Source: Lachnospiraceae bacterium | GTDB taxonomy: Bacteria > Bacillota > Clostridia > Lachnospirales > Lachnospiraceae | Reading direction: 5' to 3' | NCBI GenBank assembly: GCA_017619295.1 | Contig: JAFZSQ010000074.1 | Coordinates: 1-44,754, forward strand | DNA: 44,754 nucleotides | Position numbers and translations under genes: made by a program | Part shown: piece by piece, positions 1 through 44,754 of the stretch | Position numbering within the stretch: position 1 is the first letter of the stretch | Layout: the number at the start of each line of letters is the position of its first letter | The notes under the pieces: generated by a model | Database searches by the model: none | What the model saw: the letters and a program-made list of their open reading frames with translations, nothing else | Told to the model about the DNA's origin: nothing

Positions 1-719
1 CAACCATTCCTACAAAGAAGAGCCAGATCTTCTCAACAGCAGCAGATAACCAGACAGCAGTTGATATCAACGTTGTACAGGGTGAGAGACAGTTCGCTAA
101 GGACAACAAGTCCCTCGGCCAGTTCAGACTTGATGGTATCCCTCCTGCAATGAGAGGTGTTCCTCAGATCGAGGTTACATTCGATATCGATGCAAACGGT
201 ATCGTTAACGTATCCGCTAAGGATCTTGGAACCGGTAAGGAGCAGCACATCACAATTACAGCAGGTTCATCCATGTCTGATGATGAAATCGATAAGGCTG
301 TTAAGGAAGCTCAGGAGTATGAGGCTCAGGATAAGAAGCGTAAGGAAGCAATCGATACAAGAAACGATGCTGACTCCTTCGTATTCCAGACAGAGAAAGC
401 TCTCAACGAAGTTGGCGACAAGATTTCTGCTGACGAGAAGAGCGGCGTTCAGGCTGACCTTGATGCAGTTAAGGCAATCCTTGAGAGAACCAAAGATCAG
501 GAGATGTCAGATTCTGATATCGATGAGTTAAAGGCAGCTAAGGAGAAACTTACAAACTCTGCACAGTCCTTATTCACAAAGATGTACGAGAACATGCAGC
601 AGCAGGCAGGCGGACAGGCAGGCCCTGACATGAACATGGGCGGCGCTGATGCAGGTGCTAATGCAGGTTCAGCTGACAATAACGATGACGTTATTGACGG
701 AGACTTCAGAGAAGTCTAA
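1..719 (+). CDS. dnaK: Chaperone DnaK (Hsp70), C-terminal part only
   Basis: This is the 3' end of an Hsp70 gene; the first complete codon is at position 3 and the 5' part lies outside the window. The visible 238 residues cover the end of the substrate-binding beta domain ([10 protein letters not shown], then [15 protein letters not shown]) and the helical lid, followed by a Gly/Ala/Met-rich linker and an acidic tail ending [11 protein letters not shown]. DnaK binds exposed hydrophobic peptides in the cytoplasm in an ATP-dependent cycle driven by DnaJ and GrpE. dnaJ follows directly, as in the usual hrcA-grpE-dnaK-dnaJ operon. Assignment is secure; the ATPase domain cannot be judged here. Confidence 0.97.
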
Positions 720-745
720 GACTTAGATTTTAAATAGATTCGTAG

Positions 746-771
746 GCTAAGGTCCTTTTGGGGGCCTTAGC
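746..771 (+). terminator. Intercistronic hairpin between dnaK and dnaJ
   Basis: The arms 746-755 and 762-771 pair over about 10 bp around a TTTTGG loop. The GCTAAGG/CCTTAGC outer part is perfect. No clean T-run follows, so this is more likely a partial terminator, an attenuator or an RNA processing/stability element than a full stop. It would let dnaJ be made at a lower level than dnaK. Confidence 0.45.
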
Positions 772-795
772 TTCACGTTTAATGAGGAGTAACGT

Positions 796-1965
796 ATGGC
801 AGAACAGAAAAGGGACTATTACGAGGTCCTTGGCGTAGAAAAAAACGCAGATGATGCGGCCATAAAGAAAGCATACAGGGTTCTTGCCAAGAAGTATCAC
901 CCGGATATGAATCCCGGAGATGCTGAGGCAGAGAAGAAGTTTAAGGAAGCCAGCGAAGCATATGCAGTGCTTTCCGATCCCGAGAAGAGAAGACAGTACG
1001 ACCAGTTTGGTCATGCTGCATTTGAAGGCGGAGCAGGCGGTGCTGGCGGATTTGACTTCTCCGGAATGGACTTCAGTGATATCTTCGGCGACATCTTTGG
1101 AGATTTCTTCGGAGGCGGAAGAAGCAGAGGAAGAGGTAACGGTCCCCAGAAGGGTGCCAATCTTCGTACCAGCATACGCATAAGCTTTGAGGAAGCGGTT
1201 TTTGGCTGTGAGAAAGAGATAGAGTTAAACGTTAAGGAAGAGTGTAAGACCTGTCACGGAACCGGAGCAAAACCCGGAACCAGTGCCGTAACATGTTCTA
1301 AGTGTGGCGGTAAGGGTCAGGTTGTATTTACACAGCAGTCCTTCTTTGGAACAGTAAGAAACGTTCAGACCTGTCCTGATTGTAACGGAACAGGTAAAGT
1401 CATAAAGGATAAATGTGCAGACTGTCACGGAACCGGATATGTTCCCATGCGAAAGAAATACGCTGTGGACATTCCCGCAGGTATCGACAACGGTCAGTGC
1501 AAGCGTATGACAGGATTAGGCGAGCCCGGAATCAACGGAGGTCCCAGAGGAGATGTGCTTGTTGAGGTAATTGTTGCAAGACATCCCATTTTCCAGAGAC
1601 AGGACTACGATATCTACTCAACCGTTCCCATGTCATTTGCGGTTGCTGCATTGGGTGGCGACATTATTATCGACACAGTGGACGGAAAGGTAGTCTACGA
1701 AGTTAAACCCGGAACAGCTACCGATACAAGAATCAGACTTAAAGGTAAAGGTGTTCCCACATTGAGGAATAAGGATATCCGAGGCGACCACTATGTAACC
1801 CTTGTGGTTCAGGTTCCCGACAAGCTCTCACACGAAGCTAAGGAACTTCTTAAGCAGTTCGATGAGCAAAGCGGCGATACCTTAAACGAGGCAGCAAGAG
1901 TATCTGCAGCGTCAAAGGATGAGGCCAAGGATTCTAAAGATAAGAAAAAGAAATTCTGGAAGTAA
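796..1965 (+). CDS. dnaJ: Chaperone protein DnaJ (Hsp40)
   Basis: Full-length 389-residue class I J-protein. The order is classical: N-terminal J domain with the HPD motif (YHPDMN, about residues 35-40), a Gly/Phe-rich segment ([19 protein letters not shown]...), a zinc-binding domain with four CxxCxGxG repeats ([32 protein letters not shown]), and a C-terminal substrate-binding domain with a lysine-rich end. It stimulates DnaK ATP hydrolysis and hands over unfolded clients in the cytoplasm. A GAGGAG ribosome binding site lies 6 nt before the ATG. It follows dnaK by 76 nt and is closed by a strong terminator. Confidence 0.98.
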
Positions 1966-1980
1966 AAAGAACTACTGAAC

Positions 1981-2010
1981 GGCTGTGGCAGAAATGCCAC
2001 AGCCGATTTT
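1981..2010 (+). terminator. Rho-independent terminator after dnaJ
   Basis: A perfect 10-bp stem (GGCTGTGGCA with TGCCACAGCC) around a GAAA tetraloop is followed by GATTTTTA. It lies 15 nt after the dnaJ stop and ends the heat-shock operon. Confidence 0.93.
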
Positions 2011-2016
2011 TATGTC

Positions 2017-2048
2017 GTTTGTGTCAATTGTATGGTTGTTTGTGACAA
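2017..2048 (+). repeat. Short direct repeat, possible operator
   Basis: GTTTGTGTCAA at 2017-2027 recurs as GTTTGTGACAA at 2038-2048, 10 of 11 identical and 21 bp apart (about two helical turns). The core TTGTGACAA is itself palindromic. The second copy also lies in a small hairpin (GGTTGT/ACAACC, 2034-2050). No clear promoter could be fixed between here and 2100. Confidence 0.35.
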
Positions 2049-2118
2049 CCGGGAAATTTTTAACTGTTTCAATGATAGTATTGGTTTATAAACATTAACC
2101 CCAAGGAGGTATGACATA

Positions 2119-2244
2119 TTGGTATGCAATAGCATAACGACAGATAGTGGTACTGTTCAACTTGTGGATCCGGGGGTAGGATATTCGTGGTACAGCAAGT
2201 CAACAGACGACTTGTATAAAGTATTTACTCACCTGGCATGGTAA
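2119..2244 (+). CDS. Possible 41-residue peptide, unknown function
   Basis: A TTG-initiated ORF of 41 codons. It is proposed because a perfect AAGGAGGT ribosome binding site (2103-2110) sits 8 nt before the TTG, and no other ORF of useful length begins there; an ATG at 2111 has no spacing and gives only 8 codons. The peptide starts MVCNSITTDSG, is rich in Tyr/Ser/Asp, ends FTHLAW, and has no signal peptide, membrane segment or recognised motif. It lies upstream of the membrane-anchored gene at 2302, separated by a strong hairpin. It may be a leader peptide, a small protein, or the remnant of a longer gene. Confidence 0.45.
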   Translation: MVCNSITTDSGTVQLVDPGVGYSWYSKSTDDLYKVFTHLAW

Positions 2245-2253
2245 ATATGGTAT

Positions 2254-2283
2254 ACCGGAATCCAAATTTATTTGGGTTCCGGT
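2254..2283 (+). promoter_or_regulatory. 13-bp hairpin before the gene at 2302
   Basis: Arms 2254-2266 (ACCGGAATCCAAA) and 2271-2283 (TTTGGGTTCCGGT) pair over 13 bp with one G-T pair and a TTTA loop. No T-run follows, so it is not a standard terminator. It ends 8 nt before the GGGGA ribosome binding site of the next gene and 10 nt after the 41-codon ORF stop, so a role in translation coupling or mRNA processing is possible. Confidence 0.5.
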
Positions 2284-2301
2284 GTAAAATATGGGGATTA
2301 T

Positions 2302-3405
2302 ATGATGAATAAGAACCGGGTATTACATGCGATAATTATATGCGTCGCCTTTGCACTAACCTTATCGCTAATATTACTCCACATATTAAGAGGAAATGGT
2401 AGTCGGAGGATAGGAAATCTTAACGATTATACGCCATTGGCCGTTGTTAATGATAACATTGTATATAATTACTTTGGAGAAGATGGTACTTTTGTGATTG
2501 GGTGTTATGATACTGCTTCTAGGACCGAAAAAGATTGCTATTTTGAAGACAACTTTTATATTTCGAGCGGTGTTTCCGTTGAAACAGACAATTTGGTTTA
2601 CCTTCCGATTACATTGACTAACGGAGAACACAACCTTTTAGAAATCGATGTTAAAAATCAATGTGTAACTTCGGTACTTAAAGAACATAATTCCTACCCA
2701 ATAGATACAGTAGCCGCGATGGACGGAGATGTTTACATGCTAAGCACGAATATCTTCGGGAATGATATTGAAGAAAGCGTTATAAAAAAATACAGCGGGG
2801 AGAATAATAACGCTGTTCAGATAATAAAAAAGGACTATAATCACGGAATTGGTGAAAGAATAATAGCGTTTTCGTGTTATGAAAATAAAATATATATCTT
2901 GGTTGAATATATAAATGAGAACGATGTATGCTGCCGCATAGAGAAATATGATAATCAAAAAAGGATAGAAACTATTAATTTGGAAAAGACCTTGGAAAGA
3001 GATATTTGTAATAATGGTATTGTTCAATTCTATTGTATTGGTGATTATGTGTATTTTAGAGATTATACAGATGAAGGATATATAGGGAAAAATACTGGTG
3101 CGAAAATTGAAAACTATTTTAATACTACCGGATTAAGAATAGTTAATGGCAGTGGGAGAGGAATGCCGGAATATCAACTTTTTTATGTTAGAAGAACAGC
3201 AGATTTATATGCCCTTAACTTAAAGGATGGCAGACTGACTTTGAAAACTTTGCCTTTGTCAAAAAACGAGAGTATACGGGGCGCAGTCGCAAATAACGAT
3301 ATAATATGTATTAGTTTATTGGATGAAAGCGATGAAGAAACCTTTACAACAAGGGATACGCTTGTTTTAGACATTGAGAATGACATAATAGAGTGTATCG
3401 ATTAA
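2302..3405 (+). CDS. Membrane-anchored extracytoplasmic protein, unknown function
   Basis: A protein of 367 residues beginning MMNKNRVLHA. The start was chosen because GGGGA (2292-2296) lies 5 nt upstream; a second ATG follows at 2305. One N-terminal hydrophobic segment (about residues 7-28) is followed by a basic stretch and then a long extracytoplasmic part with repeated short beta-rich blocks (for example DNIVYNYFGEDGTFVIGCYD and SCYENKIYILVEYI). This suggests a beta-propeller-like fold; that is inference. The gene is clearly more AT-rich than its neighbours, with many ATA and AAT codons, which hints at horizontal acquisition. It is a lone gene between terminators. I recognise no family. 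Confidence 0.8.
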   Translation: MMNKNRVLHAIIICVAFALTLSLILLHILRGNGSRRIGNLNDYTPLAVVNDNIVYNYFGEDGTFVIGCYDTASRTEKDCYFEDNFYISSGVSVETDNLVYLPITLTNGEHNLLEIDVKNQCVTSVLKEHNSYPIDTVAAMDGDVYMLSTNIFGNDIEESVIKKYSGENNNAVQIIKKDYNHGIGERIIAFSCYENKIYILVEYINENDVCCRIEKYDNQKRIETINLEKTLERDICNNGIVQFYCIGDYVYFRDYTDEGYIGKNTGAKIENYFNTTGLRIVNGSGRGMPEYQLFYVRRTADLYALNLKDGRLTLKTLPLSKNESIRGAVANNDIICISLLDESDEETFTTRDTLVLDIENDIIECID

Positions 3406-3447
3406 GCATACTTGTCGGATGAACACTTCCCACAATCTCCACTGAAA

Positions 3448-3491
3448 GGTTCCGCCTAAACTTATTATGGTTTAGGCGGAACCATTTTTTT
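3448..3491 (+). terminator. Strong rho-independent terminator
   Basis: A 14-bp perfect stem (GGTTCCGCCTAAAC at 3448-3461 with its complement at 3470-3483) and an 8-nt loop are followed by ATTTTTTT. It ends the gene at 2302. Confidence 0.95.
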
Positions 3492-3500
3492 AAAAAAATA

Positions 3501-3543
3501 TCCTACCGATTCGGTAGGACACACTTCAGTGTCCATGCTAGCA
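3501..3543. repeat. Three consecutive palindromes upstream of helD
   Basis: TCCTACCGATTCGGTAGGA (3501-3519) is a perfect 9-1-9 palindrome. GGACAC/GTGTCC (3517-3522 and 3529-3534) overlaps it by three bases, so the two hairpins exclude each other as RNA. TGCTAGCA (3536-3543) is an 8-bp palindrome. They lie just upstream of the proposed helD promoter. Candidate roles are a regulator operator, a mutually exclusive hairpin switch, or a remnant of a mobile repeat. Confidence 0.5.
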
Positions 3544-3561
3544 CATATTGAAAAACAAGTC

Positions 3562-3590
3562 TATACCTTTTTGCAAATCTCTGTTAATAT
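3562..3590 (+). promoter_or_regulatory. Possible promoter of the helD-like gene
   Basis: Weak -35 TATACC (3562-3567), 17-nt spacer, and an extended -10 TGTTAATAT (TG at 3582, TAATAT at 3585-3590). The -35 resembles the TATACA used before the RidA gene at 36189. The start point would be near 3597, just before the ribosome binding site. Confidence 0.5.
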
Positions 3591-3618
3591 TTAGGAACAG
3601 TTCAAAAAGGAGAGCAAG

Positions 3619-6600
3619 ATGGACGTACAAATGTTAACCGGAACTTTCTACGGAACAACCCGGGAAGACGAAGAGAAAAAACTGAATATTGCAAAGGAAA
3701 TGGTGGAAGAAAGGCTTGGCAAAATCAAGCAATCCGCCAGTGACCTCCAGGAGGAATTAAAGTCCTTAAGAGAGGTCTACGATGTGGAAGACAAGGAAGG
3801 TCTTGCACAGTGGTTTAATACCGACGCCAGATTCAACGAGGTAAGAAACGACCTTAAGAGAGCTGAAAGAGCCGGTAAGAAACCATTTTTCGGGAGAATC
3901 GACATCGACGATTTGGAGCACGGCAAGAGGGAGAGCCTTTACATCGGTAAAAGCGTAATAGCCTCAAATCCTGCAGAGCCCTACGTAATCGACTGGCGAG
4001 CACCCATTTCTTCCGTTTATTACGACCACAGCCTCGGAAGATGTAACTACGAGGTTCCGAAAGAAGGAATCTACGATGTAGATCTTAAAAGGAAGAGAAC
4101 CTATGAAATCGAAGACGGACAAATCAAAGATTTCTACGATTCCGATGTGGTAGCCAATGATGAGCTTCTGACAAAATATCTCTCCCAAAGCAAACGAAAT
4201 GTCTTAAGCGAAATCATAGCGACAATTCAGCAGGAACAAAACGAGATTATAAGAAAGAATCCCCGCCACAATGTTCTGGTTCAGGGAAGCGCCGGCTCCG
4301 GTAAGACCACCGTGGCCATGCACAGGATTTCTTATATTCTTTATAACTACGACACCGAGTTTAAGCCCGACGGTTTCTACATCGTTGGAAGTAACAAGGT
4401 GCTACTTAACTACATAACGGGAGTCCTGCCGGATCTTGACGTTTACGGAGTAAGGCAGATGACCATGGAAGAGCTTTTCGTAAGGCTTCTTTATGAAGAC
4501 TGGGATAAGAACACCATGGAGATTAAGGCTCTTGAAAAGGGTGATAAAGGCGCAGGAATCAAAGGAAGCGAAGCATGGTTTAAATCTTTGATGAGATTTT
4601 GCAACGCTTTGGAAAAACGTATGATTCCCAGAGAGGACATTGTCCTTGAGGAAAACGGCCGACTTATAATGAGTAAGTCTGATATCGAAGCAGCCATAAA
4701 AAGCTGCGGCAGCAAGTCTTTGGCCGACAAGGTTGAAAAGCTTGACGATATCCTCCTAAGTAAGTTAGAGACCGAGATGTATGGAAGGTATCATACCTAC
4801 AACCCGGAACTTCAAAAGAAATTAATCAGAAAATATAAGAAGTGGTTTACGAAGTTTTTCTATAAGGGAAGCGTGTTTGAACTATATGAAGAGTTCATAG
4901 CAAATGAACACATGGTTAATCCCCTTATTACCTATGAGACCAATCACCCGGATCTATATGATTTGGCATCACTTGCGTACATTTACAAGAGAATAAAGGA
5001 GACTGAAGTTATCCAGGAAGCAAGCCATGTGGTAATCGACGAAGCTCAGGACTTTGGAATTTCGGTGTATCACGCCCTTAAGTATTGTATGAGCAAATGT
5101 ACTTTTACCATAATGGGTGATGTGTCCCAGAATATAAGGTTCGAAAGCGGATTGTCCGACTGGGAAGGATTAAAGAAGCTGATGCTTCCAAACAAGTTCG
5201 ATTACTTTGGACTCCTTCGGAAAAGTTATCGAAACACCGTGGAGATTTCCGAGTTTGCCACAGACATTTTAAGGCACGGAACATTTCCGATTTATCCCGT
5301 GGAACCAATCATAAGGCACGGGGATAAGGTCGAGTGTGAGAAGTGCACATCGATGGAGGAGCTTAATAAAAAGGTTCTGGAGCGAGCCGAAAAGATGAAG
5401 GTTGACGGAAACGAAACCATAGCAGTCATCTGCAAGGACACTGATGAGGCGGACAAGGTTTATAAAGCCCTGGTGGAGAAAACCGAAGTTAAACTTTTTA
5501 CCGATGATGCCGAGTTTTCATCCGGCACCTACGTAATTCCAATAGAGTATTCGAAGGGTCTGGAGTTCGACGCGGTAATTATTTATGACGCATCAAAGGA
5601 AGCTTATCCCAAGGAGGACGGCTACGCCAAACTTCTCTATGTGGCAGCCACCAGAGCTCTTCACGATCTGGGAGTTTACTACCTTAATGAATTAACGGGA
5701 CTTATAGCGGACCCCATTCCCGAGGATCGAAAGAACATAACCTTTGTGGAAGATGATTTCCATGTTAAGCCCGTGGTCTTCAAGAAGGAATTCAAAAGCC
5801 ACGCTCAGATTGCAAGAGAACAGGCCTTGGAGGGTGACAAGGAAAGAAAGTTAAGAGACGCTTACGGACCTAAGAAAATAGGTGCGACGGTTATGAAAAC
5901 TCCCGCGATTCCATCGGTTCTTAAGGTAAAAAAGCCTATCTCCAAACCTGATTTAAAGGAAGATAATTCCAAAAAGGCAGAGTCGGAATTTGGTACCATG
6001 CCTGAGAGCACCAGCCTTAAACCCATAGGCCACGGCAAGATAGATACCTCTGTAAAGTGGATTAACGCAGACAAGAGAAAGGTTGACATAACAACACCGT
6101 ACGGTATACTTACCATAGCTCCCATATCGGATGAGACCGTAAGAGTTATGTTTTCAAAACAGGGAGGAGATATTTATTCACCCCTTCCCGAAGGTGTACA
6201 GATTAAACCCACCAAGTGGAACTGTGTGGAAAACAGGGAGGAAGTAACCATAAGAATGGCGAAACTCACTGTAAGGGTGAATAAGAAAACAGGAGCCCTA
6301 AGCTTTGATACTGCAAGCGGCGTGACTTTCCTTTCGGAGAAAACCGATACCACAAGGCAGTACCACGGCATGGCAGATATATGGTGGGAGTATTTTGACT
6401 GGTCCAAGAAAGAAAGCCTTAAGGCAGCAGGTCCTGATAATTCCTGGGAAGATTTGGCCATGACAAGTAAGTTCATTTCGGATTCGAAAACCGGAGCTTC
6501 CACATTAATCATGTCGAGCAAAGGTTACCAAATCCTGGTACCTGCAGGAATAAAGGTTCTTTCCTGTACCGTTCCGGCATATGGACCTTACATAAGTTTT

Positions 6601-6645
6601 ATAGATACAAAGTGCATTGATTATTGCGTGAGAACGGCGAAGTAA
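3619..6645 (+). CDS. helD: HelD-like UvrD-family ATPase fused to a GH31 N-terminal-like domain
   Basis: 1008 residues. Residues 1 to about 700 form a HelD/superfamily 1 ATPase: an N-terminal coiled-coil arm (about 10-60), Walker A GSAGSGKT at 223-230, Walker B VVIDEAQD around 471-478, SYRN motif, EYSKGLEFDAVI, and YVAATRAL near 674. HelD proteins bind RNA polymerase and release it from DNA and nucleic acid using ATP. A lysine-rich linker (about 700-805) joins an extra domain at about 811-1008. That domain resembles the N-terminal beta-sandwich of family 31 glycoside hydrolases (PYGILTIAPISDETVRVMFS, then LTVRVNKKTGALSFDTASG), without any catalytic barrel. AAAAAGGAG precedes the ATG. The ATPase call is firm; the C-terminal match is by pattern only. 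Confidence 0.88.
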   Translation: MDVQMLTGTFYGTTREDEEKKLNIAKEMVEERLGKIKQSASDLQEELKSLREVYDVEDKEGLAQWFNTDARFNEVRNDLKRAERAGKKPFFGRIDIDDLEHGKRESLYIGKSVIASNPAEPYVIDWRAPISSVYYDHSLGRCNYEVPKEGIYDVDLKRKRTYEIEDGQIKDFYDSDVVANDELLTKYLSQSKRNVLSEIIATIQQEQNEIIRKNPRHNVLVQGSAGSGKTTVAMHRISYILYNYDTEFKPDGFYIVGSNKVLLNYITGVLPDLDVYGVRQMTMEELFVRLLYEDWDKNTMEIKALEKGDKGAGIKGSEAWFKSLMRFCNALEKRMIPREDIVLEENGRLIMSKSDIEAAIKSCGSKSLADKVEKLDDILLSKLETEMYGRYHTYNPELQKKLIRKYKKWFTKFFYKGSVFELYEEFIANEHMVNPLITYETNHPDLYDLASLAYIYKRIKETEVIQEASHVVIDEAQDFGISVYHALKYCMSKCTFTIMGDVSQNIRFESGLSDWEGLKKLMLPNKFDYFGLLRKSYRNTVEISEFATDILRHGTFPIYPVEPIIRHGDKVECEKCTSMEELNKKVLERAEKMKVDGNETIAVICKDTDEADKVYKALVEKTEVKLFTDDAEFSSGTYVIPIEYSKGLEFDAVIIYDASKEAYPKEDGYAKLLYVAATRALHDLGVYYLNELTGLIADPIPEDRKNITFVEDDFHVKPVVFKKEFKSHAQIAREQALEGDKERKLRDAYGPKKIGATVMKTPAIPSVLKVKKPISKPDLKEDNSKKAESEFGTMPESTSLKPIGHGKIDTSVKWINADKRKVDITTPYGILTIAPISDETVRVMFSKQGGDIYSPLPEGVQIKPTKWNCVENREEVTIRMAKLTVRVNKKTGALSFDTASGVTFLSEKTDTTRQYHGMADIWWEYFDWSKKESLKAAGPDNSWEDLAMTSKFISDSKTGASTLIMSSKGYQILVPAGIKVLSCTVPAYGPYISFIDTKCIDYCVRTAK

Positions 6646-6652
6646 TGTTTTC

Positions 6653-6681
6653 TTGACATCGGGATTCTCTAAAGCTATCAT
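6653..6681 (+). promoter_or_regulatory. Sigma-A promoter of the antiporter gene
   Basis: Perfect -35 TTGACA (6653-6658), 17-nt spacer and -10 TATCAT (6676-6681). The predicted start point near 6688 gives a leader of about 50 nt before the ATG at 6740. Confidence 0.82.
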
Positions 6682-6739
6682 AAATGTTAGGTGATTTTGC
6701 ATATTTATGCAGGGAATTCTAAAAAGGAGACACACTATC

Positions 6740-8353
6740 ATGAAGAAAAACAAAGTTCTGATCGCATCAGCTATTTTTATCGTGATGCTGGTACTCATTG
6801 CAGTTCTCAATGCGTGCGGAGTCGGTTTCGTCGCATCGGGATGGGCACTCCTTCCGCCCCTTGTAGCCATTATTCTGGCTCTCGTTACCAAGGAAGCTTA
6901 TTCCTCTCTTTTCATAGGAATTGTTCTTGGTGCGGTTATGGCGGCAGGCTGTAATTTTAAAGCAACCTTAGACATGGTTACTGTTGATTCCATAAGCACA
7001 GCAGTTGCTGACAATGCCGGAATTCTTGTGTTCCTGGTAATCCTCGGAACCATCGTAGCTTTGGTTAACAAATCAGGTGCTTCCAGAGCCTTCGGTAACT
7101 GGGCACAGAAGAACATCAAGACCAAGGTTGGCGCAATGATGGCAACCTTCCTTTTGGGAGTTCTCATCTTCATAGACGACTATTTCAACTGCCTTACAGT
7201 AGGTTCTGTAATGGCACCCGTAACCGATTCAAAGAAAATAAGCCGTGTTAAGCTGGCATACCTTATTGATGCTACGGCAGCACCCGTTTGTATGATTGCT
7301 CCCGTTTCATCCTGGGCTGCGGCAGTTTCCGGTTGCGTAGAGAGTGAAACCTATTCAGGAATCGACCTCTTCATAAGAGCTATTCCTTATAACTTCTACT
7401 CAATCTTCACATTTGTATTTATCATCGCCATTGTTCTTATGGGCTTCGATTATGGCAAGATGTCAGACTTCGAAATCAAGGCTCAGAAGACCGGTGATCT
7501 TTCAGTTCTCGATGTTGCTTTACTTGACGAGAAGCAGGAGAGAAAGCTTGAAGAGGAAGGTCCCGAAAGCCCCGCAAGAGGTAAACTCATTGACCTTATT
7601 ATCCCCATCGTAATCTTAATCGTATGCAGCGTTTGGGGACTTCTTCACAACGGTTATCAGGCTATCGGAGAAGGTTCCGTCATCGACGCTTTTTCCGAGA
7701 CAGATGCTTATGTGGGACTTCCCTGGGGAAGTATCCTTGCACTTATTCTTGTTGTTATCTACCTTATTGCAAGAAAGATTGTTTCCTTCGAGGAAGCTAT
7801 GGAATGTATCCCCAAGGGCTTCATTTCCATGGTACCTGCAATCCTTATTCTTACTCTTGCAACAGGACTTAAGAATATTACAGGCGCCCTTGAAGTTAAG
7901 ACCTTCGTTCACGATGTAATGCTTAACGCACAGGGACTTCAGTGGGCTCTTCCCGCAATCGTATTCGTTGTTGCATGCCTTATCGCTTTTGCAACAGGTA
8001 CAAGCTGGGGTACCTTCGGAATTCTTATTCCCATCGTATCCGTTGTATTCCCCGAGACAAGTTCCTTGTTCTTCGTAGGAATCTCTGCATGTCTTGCAGG
8101 TGCTGTTTGCGGTGACCACTGCTCACCTATTTCAGATACAACCATCATGTCATCGGCAGGTGCACATTGTAACCATATCGACCACGTTGAGACCCAGCTT
8201 CCCTATGCTATCTCAGTTGCCGGTATTTCCTTTGTGACATACATTGTTGCCGGACTTCTCGATAAGGTATCACTCACATGGATTTCAATTCCTCTGGGTG
8301 CTGCAATAACCGTAGGCTTCTTATTCTTTATGAAGAAACGCCAGAAAGCATAA
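6740..8353 (+). CDS. NhaC-family Na+/H+ antiporter
   Basis: A 537-residue polytopic membrane protein with about 11-13 hydrophobic segments. The ATG at 6740 (MKKNKVLIAS) was chosen because AGGAGA sits 9 nt upstream; an ATG at 6707 has no ribosome binding site. Typical family motifs are present: FIDDYFNCLTVGS, TGTSWGTFGILIPI and GDHCSPISDTTIMSS followed by HCNHIDHVETQLPYA. A charged cytoplasmic loop of about 40 residues (near 245-290) splits the two halves. The family exchanges sodium, or metabolites such as malate/lactate, for protons across the cell membrane, so the exact substrate cannot be told. It has its own promoter and terminator. Confidence 0.9.
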   Translation: MKKNKVLIASAIFIVMLVLIAVLNACGVGFVASGWALLPPLVAIILALVTKEAYSSLFIGIVLGAVMAAGCNFKATLDMVTVDSISTAVADNAGILVFLVILGTIVALVNKSGASRAFGNWAQKNIKTKVGAMMATFLLGVLIFIDDYFNCLTVGSVMAPVTDSKKISRVKLAYLIDATAAPVCMIAPVSSWAAAVSGCVESETYSGIDLFIRAIPYNFYSIFTFVFIIAIVLMGFDYGKMSDFEIKAQKTGDLSVLDVALLDEKQERKLEEEGPESPARGKLIDLIIPIVILIVCSVWGLLHNGYQAIGEGSVIDAFSETDAYVGLPWGSILALILVVIYLIARKIVSFEEAMECIPKGFISMVPAILILTLATGLKNITGALEVKTFVHDVMLNAQGLQWALPAIVFVVACLIAFATGTSWGTFGILIPIVSVVFPETSSLFFVGISACLAGAVCGDHCSPISDTTIMSSAGAHCNHIDHVETQLPYAISVAGISFVTYIVAGLLDKVSLTWISIPLGAAITVGFLFFMKKRQKA

Positions 8354-8365
8354 TGTGGTAAAACG

Positions 8366-8411
8366 AATCCTCCCGTGCTATTATGTTTAGTAGCACAGGG
8401 AGGATTTTTTT
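8366..8411 (+). terminator. Terminator that also holds the prmA ribosome binding site
   Basis: AATCCTCCC-GTGCTA (8366-8380) pairs with TAGCAC-GGGAGGATT (8391-8406, one bulged A at 8397): 15 bp, a 10-nt loop and a run of seven T (8405-8411). The 3' arm contains GGGAGG (8398-8403), which is the only plausible Shine-Dalgarno for the prmA ATG at 8412. The T-run touches the start codon. Confidence 0.9.
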
Positions 8412-9362
8412 ATGAAATGGACTAAAATTCGAATCAAAACCGTCACTGAGGCGGAGGATATAATCATAAGCGAGCTTTACGATATCGGAATCGAAGGAGC
8501 TCAGATAGAAGATAAGGTGCCTCTCACAGCCCTTGAGAAAGAGCAGATGTTTGTTGATATTCTGCCTGATATGCCCGATGATGACGGAGTGGCTTTCTTA
8601 AGCTTCTACGTTGATGAGGATGCAGATAAAGAAGAGCTTTTAAAGAATGTAAACGAAGTTCTCGACGGAATAAGAGACTTCATGGATATAGGCGAGGGCA
8701 AGGTGGAAATCACCGAGACCGAGGACATCGACTGGGTAAATAACTGGAAGCAGTACTTCCATCAGTTCTATATTGATGATATACTTGTAACTCCTTCATG
8801 GGAGGATGTTAAACCCGAGGATAAGGATCGAATGATTCTTCACATGGACCCTTCAACAGCTTTCGGGACAGGAATGCACGAGACTACCCAGCTTTGCATC
8901 AGACAGCTCAAGAAGTTCATAACTCCCGAGACAGAGATGCTTGATGTGGGAACAGGCTCAGGAATTCTTGCTATCCTTTCATTAATGTTTGGAGTAAAGC
9001 ATGTATTCGGAACCGATTTGGACCCCTGTTGTGTGGAAGCTGTAAAAGAAAACATGGAGCGTAATGGTATCGCTCCCGAGAAGTTCCAAATGATAATCGG
9101 AAACATCATAACCGAAAAGGAAGTTCAGGATAAAGTCGGTTATGAGAAATATGACATAGTTGTGGCCAACATCCTTGCGGAAGTTCTGGTGCCCCTTACA
9201 CCCATAGTTGTTAATCATTTGAAAAAAGGCGGTATCTACATTACTTCCGGAATTATCGATGACAAGGAAGAGACAGTTGTTAACGCAGTGAAGGCAGCAG
9301 GCCTTGAAGTTTTAGAGGTAACCCATCAGGGCGAGTGGGTAAGCGTAACCGCCAGAAAGTAA
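8412..9362 (+). CDS. prmA: Ribosomal protein L11 methyltransferase PrmA
   Basis: 316 residues, the usual length. The N-terminal half is the L11-recognition region; the C-terminal half is a class I SAM-dependent methyltransferase with DPSTAFGTGMHETTQLC, the SAM-binding LDVGTGSGILAI and the downstream DIVVANILAEVL motif. PrmA trimethylates amino groups of ribosomal protein L11 in the cytoplasm. rsmE begins 2 nt after the stop, giving an rRNA/ribosome modification pair seen in many Firmicutes near dnaK-dnaJ. Its ribosome binding site lies in the 3' arm of the preceding terminator, so initiation may depend on whether that stem forms or on a promoter inside the hairpin. Confidence 0.96.
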   Translation: MKWTKIRIKTVTEAEDIIISELYDIGIEGAQIEDKVPLTALEKEQMFVDILPDMPDDDGVAFLSFYVDEDADKEELLKNVNEVLDGIRDFMDIGEGKVEITETEDIDWVNNWKQYFHQFYIDDILVTPSWEDVKPEDKDRMILHMDPSTAFGTGMHETTQLCIRQLKKFITPETEMLDVGTGSGILAILSLMFGVKHVFGTDLDPCCVEAVKENMERNGIAPEKFQMIIGNIITEKEVQDKVGYEKYDIVVANILAEVLVPLTPIVVNHLKKGGIYITSGIIDDKEETVVNAVKAAGLEVLEVTHQGEWVSVTARK

Positions 9363-9363
9363 T

Positions 9364-10116
9364 ATGTATCAGTTTTTTGTAGAACCGAGCCAAATAAATA
9401 TAGAGACGAAGAAAGTTGTTATAACCGGTGATGATGTAAATCACATCGGCCACGTTCTTCGCATGAAACAGGGAGAGGAAATCGCTGTCAGCAACGGCAT
9501 TGATTCAAAAGAGTACCGTTGTGCCATCAACACGATTTCTGACACGGCTGTCACATGCGACCTTCTCTTCATAAAGGAGGACGGACTGGAGCTTCCCTGC
9601 GAAGTAACCATATTCCAGGGCCTTCCCAAGGCAGATAAGATGGAGCTTATAATCCAGAAGAATGTGGAACTTGGCGTATCAAGAATCGTTCCCGTGACCA
9701 TGAAGCGCTGCGTCATGAAGCTTGAGGATAAAAAGATTGATTCCAGAGTTCAGAGGTGGAACGGTATTTCCGAAGCTGCAGCTAAGCAGAGCAAGCGAAG
9801 AATAATTCCCGAAGTCACCAGACCCATGAGTTTTAAGGAAGCCATCAAATACGCAAGCGACATGAATGTAAAGCTTGTTCCATATGAGATGTCAGAGGGA
9901 ATGGGAAGAACCAAAGCCCTTATAGAAGGAATTAAAAAGGGTGACAGAATAGCAGTATTTATCGGCCCCGAAGGCGGATTTGACGAAAGTGAAATCGAAG
10001 CTGCAAAGGAAGCGGGTTTTGAAATCATTACTCTCGGTAAGAGAATCCTTCGAACCGAGACCGCAGGCTTTACGGTTATGTCCTGGATTATGTACCAAAT
10101 GGAGGCAGACGATTAA
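9364..10116 (+). CDS. rsmE: 16S rRNA m3U1498 methyltransferase RsmE
   Basis: 250 residues. N-terminal PUA-like part (HIGHVLRMKQGEEI) and C-terminal SPOUT/alpha-beta-knot methyltransferase domain with FIGPEGGFDESEIEAA and LGKRILRTETAG, the SAM-binding knot signature of the RsmE family. It methylates U1498 (E. coli numbering) of 16S rRNA. It starts 2 nt after prmA, and its TAA shares one base with the ATG of the next gene (TAATG), which indicates translational coupling. Confidence 0.96.
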   Translation: MYQFFVEPSQINIETKKVVITGDDVNHIGHVLRMKQGEEIAVSNGIDSKEYRCAINTISDTAVTCDLLFIKEDGLELPCEVTIFQGLPKADKMELIIQKNVELGVSRIVPVTMKRCVMKLEDKKIDSRVQRWNGISEAAAKQSKRRIIPEVTRPMSFKEAIKYASDMNVKLVPYEMSEGMGRTKALIEGIKKGDRIAVFIGPEGGFDESEIEAAKEAGFEIITLGKRILRTETAGFTVMSWIMYQMEADD

Positions 10117-11270
10117 TGGAAATATATTTGGATAACTCCGCCACAACAAGGGCTTTCCCCGAGGTGGCAGAGAAAGTCGCCAAGGTTATGACAGAAGATT
10201 ATGGAAACCCCTCTTCAATGCACATGAAGGGTGTGGATGCCGAGAAATATATTAAGGAAGCCAAGTCAATATTTGCGGGAATCCTCAAGGTAAATGAGAA
10301 GGAAATTTTCTTTACCTCAGGAGGAACGGAATCCGATAACCTGGCAATTATAGGTTCGGCTTTTGCAAACCAGAGAGCCGGAAAACACATAATCACATCA
10401 AAGATTGAGCACCCCGCGGTTCTTGAGTCCATGAAGTATCTTGAGAGCCAGGGCTTTGAGGTTACTTATCTTGGAACCAATAATGAGGGTGTGGTTGAGC
10501 CTGAGGAATTAAAGAAGGCACTAAGAGACGACACCATACTTGTCTCCATCATGCACACCAACAATGAGATTGGTTCTCTTCAGAAAATAAGTGACATAGG
10601 TGTCATAATAAAAGAGCATAACAAAAATACTCTTTTTCATGTTGACGCTGTGCAGGGATTTGGGAAGGCTAAGATTTTGCCAAAGAAGATGAACATCGAT
10701 ATGCTTTCCATCAGCTCCCACAAGATTCACGGCCCCAAGGGAGTTGGAGTTTTGTACATTGCGGAAAAAACCAAAATCCACAATATCTCCTTTGGCGGAG
10801 GCCAGCAGGGTAATATGCGTTCAGGCACAGAAAACGTTCCAGGAATCGCAGGAATGGCCCTTGCAGCCAAGATGATATACGCGAAACTTGACGAAGAGTG
10901 CGAGAAACTGTATTCTCTTAAGGTACGTTTTATAGAAGAAGCAACGAAAATTCCCGATGTAACGGTAAACGGACCTAAAGGAAAAGAGGGCGCTCCCCAC
11001 ATTGTGAGCCTTTCTTTTGCGGGAGTAAGAGCCGAGGTTTTACTGCATGCATTAGAGGATAAGGGTATCTACGTTTCCTCAGGAAGCGCATGTGCCACAA
11101 ACCATCCCGAGATTTCAAAGACTTTAAGAGCAATCGACCTTGATAAGAGTCTCTGGGATTCCACCATTAGATTCAGCTTTTCCGTTTTTACCACAGAGGA
11201 AGAGATAGACGAAACAGTGAAGGCGCTTAACGACATAATTCCTACTTTAAGGAAGTACGCCAGAAGATAG
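10116..11270 (+). CDS. Cysteine desulfurase (NifS/IscS-like), likely ThiI partner
   Basis: 384 residues, fold type I PLP enzyme. It has FTSGGTESDNLAI, the PLP-binding lysine in SSHKIHGPKG (Lys203) and the catalytic cysteine in SSGSACATNHPE (Cys326). Such enzymes take sulfur from cysteine as an enzyme persulfide. thiI begins 16 nt downstream, and this pairing is known from Bacillus (NifZ-ThiI), where the desulfurase feeds 4-thiouridine synthesis in tRNA. That specific role here is inferred from context. There is no iscU or other Fe-S scaffold gene nearby. Overlap with rsmE is one base. Confidence 0.93.
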   Translation: MEIYLDNSATTRAFPEVAEKVAKVMTEDYGNPSSMHMKGVDAEKYIKEAKSIFAGILKVNEKEIFFTSGGTESDNLAIIGSAFANQRAGKHIITSKIEHPAVLESMKYLESQGFEVTYLGTNNEGVVEPEELKKALRDDTILVSIMHTNNEIGSLQKISDIGVIIKEHNKNTLFHVDAVQGFGKAKILPKKMNIDMLSISSHKIHGPKGVGVLYIAEKTKIHNISFGGGQQGNMRSGTENVPGIAGMALAAKMIYAKLDEECEKLYSLKVRFIEEATKIPDVTVNGPKGKEGAPHIVSLSFAGVRAEVLLHALEDKGIYVSSGSACATNHPEISKTLRAIDLDKSLWDSTIRFSFSVFTTEEEIDETVKALNDIIPTLRKYARR

Positions 11271-11286
11271 CAGTGAAAGGTTTAAA

Positions 11287-12471
11287 ATGAATTACAGAAC
11301 TTTTTTGATTAAATACGCAGAGATCGGCCTTAAGGGCAAGAACAGATATGTTTTTGAGGATGCTCTGGTAAAACAGATTAACAGAGCTTTAAAGCGCTGC
11401 GAAGGAAGCTTTGATGTCAAGAGAACAGAAGGCAGAGTAACCATCGATGTCACAAGCGAGGACTATGATTTCGATGAGACCATTGCCGCACTTCAGACAG
11501 TTTTCGGCATTACCGGAATCTGCCCCGTAGTTGTTGTTGATAAGGTTCCCTATGCAGAACTTTCCAAAGAAGTTGTGAAATACTTTGACGAAGTTTATCC
11601 CGACAAGAACAAGACCTTCAAGGTTTTTGCAAGACGTGCTCACAAGGATTATGAGATGGATTCCATGGAGCTTAATAAGGAACTTGGACACGATATCCTT
11701 GAAGCTTTCCCTGAGCTCACGGTAGACGTTCATCATCCCGAGATTCAGATCACTGTCGAAGTAAGAAACGTTATATATATCTATTCCGAGATTCTTCCCG
11801 GACCCGGAGGCATGCCTCTCGGAACCAACGGAAAGGCCATGCTTTTATTGTCCGGCGGAATTGATTCTCCCGTTGCGGGATACATGATTGCCAAGAGAGG
11901 TGTTGTGATTGATGCGGTTTATTTCCATGCACCGCCATACACTTCAGAGAGAGCAAAGCAGAAGGTTGTGGACCTCGCAAAGCTTATCTCCAAGTACACA
12001 GGCCCCATCAGACTTCATGTTATTAACTTTACAGACATTCAGCTTGCCATTTATGAGAAGTGTCCTCACGAAGAGCTTACTATTATCATGCGTCGTTACA
12101 TGATGAAGATAGCGGAGGATCTGGCCAAAGCTAACGACTGCCAGGCCCTTGTTACAGGCGAGAGCCTTGGGCAGGTTGCGTCCCAGACCATCCACGCTTT
12201 GGGTGTAACAAATGAGGTTTGCACTCTTCCCGTTTTCCGTCCTTTAATCGGATTCGACAAGCAGGATATCATTGATATCTCCGAGAAGATCAATACCTTT
12301 GAAACATCAATTCTTCCTTTCGAAGATTGCTGTACAATATTTGTGGCTAAGCATCCCGTTACCAAGCCTAACCTTGAGATTATCAAAAGGCATGAGGAAA
12401 GTTTGAACGATAATATCGATGAGCTTTATAAGAAGGCAATAGAATCAGACGAAGTAATCAGCATCTGGTAG
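11287..12471 (+). CDS. thiI: tRNA 4-thiouridine synthase ThiI
   Basis: 394 residues, the length of the short Firmicutes form without a rhodanese domain. N-terminal ferredoxin-like and THUMP domains (about 1-165) bind tRNA. The PP-loop ATPase domain carries LLSGGIDSPVAG (Ser189 begins the SGGIDS loop). It activates U8 of tRNA by adenylation and transfers sulfur from a partner desulfurase. Because the rhodanese domain is absent, it depends on the cysteine desulfurase encoded just upstream. 4-thiouridine is a near-UV sensor and stabilises tRNA. Confidence 0.96.
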   Translation: MNYRTFLIKYAEIGLKGKNRYVFEDALVKQINRALKRCEGSFDVKRTEGRVTIDVTSEDYDFDETIAALQTVFGITGICPVVVVDKVPYAELSKEVVKYFDEVYPDKNKTFKVFARRAHKDYEMDSMELNKELGHDILEAFPELTVDVHHPEIQITVEVRNVIYIYSEILPGPGGMPLGTNGKAMLLLSGGIDSPVAGYMIAKRGVVIDAVYFHAPPYTSERAKQKVVDLAKLISKYTGPIRLHVINFTDIQLAIYEKCPHEELTIIMRRYMMKIAEDLAKANDCQALVTGESLGQVASQTIHALGVTNEVCTLPVFRPLIGFDKQDIIDISEKINTFETSILPFEDCCTIFVAKHPVTKPNLEIIKRHEESLNDNIDELYKKAIESDEVISIW

Positions 12472-12484
12472 AAAGCAAATAAAA

Positions 12485-12508
12485 AAGCAAGGTCCTCGGA
12501 CCTTGCTT
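12485..12508. terminator. Bidirectional terminator between thiI and the HPr-like gene
   Basis: AAGCAAGGTC/GACCTTGCTT stem with a small CTCG loop. Read leftward it is followed by a run of T (TTTTTTATTT), so it is a good terminator for the minus-strand HPr-like gene. Read rightward the tail is TTAAATAT, which is weaker. Confidence 0.82.
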
Positions 12509-12520
12509 AAATATATCCTA

Positions 12521-12751
12521 TTAAACTGTGTAGTTCTTTAAGATTGCCATTACATCTTCGATGTTATCTTCTGCATGGATGTTAAGATCGATGGGCTTAG
12601 AAAGGTCTAAGCTGAAGATTCCCATGATTGACTTTGCATCGATGACATATCTGCCGGAAACCAAATCAAAATCGTAATCGAACTTGGTAATATCGTTAAC
12701 GAAAGATTTTACCTTGTCAATAGAATTAAGTGAAATCTGAACAGTTTTCAT
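12521..12751 (-). CDS. HPr-like protein lacking the phosphorylatable histidine
   Basis: 76 residues. The start at 12751 is set by GGAGGAG 6-8 nt upstream of an ATG (MKTVQISLNS). The length and the motif AKSIMGIFSLDL match the HPr fold: Ser41 of KSIMG corresponds to the regulatory Ser46 of Gram-positive HPr. The region that normally holds GIHARPA reads SIDKVKSFV, and the only histidine is residue 59. It therefore cannot accept phosphate from PEP/Enzyme I, but could still be a target of HPr kinase and a CcpA-type partner, somewhat like Crh. That role is inference. It is a single gene with its own promoter. Confidence 0.85.
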   Translation of the reverse strand: MKTVQISLNSIDKVKSFVNDITKFDYDFDLVSGRYVIDAKSIMGIFSLDLSKPIDLNIHAEDNIEDVMAILKNYTV

Positions 12752-12791
12752 TGGTAACTCCTCCTTATTGTCAAATAAAACTTCTGCCTTA

Positions 12792-12820
12792 ATCTTATAG
12801 GTTTGATAGATAAAAGTCAA
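12792..12820 (-). promoter_or_regulatory. Promoter of the HPr-like gene
   Basis: On the minus strand, -35 TTGACT (12820-12815), 17-nt spacer and -10 TAAGAT (12797-12792). The leader to the start codon at 12751 is about 35 nt. No equally clear promoter for the divergent mtaB was found in the 100-nt gap. Confidence 0.7.
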
Positions 12821-12853
12821 TAATTAAAGAGTACAAAATAAAGGTCTATTTAT

Positions 12854-14179
12854 ATGAAAAATGTCGCATTACATAACCTTGGTTGCAAGGTTAACGCCTA
12901 CGAAATGGATTTTATTCAACAAAATTTACTAAAAAAAGGGTATAACGTTGTACCTTTTGATGAATATGCGGATATTTACATCGTAAATACCTGCACAGTG
13001 ACGAATATTGCGGATAGAAAAAGCCGACAGATGCTCCACCGTTGCAAGCAGTTAAACCCTAAAGCGGTTGTGGTTGCACTGGGGTGCTACGTTCAGACCG
13101 ATTCCAGGGGCGTAATTAAAGATCCCGACATTGATATTGCCATCGGAAACAACAATAAGTCCAAGGCCATTGAAATAATCGAGGAATACCTTGACGGCAA
13201 AGCAGGGGAGAAAGTGGACTGCATCATTGATATTAATGATGTCAAAAACCCCTGTCCCTACGAATCCATGTCCATCGAGAAAACCATTGAGCACAGCAGG
13301 GCTTACATCAAGATTCAGGATGGCTGCAACCAGTTTTGTACCTATTGCATTATCCCCTATGCAAGAGGCAGGGTAAGAAGCAGAAGGCAGGAAGAGATTC
13401 TTGATGAGATAAAAACCCTTTCTTCAAACGGCTATAAGGAAGTGGTTTTGACCGGTATTCATATCGGTTCATACGGAATGGATTTTAAGGATGGAAGCGA
13501 CCTCATTTCCCTTCTTGAAGAGATAGATAAGGTACCCGGAATCGAGAGAGTTCGTATCAGTTCCCTTGAACCCGGCACTATGACGAAAGAATTCATAGAA
13601 AGATTAAAGAATCTTAAGAAAATATGCCCGCATTTTCATCTTTCGTTGCAAAGTGGATGCGATTCTGTATTAAAACGTATGAATCGAAAGTATAAAACAG
13701 CTGATTTTATGGCTTCCGTGGACAATTTGAGAAAGGCTTTTGACAGGCCTGCCATAACCACTGATGTCATTGCCGGATTCCCCGGAGAAACAGAGGAGGA
13801 ATTCGGAGAAACAGCTGATTTTATCAAAAAGATCGGCTTCTATGAAATCCATCTCTTCCCTTACTCCAGAAGACATGGAACCGTAGCCGACAAGATGGAA
13901 GGCCAGCTCACCAGGAAAGAGAAAACCGACAGAGTTAAGAGGCTTTCCGAGATTGAAAGAGAAATGACAAGAGCCTATGAGGAGTCCTTTATAGGCGCAA
14001 AGGTATCTGTGCTTTTTGAGGAGCCCAAGGAAATTAAGGGCAAAACCTACATGATAGGCCACACCGACAGATATCTCACGGTGGCACTTAAGAGCGATAA
14101 GGATTTGAAAAATACCATTAAGGAAGTTAAACTTTCCGGATTTTTGACCGATGGTATTATGGCGGCAGAAGAGGCGTAA
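12854..14179 (+). CDS. mtaB: tRNA t6A37 methylthiotransferase MtaB
   Basis: 441 residues, a radical-SAM methylthiotransferase. N-terminal UPF0004 domain with conserved cysteines (LGCKVNAYE, NTCTVTN, ALGCYVQ) for one Fe-S cluster; radical SAM core with CNQFCTYC (Cys158, 162, 165) for the second; C-terminal TRAM-like part. The LGCKVN start separates MtaB from MiaB and RimO. It converts t6A to ms2t6A at position 37 of tRNAs reading ANN codons. AAAGG lies 9 nt before the ATG. It continues the tRNA/rRNA-modification theme of the region. Confidence 0.95.
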   Translation: MKNVALHNLGCKVNAYEMDFIQQNLLKKGYNVVPFDEYADIYIVNTCTVTNIADRKSRQMLHRCKQLNPKAVVVALGCYVQTDSRGVIKDPDIDIAIGNNNKSKAIEIIEEYLDGKAGEKVDCIIDINDVKNPCPYESMSIEKTIEHSRAYIKIQDGCNQFCTYCIIPYARGRVRSRRQEEILDEIKTLSSNGYKEVVLTGIHIGSYGMDFKDGSDLISLLEEIDKVPGIERVRISSLEPGTMTKEFIERLKNLKKICPHFHLSLQSGCDSVLKRMNRKYKTADFMASVDNLRKAFDRPAITTDVIAGFPGETEEEFGETADFIKKIGFYEIHLFPYSRRHGTVADKMEGQLTRKEKTDRVKRLSEIEREMTRAYEESFIGAKVSVLFEEPKEIKGKTYMIGHTDRYLTVALKSDKDLKNTIKEVKLSGFLTDGIMAAEEA

Positions 14180-14181
14180 CA

Positions 14182-14210
14182 TTGCCAATTTTGCCCAAAA
14201 GGAGTAGAAT
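14182..14210 (+). promoter_or_regulatory. Promoter of the ireB operon
   Basis: -35 TTGCCA (14182-14187), 17-nt spacer, -10 TAGAAT (14205-14210). The start would be near 14217, about 50 nt before the ireB ATG. It begins 3 nt after the mtaB stop. Confidence 0.65.
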
Positions 14211-14266
14211 TAGAAAGATAATAGAGTTTTTGTGCGCTTCTTTAAGGAGCAGAAAGGCTTGGGTTT

Positions 14267-14530
14267 ATGCAGGAATTAGGACATACACAATTTTTCAAGG
14301 TAGATGTGGAGCCGGAGACAGGGGCAGCAATGATATTGTCTACGGTATATGATGCACTTTCCGAAAAAGGATATAATCCTGTAAATCAGATTGTGGGATA
14401 TATTATGAGTGGCGATCCCACTTATATAACAAGCCATAACAATGCCAGAAGCCTTATTATGAAGGTGGAAAGAGACGAGATAGTCGAAGAGCTTTTGAAT
14501 ACATACATAAAGCATAAGGGCTGGAAGTAG
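14267..14530 (+). CDS. ireB: IreB family regulatory phosphoprotein (DUF965)
   Basis: 87 residues with the family core [20 protein letters not shown] followed by [18 protein letters not shown]. In Enterococcus IreB is a substrate of the Ser/Thr kinase IreK and a negative regulator of cephalosporin resistance, linking cell-wall stress sensing to downstream responses. The expected neighbour ruvX follows at once, as in B. subtilis (yrzL-yrrK-yrzB). AGAAAGG lies 9 nt before the ATG; the AAGGAG at 14243 is too far upstream to be used by this start. Confidence 0.92.
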
Positions 14531-14531
14531 A

Positions 14532-14969
14532 ATGAGAATTATGGGACTGGACTTAGGGTCCAAGACATGTGGCGTAGCCATAAGCGACGAGTTGCTTATT
14601 ACAGCCCAGGGAATTGAGATTATCAGACGTAAGGACGAGAACAAGTTAAGGCAGACCCTGGCCAGACTTGAGGAACTTATCGTCGAGTATGATGTGAAAG
14701 AAATTGTTCTTGGCCTTCCCAAGAACATGAACAATACAGAGGGAGTCAGAGCGGAAATCTCGAGAGAATTCAAGGAGAAGCTTGAGAGAAGAACCGGACT
14801 TCCCGTACATATGTGGGACGAGAGACTCACCACCGTTATGGCGGACCGTTTCATGATGGAAGCGGGTATTCGCCGTGAAGACCGCAAGGACCATGTGGAC
14901 AGAATTGCGGCATGCTTCATACTTCAAGGGTATTTGGATTACAGAAGTAACACAGGCAAGACAGAGTAG
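14532..14969 (+). CDS. ruvX: Putative pre-16S rRNA nuclease / RuvX (YqgF)
   Basis: 145 residues, RNase H-like fold. N-terminal [16 protein letters not shown] carries the first catalytic Asp (Asp7), followed by [13 protein letters not shown] and [10 protein letters not shown], and the last acidic cluster around DHVDRIAA. The family acts in maturation of the 5' end of 16S rRNA and was first proposed as a Holliday junction resolvase. The start is 1 nt after the ireB stop, so they are co-translated. The conserved ireB-ruvX-DUF1292 order supports the call. Confidence 0.95.
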
Positions 14970-14980
14970 AGAGGTAATCT

Positions 14981-15235
14981 ATGGAGAAGATTTCTTTCTG
15001 TTCCCCCGAGGAGGGAACAGTGGATTTATATGTTCTTGAACAGACAACTATAGGCGGTGTTAACTACATCTTAGTTACGGACACGGAAGAAGGAGACGGA
15101 GAGGCTTTCATTTTGAAAGAGAATCCTTCATCCGATGACTCCGAGAATGTATACGACATTGTCGAAGATGACGAGGAACTGCAAGCAGTAGGCCAGGTAT
15201 TCGGAAGCCTTTTGGAAGACGTGGATCTGGAATAG
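14981..15235 (+). CDS. DUF1292 family small acidic protein (YrzB-like)
   Basis: 84 residues, very acidic, with the DUF1292 pattern (ISFCSPEEGTVDLYVLEQT, INYILVTD-like strand, then VYDIVEDDEELQAVGQVF). There is no signal or membrane segment. Function is unknown; the family nearly always follows ruvX in Firmicutes. GAGAGG before the ATG acts as ribosome binding site. Confidence 0.9.
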   Translation: MEKISFCSPEEGTVDLYVLEQTTIGGVNYILVTDTEEGDGEAFILKENPSSDDSENVYDIVEDDEELQAVGQVFGSLLEDVDLE

Positions 15236-15279
15236 TGTTAAGTGCTTTCGTCTTTGATTTTTAATACGGAGGTAATTTT

Positions 15280-16953
15280 TTGAAAACAAATAGAAAAAAT
15301 GCTACAGGTAAGCTAAAGATTATTCCTTTAGGTGGCCTGGAGCAAATAGGAATGAACATTACTGCCTTCGAGTATGAAGACAGTATAATTGTGGTGGACT
15401 GCGGTCTGAGTTTCCCTGCAGATGACATGCTTGGAATCGACCTTGTAATCCCCGATGTAACATATTTACAGGACAATATTGATAAAGTTAAAGGGTTTGT
15501 CATTACCCACGGTCACGAGGACCACATAGGCTCTCTTCCCTATGTATTAAGACAGATTAACGTTCCCATCTACGCCACAAAGCTTACAATGGGAATCATT
15601 GAACACAAACTTACAGAGCATGGAATGCTTGAAACCACAAAGAGAAAAGTGGTTAAATTCGGAGATTCCATCAATCTTGGACATTTTAACGTAGAGTTCA
15701 TAAGAACAAATCACAGTATCGTCGATGCGGCGGCTCTTGCTATCTACTCACCCGTCGGAATCGTAATCCACACCGGAGACTTTAAGGTTGACTACTCACC
15801 TGTTTTCGGAGATACAATTGATTTACAGCGTTTCGGAGAAATCGGCAAGAAGGGCGTATTGGCCCTTATGTGTGATTCCACAAACGCAGAGCGCCCGGGA
15901 TTTACTCCTTCAGAGAGAACCGTCGGTGCCACCTTTGACACACTCTTTAATGAGCACAAGAATAAGAGAATTATCGTTGCGACCTTTGCGTCCAATGTAG
16001 ACCGAGTTAGACAGATTATTAACTCCGCCGACAAGTACGACCGTAAGGTTGTGGTGGAAGGCCGAAGCATGATTAACATCATCAATACGGCCACAGAGCT
16101 GGGACGCCTTAATGTTCCCGACAACACTCTTATAGATATTGATAATCTTAAGAACTATCCTGATGAGAAAACCGTAATCATCACCACCGGAAGCCAGGGT
16201 GAGAGTATGGCAGCCTTAAGCAGAATGGCTGAGAATACTCACCGTAAGATTTCCATTAAGCCCGGCGATGTGGTTATCTTCTCATCAAGCCCCATTCCCG
16301 GAAACGAGAAGGCGGTTACCAAGGTTATTAACGAACTTCTCATGAAGGGCGCAGATGTTATCTTCCAGGATACCCACGTATCCGGTCACGCCTGCCAGGA
16401 GGAGATTAAGCTGATTTATACACTGGTTCAGCCTAAGTATGCCATTCCCGTTCACGGAGAATACAAGCATCTTAAGGCTCAGGCAAAGCTGGCTGAGAAC
16501 ATCGGAATGGCCAAGGAGAACATTTTCCTTCTTTCATCCGGTGATGTACTGGAACTGGGAAATGATTCTGCCAAGGTTACAGGCAAGGTTCCTGTGGGAA
16601 GTATCCTTGTTGACGGACTTGGTGTCGGTGACGTAGGAAACGTTGTATTAAGAGACAGACAGCGTCTTGCCCAGGATGGTATTATTGTAGTAACCGTAGT
16701 TATGGACAGAGAGAACAATTACGTAGTGTCCGGCCCCGATGTTTTATCGAGAGGATTCGTTTACGAGAAAGAATCCGATGAGCTTATTGAAGAAGAGAGA
16801 AATGTTGTGGATGACGCTTTGAACGCATGCCTTGATAAGGGTATATCCGACAGAGGCAAAATCAAGAGCGTAATCCGTGATACTTTATCGGACTATGTTT
16901 GGAAGAAAACCAAACGTCAACCCATGATCCTGCCTATTATTATGGAGGTCTAA
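15280..16953 (+). CDS. rnj: Ribonuclease J
   Basis: 557 residues. Metallo-beta-lactamase/beta-CASP exo- and endoribonuclease: GGLEQIGMNITAFEY, metal-binding THGHEDHIG (His77, His79, Asp81, His82), the beta-CASP part with FSSSPIPGNE and VHGEYKHL, and a shorter C-terminal domain. RNase J degrades and matures mRNA and 16S rRNA from the 5' end. It starts with TTG: GGAGGT (15268-15273) is 6 nt upstream and no in-frame ATG fits. It sits between DUF1292 and ylbF, whereas B. subtilis has no RNase gene at this point. The stop is followed at once by the ylbF ATG. Confidence 0.95.
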   Translation: MKTNRKNATGKLKIIPLGGLEQIGMNITAFEYEDSIIVVDCGLSFPADDMLGIDLVIPDVTYLQDNIDKVKGFVITHGHEDHIGSLPYVLRQINVPIYATKLTMGIIEHKLTEHGMLETTKRKVVKFGDSINLGHFNVEFIRTNHSIVDAAALAIYSPVGIVIHTGDFKVDYSPVFGDTIDLQRFGEIGKKGVLALMCDSTNAERPGFTPSERTVGATFDTLFNEHKNKRIIVATFASNVDRVRQIINSADKYDRKVVVEGRSMINIINTATELGRLNVPDNTLIDIDNLKNYPDEKTVIITTGSQGESMAALSRMAENTHRKISIKPGDVVIFSSSPIPGNEKAVTKVINELLMKGADVIFQDTHVSGHACQEEIKLIYTLVQPKYAIPVHGEYKHLKAQAKLAENIGMAKENIFLLSSGDVLELGNDSAKVTGKVPVGSILVDGLGVGDVGNVVLRDRQRLAQDGIIVVTVVMDRENNYVVSGPDVLSRGFVYEKESDELIEEERNVVDDALNACLDKGISDRGKIKSVIRDTLSDYVWKKTKRQPMILPIIMEV

Positions 16954-17298
16954 ATGGACAATATTCAGGTTTCTGAGAACATTCGGGAAGACCTGAAGGC
17001 TTTTACGGATGCTTTAAAGAATTCAAAAGAATATTTGGAGTACAGGGAATCAGCGGAAGAGGTTGAGAATAATGAGGCCCTGAAGGAGAAACTTTCCGAG
17101 TATCGCCTCATGAATTACAATCTTCAGCAGGAGATGGACCCCGGCATGGTCGAGCAAAAGACCGAAGAGCTGGAGCGAATGTATGAAGAGCTGGAGAGAG
17201 AACCTGCTGCGGCGAGATTTCTTGATGCGGAGATGACGTTTTGCAGGATGATGCAGGATATCACCCTGGCAATCTATGCTTCGCTGGATATAGAATAA
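16954..17298 (+). CDS. YlbF/YmcA family protein
   Basis: 114 residues, nearly all alpha-helical, with the family pattern (LKNSKEYLEYRESAEEVENN, then LSEYRLMNYNLQ and AEMTFCRMMQDI). In B. subtilis YlbF, YmcA and YaaT form an Fe-S complex that steers RNase Y-dependent mRNA processing, sporulation and competence. Here the gene starts directly after the RNase J stop, so co-translation with an RNA-degrading enzyme fits an RNA-turnover role. Which paralogue it matches cannot be decided from the sequence alone. Confidence 0.85.
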   Translation: MDNIQVSENIREDLKAFTDALKNSKEYLEYRESAEEVENNEALKEKLSEYRLMNYNLQQEMDPGMVEQKTEELERMYEELEREPAAARFLDAEMTFCRMMQDITLAIYASLDIE

Positions 17299-17317
17299 TT
17301 GAAGGTGAGTTAACAAG

Positions 17318-17716
17318 ATGAAGGTTAAGAATTTCATTATTACCATGCTCAGTCTCGTGGTAAAAATAGTAGTTGTCATTATTGCGGTAACCTACATAAG
17401 CAAGGGCGCAATAAAGACATATAACTATGGCTACAGTGTTTTTGAGGATAAGCCTTTTGAATCTGCTCCCGGCAGAGATATTCAGGTTACCATTCCCGAA
17501 GGCAGCGGAGCCAAGGAGATTGGCAAGATTTTGCATGACAAAGGTGTGATTGGAGACGCTACATTATTCTGGATTCAGAATCTCCTTTCATCCTACAAAG
17601 ATGAACTTAAAGCAGGAACCTACACCCTTAATTCTTCCATGAGTGCAGAAGAAATCATGAGAGAACTGGCCGGTGTTGAGGAGGAGACAGAAGAGGAAGC
17701 AGGAGCGGATGCATGA
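17318..17716 (+). CDS. Truncated MltG/YceG-like membrane protein without catalytic domain
   Basis: 132 residues. One N-terminal transmembrane helix (about 8-32) is followed by a LysM-like subdomain typical of MltG (IQVTIPEGSGAKEIGKILHD, then LKAGTYTLNSSMSAEEIMREL) and an acidic tail. Complete MltG is about 340 residues and cleaves nascent glycan strands using a catalytic Glu in its C-terminal part, which is entirely absent here. The position fits mltG (yrrL) in the B. subtilis order yrrL-yrrM-yrrN/O. The next gene overlaps by ATGA. It may bind glycan or regulate another enzyme; it cannot be an active transglycosylase as seen. Confidence 0.82.
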   Translation: MKVKNFIITMLSLVVKIVVVIIAVTYISKGAIKTYNYGYSVFEDKPFESAPGRDIQVTIPEGSGAKEIGKILHDKGVIGDATLFWIQNLLSSYKDELKAGTYTLNSSMSAEEIMRELAGVEEETEEEAGADA

Positions 17717-18354
17717 TAATTGACGATCGCATGGCCTCCTTCCTAAACTCCTTTGACACAGGTCTTCCGAAGTACCTTGATGACCTTGAGGCAGGAGCCA
17801 TAAAGGATGAGGTTCCTATAGTCAGAACCGATACGATTGCATTACTAAAGCTCATAATGACAGCCCACAAGCCTATGAAGATTTTGGAGGTGGGTTGCGC
17901 AGTGGGCTTTTCTGCGTTACTGATGAAAGAATATTCTCCGAAGGGCTGCAAGATTACAACCATCGAGAAATTTGAGCCGAGAATCATTGAGGCCAAGAAG
18001 AATTTTGAAGCCTACGACAAGGAAGGTGCCATAACCTTGCTTGAAGGAGATGCAACAGAAATTCTGGCCGGATTAAATGATGAGTACGATCTTATTTTTA
18101 TGGATGCGGCAAAAGGGCAGTACATCAACTTTCTGCCGGATTGCATGAGGCTTTTAAAAAGCGGCGGTCTCCTCATTTCCGACAACGTTTTACAGGACGG
18201 AGAAGTTCTTGAATCAAGATATTCCGTCACCAGAAGAAACAGAACCATCCACGCGAGAATGCGTGATTACCTTTATGAACTGACCCACAACGATTCTTTG
18301 ACATCCACCATTTTGCCTGTGGGTGACGGAGTCACAATCAGTGTTAAGAGATAA
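17713..18354 (+). CDS. trmR: tRNA 5-hydroxyuridine methyltransferase TrmR (YrrM-like)
   Basis: 213 residues, class I SAM-dependent O-methyltransferase of the catechol-OMT-like group: EVGCAVGFSALLM is the SAM motif, and MDAAKGQY with SDNVLQDG are the metal/substrate motifs. B. subtilis TrmR methylates 5-hydroxyuridine at wobble position 34 to 5-methoxyuridine. The U32 gene just downstream belongs to the family that makes the hydroxyuridine (TrhP). Both context and family therefore point to mo5U34 synthesis. It overlaps the upstream gene by 4 nt (ATGA). Confidence 0.88.
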   Translation: MIIDDRMASFLNSFDTGLPKYLDDLEAGAIKDEVPIVRTDTIALLKLIMTAHKPMKILEVGCAVGFSALLMKEYSPKGCKITTIEKFEPRIIEAKKNFEAYDKEGAITLLEGDATEILAGLNDEYDLIFMDAAKGQYINFLPDCMRLLKSGGLLISDNVLQDGEVLESRYSVTRRNRTIHARMRDYLYELTHNDSLTSTILPVGDGVTISVKR

Positions 18355-18355
18355 G

Positions 18356-19597
18356 ATGAGAAGAGAGAAACCTGAATTACTAATTCCTGCGGGAAGCCTT
18401 GAAGTTTTAAAGACAGCGGTTATCTACGGCGCCGATGCGGTTTACATCGGAGGGGACGCCTTTTCTTTGCGTGCTAAAGCCAAGAATTTCTCCCGTGAAG
18501 AAATGGAGGAAGGTATCGCTTTTGCCCACGAAAGAGGAGTAAAGGTATACATAACCGCCAACATTTTCGCCCATAACTATGATTTAAATGCGGCAGAGAA
18601 ATACTTTGCCGAGTTGAAAGAGATAAAGCCGGACGCCCTTATTATTTCGGACCCCGGCATGTTTTCTCTTGCAAGAAAGATTTGCCCCGAGATAGAAATC
18701 CATATTTCGACCCAGGCCAACAACACAAATTATCTCACCTACAATTTCTGGTGGGAGCAGGGAGCCAAAAGAGTTGTCACCGCCAGAGAACTTTCTCTTG
18801 CAGAGACCAAGCAGATAAGGGATAATATCCCCGAGGAGATGGAGATAGAAAGCTTCATTCACGGAGCAATGTGTATTTCCTACTCCGGCAGATGTCTTCT
18901 TTCCAATTATTTCACAGGAAGGGATTCAAACCGTGGTGCCTGCACACACCCCTGCAGATGGAAATACTACATCTCGGAGGAAACAAGACCTAACGAATAT
19001 CTTCCCGTTTATGAGAATGAGCGGGGTACATATATTTTTAACTCCAAGGATTTATGTATGATTGAGTACATACCGGAGATGATTGATGCGGGAATCGATT
19101 CCTTCAAGATCGAAGGCCGAATGAAAACCGCTCTCTATGTGGCTACGGTGGCAAGAACCTATCGCAAAGCCATAGACGATTTCTTCGAGTCCGAGGAGTT
19201 ATACAGAAAGAACATGGACTGGTACCGGGCAGAGATTGCCAAGTGTACCTACAGACAGTTCTCCACCGGCTTTTACTTTGGAAAGCCCGATGAGAACAGT
19301 CAGATATATGACAGCAATACTTACGTAAGCGAATACATTTATTTGGGATTCATCGAGTATTTTGATGAAAAAGGTTTGGCAGTAATCTCCCAGAGGAACA
19401 AATTCCTTGAGGGAGATGCGATAGAAATAATGAAACCGAATGGGGATAACATTTCGGTAACCGTTGAGGAAATGTATAACGATGAAGGCGAGAGGGTGGA
19501 ATCCTGTCCTCATCCTTTGGAGAAAATACACCTTAAGTTATCGGTTAAACCTGAGGTTTACGATATTATACGTGTGGAGAACACGAATACCAAATAA
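18356..19597 (+). CDS. U32 family peptidase-like protein, likely tRNA hydroxylation TrhP
   Basis: 413 residues. The ATG at 18356, one base after the trmR stop, was chosen over upstream alternatives because the protein then begins MRREKPELLIPAGSLEVLK, as family members do. The U32 signature is clear: GADAVYIGGDAFSLRAKAKNFS, then ESFIHGAMCISYSGRCLLSNYFTGR and NRGACTHPCRW with the Fe-S-type cysteines. U32 proteins of this group (TrhP/YrrN-YrrO) use prephenate to form 5-hydroxyuridine in tRNA. B. subtilis has two such genes in tandem; only one is present here. Confidence 0.9.
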   Translation: MRREKPELLIPAGSLEVLKTAVIYGADAVYIGGDAFSLRAKAKNFSREEMEEGIAFAHERGVKVYITANIFAHNYDLNAAEKYFAELKEIKPDALIISDPGMFSLARKICPEIEIHISTQANNTNYLTYNFWWEQGAKRVVTARELSLAETKQIRDNIPEEMEIESFIHGAMCISYSGRCLLSNYFTGRDSNRGACTHPCRWKYYISEETRPNEYLPVYENERGTYIFNSKDLCMIEYIPEMIDAGIDSFKIEGRMKTALYVATVARTYRKAIDDFFESEELYRKNMDWYRAEIAKCTYRQFSTGFYFGKPDENSQIYDSNTYVSEYIYLGFIEYFDEKGLAVISQRNKFLEGDAIEIMKPNGDNISVTVEEMYNDEGERVESCPHPLEKIHLKLSVKPEVYDIIRVENTNTK

Positions 19598-19609
19598 AGA
19601 GGGCGAAGA

Positions 19610-21736
19610 ATGTATAAAGTAGTGGACACAAATGAGTTAAACATCGAGGAAGTATTTGCATCAAATGTTTTTACCTTGGGAACCATGCATGAGAGACTGC
19701 CCCAGGATGTGTACGATGAGATCGTGCGCGTCATGGAAAACGGTGGTGAGCTTTCCAAGGAATCTGCAAACATAATTGCCAAGGCCATGAAGGATTGGGC
19801 GGTATCGAAGGGCGCTACCCACTTCACACACTGGTTCCAGCCCCTTAACGGAACCACAGCCGAGAAGCATGATGCTTTTGTAACTCATCCCGACAAAGAA
19901 GGAAAGATGCTCCTTGAATTTTCAGGAAAGGAGCTTATTAAAGGTGAGCCCGATGCTTCATCCTTCCCTTCAGGCGGATTAAGGTCCACATTCGAGGCAA
20001 GAGGATATACCGCTTGGGATATTACTTCCCCTGCCTTCATTAAGGAAAGCGGAGCAGGCAGAACCCTCTGTATCCCCACTGCCTTCTGTTCATATAAGGG
20101 AGAGGCACTTGATAAAAAGACACCTCTTCTTCGTTCCATGGAAGCCATAAGCACCCAGGGACTTCGTATTGTAAGATTGTTCGGAAATGACAAGGCCACA
20201 AAGGTTACTCCCTACGTTGGAGCGGAGCAGGAATACTTCCTTGTGGAAAGAGCTAAATATTTGGAGAGAGAGGATCTGATTTTTACGGGTCGTACTCTCT
20301 TTGGCGCACCTGCCCCTAAGGGACAGGAAATGGACGATCACTACTTCGGAACCATTCCCGAAAGCGTGGGAGCGTTCATGAATGACTTAAACCTTGAACT
20401 TTGGAAAATGGGCGTTACAGCCAAGACTCAGCACAATGAGGCGGCTCCCGCTCAGCACGAGCTTGCACCCATTTATGAAACCGCAAATATAGCTACAGAC
20501 CATAACCAGCTTGTTATGGAGACAATGAAGAAGATGGGCTACTATCATGGTCTTGCCTGCCTCCTTCATGAGAAACCTTTTGCGGGAGTTAACGGTTCAG
20601 GTAAGCATGATAACTGGTCTCTTTGCACAGATAACGGCGTAAACCTTTTCGAGCCCGGTGATACTCCTAACGAGAACATTCAGTTCCTTCTTGTTATTGC
20701 ATGTATCATGAAGGCTGTTGATACTCACGCTGCACTTTTAAGACAGAGTGCCGCTGACGTAGGTAACGACCATCGTCTTGGAGCCGACGAGGCACCTCCG
20801 GCTATTATTTCCATTTTCCTTGGAGATCAGCTTTTCGACGTTGTAAGCCAGCTTGTGGAGACAGGTGAAGCTGCAACCTGCATGAGAGAGAAGAAGTTTA
20901 AGACAGGTGTTTCCACAATACCTGCTTTCAATACCGATGTTACAGACAGAAACCGTACATCACCCTTTGCTTTCACCGGTAACAAATTCGAGTTCCGTTC
21001 AGTAGGAAGTTCGGATTCCATCGGTGATCCCAACACAGTCCTTAACACCATTGTGGCAGAGGCTTTCTGTGAAGCTGCAGATATACTTGAAAAGGCTGAT
21101 GACTTCCAGCTTGCCGCTCACGACCTCATTAAGGAGTACATGACCAAGCATTACCGCATCCTCTTTAACGGTGACGGCTATGCCAGGGAGTGGGAAGAGG
21201 AAGCTGCGAGACGCGGACTTCCCAATATTAAGTCAATGGTTGAGGCAGTTGACGCCCTTGTAAGTGATGACAGTGTTAAGCTGTTTGAGAAGTTTGGGAT
21301 TTTCACAAGAACAGAGCTTGAATCAAGAGCCGAGATTCTTTACGAGAGATATGCAAAGTCCATCAATATTGAAGCTGTTACCATGATCGATATGGCAAAC
21401 AAGCTTTACATGCCTGCAGTTATGGGATACGTAGGCAGACTTGCGAACGACATTAACAATACCAAGGCAGCAGGTCTTGATACCGCAGTTATGCAGGATT
21501 ACATCACAAAGATTTCCGGTGAACTTAGAACTGCCAAGGCTGCCCTTGATGAATTAACCGAGCTTACAAACAAGGCAAAGGCCATGGCTCCCGGCAAAGA
21601 GCAGGCATTCTTCTATCATGACAAGGTCTTCCCCGCAATGAGAGAACTTCGTACTCCCATCGACAAACTGGAGACCATGGTAGACAAGGCAGTATGGCCC
21701 GTTCCTACCTATGAAGAGTTGCTTTTTGAAATTTAA
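19610..21736 (+). CDS. glnN: Glutamine synthetase type III (GlnN)
   Basis: 708 residues, the size of GSIII and far longer than GSI (about 450). GSIII features: an N-terminal beta-grasp region with THFTHWFQPLNGTTAEKHDAF, SFPSGGLRSTFEARGYTAWD, then EAAPAQHELAPIYE, NGSGKHDNWSL and NRTSPFAFTGNKFEFRSVGSSDSI. It joins ammonium to glutamate with ATP in the cytoplasm. It starts 12 nt after the U32 gene with GAGGGCGAAG as ribosome binding site. A tRNA-Gln gene lies just downstream, but has its own promoter. Confidence 0.97.
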   Translation: MYKVVDTNELNIEEVFASNVFTLGTMHERLPQDVYDEIVRVMENGGELSKESANIIAKAMKDWAVSKGATHFTHWFQPLNGTTAEKHDAFVTHPDKEGKMLLEFSGKELIKGEPDASSFPSGGLRSTFEARGYTAWDITSPAFIKESGAGRTLCIPTAFCSYKGEALDKKTPLLRSMEAISTQGLRIVRLFGNDKATKVTPYVGAEQEYFLVERAKYLEREDLIFTGRTLFGAPAPKGQEMDDHYFGTIPESVGAFMNDLNLELWKMGVTAKTQHNEAAPAQHELAPIYETANIATDHNQLVMETMKKMGYYHGLACLLHEKPFAGVNGSGKHDNWSLCTDNGVNLFEPGDTPNENIQFLLVIACIMKAVDTHAALLRQSAADVGNDHRLGADEAPPAIISIFLGDQLFDVVSQLVETGEAATCMREKKFKTGVSTIPAFNTDVTDRNRTSPFAFTGNKFEFRSVGSSDSIGDPNTVLNTIVAEAFCEAADILEKADDFQLAAHDLIKEYMTKHYRILFNGDGYAREWEEEAARRGLPNIKSMVEAVDALVSDDSVKLFEKFGIFTRTELESRAEILYERYAKSINIEAVTMIDMANKLYMPAVMGYVGRLANDINNTKAAGLDTAVMQDYITKISGELRTAKAALDELTELTNKAKAMAPGKEQAFFYHDKVFPAMRELRTPIDKLETMVDKAVWPVPTYEELLFEI

Positions 21737-21757
21737 AAAATATCATTAAAAAAGTAC

Positions 21758-21786
21758 TTGCATATTACCAATGACTCGTGTATAAT
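21758..21786 (+). promoter_or_regulatory. Promoter of tRNA-Gln
   Basis: -35 TTGCAT (21758-21763), exactly 17 nt, perfect -10 TATAAT (21781-21786). The start point near 21793 is 13 nt before the mature 5' end of the tRNA. Confidence 0.85.
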
Positions 21787-21805
21787 ACTCAAATGTAGTC
21801 ATTGA

Positions 21806-21877
21806 AGGGCTATCGCCAAACGGTAAGGCAACGGACTCTGACTCCGTCATTTCAAGGTTCGAATCCTTGTAGCCCTG
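21806..21877 (+). tRNA. tRNA-Gln (anticodon CUG)
   Basis: 72-nt cloverleaf. The acceptor arm AGGGCTA (21806-21812) pairs with TAGCCCT (21870-21876), discriminator G21877, and no CCA is encoded. The anticodon stem ACGGA/TCCGT (21831-21835, 21843-21847) encloses CTCTGAC, giving anticodon CTG at 21838-21840, which reads CAG. The T arm has GGTTCGAATCC. It stands alone with promoter and terminator. Confidence 0.96.
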
Positions 21878-21882
21878 TTATA

Positions 21883-21911
21883 AACCTCAGTAGTTGATAC
21901 TGGGGTTTTTC
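21883..21911 (+). terminator. Terminator of tRNA-Gln
   Basis: The stem AACCTCAGTA (21883-21892) with TACTGGGGTT (21898-21907) has one T-G pair and a GTTGA loop. The T-run overlaps its end (TTTTT to 21910). Confidence 0.88.
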
Positions 21912-21950
21912 TTTACTATAAAAAATATATTTTATCAAAGGGTTATTGAC

Positions 21951-22670
21951 ATGGGGTATGAATTCAAAAGCAGGATTCGCTACAGCGAAACCGATACCAA
22001 CGGGAACTTGTCACTTGAAGCATTGATGAATTACTTTCAGGATGCTTCCACTTTTCAATCCGAAGAGCTTGGGGTTGGACTTAAGCCTTTGTATGAGCTG
22101 GGGCTCGCCTGGGTAGTGGCTTCCTGGCAGATTGAGATTGAAAGATTTCCGAGACTTTTAGAGGAAGTAACAACAGGAACCTTCCCCCATAAGTTTCATT
22201 CATTCCTTGGGGAGAGAAACTTCTACATGAAGGATGCAGAAGGCAACATGATTGCCAAGGCCAATTCACTTTGGACTTTGGTTAATCTTAAAGAGATGAA
22301 GCCCTGTCCTCCGCCTAAGGGCATGATGGACAAGTATGTGATTGAGCCTAAGCTTCCCATGACTGCACCCACAGGAAAGATCAGACTTCCCGAAGGTGAG
22401 GGTGTTGAAGTAATCGAGTCCGACAATCTGATTGTAAGGGCTTATCACCTTGATACAAACAATCACGTAAATAACGTTCAATATATTAGAATGGGTATAG
22501 GATGTGTTCCCAGAGACCTTGAATTCAAACAGGTTCGTGTGGAATACAGAAAGCCCGCCTTCCTTAATGCCACAATCGTTCCCGTGGTAAGGAAGCTTGG
22601 AAATGTATATACCGTAAGCCTTCAGGACACCGAGGGCGATGTATATGTTAACCTTGAGTTCACAAGCTAG
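21951..22670 (+). CDS. Acyl-ACP thioesterase
   Basis: 239 residues with a double hot-dog fold like plant FatA/FatB. First half YSETDTNGNLSLEALMNYFQDAS and AWVVASWQIEIERFPR; second half with the catalytic-type DTNNHVNNVQYIRM. It releases free fatty acids from acyl-ACP in the cytoplasm, which anaerobes may use to adjust lipid composition. The ATG at 21951 (MGYEFKSRIRY) is used because AAAGGG lies 8 nt upstream and any earlier start would lie in the tRNA terminator. The S1-domain gene follows 11 nt downstream. Confidence 0.92.
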   Translation: MGYEFKSRIRYSETDTNGNLSLEALMNYFQDASTFQSEELGVGLKPLYELGLAWVVASWQIEIERFPRLLEEVTTGTFPHKFHSFLGERNFYMKDAEGNMIAKANSLWTLVNLKEMKPCPPPKGMMDKYVIEPKLPMTAPTGKIRLPEGEGVEVIESDNLIVRAYHLDTNNHVNNVQYIRMGIGCVPRDLEFKQVRVEYRKPAFLNATIVPVVRKLGNVYTVSLQDTEGDVYVNLEFTS

Positions 22671-22681
22671 ATGAGGCCTAT

Positions 22682-23512
22682 ATGGAATTAGGAAAGAAAC
22701 AGAAATTAGTTTATAAAAGAAAAGAAGAGTTCGGCGTATACCTCACCGAGAAAGGTAATGATGAGGAGAGGGTGCTTTTACCTGCAAAACAGGTACCTGC
22801 AGGCGCTAAGATTGGTGACGAGATAGAGGTATTCCTTTACAAGGATTCCAAGGACAGACTTATTGCCACCACGAATTCACCTCTTCTTACCCTTCACGAA
22901 ACTGCGGTTCTCACCGTCAAGGAAGTGGGCAAAATCGGCGCCTTCTTAGATTGGGGTCTTGAGAAGGATATTCTCCTTCCCTTTGCAGAGCAGACAGTAA
23001 GAGTTAAGGCCGGAGACAAGGCTCTGGTTGCACTTTACACCGATAAGAGCGACAGACTTGCGGCAACCATGAAGGTTTACAAGTACTTAAAGCAGGACAG
23101 TTCATATAAGAAGGAAGACCACGTGGATGGTCTGGTTTATGAGCTTAGTGATAACTTTGGCGCCTTCGTAGCGGTGGACAACAAGTATTCGGGGCTCATC
23201 GCCAAGAAGGAACTTACCACCAGCCTTAAAGTGGGTGACAGGGTAAAAGCCAGAGTAATCTCCGTTAAAGAGGACGGCAAGCTTGACTTAAGCCTTAGAG
23301 AGAAGGCTCCCATTCAGATTTCTCTCGATGCCGATGTCCTTGTTAAGATGATGAAGGAAAACGGCGGAAAGCTTGATTTCAGCGATAACGCTTCTCCCGA
23401 ACTTATAAAGGAAGAAACCGGCATGAGCAAGAACCAGTTTAAGCGTGCCGTGGGCAATCTTCTTAAGTCAGGAAAGATTGAAATCCTTGAGAATTCGATT
23501 AAATTAAAGTAA
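22682..23512 (+). CDS. S1 RNA-binding domain protein, CvfB/YitL family
   Basis: 276 residues. It holds several S1-like beta-barrel units (VLTVKEVGKIGAFLDWGLEKDILLPF; VDGLVYELSDNFGAFVAV, then GDRVKARVISVKEDGKLDLSL) and a C-terminal winged helix (LIKEETGMSKNQFKRAVGNLLKSGKIEI). This order matches CvfB (YitL), an RNA-binding protein that affects virulence gene expression in Staphylococcus. Its cellular target here is unknown. It is probably co-transcribed with the thioesterase; a motility-type promoter for yjfB begins just after its stop. Confidence 0.9.
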   Translation: MELGKKQKLVYKRKEEFGVYLTEKGNDEERVLLPAKQVPAGAKIGDEIEVFLYKDSKDRLIATTNSPLLTLHETAVLTVKEVGKIGAFLDWGLEKDILLPFAEQTVRVKAGDKALVALYTDKSDRLAATMKVYKYLKQDSSYKKEDHVDGLVYELSDNFGAFVAVDNKYSGLIAKKELTTSLKVGDRVKARVISVKEDGKLDLSLREKAPIQISLDADVLVKMMKENGGKLDFSDNASPELIKEETGMSKNQFKRAVGNLLKSGKIEILENSIKLK

Positions 23513-23514
23513 AC

Positions 23515-23541
23515 CAAAAGTAGCATTTAAGGGGCCGATAC
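23515..23541 (+). promoter_or_regulatory. Sigma-D (sigma-28) type promoter of yjfB
   Basis: CAAA (23515-23518, consensus TAAA), exactly 15 nt, then GCCGATAC (23534-23541), which matches the sigma-28 -10 consensus GCCGATAT in 7 of 8. Its place upstream of a motility-family gene makes a chance match unlikely. Confidence 0.68.
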
Positions 23542-23545
23542 ATAG

Positions 23546-23574
23546 TTGTAAAGCGAAAAATGCTGAAATATAAT
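23546..23574 (+). promoter_or_regulatory. Sigma-A promoter of yjfB
   Basis: -35 TTGTAA (23546-23551), 17-nt spacer, perfect -10 TATAAT (23569-23574). It overlaps the expected start of the sigma-D-type promoter. The transcript would begin near 23581, shortly before the ribosome binding site. Confidence 0.75.
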
Positions 23575-23602
23575 GAGTACACACACCGAAAGGAGGGTAC
23601 AC

Positions 23603-23794
23603 ATGAATATTACAGCTTTATCCGGAGTATTAACGAATATTCAGACTAAAAATGATGTAGGCACAGCCGTTTTGGCGAAGGCTATGGATTCTAACGAAAC
23701 CCTCGCACAGGGCGTAGTAAAGATGATTGATTCCGCTGCAATGGAGAGATCCGTTAATCCTTCAGTTGGCAGCAACTTTGATGTAAAAGCCTAA
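23603..23794 (+). CDS. YjfB-family putative motility protein
   Basis: 63 residues. The ATG at 23603 has AAAGGAGG 7-8 nt upstream; an in-frame upstream ATG has no such site. The sequence MNITALSGVLTNIQTKNDVG, then VAKAMDSNETLAQGVVKMID-like helices and a short C-terminal tail, fits the YjfB family (putative motility protein), whose B. subtilis member is associated with the sigma-D regulon. No flagellar genes lie nearby, so this is an orphan. A sigma-D-type promoter upstream and its own terminator support a single-gene motility-regulated unit. Confidence 0.83.
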   Translation: MNITALSGVLTNIQTKNDVGTAVLAKAMDSNETLAQGVVKMIDSAAMERSVNPSVGSNFDVKA

Positions 23795-23819
23795 TTCCTT
23801 AATGTTTTCAATAAGAAAG

Positions 23820-23845
23820 CGCACCATGTGGGGGTGCGTTTTTTT
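23820..23845 (+). terminator. Terminator of yjfB
   Basis: CGCACC (23820-23825) pairs with GGTGCG (23833-23838) around a 7-nt loop, followed by seven T. Confidence 0.88.
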
Positions 23846-23902
23846 GTTTGCAAAAATATTTGTTATGGTAACCATTCAGAACATTTTCACAAAAAATGGG
23901 GG

Positions 23903-23930
23903 TTGAAATATAGATTTTTTTGTGTAAATA
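23903..23930 (+). promoter_or_regulatory. Likely promoter of the PucR-type regulator
   Basis: -35 TTGAAA (23903-23908), 16-nt spacer and a -10-like TAAATA (23925-23930) preceded by TG. The surrounding 23870-23940 stretch is very AT-rich. Other -10 choices (TAAAAT at 23934) are possible. Confidence 0.5.
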
Positions 23931-23979
23931 TATTAAAATGTACTAAGTGGGGCGTAGAAATGCCTAGGAGGGGCAACAC

Positions 23980-25062
23980 ATGATTTCCAATCAGATACTT
24001 CAAAACACAGTTGACGGAATTAAGACAATCGCCAGAGTTGAGATTTGCGTGCTTGATGCAGACGGCAAGGAAGTAGCCTCTACATCGGATATGTCAAATG
24101 ACATAACTCCTCCCGGAGATTTCATTAAGTCCTCTGCTGATTCCCAGGAAATCCAGGGATATCAGTATTTTAAGGTGTATGATGAGCAGCAGCTCGAGTA
24201 TATTGTTGTGGCTGCAGGCGCAGGTGAGGACACCTATACAATCGGCAAGATGATTGCCTTTCAGATTCAGGGACTTCTTGTGGCTTACAAGGAGCGCTTT
24301 GACAAGGATAACTTTATCAAGAACCTTCTTCTTGATAACCTTCTTTTGGTGGACATTTACAGCAGAGCAAAGAAGCTTCATATCCGCTCCGATGTTCCCC
24401 GTGTAGTTATGCTTGTGGAGACAGGCAACATTAAGGATAACAACGTGCTTGAGGTTGTGAGAGCAGCCTTCACCGGAAGCGCCAGAGATTTCGTTACAGC
24501 AGTTGACGAAAATAATGTTATCGTGGTGAAAGATCTCTCAGATGCCGATGTTAACAAGGATATCAACAAGACTGCCAAGGAGATCGAGAGTGTACTCGCC
24601 AAGGAAGGCATTGACGATGCACGTGTATCATATGGTAATATTGTTAATGAGCTTAAGGAAGTCAGCCGCTCATACAAGGAAGCCAAGATGGCTCTGGATG
24701 TAGGCAAGATTTTCTTTGATGACAGACAGGTTATAGCTTATTCAGAACTTGGAATCGGACGTATTATTTATCAGCTTCCCATTCCTCTTTGCAAGATGTT
24801 TATAAAGGAAATTTTCGGTGCGAAGAGTCCCGACGATTTTGACGAGGAATCATTAACCACCATCTATAAGTTCTTCGAGAACAACCTTAATGTTTCCGAG
24901 ACATCAAGACAGTTATACATTCACAGAAATACTCTTGTATACAGACTGGATAAGCTTCAGAAGACTACCGGTCTGGACCTTAGGGTGTTTGAAGATGCCA
25001 TCACCTTCAAGATTGCCCTTATGGTCGTTAAATACATGAAATACATGGAAAAATACGAGTAA
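23980..25062 (+). CDS. PucR/CdaR-type helix-turn-helix regulator
   Basis: 360 residues. The N-terminal part resembles a diacid-recognition sensory domain (about 1-130, SNQILQNTVDGIKTIARVEI). A GGDEF-like middle part follows (KDINKTAKEIESVLAKEGID). At the C-terminus is the PucR-type HTH (FFENNLNVSETSRQLYIHRN, then TLVYRLDKLQKTTGLDLRVF). Homologues control use of sugar diacids such as glycerate/glucarate or purines. No such pathway is near; the next gene is ftsE, 14 nt downstream, so its target cannot be stated. A global or cell-division-linked role is possible. Confidence 0.85.
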   Translation: MISNQILQNTVDGIKTIARVEICVLDADGKEVASTSDMSNDITPPGDFIKSSADSQEIQGYQYFKVYDEQQLEYIVVAAGAGEDTYTIGKMIAFQIQGLLVAYKERFDKDNFIKNLLLDNLLLVDIYSRAKKLHIRSDVPRVVMLVETGNIKDNNVLEVVRAAFTGSARDFVTAVDENNVIVVKDLSDADVNKDINKTAKEIESVLAKEGIDDARVSYGNIVNELKEVSRSYKEAKMALDVGKIFFDDRQVIAYSELGIGRIIYQLPIPLCKMFIKEIFGAKSPDDFDEESLTTIYKFFENNLNVSETSRQLYIHRNTLVYRLDKLQKTTGLDLRVFEDAITFKIALMVVKYMKYMEKYE

Positions 25063-25076
25063 GACAGAGGTTTATC

Positions 25077-25805
25077 ATGGCAAGACGTAAGAAACAATTA
25101 CCCGAAACTACCGCCATTATCGAGCTAGATAACGTTACAAAGGTATATCAGACAGGTTCTCCCGCACTTAACGGTGTTTCTATCAGCATCGAAAGAGGAG
25201 AATTCGTTTTCATAGTAGGTGACAGCGGTTCCGGTAAATCAACCCTTATTAAACTCCTTTTGCGAGAGCTTACCGCCACCAGCGGAACAGTAAGAGTAAT
25301 GGGTACTGACCTTGCCAGACTTCGTCATCGTAAGATCCCTAAATTCAGAAGAAATCTCGGAGTAGTATTCCAGGATTTCCGTCTTCTCAAAGATCGTAAC
25401 GTTTACGAGAACGTTGCTTTCGCTCAGCGAATCGTTGAGACTCCTAACTATGAAATCAAGAAAAATGTACCCTCAATCCTGGCTACAGTAGGACTCGCGG
25501 GCAAATATAAGGCTAAACCCAAACAGCTCTCCGGTGGTGAACAGCAGAGGGTTGCTTTGGCGCGTGCTTTGGTTAACAACCCCACTATTTTGTTGGCGGA
25601 TGAGCCTACAGGTAACCTTGACCCCAAGAACTCATGGGAAATCATGAAGCTTCTTGAGGAGATTAATGACATGGGTACAACTGTTGTTGTCGTAACCCAC
25701 AACAGAGAGATAGTCAACGCCATGCAGAAGCGCGTTATAACCATGAAGAAAGGCGTTGTGGTAAGCGACGAAGAGATGGGTGTTTATATCGATGAAGAAG
25801 ATTAA
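25077..25805 (+). CDS. ftsE: Cell division ATP-binding protein FtsE
   Basis: 242 residues, ABC ATPase with Walker A GDSGSGKST, Q-loop VFQDFRLL, signature LSGGEQQR, Walker B ILLADEPTGNLD and the switch histidine in VVVVTHNRE. The VFQDFRLLKDRNVYENVAF segment is characteristic of FtsE. With FtsX it forms a membrane complex that activates a periplasmic or cell-surface peptidoglycan hydrolase at division or elongation sites. ftsX overlaps its end by 14 nt, and a coiled-coil M23 hydrolase follows. Confidence 0.96.
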   Translation: MARRKKQLPETTAIIELDNVTKVYQTGSPALNGVSISIERGEFVFIVGDSGSGKSTLIKLLLRELTATSGTVRVMGTDLARLRHRKIPKFRRNLGVVFQDFRLLKDRNVYENVAFAQRIVETPNYEIKKNVPSILATVGLAGKYKAKPKQLSGGEQQRVALARALVNNPTILLADEPTGNLDPKNSWEIMKLLEEINDMGTTVVVVTHNREIVNAMQKRVITMKKGVVVSDEEMGVYIDEED

Positions 25806-26691
25806 TACGTTTTTTTACTGCATAGGGCAGGGCATAAAGAGCATATTCAGAAACAAGTTGTTTTCCCTTGCTTCCATAGCAACCATAGCAGCCTGCCTCT
25901 TCCTTTTCGGTTTGTTCTACTCGGTTGTAATGAACTTTCAGCACATTGTTAAGACAGCTGAGCAGGGCGTTTCCGTTACGGTGTTCTTCAATGAAGGAAC
26001 CACCGAGGAGCGAATGAAGGAAATTGAGACAATCATCGCCGAGAGAGATGAGGTCAGAGAGACCAACTTCGTATCGGCAGATGAGGCCTGGGAAAGCTTC
26101 AGAGGAGATTACTTCGAGGGCTACAATGACGGTTTCACCGAGAACCCCCTTGCAAACTCCGCGAACATCGAGATTTATCTTTCGGATGTTTCACTTCAGA
26201 GCGCACTTGTTACCTACCTTGAATCCATTCCGGATGTAAGAATGGTAAGACGTTCGGAAGTTACCGCTACAACACTTACAGGTGTTAACGTTCTTATCGG
26301 ATACGTTTCAATCGGTATCATCGGAATCCTTTTGGCGGTATCCATCTTCCTTATCAGCAATACCGTTACCATCGGTATTTCGGTTCGAAAGGAAGAAATC
26401 AGTATCATGAAATATGTAGGCGCTACAGACTTTTTCGTCCGATCGCCTTTCGTTATAGAGGGTATGCTCATCGGTCTTATCGGTGCGGGAATTCCTCTCG
26501 GAATTATTAAGTTCTTATATGAATATCTTATTGCTTACATAGCTGAAAGATTCGTGGCAATCTCCGGATTGCTTAATTTCCTGACCACACAGGAAATCTT
26601 CAAGGATCTGGTGCCCATTTCTTTAGGTATCGGTGTCGGCATAGGCTTCCTTGGAAGTATTACAACAGTAAGAAAGCACTTAAGAGTATAG
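25792..26691 (+). CDS. ftsX: Cell division protein FtsX
   Basis: 299 residues when begun at the ATG at 25792 (MKKINTFFYC), inside the ftsE end; an upstream GTG is less likely. There are four transmembrane segments: one near residues 22-45 and three between about 170 and 290. A large extracellular loop between TM1 and TM2 binds the hydrolase partner in relatives (VSVTVFFNEGTTEERMKEIE, then VRMVRRSEVTATTL). Together with FtsE and the downstream M23 protein it forms the FtsEX-PcsB/CwlO system. Confidence 0.95.
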   Translation: MKKINTFFYCIGQGIKSIFRNKLFSLASIATIAACLFLFGLFYSVVMNFQHIVKTAEQGVSVTVFFNEGTTEERMKEIETIIAERDEVRETNFVSADEAWESFRGDYFEGYNDGFTENPLANSANIEIYLSDVSLQSALVTYLESIPDVRMVRRSEVTATTLTGVNVLIGYVSIGIIGILLAVSIFLISNTVTIGISVRKEEISIMKYVGATDFFVRSPFVIEGMLIGLIGAGIPLGIIKFLYEYLIAYIAERFVAISGLLNFLTTQEIFKDLVPISLGIGVGIGFLGSITTVRKHLRV

Positions 26692-26714
26692 TTTTTTTGC
26701 ACAACTGATAATAG

Positions 26715-26748
26715 TCCCGTCCTATAGGCGCGAGTCTGTATGACGGGA
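26715..26748 (+). other. Imperfect hairpin between ftsX and the M23 hydrolase
   Basis: TCCCGTC (26715-26721) can pair with GACGGGA (26742-26748) over a 20-nt loop. There is no T-run, so it is not a convincing terminator. It may be a leader structure or processing site in the 100-nt gap; no promoter could be fixed there. Confidence 0.35.
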
Positions 26749-26791
26749 TGTATTACTTTTATCTAATCTTTTCTACGAAACGGATTATTTT

Positions 26792-28015
26792 ATGAGGAAA
26801 AGAAAAATCATTTTGGGCTTAACCCTTGTGCTTTTCCTGTCTGTGTTTTTCTCATCAAACGCCACCTTTATTTCCAGGGCGGAGATAACCTCTGACAGTA
26901 TCAAAGAAAAGCAGAAGCAAATAAGCCAGGCACAGGATGAACAGAAAAAACTTCAACAGGGATTATCCGACGTTAAGAAAATGAAGCAGGAGCTGGAGAA
27001 ATCCAAGAGTAATCTTGAGGATTACATTACCCAGCTGGACGGCGATCTTAACGTGGTTAATGAACGAATAAATGAGCTTCAGGCCGTTATCGATGAAACC
27101 CAGGAGGCTTTGGATGAGGCCACCGAGGATTTGAACGAGGCTGTTCGTATTGAGACAGAGCAGTACGAAGCCATGAAGGTTCGTATCCAGTTTATGTATG
27201 AGAAGGGGGATAACTTCCTCCTGGATGCAATTCTTGGTGCGGAAAGCTTTTCGGAAATTCTTAACCGCGCAGACTATTATGAGGAACTGGCGGCTTACGA
27301 CAGAAAGAAACTTGACGAGTATGTTTTGAATCGTCAGCTGGTTGAAGTATGCAAGCAGGAAATTGAGGTAAAGAAAGCAACTCTTGATGAGGCCATGGCC
27401 CAGCAGGAGGAAGAGCAGAATAACCTTCAACTTCTCATCGGAGAAAAGGAACAGCAGATTAACGCCGTATCCTATGACATAAGCAATAAAGAGGCAGCAA
27501 TCAAGGATTATGAAGACGAGTTAAACGCAATGGCCACAGTTATCTCCCAGTTGGAGCAGCAGGTACTGGAAGAGAAACGTGCCATAGCTGCAGCCAACGG
27601 AGTTAACCTTTCATACGATGGAGGAGCTTTCTGCTGGCCTGCACCTTCATACACAAGAATATCCAGTCCCTTCGGATACAGAACCCATCCTACCTTGGGA
27701 GTTCAGCTTTTCCATAACGGAGTTGACCTGGCTTCTCCCAGCGGATCCAAAATTCTTTGTGCTTACGACGGAATAGTTGTTGCGGCAGATTATACATCTG
27801 TTATGGGAAATTATATTATGGTTGATCATGGAGACGGACTTTACACAGTCTACATGCATGCTTCAGCCCTGTATGTTTCCAAGGGAGACGTGGTTATAAA
27901 GGGCGAGAATATAGCTGCCGTGGGATCTACCGGACGTTCCACAGGACCTCACCTTCACTTCAGTGTCAGAAAGAACGGCGAGTATGTTGACCCTATGGCT
28001 TACATATCAAACTAA
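26792..28015 (+). CDS. Secreted coiled-coil M23 peptidoglycan hydrolase (PcsB/CwlO/EnvC-like)
   Basis: 407 residues. A signal peptide (about 1-30) is followed by two long coiled-coil blocks (about 32-115 and 185-270) as in PcsB/EnvC. The C-terminal LytM/M23 zinc peptidase domain runs from about 290 to 405: SSPFGYRTHP, LFHNGVDLASPSG (metal ligands His308 and Asp312), YTVYMHAS and GPHLHFSVR (His387, His389). All M23 zinc ligands are present, so it should cleave peptide cross-bridges. Coiled coils of this kind are held inactive or activated by FtsEX. The ribosome binding site before ATG 26792 is weak. Confidence 0.93.
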   Translation: MRKRKIILGLTLVLFLSVFFSSNATFISRAEITSDSIKEKQKQISQAQDEQKKLQQGLSDVKKMKQELEKSKSNLEDYITQLDGDLNVVNERINELQAVIDETQEALDEATEDLNEAVRIETEQYEAMKVRIQFMYEKGDNFLLDAILGAESFSEILNRADYYEELAAYDRKKLDEYVLNRQLVEVCKQEIEVKKATLDEAMAQQEEEQNNLQLLIGEKEQQINAVSYDISNKEAAIKDYEDELNAMATVISQLEQQVLEEKRAIAAANGVNLSYDGGAFCWPAPSYTRISSPFGYRTHPTLGVQLFHNGVDLASPSGSKILCAYDGIVVAADYTSVMGNYIMVDHGDGLYTVYMHASALYVSKGDVVIKGENIAAVGSTGRSTGPHLHFSVRKNGEYVDPMAYISN

Positions 28016-28036
28016 GCTGTAAAGCAGGTGATTGTT

Positions 28037-29287
28037 TTGGAAGAGAAAAAGAAAAGCAAGATTGGATTAGGAATACTTATTGGAGCCATTGTCGGACTTC
28101 TTCTTGGAGCATCGGCAATGCTTGCATATGTACTTTTTTCCGGACGAATGATTACAAGTGCTGACCCCACAAAGGTGGCGGGCATATCTGAAACAGACGA
28201 GGAAAAGAGCGCCGTTGATGAAAGCGTTATCAGGAAGATGAAGCTCATCGAGGAAATCTTTGACAAGTATTACCTTGAAGAGAACCTTGATAAGAGCGAG
28301 CTTCCCGAAGACATATATCATTCCATGGTTAATTCCATGGGAGACAAGTATTCCACATATTATTCCGCAGAGGAATATAAGAAGGCCACCGAGGACAGAG
28401 AGGGAACCTATTACGGAATCGGTGCCTATGTAACTATGAATACTGACATCGGATATGCGGTTATCAGTGGCGTAATGGATGATTCTCCTGCCCTTGAAGC
28501 CGGCGTAAGAGCCGATGATATTATCTATGAAATAGATGGTGAATCCGCATACGATTTGGACCTTGATGAAATAGTAAGAAGAATCAAGGGACCTGAAGGA
28601 ACCACTGTCAACATCACCTTCATCAGGAACGAATCTGAAGAAGTAAACCTTGACGTGGAAAGAAGAGCCATCGAAAGCAAGACCGTAAAATACAAGATGC
28701 TTGACGGAGATATCGGATATCTTCAGTTAACAGCATTTGAAACCATAAGTGAGCAGCAGTTTAAGGATGCCAAGGCAGACCTTGAATCCCAGGGAATGAA
28801 GGGACTTATCCTGGATCTTCGCGGCAACCCCGGCGGAAACCTTTCTACTGTTGTTGAGATTGCAAGCCAGCTTCTTCCCAAGGGACTTATCATCAGAACC
28901 GAGGACAGAGACGGCAACGGAAGTTCCTACGACAGCGACGGAAAGCATGAGTTCATGCTTCCCCTTGTAGTTCTTGTTAACGAGTATTCCGCAAGTGCAT
29001 CCGAGGTTCTTACCGGCGCACTCCAGGATTACGAGAAGGCTACCGTTGTAGGTAAGACCACCTACGGCAAGGGCATCGTTCAGGATACCATAAGCCTCAC
29101 AGATGGTTCCGCAGTCAAGCTCACCACCGAGGCTTACTACACACCCAAGGGCCGCAGCCTCCACGGCGTCGGCATTAAGCCTGACGTGGACGTTGACCTG
29201 GACACCGACGCCTACTATGAATCCGAAGGCGCCATCGACACCCAGCTCGACAAGGCCATCGAGGTCATCACTGCACAAATCCACTAG
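28037..29287 (+). CDS. S41 family C-terminal processing peptidase (CtpA/CtpB)
   Basis: 416 residues from a TTG at 28037 (MEEKKKSKIGLG), preferred because AGGTGAT lies about 6 nt upstream; a GTG at 28028 is the alternative. One N-terminal membrane anchor (about 10-32), PDZ domain (about 100-180, AGVRADDIIYEIDGESAYDL), then the protease core with GYLQLTAF, LDLRGNPGG, the serine region EYSASASEVLTGAL (Ser318-Ser322) and the lysine-bearing TTYGKGIVQ. Such proteases cleave membrane or secreted proteins outside the cytoplasm. In B. subtilis ctpB also follows ftsEX. The last 180 bases use many GCC/GAC/CTC codons, unlike the rest of the gene. Confidence 0.93.
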   Translation: MEEKKKSKIGLGILIGAIVGLLLGASAMLAYVLFSGRMITSADPTKVAGISETDEEKSAVDESVIRKMKLIEEIFDKYYLEENLDKSELPEDIYHSMVNSMGDKYSTYYSAEEYKKATEDREGTYYGIGAYVTMNTDIGYAVISGVMDDSPALEAGVRADDIIYEIDGESAYDLDLDEIVRRIKGPEGTTVNITFIRNESEEVNLDVERRAIESKTVKYKMLDGDIGYLQLTAFETISEQQFKDAKADLESQGMKGLILDLRGNPGGNLSTVVEIASQLLPKGLIIRTEDRDGNGSSYDSDGKHEFMLPLVVLVNEYSASASEVLTGALQDYEKATVVGKTTYGKGIVQDTISLTDGSAVKLTTEAYYTPKGRSLHGVGIKPDVDVDLDTDAYYESEGAIDTQLDKAIEVITAQIH

Positions 29288-29327
29288 GTGCATAATGTGC
29301 AGTTGGGGACAGTCCCCAATTGCACCT
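29286..29327. repeat. REP-like palindrome, copy 1
   Basis: GTGCAGTTGGGGAC (29297-29310) pairs with GTCCCCAATTGCAC (29312-29325) over 14 bp with one G-T. An outer AGGTGCA/TGCACCT pair (29286-29292, 29321-29327) offers an alternative stem. It overlaps the stop codon of the S41 gene. A related copy with the same GTGCAGTTGGGG block lies at 44707. Such GGGGAC-rich palindromes resemble REP elements moved by Y1 (RAYT) transposases; none is in the window. Confidence 0.7.
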
Positions 29328-29345
29328 GGGACTATAGAGGGGAAA

Positions 29346-29960
29346 ATGATGAAGACATTAAGGGTTATTTCCAACATGGTGTGGCCCTCGCTTTTATTCT
29401 TTGTTGCATACAAAGTTTTGGGCGTTATTCCAGCCATGGCCCTTTCGGGAGTTGTCTCCATTGGAAGGCTAATAGTATCGATTAAACAAGGTGACGTTAA
29501 GAATTCACAGGTCCTGGGTTTTCTGGGACTTGTTGGTTCTGCGGTCACTATTTTTTTTACAGGGAATGAGAAGTATTATTATGTGCCTGCATTAATACAG
29601 AATGTAATTCTGCTGGCTCTTTTTGCTATCATGTGTATAAGACATAAAAGCGTACTTCATTACATGGCCAAGGATTTCGAAGTTAAGGCTTTAAAAGAAG
29701 TCCCGGAAGAGCATATGATGAATGTAAACCTTTTGTGGATTGCTTTCTTTGTTTTGAAAATCATTTCCAAAACAATGGCAATCTTTAAGCTGGATTTTCA
29801 GACCTCTTATTGGCTTATCTTTATTCTGGGCGATCCTATGACAATCATTGTTGTACTTCTCTCGATTTGGATGATTCGCAGATCACTAGTAAAGAACCCT
29901 GTTGCTGCTTCAGAAGACATAGCGGATAACATCCCTGAAGATGGAGAAGTTCAAATATGA
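29346..29960 (+). CDS. Multi-pass membrane protein, VC0807/DUF3159-like
   Basis: 204 residues with about six hydrophobic segments. The start is ATG 29346 or 29349, with GAGGGG 4-7 nt upstream. The pattern SLLFFVAYKVLG with IPAMALSGVVSIGRLIVSI, repeated in weaker form later, resembles VC0807-type proteins of unknown function; this match is by eye. The last 20 residues are acidic and cytoplasmic. It opens a run of tightly packed accessory genes: the next ORF overlaps its stop by ATGA. Confidence 0.78.
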   Translation: MMKTLRVISNMVWPSLLFFVAYKVLGVIPAMALSGVVSIGRLIVSIKQGDVKNSQVLGFLGLVGSAVTIFFTGNEKYYYVPALIQNVILLALFAIMCIRHKSVLHYMAKDFEVKALKEVPEEHMMNVNLLWIAFFVLKIISKTMAIFKLDFQTSYWLIFILGDPMTIIVVLLSIWMIRRSLVKNPVAASEDIADNIPEDGEVQI

Positions 29961-30187
29961 AACAAGCCAAACTAAGCGAACTCAACTTCACATCAAGAAA
30001 TGAAGCAATCGCCTTTCTCAAGAGATTGTGGACAGAGGAGGGAGATAACTGTCCCATATGTGGAAACAAACTGGAGTTTCTTCATACGAAAGCAAAGAAG
30101 AGCAATTGCGATTGGCAGTGTAAAAACTACAATAAAGTATTTAAGACAATTCACCTTTTGGATGAGGTGAATGAGGAGTACAAATGA
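29957..30187 (+). CDS. Small zinc-ribbon-like protein, transposase N-terminus-like
   Basis: 76 residues, joined to both neighbours by ATGA overlaps. SRNEAIAFLKRLWTEE followed by CPICGN resembles the N-terminal zinc ribbon of IS1595-type transposases, in which a second CxxC follows. Here that part reads WQCKNYNKVF, with only one Cys, so zinc binding would be incomplete. No transposase catalytic domain follows. It is probably a domesticated or decayed fragment kept in the operon; the function is unknown. Confidence 0.65.
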   Translation: MKQAKLSELNFTSRNEAIAFLKRLWTEEGDNCPICGNKLEFLHTKAKKSNCDWQCKNYNKVFKTIHLLDEVNEEYK

Positions 30188-30597
30188 TTAATTACACCAA
30201 CACCATCTCAGTAGAAGACTACCTGGAATTGCGCGCGGCCGTAGACTGGGCACCCCTTGTGAAGGACCAGGCTCAGTCAGGCATCGACAACTCAGCTTTC
30301 GTAGTTGCCTGCTCTGAGGATGATAAAATAGTGGGCTGTGCCCGAATGATTTGGGACAGAGGATACATAGCTTACCTTGCCGACGTAATGGTCAAGCCTG
30401 AGTATCAGGGACAGGGTATCGGAAGAAAGCTTGTCAACGAATGTATAAGCTTCATCGACAGTCAGCTTAAAGAAGGCTGGAGAGTCAAGATAGAAATGGT
30501 ATCTGCAAAGGGCAAAGAAGGCTTCTACGAGAAACTTGGCTTTAAACTTCGTCCCAATGAAAACGAAGGCCATGGCATGAATCTTTGGAGACAATAA
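30184..30597 (+). CDS. GNAT family N-acetyltransferase
   Basis: 137 residues, a single GNAT domain: DKIVGCARMIWD, then the acetyl-CoA-binding motif VKPEYQGQGIGRKLVNE (Q/RxxGxG/A type) and a C-terminal KEGFYEKLGFKLRP. It transfers an acetyl group from acetyl-CoA to an amine; the substrate cannot be told. ATGA overlap with the preceding gene and 1 nt to the next indicate one transcript. Confidence 0.9.
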   Translation: MINYTNTISVEDYLELRAAVDWAPLVKDQAQSGIDNSAFVVACSEDDKIVGCARMIWDRGYIAYLADVMVKPEYQGQGIGRKLVNECISFIDSQLKEGWRVKIEMVSAKGKEGFYEKLGFKLRPNENEGHGMNLWRQ

Positions 30598-30598
30598 T

Positions 30599-31126
30599 AT
30601 GATAATTATTATTACAGGAGCATCTCACACCGGGAAAACAGTACTTTCACAGAGGATTCTTGGCAAAACCCAATACCCCTACTTTTCCATCGACCACTTG
30701 AAGATGGGACTTATTCGCAGCGGTAACACATCACTTACACCTTGCGACGATGACAAACTGACAGATTATCTCTGGCCAATTGTAAGCGAGATGATTAAGA
30801 CCGCAATTGAGAATAAACAAAATCTCGTTGTGGAAGGATGCTATATACCTTTTGATTGGAGAAAGAGCTTCACAGAAGAGTATCTTTCGGAAATAAAATT
30901 CATCTGCCTTGCCATGACAGATAAATATATAGATAATCATTTCAATGAGATCAAGAGCCATGCCTCAGACGTTGAATCAAGATTGGACGATTCGGATTGC
31001 ACAGCCGATTGGCTTAAGACTGACAACAGGGCAATCATCGAAGGATTTACTAAGGCCGGTGAAAGGGTTACGCTTATTGAAGATGATTATGAAAGCACAA
31101 TAGGCGAGGTACTGAAATCCATTTAA
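30599..31126 (+). CDS. P-loop kinase-like protein (AAA/zeta-like)
   Basis: 175 residues. Walker A GASHTGKT at residues 7-14; then SIDHLKMGLIRSG, where an acidic residue follows the first strand as in small-molecule kinases; a Walker-B-like LVVEGCYIPFDW follows. The C-terminal half is helical with a DDYESTIGEVL end. It most resembles nucleotide or 2-phosphoglycerate kinase-like P-loop proteins; the substrate is unknown. Packing with the GNAT gene suggests a shared accessory operon. Confidence 0.75.
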   Translation: MIIIITGASHTGKTVLSQRILGKTQYPYFSIDHLKMGLIRSGNTSLTPCDDDKLTDYLWPIVSEMIKTAIENKQNLVVEGCYIPFDWRKSFTEEYLSEIKFICLAMTDKYIDNHFNEIKSHASDVESRLDDSDCTADWLKTDNRAIIEGFTKAGERVTLIEDDYESTIGEVLKSI

Positions 31127-31145
31127 ACGCATTAAGGATATTTAT

Positions 31146-31640
31146 ATGAGAAAGATAGTTATAGGAATACTTGCAGCATTAATCCTTTCATTCACCCTGC
31201 TAGGTTGCGGAGAAACCAAACCGCTGAATGTGAAGAAGGTGACCTACGCCTGTTATGTGGGTGATCCCAGAGGCATATATGTGACAGTTGTATCTGATGA
31301 CCTGTCAATCAAATGGTATGAAGTTTATCCGGAAACAAATTACAATCCGAACGTTCTTGAAGGCGAACTTCCGCCTGAAGACCGCTATACCATGGAGGAA
31401 GACGTAATTACCCAGGAAGCCTGGGATGAGTTTGTGAAGCTATTAAGTGAGAAGAAGTTTATGGACCTGCCGGAAGACATCGAACTCGACGGGGTATGTG
31501 ACGGTGTCAGCAGATATATAAAAGTTGACACAGATGAGGGCTCTTATACCGTGGGAGGCTACTGTGCCGGGGACGGAAGAAGCAGAGCCCATAAGCGCTT
31601 CAGTGAAATTCTTAAAGGCATGGGAAGTCTAAGGAATTAA
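31146..31640 (+). CDS. Lipoprotein of unknown function
   Basis: 164 residues. A lipoprotein signal peptide ends in the lipobox LLGC (Cys21), so the mature protein should be lipid-anchored outside the membrane. The rest is a small alpha/beta domain (KVTYACYVGDPRGIYVTVVS, then VDTDEGSYTVGGYCAGDGRS) with three more cysteines. I do not recognise the family. Confidence 0.82.
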   Translation: MRKIVIGILAALILSFTLLGCGETKPLNVKKVTYACYVGDPRGIYVTVVSDDLSIKWYEVYPETNYNPNVLEGELPPEDRYTMEEDVITQEAWDEFVKLLSEKKFMDLPEDIELDGVCDGVSRYIKVDTDEGSYTVGGYCAGDGRSRAHKRFSEILKGMGSLRN

Positions 31641-31667
31641 TATAATATAAGATGGAGTGACAATAAA

Positions 31668-32195
31668 ATGATTTTACTTGCAATAGACATACAAAAAGGA
31701 ATTACTGACAACAGACTTTATAACTTCAAAGGCTTTATAGAGAATACAAGAAAGCTTTTGGACACGGCTAGAAAGAATGGAGTTGAGGTAATATACTTTC
31801 AGCATGATTATGGTCCGGGAACCGGATTCTCGGCTGGGGACCGGGATTATGAAATCGCTGATGAGGTGAAGCCCATAGAGGGCGAGAAGATTTACTCCAA
31901 GAATATCAACAGCTGCTTCGGAAATGAGAATTTTAAGGAGTATGTTAAGAAACTTGAGGATAAGACCATAATGATAGTCGGACTCATGACAAACTATTGC
32001 ATCGATGCAACAGTGAAATCCGCCTTTGAAAGAGGCTTTAAGGTGATTATTCCGGAGGGGGCAAATACAACTTCCGACAACGATTATATGAATGCCGAAA
32101 CAACCTACAGATACTACAATGAAATGATGTGGCCGAAGAGATTCGCAGAATGCATTTCCATGGAGGATGCGATTAACTTGTTGGAGAGAAAATAA
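31668..32195 (+). CDS. Cysteine hydrolase, isochorismatase-like
   Basis: 175 residues. The usual triad is visible: Asp in LAIDIQKGIT, a Lys near EKIYSKNINSCF, and the nucleophile Cys in GLMTNYCIDATVKSAFERG. Members hydrolyse amides or related bonds (nicotinamidase, isochorismatase and many unknown). The substrate is not evident. GATGGAG is the ribosome binding site. The stop shares one base with the next ATG (TAATG). Confidence 0.88.
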   Translation: MILLAIDIQKGITDNRLYNFKGFIENTRKLLDTARKNGVEVIYFQHDYGPGTGFSAGDRDYEIADEVKPIEGEKIYSKNINSCFGNENFKEYVKKLEDKTIMIVGLMTNYCIDATVKSAFERGFKVIIPEGANTTSDNDYMNAETTYRYYNEMMWPKRFAECISMEDAINLLERK

Positions 32196-32767
32196 TGGGT
32201 ACAAATGTGTATTTCGTAAGACACTGTGAACCTAATGCGGAGAATCGAGACGATTTTTCCAGAGAATTATCCGCCAAGGGATTGAAAGATTGTAAGCTGG
32301 TGACGGATTACCTTTCAGATAAAGATATAGACATTATCTACTCCAGTCCATATAAGAGAGCTGTAGATACGATAAAGGAATTTGCAGATAAGAGCTCACT
32401 TGAAATACATGTCATTGACGATTTGCATGAGAGAGTAGTCGGAGGATGGGTTGATGATTTTGGTGAATTTGTAAATCTGCAATGGAAAGACCATACCTAC
32501 AAATTGCCGGAGGGAGAATCACTGGAAGAGGTTCAGAGAAGAAATATAAATGCTCTTAATGAAATACTCAAAAACAATAAAGGGAAGAACATAGCTATAG
32601 CAAGTCACGGGACGGCCATAAGCACAGTTATAAATTATTATCAGCCCACATTTGGAATAAATGATTTTCATGAAATTGTTCAGCTTATGCCTTTTATTGC
32701 TTTGTTTAAGTTTGATGAAGATGGAAGATTTGTCGGATTGTCTGAGCATAGATTTACTGATAGATAA
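32195..32767 (+). CDS. Histidine phosphatase family protein
   Basis: 190 residues, phosphoglycerate-mutase-like fold. The catalytic histidine sits in YFVRHCEPN (RHC in place of the common RHG), with YSSPYKRAVDTIKEF, the proton donor region HERVVGGW, and the second histidine in IASHGTAIS. It is likely a phosphatase for a small phosphorylated molecule. It is translationally coupled to the cysteine hydrolase by a one-base overlap. Confidence 0.88.
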   Translation: MGTNVYFVRHCEPNAENRDDFSRELSAKGLKDCKLVTDYLSDKDIDIIYSSPYKRAVDTIKEFADKSSLEIHVIDDLHERVVGGWVDDFGEFVNLQWKDHTYKLPEGESLEEVQRRNINALNEILKNNKGKNIAIASHGTAISTVINYYQPTFGINDFHEIVQLMPFIALFKFDEDGRFVGLSEHRFTDR

Positions 32768-32781
32768 AAAGGAGGAAACAT

Positions 32782-32952
32782 ATGGAAACATGGTTTTATG
32801 AAGTGGTTAGCATAGACGGAGATTACGCAAACTTACGCAGAACAGATATAGAGTCGGATGATTTAAAGTTAGTAGCGAGAGCTTTACTTCCCCCCGAGAT
32901 TGTGGAAGGCAGCAGGCTTAAATACGAAATGATGCAGTACACAATGGAGTAA
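32782..32952 (+). CDS. Small 56-residue protein, DUF3006-like
   Basis: A 56-codon ORF with an excellent AAAAAGGAGG ribosome binding site 6 nt before the ATG, and coupled to the next gene by TAATG. The protein (METWFYEVVSIDGDYANL, then ARALLPPEIVEGSRLKYEM) resembles DUF3006, small beta-rich proteins with an xLP-x-EG pattern. The match is by eye. The function is unknown. Confidence 0.78.
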   Translation: METWFYEVVSIDGDYANLRRTDIESDDLKLVARALLPPEIVEGSRLKYEMMQYTME

Positions 32953-33389
32953 TGCAGATGAAAAGAAAGCCCGCTATCATTATCAATATAATACTTATTC
33001 TGTGGTATTCACTTTCAATGTTTGGAGTAAAGATTGGAGATAAGTATCTGGTTGAGGGAGCCTTTGAGGATGAGTGGATATTTCTTCTTGTACCTTTGAT
33101 TACGTTTACGCTCTTTTTATGTTTTAAAAGGGCAGGGAAATACATCCATCTGGTGTGGCTTTGCATGTGGTTTATCACCCAGTTTCTCAGTCATGAATGG
33201 TATACCATTTTTGGAAAGGGCTTCATGGGAAATGTGGAAGGGAAGATAAACTACTTCAAAGACTGTATTAAACTCATTGATTTGCCAGACAGATACGTCC
33301 CTGATTTATATCACATTATTTTGCATGTATTTATAGTAGCTGCGATTGTTAGCGTATTATTTCCGTTCCACAAAAAGGGAGAAGAATAG
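32952..33389 (+). CDS. Small integral membrane protein, unknown function
   Basis: 145 residues (143 if begun at the second ATG, 32958). Four hydrophobic segments are visible: about 8-26, 43-60, 66-84 and 121-140. A hydrophilic loop between the last two contains YFKDCIKLIDLPDRYVPDLYH. The start shares one base with the preceding stop. No family is recognised. Confidence 0.78.
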   Translation: MQMKRKPAIIINIILILWYSLSMFGVKIGDKYLVEGAFEDEWIFLLVPLITFTLFLCFKRAGKYIHLVWLCMWFITQFLSHEWYTIFGKGFMGNVEGKINYFKDCIKLIDLPDRYVPDLYHIILHVFIVAAIVSVLFPFHKKGEE

Positions 33390-33390
33390 C

Positions 33391-33831
33391 ATGGAATTTC
33401 GTAGATTAACATCAGATGATTTACCATCATTGCTTGAATTATATAATCAGCTTGACGAGGACAATGATAAGAGCTCATTCGAGGAAAGCGAAAAAGTATG
33501 GAGAGAAATTGAGAGCAACCCCAACATTCAATACTTTGGCGCTGTTGATAACGGCAAGGTTGTGTCAACCTGTTACGCTGTTTATATTCCAAATCTTACC
33601 CGAGGAAATCGGGGCATTTGCTTTATAGAAAATGTCGTTACGGATAAGGATCATCGAAGCAAAGGCCTGGCTTCAAAGGTAATAGATATGGCAGTTTCTT
33701 TTGCAAAGGAGCGTAACTGCTATAAGGCGATACTTCAAAGCGGAATCTCCCGCACTGAAGCACATAAGTTTTATGAAAACAGAGGCTTTAATGGTTCATC
33801 AAAGAAAGCCTTTGATATGAGGTTTGAATGA
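33391..33831 (+). CDS. GNAT family N-acetyltransferase
   Basis: 146 residues from ATG 33391 (MEFRRLTSDDLP), chosen because AAAAAGGGAG lies upstream and homologous GNATs begin this way. Acetyl-CoA motif VVTDKDHRSKGLASKVIDMA; the C-terminal HKFYENRGFNGSSKKAF is typical. The FVMRFE-like end suggests an amino-acid or aminoglycoside-type GNAT, but the substrate is unknown. It starts 1 nt after the membrane protein stop. Confidence 0.9.
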   Translation: MEFRRLTSDDLPSLLELYNQLDEDNDKSSFEESEKVWREIESNPNIQYFGAVDNGKVVSTCYAVYIPNLTRGNRGICFIENVVTDKDHRSKGLASKVIDMAVSFAKERNCYKAILQSGISRTEAHKFYENRGFNGSSKKAFDMRFE

Positions 33832-33852
33832 AAGAATAGGGAGGGGAGAAAA

Positions 33853-34413
33853 ATGAAGATGAGGAAAAGTATTTCAATTGCCGCATTGTTAGCAGTACTT
33901 ATTCTTGCTGCGTGTTCAGAATCAAAGGAGTCTCAAGTACCGAAGATTTATTCCCAGTTGATTTCAGAGCATTCTGAAGGACAAAGCTATGCACTTGTCG
34001 ACCTTGGTCTAAGTGAGAAATGCCTTTTGATATCCCAGGAGGTATTTGAAGACAGTCCCGGAGTCAATGCAGCAATAAGCGCAGAAGTTTATGGAGTGGA
34101 CAAAACTGGCAAGGTTATTGATTTTGGGCATGTTCAAAGTGATGGCTCAGGTTATGTTCTTGCAGTAGAGTCCCCTTATCTTTACGTTAGCGGTGGACAT
34201 CATATAGAAATGCTTCAGCCGAATGTTGAAACAGGAAAGCTTGATGTGTTTGAAGGAGCCAGAGTTGAATTCACTGAAACGACGGACATGTACTACTATA
34301 CCAAAGATAGCGTTGAGACTGAGGTTGATGATATATCGGGATTTGATGAATTATTTAACAGACGTTCAGATAAAGGACAGATAATTAACTTTTATGATTT
34401 CGAAACAAATTGA
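33853..34413 (+). CDS. Lipoprotein of unknown function
   Basis: 186 residues. The signal peptide ends in lipobox LAAC (Cys23), then a Ser/Glu-rich stretch. The mature part is beta-rich (SYALVDLGLSEKCLLISQE, then GYVLAVESPYLYVSGGHHIE), ending EIF-like acidic residues. GAGGGGAG precedes the ATG at 33853; an in-frame ATG at 33859 is an alternative. The next gene overlaps its 3' end by 20 nt. No family is recognised. Confidence 0.8.
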   Translation: MKMRKSISIAALLAVLILAACSESKESQVPKIYSQLISEHSEGQSYALVDLGLSEKCLLISQEVFEDSPGVNAAISAEVYGVDKTGKVIDFGHVQSDGSGYVLAVESPYLYVSGGHHIEMLQPNVETGKLDVFEGARVEFTETTDMYYYTKDSVETEVDDISGFDELFNRRSDKGQIINFYDFETN

Positions 34414-35185
34414 GAATATAAAAAATGAAGAAATATTAAGTATTGCATTAAAGCAATCTGCGGAAGATATGGGATGTAAAGCCGAAGACTTCCTTGCAAA
34501 TAACAACGTGGTCGTTTCCTTTAAACTCGGAGCGAGTGCAAAGAAATACTACAAGCTTCCAATTGGCTGCAATTTCATTTCTTATGGAAATAACGTTGTC
34601 GCGGCAACCACAGATGAAGTAACAGATATTGTAAAAGAATATATAGAGAAATTTGAATTTTACCATTGCTTTGAGACCCCAAATATGTGTTGGCTGAATG
34701 AGCGATTGGCTCCAATGGGTTATACAGTTTGTTTTATGGCAGAGTATTATCTTCCCGACATGAATAGACTTTCGGAGTTGCCATGCGAGTATGAACTTAG
34801 GGTATTGGAAAAAGGACAATATGAAGATCTGTATTTGCCGGAATGGTCAAACGCATTATGCAGTGACAGAAAGCAACTGGATGTGCTCGCCGTAGGCGCG
34901 TATGAAGGGGACAGGTTAATAGGATTGGCGGGATGCTCTGCCGACGCAGAAGAGATGTGGCAGATAGGTGTTGATGTTCTTTCGGAATACAGAAAGCAGG
35001 GAGTTGCTTCTGCCATTACTTCAAGGCTGGCTCTGGAAATATTAAAGAGGGGTAAGGTTCCCTTTTATTGTTCAGCATGGTCTAATATCCGTTCTGTCAG
35101 GAATGGAATAAGGAGTGGCCTTCTCCCAGCGTGGGTGGAAATGACGGTAAAACCCATTGAGGTAGTCCACGAAATGAATTTGTAA
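34394..35185 (+). CDS. GNAT family N-acetyltransferase (long form)
   Basis: 263 residues. The C-terminal half (about 150-250) has a GNAT domain: IGLAGCSADAEEMWQIGVDV, then YRKQGVASAITSRLALEIL, the acetyl-CoA motif. The N-terminal 140 residues are a degenerate acetyltransferase-like or ligand-binding extension (MISKQIENIKNEEI). The start at 34394 lies inside the preceding lipoprotein gene, with AAAGGA 14 nt upstream, so initiation probably depends on coupling. The substrate is unknown. Confidence 0.85.
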   Translation: MISKQIENIKNEEILSIALKQSAEDMGCKAEDFLANNNVVVSFKLGASAKKYYKLPIGCNFISYGNNVVAATTDEVTDIVKEYIEKFEFYHCFETPNMCWLNERLAPMGYTVCFMAEYYLPDMNRLSELPCEYELRVLEKGQYEDLYLPEWSNALCSDRKQLDVLAVGAYEGDRLIGLAGCSADAEEMWQIGVDVLSEYRKQGVASAITSRLALEILKRGKVPFYCSAWSNIRSVRNGIRSGLLPAWVEMTVKPIEVVHEMNL

Positions 35186-35205
35186 TGTAGAAATGGGAGA
35201 AAACC

Positions 35206-35859
35206 ATGAAAGATTTCGACGCGGTCGTTTTTGATATGGACGGAGTTATTTTTGACTCTGAACGAGCAGTAATGAATTGCTGGTTGAAACTGGCCGACAA
35301 ATATGGAATTGAGAATATAGAGAAGCCGTACCTCGCATGTACAGGAACCACCGTCCAGAAGACAAAGCAGATTATGTTGGAAGCATATGGTGACGACTTC
35401 CCATATGACGAATATGCGAAAGAAGCCTCCCGTATGTACCATGAAAAGTATGATGGTGGCAGACTCCCTATGAAAAGCGGAGTAATTGAGATCCTTGATT
35501 TTCTTAAAGGCAATGGGAAAAAGATTGCCCTGGCCTCATCTACAAGAAAAGAGACAGTAATCAATCAGCTAAGAGATGCTAAGATTATAGATTATTTTGA
35601 TGAAGTAATTACCGGTGATATGGTGACGAAGAGTAAACCTGAACCGGACATCTTCCTGCTTGCATGTGAAAAGATAGGAGTGAAGCCGAACCGTGCATAT
35701 GCGATAGAGGATTCGTTCAACGGAATAAGAGCTGCCTTTAGGGGAGGACTTAAGCCGATAATGGTTCCGGATCTTTTACCGGCAGATCAGGAGATGAGGG
35801 AAAAGGCTGAGGAAGTTATTGATAATTTAGACAATGTTGTTTTGTATTTGAGAAACTAG
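35206..35859 (+). CDS. HAD-family phosphatase, beta-phosphoglucomutase-like
   Basis: 217 residues. Motif I DMDGVIFDSE (nucleophile and acid-base Asp), a helical cap at about 20-85, motif II ALASSTRKE, the motif III lysine in KSKPEPDIF and motif IV IEDSFNGIRAA. This is the beta-phosphoglucomutase-like subgroup, acting on sugar or nucleotide phosphates in the cytoplasm. The substrate is not evident. A strong terminator follows. Confidence 0.9.
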   Translation: MKDFDAVVFDMDGVIFDSERAVMNCWLKLADKYGIENIEKPYLACTGTTVQKTKQIMLEAYGDDFPYDEYAKEASRMYHEKYDGGRLPMKSGVIEILDFLKGNGKKIALASSTRKETVINQLRDAKIIDYFDEVITGDMVTKSKPEPDIFLLACEKIGVKPNRAYAIEDSFNGIRAAFRGGLKPIMVPDLLPADQEMREKAEEVIDNLDNVVLYLRN

Positions 35860-36020
35860 AATAAAGATATTATAAAAACCGAATGGTCGGCATCATCTGC
35901 CGACCATCTTTTTTTGCGCTGGTATGCAGTTTTAAGTTTCATGTCGCGTGTTCCGGTGTTGAAACCGTTTACGACTCGCCGTTTCTTGGCTTTAAGCTTT
36001 TTAAGGTTTTTCTCTACCAT
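35856..36020 (-). CDS. Small basic protein on the minus strand, unknown
   Basis: 54 codons beginning MVEKNLKKLKAKKRRVVNGF and rich in Lys/Arg. Support comes from upstream signals: a minus-strand promoter with perfect TTGACA at 36073-36068, and AAAGGAAGG 8 nt before the ATG at 36020. The ORF runs through the bidirectional terminator hairpin at 35883-35907 and overlaps the last bases of the HAD gene. The C-terminus may therefore be wrong, or a frameshift may have removed an earlier stop. It may be a nucleic-acid-binding or ribosome-associated peptide; the family is not recognised. Confidence 0.55.
   Translation of the reverse strand: MVEKNLKKLKAKKRRVVNGFNTGTRDMKLKTAYQRKKRWSADDADHSVFIISLF
35883..35914. 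terminator. Bidirectional terminator after the HAD gene
   Basis: The perfect 10-bp stem ATGGTCGGCA/TGCCGACCAT (35883-35892, 35898-35907) with a TCATC loop is followed by CTTTTTTT on the plus strand. On the minus strand it is followed by TCGGTTTTTA, so it may serve both directions. Confidence 0.92.
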
Positions 36021-36044
36021 AGCTTGTACCTTCCTTTCATAGTA

Positions 36045-36073
36045 ATAATCGTCATTTTAAGTGGATATGTCAA
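36045..36073 (-). promoter_or_regulatory. Promoter of the small minus-strand gene
   Basis: On the minus strand, perfect -35 TTGACA (36073-36068), 17-nt spacer, -10 GATTAT (36050-36045). The start point falls just before the AAAGGAAGG ribosome binding site, giving a very short leader. Confidence 0.68.
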
Positions 36074-36099
36074 GGGTTTATCTTATAGAAAAACAACTA

Positions 36100-36128
36100 T
36101 ATACAACGAAGATATAATCTGCTATACT
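36100..36128 (+). promoter_or_regulatory. Promoter of the RidA-like gene
   Basis: -35 TATACA (36100-36105), 17-nt spacer, extended -10 TGCTATACT (TATACT 36123-36128). The block CTATATACA-N8-ATAATCTGCTATACT that contains it recurs with the same spacing at 44651-44682. Confidence 0.65.
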
Positions 36129-36188
36129 GAGAATATATCGAACAAATGTACGATGCAAAGAATAGTATAACGAGAGGGAGAAAAGAAA

Positions 36189-36554
36189 ATGAGTGAAATC
36201 GAAAGATATGAAGTGAATGAACAGTGGGCACATACAGGCTTGGTTAAGGCAGGAGATTTCTGCTATTTAAGCTATTGCGTTGGCAATATTGGTCAGCCCA
36301 TAGAGAACCAGATTAACGGTGCCTTTGATAACATGGAAGAGAGGTTGGCAATGGTTGGCTTGACCCTTGAAAATGTTGTACAGATGGATTGTCTCTTCAG
36401 AGACGTATGGAACATTCCCGTTATGGAGAAGGTCATTAAGGAGAGATTCAAGGGCAAATATCCTGCTCGTAAATCCATCCAGACAGAGTTCGCTCATGTG
36501 GGCGGAGCAGATGGATTACAGTTCCAGGTTGACGCAGTAGCATACTGCAAATAA
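36189..36554 (+). CDS. RidA/YjgF/UK114 family protein
   Basis: 121 residues, a single YjgF-type domain: LVKAGDFCYLSYCVGN, then LTLENVVQMDCLFRDVWN and KYPARKSIQTEF (the conserved Arg region). RidA proteins hydrolyse reactive enamine/imine intermediates from PLP enzymes. The N-terminus is not the classical RidA one, so it may be another subgroup with a different substrate. GAGGGAG is the ribosome binding site. It has its own promoter; a PLP aminotransferase is encoded 1.2 kb downstream. Confidence 0.87.
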   Translation: MSEIERYEVNEQWAHTGLVKAGDFCYLSYCVGNIGQPIENQINGAFDNMEERLAMVGLTLENVVQMDCLFRDVWNIPVMEKVIKERFKGKYPARKSIQTEFAHVGGADGLQFQVDAVAYCK

Positions 36555-36556
36555 CG

Positions 36557-37096
36557 TCACTCCCCATCCACATGGAACTTGTTAAGCCCTTCGAGTTTCA
36601 TTTTCTTGCTGATAAAGGGCATGAGCCATCTTAGAAATTCAAAATTTGCAATCATTAACAATATTCCGGCGGCTATAAAGATTACGGTTATTAAATCGAA
36701 TGTCAGGATGAGTGCGCACTTGTATAGAATAAGCACGCTTATGGGCAGGAAGATTATACTTGTAATCACCGACGGAATATATTTTTTAATTTTTATGGTA
36801 AAAGCTATATGTACTACGAAATGGGCTGCCAGATCAAGAAAGAAACCGTACCACAATGCAAACAAAATGTTCCCGGGGAAGTAATACGCAAGAAGGCTGA
36901 TTCCGAAAAATGGAATAAACTCCTCATAAACTCCAATGGTCCAGGCCATATCATATAAATCACGATATGTATTCATCACCTTTGGGTATCTGTCAAACAA
37001 CCAGGGGTTCTTTCTGAAGAACCATCCAAATCCAACAATCTCCTCCATGTCATGAACAATAAAAATTATAGGTAAAAGTAAAAGATATTCTTTCAT
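36557..37096 (-). CDS. HXXEE domain membrane protein
   Basis: 179 residues with about five hydrophobic segments. The name-giving motif HDMEE starts at His15 within the first helix (LLLLPIIFIVHDMEEIVGFG); a second conserved-looking AAHFVVHIAF lies at about 90. Members are uncharacterised integral membrane proteins. AAGGAGG precedes the ATG. It is divergent from a TetR-type regulator, with a palindromic operator next to its ribosome binding site, so it is probably the regulated target. Confidence 0.85.
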   Translation of the reverse strand: MKEYLLLLPIIFIVHDMEEIVGFGWFFRKNPWLFDRYPKVMNTYRDLYDMAWTIGVYEEFIPFFGISLLAYYFPGNILFALWYGFFLDLAAHFVVHIAFTIKIKKYIPSVITSIIFLPISVLILYKCALILTFDLITVIFIAAGILLMIANFEFLRWLMPFISKKMKLEGLNKFHVDGE

Positions 37097-37110
37097 TATG
37101 TCCTCCTTAC

Positions 37111-37126
37111 TGACACATTTGTGTCA
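37111..37126. promoter_or_regulatory. Palindromic operator, probable TetR-type binding site
   Basis: TGACACA-TT-TGTGTCA is a perfect 7-2-7 palindrome 6 nt upstream of the HXXEE gene ribosome binding site. It falls just downstream of a possible minus-strand -10 (TATCAT, 37143-37138). The half-site GTGTCACTT recurs at 37201-37209, before the ribosome binding site of the divergent TetR gene. Confidence 0.72.
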
Positions 37127-37226
37127 CTTGTAAATTTATGATACAGTAATCCGTAAGAAAGTAAATACGAAAAGAAAAAGATACACAAATTTGAGAAAAA
37201 GTGTCACTTAAGGAGTCTACAGTGCT

Positions 37227-37769
37227 ATGATTGAATCTAAGAATCCTTCAGCAATAAGATCACAAAAGGAAATAACTGAAGCTCTTATTTCACTGATGCG
37301 GGAATATCCCTACAGTGAGATATCGGTTAAACAGATTATTTTGGAATCGAAGCTGGCAAGGAAGACATTTTACAGAAACTTTGAATCGAAGGATGATGTG
37401 CTGATTTCTTTAATCAGGGACAATCTACGTGAATATTTCCATGAAGTCGATAGTGGAAATGTTGATGTGCTTACGACGATTTTCTCATTTTCAGTTAGTA
37501 ACAAAGAAATGCTGATGCTTCTCGACAGAAATGGGATGCTCCATATTGTGCTTCAATGCATGAACGAGTATCTTTCGTTACACAAGCAGGGGAAAGCAGG
37601 TGAGGCCAACCCTTTTGTGCAGCTGTTTGAAGGCCTTGATTCAGAGTATCTGATAGCTCTTAATATAGGCGCCATATGGAATGTAATATCTTTATGGATC
37701 CACAGAGGAATGAAAGATTCCCCCGAACATGTGAAGGAAACAATCAGAGAATATCTGGAAAGACTGTAA
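37227..37769 (+). CDS. TetR/AcrR family transcriptional regulator
   Basis: 180 residues. The N-terminal HTH (about 10-56) reads IRSQKEITEALISLMREYPY, then SEISVKQIILESKLARKTFYRNFESKDD, the typical TetR start. The C-terminal ligand domain is of the TetR_C_7/DhaS-like kind, with IHIVLQCMNEYL-like helices. It probably represses the divergent HXXEE gene and itself through the palindrome at 37111. AAGGAGT lies 10 nt before the ATG. An aminotransferase gene begins 15 nt after its stop and may be co-transcribed. Confidence 0.88.
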   Translation: MIESKNPSAIRSQKEITEALISLMREYPYSEISVKQIILESKLARKTFYRNFESKDDVLISLIRDNLREYFHEVDSGNVDVLTTIFSFSVSNKEMLMLLDRNGMLHIVLQCMNEYLSLHKQGKAGEANPFVQLFEGLDSEYLIALNIGAIWNVISLWIHRGMKDSPEHVKETIREYLERL

Positions 37770-37784
37770 TAAAGGAGTAAAGCA

Positions 37785-38963
37785 ATGCCGGAACTAAGTA
37801 AACGTGTAGAGACATTCACAGATTCTGTAATCAGGAGAATGACTCGAATAAGTAATAAATATGGAGCAATAAACCTGTCCCAGGGTTTCCCGGATTTCGA
37901 TCCGCCGAAGGAGATAACGGATGCATTGGAAAGGGCTGCACATAAGGGACCTCACCAGTATTCCATAACCTTTGGTGCCAAGAATTTCAGAGATGCATTG
38001 GCTGCCAAAGTTTCCAAAACATTTAAGAGAGAAGTGGACCCCGAGACCGAGCTTTGCGTCACCTGCGGAAGCACAGAAGCCATGATGACGGCTATGATGA
38101 CTATCTGTAACCCGGGAGATAAAGTTATGGTGTTCTCTCCGTTCTATGAGAACTATGGAGCGGATGCGATTTTGTCGGGAGCAGATCCGATTTACATTCC
38201 TCTGGTTCCACCTGAATATAACTTCGATATTAAACTTATAGAAGAGGGCTTCAAAAAAGGAGCTAAAGCAATAATAATCTGTAACCCATCCAATCCCTGC
38301 GGCAAGGTATTTACGAGAGATGAACTTGAGGCTATAGGTGAACTTGCCGTTAAGTACGACGCCTTTGTAGTTACGGATGAGGTGTATGAGCACATGGTTT
38401 ATGCACCCAATGTCCACACAGCTTTTGCCTCCCTTCCCGGGATGTTTGACCACACTATCACATGTAATTCTTTGTCAAAAACTTATTCGATCACAGGATG
38501 GCGCTTAGGGTATATATGCGGGCCTGCCAAAGTAATTGAGGCAGCAAGAAAGGTACATGACTTCCTGACTGTTGGGGCAGCAGCACCTCTTCAGGAGGCA
38601 GCAGTGGCAGGACTTACCCTTCCGGAATCCTACTACGAAGATTTACTCAGAATCTACACCGAAAAGAGAGATTTCTTCCTGGCAGGTTTGGATAAAATCG
38701 GGCTTAAGCACAACATACCTCAGGGCACATATTTCGTAATGATTGATATTGCGGAGTTCCTGGAGCTTCCACAGTTTAAGGGCTATTCAGACCTTGAATT
38801 TTGTGAGTGGATGATACAGAATATAGGAGTGGCTGCCGTTCCCGGGTCCAGCTTCTTCCGTGAACCGGTGAACAATCTGATTCGTCTTCATTTCGCAAGA
38901 CAGCAGTCCACACTTGAAGAGGCTTTACTTCGCCTTGAGAAAATGGTAGACTTAATGCCTTAA
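37785..38963 (+). CDS. Class I/II pyridoxal phosphate aminotransferase
   Basis: 392 residues, fold type I. N-terminal INLSQGFPDFDPP; CNPSNPCGKVFT; PLP aspartate in VVTDEVYEHMVY; the PLP lysine in NSLSKTYSITGWRLGY; C-terminal substrate arginine in LIRLHFAR. This pattern is common to aspartate, kynurenine and methionine-type aminotransferases (the YbdL/KAT-like group has the same GFPDFDPP start), so the amino acid used is uncertain. It follows the TetR gene closely. Confidence 0.9.
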   Translation: MPELSKRVETFTDSVIRRMTRISNKYGAINLSQGFPDFDPPKEITDALERAAHKGPHQYSITFGAKNFRDALAAKVSKTFKREVDPETELCVTCGSTEAMMTAMMTICNPGDKVMVFSPFYENYGADAILSGADPIYIPLVPPEYNFDIKLIEEGFKKGAKAIIICNPSNPCGKVFTRDELEAIGELAVKYDAFVVTDEVYEHMVYAPNVHTAFASLPGMFDHTITCNSLSKTYSITGWRLGYICGPAKVIEAARKVHDFLTVGAAAPLQEAAVAGLTLPESYYEDLLRIYTEKRDFFLAGLDKIGLKHNIPQGTYFVMIDIAEFLELPQFKGYSDLEFCEWMIQNIGVAAVPGSSFFREPVNNLIRLHFARQQSTLEEALLRLEKMVDLMP

Positions 38964-38989
38964 GTCAATACCAATCAGGAGAAATCGTA

Positions 38990-40348
38990 ATGGGAATAGT
39001 TGAGTTATTGCTTCTTGCAATAGGTCTTTCCATGGATGCCTTTGCCGTATCAATCTGCAAGGGAATTGAAACAAAGAAAGCGACCATCAAACAAATATTG
39101 CTGTGCGGCATATGGTTTGGATGTTTCCAGGGATTGATGCCCTTTATAGGATATGTTCTTGGAAGCAGGCTGGAGTTCATAATTAACAAGGTGGCTCCCT
39201 GGCTGGCCTTTATACTGCTTCTTATCATTGGAGTAAACATGATTAGAGAAGCCTTTTCTTCAGAGGAAGAGGAGACCAGAGCAGGATTCGATGTTAAGTC
39301 CATGTTTATACTGGCCGTTGCCACATCCATAGATGCCCTCGCAGTCGGTATCACATTTGTGGCGGTCCCCGTTACTTTGATTAGTGCATCACCTTTTATT
39401 AACACCGTTATTGCCTGCCTTATTATCGCAGCAACAACCTTTATTATTTCTTCTGTGGGAGTCCGAATAGGAAACGTATTCGGAACCAGATATAAGTCCG
39501 GTGCGGAAGCAGCCGGCGGATTTGTCCTTGTTTTCATCGGATTAAAGATTCTTCTGGAGCACATGGGTGTTCTGGAGTTTATGGAAAACGGAGACGTGAT
39601 TTTCGAATTGCTGATTCCGTTTGTTGGAACCGTCCTTGGCTCTGCCCTTGTGTTCATTTTGGACAAGGAATTAAAGGACGATATAAAGAACATTATGACG
39701 GGAATGGCCGGAGGAATCATGATGGCATGTTCCATGTGGACCCTGCTTTATCCCTCGATACTTAAAGGGAAAGTTATTATCGCCGCCGTCGGATTCATTA
39801 TCGGTATAGCATTCCAGTATCTGCTTGATAAGGTTGTTCCCCATGCCCATGCATTTACCAAAGCGGAAGAGGGCCCCTCAAGCAGCCTTAAATATACATT
39901 TAAAGTAATGATGTCAGAGGTGATTCATCACGTTCCCGAGGGCATGGCCATTGGCATTATGCTGGCCGGTGCACTTAACGGGGCAGATGAAATTTCCTTG
40001 ACTGCCGCCATTGCCCTTATCATCGGAATTGCCATTCAGAACATTCCCGAAGGAGCCCTTGTATCAACCCCCATAAGAGTAGAAGGTGAGGAGAAAAGCA
40101 AAGCCTTTCTCATGGGTGTTATATCGGGAATTGTGGAGCCGCTTCTTGGTATTGTAATGATAATCCTTGTAAGCGCCTTCCCCGGAATTCTTTTGTTTGT
40201 AATGGCCCTTACGGGAGGAGCAATAGCATTCCTTGTTATAGAGGAACATATTCCCGCAATGCACACGGGAAGACATTCGGACAAAGGAACTCTTTCTTTT
40301 GCATTGTTCTTCTGCCTTATGATGATTCTTACATTCCTATCAAGATAA
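38990..40348 (+). CDS. Fusion of MntP manganese exporter and ZIP metal transporter
   Basis: 452 residues in one uninterrupted frame. Residues 1 to about 195 are a complete MntP (manganese efflux) module with two DAxAV motifs (LSMDAFAVSICKG and ATSIDALAVGITF) and six membrane segments. From about 205 on follows a ZIP-family module: MTGMAGGIMMACSMWTLL, metal motif HHVPEGMAIG (His313, His314, Glu317), IQNIPEGALVSTPIR (Asn351-Glu354) and EEHIP. MntP exports Mn2+; ZIP proteins usually carry Zn2+, Fe2+ or Mn2+ into the cytoplasm. Both halves look intact. A ribosome binding site (AGGAGAAA) precedes ATG 38990. Confidence 0.92.
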   Translation: MGIVELLLLAIGLSMDAFAVSICKGIETKKATIKQILLCGIWFGCFQGLMPFIGYVLGSRLEFIINKVAPWLAFILLLIIGVNMIREAFSSEEEETRAGFDVKSMFILAVATSIDALAVGITFVAVPVTLISASPFINTVIACLIIAATTFIISSVGVRIGNVFGTRYKSGAEAAGGFVLVFIGLKILLEHMGVLEFMENGDVIFELLIPFVGTVLGSALVFILDKELKDDIKNIMTGMAGGIMMACSMWTLLYPSILKGKVIIAAVGFIIGIAFQYLLDKVVPHAHAFTKAEEGPSSSLKYTFKVMMSEVIHHVPEGMAIGIMLAGALNGADEISLTAAIALIIGIAIQNIPEGALVSTPIRVEGEEKSKAFLMGVISGIVEPLLGIVMIILVSAFPGILLFVMALTGGAIAFLVIEEHIPAMHTGRHSDKGTLSFALFFCLMMILTFLSR

Positions 40349-40351
40349 ATA

Positions 40352-40382
40352 AAGAACCGCGGGTTAAACGCCCGCGGTTCTT
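40352..40382. terminator. Bidirectional terminator between convergent genes
   Basis: The 12-bp perfect stem AAGAACCGCGGG/CCCGCGGTTCTT (40352-40363, 40371-40382) has a 7-nt loop. The tails are short in both directions (CTATATTG; TATTTATC), but the stem is very stable and lies 3 nt after the transporter stop. Confidence 0.85.
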
Positions 40383-40392
40383 CTATATTGGA

Positions 40393-41550
40393 TTAGTACC
40401 CTTCAGGGAAAATCTCGATGGAGTCAAGTCTCTCTCCGCCAAGATCCCACTCAACGTCAACCTCCAGGTTTCCGTAGTCAAATACAAATCTCATTTGTCT
40501 TATATCATCTTTGCTGCCGTAATCATCCACCAGATCCATTCTTTCGGAATCAGGCTTTGCAGGTAATCCGTACATATCCTTAAGGACTTTATAAATCTTA
40601 GCCTTATCCTTCTCGGCCTTATCCATGGCTTCCTTGTCTGTGTAACTCTTAAGTGTAGCCCAATGCTCTCTGCCGCGGATTGCCGAAGCTATAAAGTGTA
40701 AATCATGCATTCCAAGGCAAACTATATAGTCGGTGCCGTTGGCGGTATTTACGCCATCCTTTTCCCAAATGATGGAGTACATGTCGTGGTCCTTGAATTC
40801 GGGGTCGGAATTTGAAGGCATAAAGGCTTCAACATGGGGCACCCACTCGCTGCCGGGTTCCCATCCCAAAAATTTGGTAAGGTGAGGAGTAGCAACCTTT
40901 ATGATATCCTCTTCGGTAGCACTGTCCACATCTACGTAGGGACTGGGCACTTCTTCGTAATCCTCATCGACCCATTCATCGTCCTCTTCTGTCCAGATTT
41001 CATCCGCATTATTTTCAATCAGGTATTCTTTCTTGGCATTGTAGTCGATGAACTGAAGCATCTGCTCTTCGGTCATTTCAGCCTCGGGAAGGTGGAGAAG
41101 CTGGTCCTCCTCAATGAAGCAAAGACTCTTTCCGTCCCAATCGCTTAACTTCTCAAGTCTTTGGACCTCGCCTTCAGGGAAAAGAGCTGAATCATAGTAT
41201 TTCCTCTCAAGGTCGGCAATTTTGAGAGTCTCCACGTTTGTAAGCGGTCTGCTCCAGGCTCCGTCCATAGTAACTGACTCATCACTCTTTATTTCTTCAA
41301 AAAGCTCCGTCTTCTCAGTTTCGGGCATGGACTTCATACGATTAACCCAGGAGTCATAGCCTGCCTTAACACCAAAGCCTGTAAGGCCCACAGCGGCCAT
41401 AACTATAAGGGCCGTTAAAGGTCCCGCATAGCGGAAGCGGAGATCCGCTGCTCTTTTTCCACGTTTACAATCTTTGTATAATTCTCTCTTTATGTAATTG
41501 GGGATCTCGATGTTTTCAAAGAGATCCTTATCGATGTCATATCTGCTCAC
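40393..41550 (-). CDS. Membrane-anchored probable anti-sigma or sigma-linked protein
   Basis: 385 residues from a GTG at 41550 (MSRYDIDKDLFENIEIP), chosen because AAGGAGGT lies 7 nt upstream, inside the end of the sigma gene (14-nt overlap). A cytoplasmic N-terminal part of about 50 residues with a basic helix is followed by one transmembrane segment (YAGPLTALIVMAAVGLTGFG) and a large acidic extracellular domain (EEDDEWVDEDYEEV; GTDYIVCLGMHDLHFIA). Position and topology fit an anti-sigma factor, but there is no zinc-finger or RsgI motif, so the role is inferred from context. Confidence 0.78.
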   Translation of the reverse strand: MSRYDIDKDLFENIEIPNYIKRELYKDCKRGKRAADLRFRYAGPLTALIVMAAVGLTGFGVKAGYDSWVNRMKSMPETEKTELFEEIKSDESVTMDGAWSRPLTNVETLKIADLERKYYDSALFPEGEVQRLEKLSDWDGKSLCFIEEDQLLHLPEAEMTEEQMLQFIDYNAKKEYLIENNADEIWTEEDDEWVDEDYEEVPSPYVDVDSATEEDIIKVATPHLTKFLGWEPGSEWVPHVEAFMPSNSDPEFKDHDMYSIIWEKDGVNTANGTDYIVCLGMHDLHFIASAIRGREHWATLKSYTDKEAMDKAEKDKAKIYKVLKDMYGLPAKPDSERMDLVDDYGSKDDIRQMRFVFDYGNLEVDVEWDLGGERLDSIEIFPEGY

Positions 41551-42055
41551 AGATGATACCTCCTTCGTAAGCCCTGCCAAGTTTGGAAAGAGTTTCCCTT
41601 GCTCTTTGCAGGCGCTTCTTGACGGCAACCTCTGATATGTGAAGGATTTTGGCAGTCTCTTTGACTGAATAACCCTCTACATAATATAAGATCACCACGC
41701 TCTTAAGTTTATAATTCAGGTTCCATATCAGTCTGAGCTTATCTTTGTCTTCTACACTCATTCCCCTGGTGATTTCAAGGCTTTCTTCCACCTCATCAAG
41801 AGGGATTCCGGCATGCTTCTTATGAAATCTGAGGAATTCTTTACATTTATTCTGTGAAACTTTTATAAGCCAAGCTTTCTTGTGCTCTTCGGAAGCAAAA
41901 TCAGGTCTCTTGGTCAGGTAAGTGATGAATGTCTCCTGTAAAACATCCTTGGTGTCCTGTTCGTTCTTCAGGATAACGAAGCATATTTTGTAGAGAATGT
42001 TGCTGTATTTTTCTATGACCAGTTCCAGATCTGCGTTCCTATCTGCTCGATTCAT
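41537..42055 (-). CDS. ECF-type RNA polymerase sigma factor (leftward)
   Basis: 172 residues from ATG 42055 (MNRADRNADLELV), which has GGGAGGAAA upstream. Region 2: YKICFVILKNEQDTKDVLQE; region 4: LRLIWNLNYKLKSVVILYYVEGYSVKETAKIL with an HTH ending VAVKKRLQRARETL. It lacks region 1 and 3 as in ECF factors. The downstream membrane protein overlaps by 14 nt and likely controls its activity. It lies back to back with a second ECF module at 42256. Confidence 0.92.
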   Translation of the reverse strand: MNRADRNADLELVIEKYSNILYKICFVILKNEQDTKDVLQETFITYLTKRPDFASEEHKKAWLIKVSQNKCKEFLRFHKKHAGIPLDEVEESLEITRGMSVEDKDKLRLIWNLNYKLKSVVILYYVEGYSVKETAKILHISEVAVKKRLQRARETLSKLGRAYEGGIICEQI

Positions 42056-42136
42056 TTTATTTCCTCCCGGATTATTGAATACGATAGGTCTTCGCGAATA
42101 CCTTTTCACTCTATAAATGTTTGATAAAAGCAAAAG

Positions 42137-42165
42137 GTGACATCCTGAAAAGTATATCATATAAT
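42137..42165 (+). promoter_or_regulatory. Sigma-A promoter of the rightward ECF operon
   Basis: -35 GTGACA (42137-42142, one mismatch to TTGACA), 17-nt spacer, perfect -10 TATAAT (42160-42165). It is followed by an A/T-only tract to 42188. Confidence 0.72.
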
Positions 42166-42191
42166 TTTTTTAAAAAAATTTTTAAAAAGTT

Positions 42192-42219
42192 TGTAACGAA
42201 TTTCGGATTGCTCCGTCTA
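42192..42219 (+). promoter_or_regulatory. ECF-type autoregulatory promoter
   Basis: -35 TGTAAC (42192-42197), exactly 16 nt, -10 CGTCTA (42214-42219). The AAC-N16-CGTC arrangement is the classical ECF sigma signature. The start point near 42226 is about 30 nt before the sigma gene, consistent with self-activation. Confidence 0.68.
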
Positions 42220-42255
42220 ACCCATGAGATCAAAAAAAGGAAAGCTCGAAAAGAC

Positions 42256-42744
42256 ATGGACAATACCACAGCAGAAAAACTTTATGAAGCGTTCTATATG
42301 AAACTGTTTTCATATGTTATGACGCTAACGGACAACCAAAATGACGCCATGGAAATAGCCCAGGAAACTTTTTTCAGGGCCATATCCACCAAGCAGACCT
42401 TCAGAGGTGAAAGCGAAAGCTTCACATGGCTATGCGCCATAGCGAAGAACCTTTTCATCGATGAGAAAAGAAGGCACGCAAGGTTCGAGGACGTCCCTCT
42501 TGAAGCTCAGCCCGACACGGGAAAGAGCATCGAGAAGAAGCTTATGGACGCCGACACTTCCATACAGATTCACCGAATCTTACACGCCATGGAAGAACCC
42601 TACAAGGAAGTTTTCCAGTTAAGAGTTTTCGGCGAGCTGTCATTTAAGGAAATCGGTTCGGTCTTTGGTAAAACAGAAACCTGGGCCCGGGTTACTTACC
42701 ATCGAGCAAGAATTATGATCAAAGAAAGGATGGAGAATTCATGA
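42256..42744 (+). CDS. ECF-type RNA polymerase sigma factor (rightward)
   Basis: 162 residues from ATG 42256 (MDNTTAEKLYEAFYMK); longer in-frame starts lie across the promoter region and are unlikely. Region 2 LFSYVMTLTDNQNDAMEIAQ with ETFFRAI; region 2.4 FTWLCAIAKNLFIDEKRRHAR; region 4 EVFQLRVFGELSFKEIGSVFG with WARVTYHRARIMIKERM. The last codons overlap the anti-sigma gene (ATGA). The ECF-type promoter upstream suggests that it drives its own operon, controlled by the zinc-finger membrane protein downstream. Confidence 0.92.
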   Translation: MDNTTAEKLYEAFYMKLFSYVMTLTDNQNDAMEIAQETFFRAISTKQTFRGESESFTWLCAIAKNLFIDEKRRHARFEDVPLEAQPDTGKSIEKKLMDADTSIQIHRILHAMEEPYKEVFQLRVFGELSFKEIGSVFGKTETWARVTYHRARIMIKERMENS

Positions 42745-43703
42745 AATACGAATGTGATATGATAGAAGACCTTCTGCCTTTATATAAAGACGGCGTTTGC
42801 AGTGAAGCAAGCAAAAAGGCAGTTGAAGAGCATCTTAAAGAATGCCCCAAGTGCAAAAAGATGCTGGAAGAGTTAAACGATACGTCAATCGACGAAATGA
42901 TTGTTAAGGAAAAAGATAGCGTTATCGATTCCCAGTCCAGATTTTTCAAGAGAAAAAGTGCTACGGTGGGTGGCGTCTTTGCGGCAATTTTTGCCATTCC
43001 GATTCTGGTATGCCTCATTGTAAACCTTGCAACCGGCCACGCCCTTACCTGGTTCTTTATAGTACTTGCAGCAATGCTTATTCCCACATCGTTGATTGTT
43101 GTGCCTTTAATGGTCAGAGAAAACAGGATGTTCTACACCATGACATCCTTCACCGCAAGTCTCCTTTTGCTTCTTGGAGTTGTAAGCATATACACAAAAG
43201 CCGGTTGGTTCGCTGTAGCAGCCTCTGCAGTATTGTTTGGCCTCACCGTTTTATTTGGCCCCTTCATTGCCTGCAGAAGACCTGTGAATGCCCTTCTTAA
43301 AAACTTCAAGGGCCTTGCAGTAATGGCAGCCTGCACAGTTACATTTTTCCTCATGATTACCTGCATCGGCTTTACGGTAAAATCAGCCGGTTTCTTCCCT
43401 AAGGCACTTTGCATTTCAGTTCCCCTCATTATGTTGGCCTGGGCAATCTTTGCAGTAATCAGATACATCGGTTCAAACAAACTTGTCAAAATCGGTGTAT
43501 GCACAGCCTTAATCAGTGCATTTTCATACTGGGGTGTTGAACTTATTGTAGAGTTGCTTATAAGAACAGATAATATTGGAACAGTCATGTATTCAACCTG
43601 GCCCATGAGTGGTGCCGTTGTGGGTATTGTAATTGGTGCCGTACTCACAATTATCGGAATGATTGCAGGAAGTAAAGGAGATAAGAAAAATGAAAATAAT
43701 TAA
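42741..43703 (+). CDS. Membrane anti-sigma factor with zinc finger (zf-HC2)
   Basis: 320 residues. N-terminal zinc-binding anti-sigma domain: CDMIEDLLPLYKDGVCSEAS and HLKECPKCKKML (HxxxCxxC) binds the sigma factor. After a cytoplasmic linker come about eight transmembrane segments (about 75-310), so it has a large membrane domain that could sense lipid or cell-envelope state. ATGA overlap with the sigma gene is typical of sigma/anti-sigma pairs. The DUF4097 lipoprotein overlaps its end by 14 nt. Confidence 0.92.
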   Translation: MKYECDMIEDLLPLYKDGVCSEASKKAVEEHLKECPKCKKMLEELNDTSIDEMIVKEKDSVIDSQSRFFKRKSATVGGVFAAIFAIPILVCLIVNLATGHALTWFFIVLAAMLIPTSLIVVPLMVRENRMFYTMTSFTASLLLLLGVVSIYTKAGWFAVAASAVLFGLTVLFGPFIACRRPVNALLKNFKGLAVMAACTVTFFLMITCIGFTVKSAGFFPKALCISVPLIMLAWAIFAVIRYIGSNKLVKIGVCTALISAFSYWGVELIVELLIRTDNIGTVMYSTWPMSGAVVGIVIGAVLTIIGMIAGSKGDKKNENN

Positions 43704-44625
43704 AGGATTGTTTCTGGCCGGTGCCGTGGCAGCAGCAACGCTCTTTGCCGGATGCTCATTTGGATCTAAAACATATGCTCACTATGCAAACGCCGACAAA
43801 TATGTTGCCGGTAATCAGGAAATAACTGAGAAGATTGACAGAATCGATATTGATTACATATCAGGAGATATTAAGCTTTTAACAGAAGATACAGATAAAG
43901 TCACAATCACAGAGACAGCTAAAATCGAACTTGATGCCGACAGACAGGTGCACACCTGGGTAGAGGGCTCCACCCTTCACGTAAGATACTGTGCGGCTGA
44001 CAAGAGACTCGATCTCAATAATCTGGACAAGAGGCTTGAGATTATAATCCCCGGGGATGTGGTTTATTCGGACGTAAACATTAACCTCACATCCGGAGAT
44101 TTGGAAACCGGAAATATCAAAGCGGAGAGCATCAACCTTGATTCAACATCAGGAGACCGTGTTGTAAACTGTGAGGCAGAAACAATTACCATAAACGCCA
44201 CATCCGGAAATCTTGATCTTACCCAGTCAGGCAAAAGCGACGACATCTCAATTGACGCAACCTCCGGAAGTCTTAACATCAAGTTGGATGAAGCAAAGAA
44301 CCTGGTTGTCAACGCCACATCCGGAACTTTAAAAGTTGAGGCAGAGTCCGTGGAGAATATTGATACGGATTCATCCAGCGGAAGTAAAACATTCATCCTG
44401 GCTAATGTACCTGAATCAACAACTGTGAATGCAACCTCAGGAGATGTAACCTTCAGTCTTCCTTCAGATGCCGGTTTCAGTGCTGTTATAAACACCACCA
44501 GCGGTGACGTCAGAAGTAACATTCCCTTCACTTCAAACGGCGAAACCTACACCTTCGGAAACGGCACAGGCAGTATGGACATTGATACCACCTCCGGAGA
44601 CGTTATCTTCGATGCCTTGGATTAA
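43690..44625 (+). CDS. DUF4097 beta-repeat lipoprotein
   Basis: 311 residues from ATG 43690, which has AAAGGAGAT 6-8 nt upstream. A lipobox (LFAGC) follows the signal peptide. The rest is a right-handed beta-helix-like array of repeats of about 20 residues, each marked TSGD, TSGN, TSGS or TSGT (roughly ten units: NLTSGDLET, DSTSGDRVV, NATSGNLDL and so on). DUF4097 proteins often sit in ECF sigma/anti-sigma operons with unknown function, as here. A terminator follows 45 nt after the stop. Confidence 0.92.
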   Translation: MKIIKGLFLAGAVAAATLFAGCSFGSKTYAHYANADKYVAGNQEITEKIDRIDIDYISGDIKLLTEDTDKVTITETAKIELDADRQVHTWVEGSTLHVRYCAADKRLDLNNLDKRLEIIIPGDVVYSDVNINLTSGDLETGNIKAESINLDSTSGDRVVNCEAETITINATSGNLDLTQSGKSDDISIDATSGSLNIKLDEAKNLVVNATSGTLKVEAESVENIDTDSSSGSKTFILANVPESTTVNATSGDVTFSLPSDAGFSAVINTTSGDVRSNIPFTSNGETYTFGNGTGSMDIDTTSGDVIFDALD

Positions 44626-44650
44626 GCAATAGAACAAAAGTTCGAAAAAA

Positions 44651-44682
44651 CTATATACATTACACCAATAATCTGCTATACT
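44651..44682 (+). promoter_or_regulatory. Second copy of the RidA-type promoter block
   Basis: CTATATACA (44651-44659), 8 nt, ATAATCTGCTATACT (44668-44682): the same spacing and sequence as at 36097-36128. It gives -35 TATACA, 17 nt, extended -10 TGCTATACT. It lies at the 5' side of the terminator, so a transcript from here would start within that hairpin. It may drive a gene beyond the window. Confidence 0.5.
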
Positions 44683-44705
44683 TTTTAGAGTATGGCAGAT
44701 TTTTT
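44670..44705 (+). terminator. Terminator after the DUF4097 gene
   Basis: AATCTGCTATACT (44670-44682) pairs with AGTATGGCAGATT (44689-44701) over 13 bp with one T-G pair and a 6-nt loop, followed by TTTTT. Confidence 0.88.
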
Positions 44706-44706
44706 G

Positions 44707-44754
44707 GTGCAGTTGGGGCCGATGTGCAATTTGGGGACAGACCCCTTTTTGCAC
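44707..44754. repeat. REP-like palindrome, copy 2 (cut by window end)
   Basis: GTGCAGTTGGGG (44707-44718) is identical to the start of the repeat at 29297. A second unit follows: GTGCAA...GGGG-ACAGA-CCCC...TTGCAC (44724-44754), a hairpin with an internal T-T mismatch zone. The window ends exactly at the end of this unit, so the element may continue. Confidence 0.68.

Follow-up and report, generated by a model that had tools for sequence, protein, structure and literature searches.

The window, meaning the whole stretch of 44,754 nucleotides analysed, comes from contig JAFZSQ010000074.1 of a Lachnospiraceae genome. At 38990–40348 of its forward strand lies a gene that translates to 452 residues with a single stop, at the end, in agreement with the list of open reading frames (ORFs). 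The product carries motifs of two families of metal transporters: DAFAV (residues 16–20) and DALAV (115–119) of MntP, and HHVPEG (313–318) and NIPEG (351–355) of ZIP. A sequence-only reading had described a continuous 452-codon frame with these motifs, and the same frame and motifs were recovered. The frame length is far above chance, since the longest stop-free run in shuffled DNA is 212 codons (200 base shuffles of 36001–44754, both strands). GC3 is alike across the gene, at 0.449 and 0.467 in its two halves. The features of the locus are listed below.

38977–38981, forward strand: AGGAG ribosome-binding-like site, 8 bases 5' of the ATG (read directly from the sequence)
38990–40348, forward strand: MntP–ZIP fusion gene, 452 aa (translation, ORF list, Pfam, homologue alignment)
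38990–39562, forward strand: MntP half, residues 1–191, six predicted membrane passes (Pfam Mntp; predicted helices H3–27 to H166–191)
39035–39049, forward strand: first DAxAV motif, D16 in 54/54 fusions
39332–39346, forward strand: second DAxAV motif, D115 in 54/54 fusions
39563–39592, forward strand: linker, residues 192–201, about 10 aa, predicted extracellular (between H166–191 and H202–222 in the structure model)
39593–40345, forward strand: ZIP half, residues 202–452, eight predicted helices (structure model; complete ZIP within 202–450)
39827–39850, forward strand: D280, H285 and H287, counterparts of BbZIP D144, H149 and H151 (M3 exit site; BbZIP alignment)
39917–39940, forward strand: TM4 site E310..H313-H314..E317 (E310 corresponds to BbZIP I174, H313 and E317 to M1, H314 to N178 of M2)
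40037–40051, forward strand: TM5 site QNIPE, residues 350–354 (counterparts of BbZIP Q207, D208 and E211)
40136–40138, forward strand: E383, counterpart of BbZIP E240 (M2), Glu in 28/54 fusions
40241–40246, forward strand: E418-E419, E419 corresponding to BbZIP E276 (metal release; BbZIP alignment)
40354–40380, forward strand: terminator-like GC-rich hairpin 3' of the stop codon (read directly from the sequence)

An aminotransferase gene ends 26 bases upstream of the window fusion. Comparison of 25 of 54 fusion loci (ORFs of at least 120 aa, flanks of unequal length) found no widely shared neighbour gene; sharing is confined to small groups, and the aminotransferase neighbour is common, among the 24 other loci, to Lachnospiraceae bacterium G11 alone. 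An operon partner accounting for the function was rejected on this ground. An internal start yielding a separate ZIP was rejected as a general mechanism: a Shine–Dalgarno-like run, scored by a loose pattern, precedes residue 199 in 12/54 fusions, and in many of the 54 the codon before residue 199 is CTG, CTT, TTA or ATC instead of ATG. The window fusion, unlike fusions generally, may have an internal translation start near residue 199, where GGAG lies 3 bases 5' of an internal ATG. Elsewhere in the window, within 41537–43703, two divergent ECF-sigma-like genes (41537–42160, reverse strand, and 42121–42744, forward strand) overlap by 40 bases at their listed starts, and the forward one is followed by a zf-HC2 anti-sigma-like gene.

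The fusion recurs in relatives. Sixty-five fusion ORFs yielded 54 distinct sequences once identical copies were dropped, the window's included, and the order of the two domains that the sequence-only reading proposed to look for in homologues is conserved in them. The aligned fusions span two families, the Lachnospiraceae and f45, probably the family of Saccharofermentans. A scan of the family found a full-length fusion in 10/299 genomes including the window's, with 47–100% identity to the window fusion. The class scan found it in 4/391 (the window's genome and three of one genus of f45) and the phylum scan in 1/249, the window's alone. Within f45 it occurs in 35/115 genomes, a count that includes G705 (matching 1–425 of the 457 query residues) and leaves out contig-end fragments in G743 and G765. 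Of the 16 loci found in an independent scan of GTDB r220, 15 hold a full-length fusion. Among the first 25 aligned fusions, 24 share 46–93% identity with the window fusion. Four of the fusion records from the GTDB r220 scan bear strain names and carry no metagenome-bin label: those of Lachnospiraceae bacteria G11 and AC2028, and of Butyrivibrio sp. NC3005 and MC2013. The sequence-only reading had allowed that homologues might be separate genes, fused here by an error. This fails, as the fusion recurs across the family, class, f45 and GTDB r220 scans; assembly or frame error and a chance ORF were both rejected, given the 54 distinct fusions and the shuffle control. Nothing was found in favour of an error merging two genes, the G11, AC2028, NC3005 and MC2013 records speak against it, and its probability is negligible. 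A literature search of open-licence PubMed Central papers found no description of an MntP–ZIP fusion in the titles, abstracts and passages covered. Two further candidates were rejected. The open frame of 447 in G491/G532, considered as another MntP fusion, is MntP, a stop and then an unrelated same-frame ORF. The other was a plasmid location, with 0/245 matching records covering 80% of the query.

Residues 1–191 resemble the MntP family (PF02659, TC 2.A.107; E. coli MntP/YebN) in their Pfam Mntp score (142.5 bits; gathering cut-off 24.4), in both DAxAV motifs and in six predicted passes within about 200 residues. Both Asp residues of the DAxAV motifs are functionally needed in MntP. D16, E87, D115 and E173 are kept in 54/54 aligned fusions. 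In the structure model, H33–89 is probably two passes and H102–112/H114–125 one; the whole chain has 14 helix elements. No solved structural relative of this half is among the matches listed. MntP proteins are about 200 aa long (PMC4608589), whereas in the fusion a ZIP continues the same chain. A Pfam Mntp search of f45 gave a match in 97/115 genomes, exactly one in 96 of those. The fused copy is the sole MntP in 35/35 f45 fusion genomes, as it is in the window's genome, and a separate ZIP match is present in 28/35; in f45 the fusion thus replaces a separate MntP and not an ordinary ZIP. Neither NRAMP nor GDT1/MneA was found in the window's genome at E up to 0.001, a weak absence because this genome is 95.8% complete. 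Given its family, its single copy and the leaders described below, the MntP half very probably serves the cell as its Mn2+ exporter. In L125 and L126 (G772 and G766), a short ORF follows the fusion gene, and an Asn-type separate ZIP lies about 0.5 kb downstream.

The topology prediction suggested in the sequence-only reading gives 6 + 8 predicted passes, with the linker predicted outside (structure model; mean K+R of 0.28 for residues 189–202). The linker region 191–200 is a low-confidence stretch of the model. As residues 61–100 and 161–200 are also less certain (block pLDDT 62–78), the relative placing of the two halves was left unused.

The ZIP half has the eight-helix BbZIP fold by prediction and matches BbZIP over residues 201–447 (E 7e-21). 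It also matches the ZupT model (E 1.3e-23), yet with 83.7 bits it falls below the 252 bits of the equivalog NF003243, a cut-off that the separate ZIP L002 misses as well (119.8 bits). Against Pfam Zip (cut-off 35.1 bits) the window fusion scores 18.9; of three other fusions scanned, L050 passes with 35.5 bits and L038 and L052 are not listed. The two separate ZIPs of the window's genome pass (L002 77.2, L003 80.3 bits). Since three of the four scanned fusions miss the cut-off, annotation by cut-off would show 'MntP' alone. The fusion thus differs from other ZIP/SLC39 proteins (BbZIP, ZupT) in a ZIP half under the Pfam cut-off and in having MntP in place of the N-terminal region ahead of the first ZIP helix. 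Further differences lie in the metal sites.

BbZIP E181 and Q207, which we take to belong to M1, have E317 and Q350 as counterparts, and BbZIP H177 and E211 have H313 and E354; all four residues are present in 54/54 fusions. Excerpts of PMC11549095 place H177 and E211 in M1, and N178, D208 and E240 in M2. The M3 and release residues D280, H285, H287 and E419 are kept in 45/45 fused halves compared. M2 is altered: H314 and N351 occur in 54/54 fusions, and position 383 is Glu in 28 (the window's among them), Ile in 19, Val in three, Thr in three and Gln in one, so that the TM6 Glu of ZIP/SLC39 proteins is gone in 26/54. Their TM4 motif HNxPEG is replaced by HHxPEG in 53/54 fusions and HHxSEG in 1/54, with His for Asn, and Glu stands in the internal gate at position 310 in 52/54 (Ala in L052, Gln in L091). 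Separate ZIPs have V310 and N314 in 43/44; the exception, L124, is the tail of a fusion interrupted by a contig end, and the 43 complete ones are nearest relatives and so a biased sample. N351 is common to separate ZIPs (44/44), and its change is therefore not special to fusions. A scan of 391 class genomes for IHHxPEG gave 19 sites, three of them in ZIP frames and every one a fusion; as it demanded Ile before HH, it missed LHH/VHH and the sample's fourth fusion, G585 (HHxSEG). The ligand conservation on which the sequence-only reading would have relied therefore holds for M1 and breaks down at M2.

BbZIP I174, the counterpart of E310, is an internal-gate residue (PMC13192868); together with V215 it closes M2 off from the cytoplasm (PMC11549095). 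Human ZIP4 has Asp at the matching position, and the D504A change raised activity 2–3 fold (PMC13192868, excerpt). Disruption of M2 in BbZIP lowered transport only modestly (PMC11549095, excerpt). Because of this modest effect and the ZIP4 Asp, the ZIP half probably still works as a transporter whose release or selectivity has changed; it may be a sensor. The sequence-only reading had supposed that the ZIP half might have changed direction. Change there is, since M2 and internal-gate residues are altered solely in fused copies among those compared, with no sign of direction.

The history of the fusion was followed in unrooted trees of the MntP halves (74 rows, fusions thinned from 54 to 45) and the ZIP halves (88 rows). 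In the MntP tree, a branch (99/92) sets 45 fused halves and three separate MntPs apart from the rest. The separate f45 genes L122 and L123 sit near the base of the fused-MntP branch, as expected of pre-fusion relatives. L049 is nested next to fusion L012 (100/86), and beyond the stop codon of its MntP gene come a terminator-like hairpin and unrelated ORFs; together these indicate that the ZIP half was lost. The 45 fused ZIP halves form one side of a branch (99/99), with L052, perhaps an independent fusion, on a long branch at the edge of the group. Both fusion types, E383-bearing and E383-less, have longer stem branches in the tree of ZIP halves than in that of MntP halves. Each type is present in both families, so the fusion is likely to have moved between them. 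ABC-transporter-like ORFs follow the unfused MntP of L122 (G720), and by eye similar ones follow fusions L045, L047 and L048, which suggests the same locus without and with the ZIP half. In L050, L089 and L090 (genes of G534, G732 and G735), the first 780 or so bases, which cover MntP and the beginning of ZIP, are 88–100% identical per 100-base window; the remainder of the gene is 68–97% identical and the flanks are largely unrelated. This looks like recent single-gene transfer with mosaic recombination within the ZIP half.

Twelve close pairs were compared for dN/dS. One had saturated dS, which leaves 11 usable pairs; in five of these, dS exceeds 1.5 for each half. The dN/dS ratio is 0.034–0.075 for the MntP half and 0.030–0.101 for the ZIP half, alike low whether or not the pair carries E383. 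Purifying selection acts on both halves, and neither is decaying. With M1 kept as well, the fused protein proposed in the sequence-only reading is borne out, and the fusion is real, old and selected.

Some relatives have a structured leader ahead of the gene. Rfam scans found no riboswitch at gathering thresholds. Sub-threshold matches to the yybP-ykoY Mn2+ riboswitch (RF00080) precede L098, L107 and L095 (E 0.012, 0.016 and 0.047), the best at 23.9 bits against a gathering score of 45. In those matches that were displayed, GGGGAGUAGC and GUCAACAUACU fit the printed Rfam consensus. All 11 leaders in the alignment have GGGAGTAGC and TGCGAGACTC unchanged, seven have the first G of GGGGAGTAGC and 10 have GTCAACATACT. 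The putative aptamer combines this conserved core with paired helices: 98.1% of 209 cells are paired, a value reached in 0/500 shuffles, with the structure drawn from the same 11 leaders, nine of them close relatives. Four pairs show two-sided changes, two of these in the outer helix and both owed to L038. An alternative hairpin on the same 3' strand is paired in all cells, and the aptamer and alternative-hairpin values are matched by 0–11 of 500 shuffles. Nine of the 11 leaders have, by eye, a hairpin and a run of six T ahead of the start codon. Our own covariance model R1, run on 87 sources, found the element in 11/54 fusion sources, the 11 used to build it, and in 10/29 sources with a separate MntP (L079, L070, L071, L015, L026, L077, L073, L075, L080 and L014), ahead of the MntP start and in the same orientation. 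Neither separate ZIP locus of the window's genome has it by R1. For the window, no RF00080 was found in 37000–40500 at E up to 5 and no element by R1 at E up to 10; its genome has no RF00080 at E up to 0.001. A further 42 fusions have no such leader by R1, some of these loci holding little upstream DNA. At E up to 1, RF00080 does not appear among the hits for L038, L043 or the ten separate-mntP leaders, so the name of the latter rests on R1 and the core letters; RF02617 weakly overlaps three of them (L073, L077 and L080). A variant leader of separate mntP genes may escape the Rfam model. The leader of the 11 fusions is taken as a riboswitch of the yybP-ykoY kind, below the Rfam threshold.

Metal importers and exporters are usually encoded by separate genes under opposite regulation. 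On the best reading, the fusion joins a Mn2+ exporter to an altered ZIP, which would import, or sense, a divalent metal. We infer transport, direction and coupling alike. A working model is as follows. (i) The product would be a single membrane protein of 6 + 8 passes with its N and C ends outside. (ii) About 10 residues outside the cell would join MntP to the first helix of a ZIP elevator transporter, a helix that in BbZIP belongs to the moving domain (PMC9873690, in part). (iii) The MntP half would serve as the cell's Mn2+ efflux pump. (iv) The ZIP half, in which M2 is altered and the internal gate holds a Glu, would use its intact M1 to bring in a divalent metal, be it Zn2+, Fe2+ or Mn2+ itself. 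(v) Because the halves are produced 1:1, Mn2+ would leave as another metal enters, and the metal ratio would be set. In this plain form, with Mn2+ traded out for another metal in, the proposal is held tentatively, at somewhat under even confidence. A stronger form, in which the pump is mechanically linked to the elevator's moving domain, the site and gate were re-made with the fusion, and export is coupled to the second metal's entry or sensing, is rather doubtful. Several observations count against the best reading. Separate ZIPs persist in 28/35 f45 fusion genomes; the window and 42 other fusions are without a leader, the Rfam model being below threshold or silent; and the ZIP half could have turned sensor, with E383 gone in 26/54 and Asn314 in 0/54. 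L049, which keeps MntP with ZIP gone, speaks against obligatory coupling, and the MntP half does not need the ZIP half everywhere.

Regulation could also be the whole role of the ZIP half, as a built-in sensor or brake that would bind metal at M1/M2, move or lock the elevator and so switch the MntP pump. The M2 and internal-gate changes, the linker running into a first helix that is part of the BbZIP moving domain (PMC9873690, excerpt), the conformational switch driven by metal at M1 and M3 of BbZIP (PMC11549095, excerpt), the other ZIP in 28/35 f45 fusion genomes and the longer ZIP stems fit such a role, which has a modest chance of being right; every M1 and M3 path residue is nevertheless kept, and dN/dS of the ZIP half is low (0.030–0.101). 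Two independent transporters might, alternatively, be made as one chain merely for equal dosage. Each half retains its own sites, L049 exists without a ZIP half, and the leader common to some fusions and separate mntP genes would simply put the fused ZIP under mntP control. This leaves unexplained H314 (54/54) and E310 (52/54) in fused ZIPs against 0/43 complete separate ones. It is judged unlikely, and the tight co-regulation put forward in the sequence-only reading likewise fails, by itself, to account for the altered ZIP site. A ZIP half reversed to export a second metal alongside Mn2+ would agree with the M2 and internal-gate changes, an acidic gate possibly easing entry from the cytoplasm, and with the Mn-riboswitch-like leader in 11/54, which fits an efflux gene. 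Human ZIP4, however, is an importer, and we know of no ZIP that exports across a bacterial membrane. At this position ZIP4 is acidic too (PMC13192868, excerpt), and reversal is improbable.

If the preferred reading of a tethered exporter and altered ZIP is true, a conserved chain that contains both transporters and supplies the sole MntP would mean that metal ratios in some bacteria depend on a fixed pairing or direct coupling of the two, and not on transcription alone. The fused ZIPs would also offer a natural test of M2 and the internal gate, which changed together, with 26/54 lacking the M2 glutamate and one relative lacking the ZIP half. Other ZIP fusions are possible: ZIP matches at G978:C19:638-1390 and G1004:C1:270145-270951 lie within longer frames, of 695 and 544 aa.
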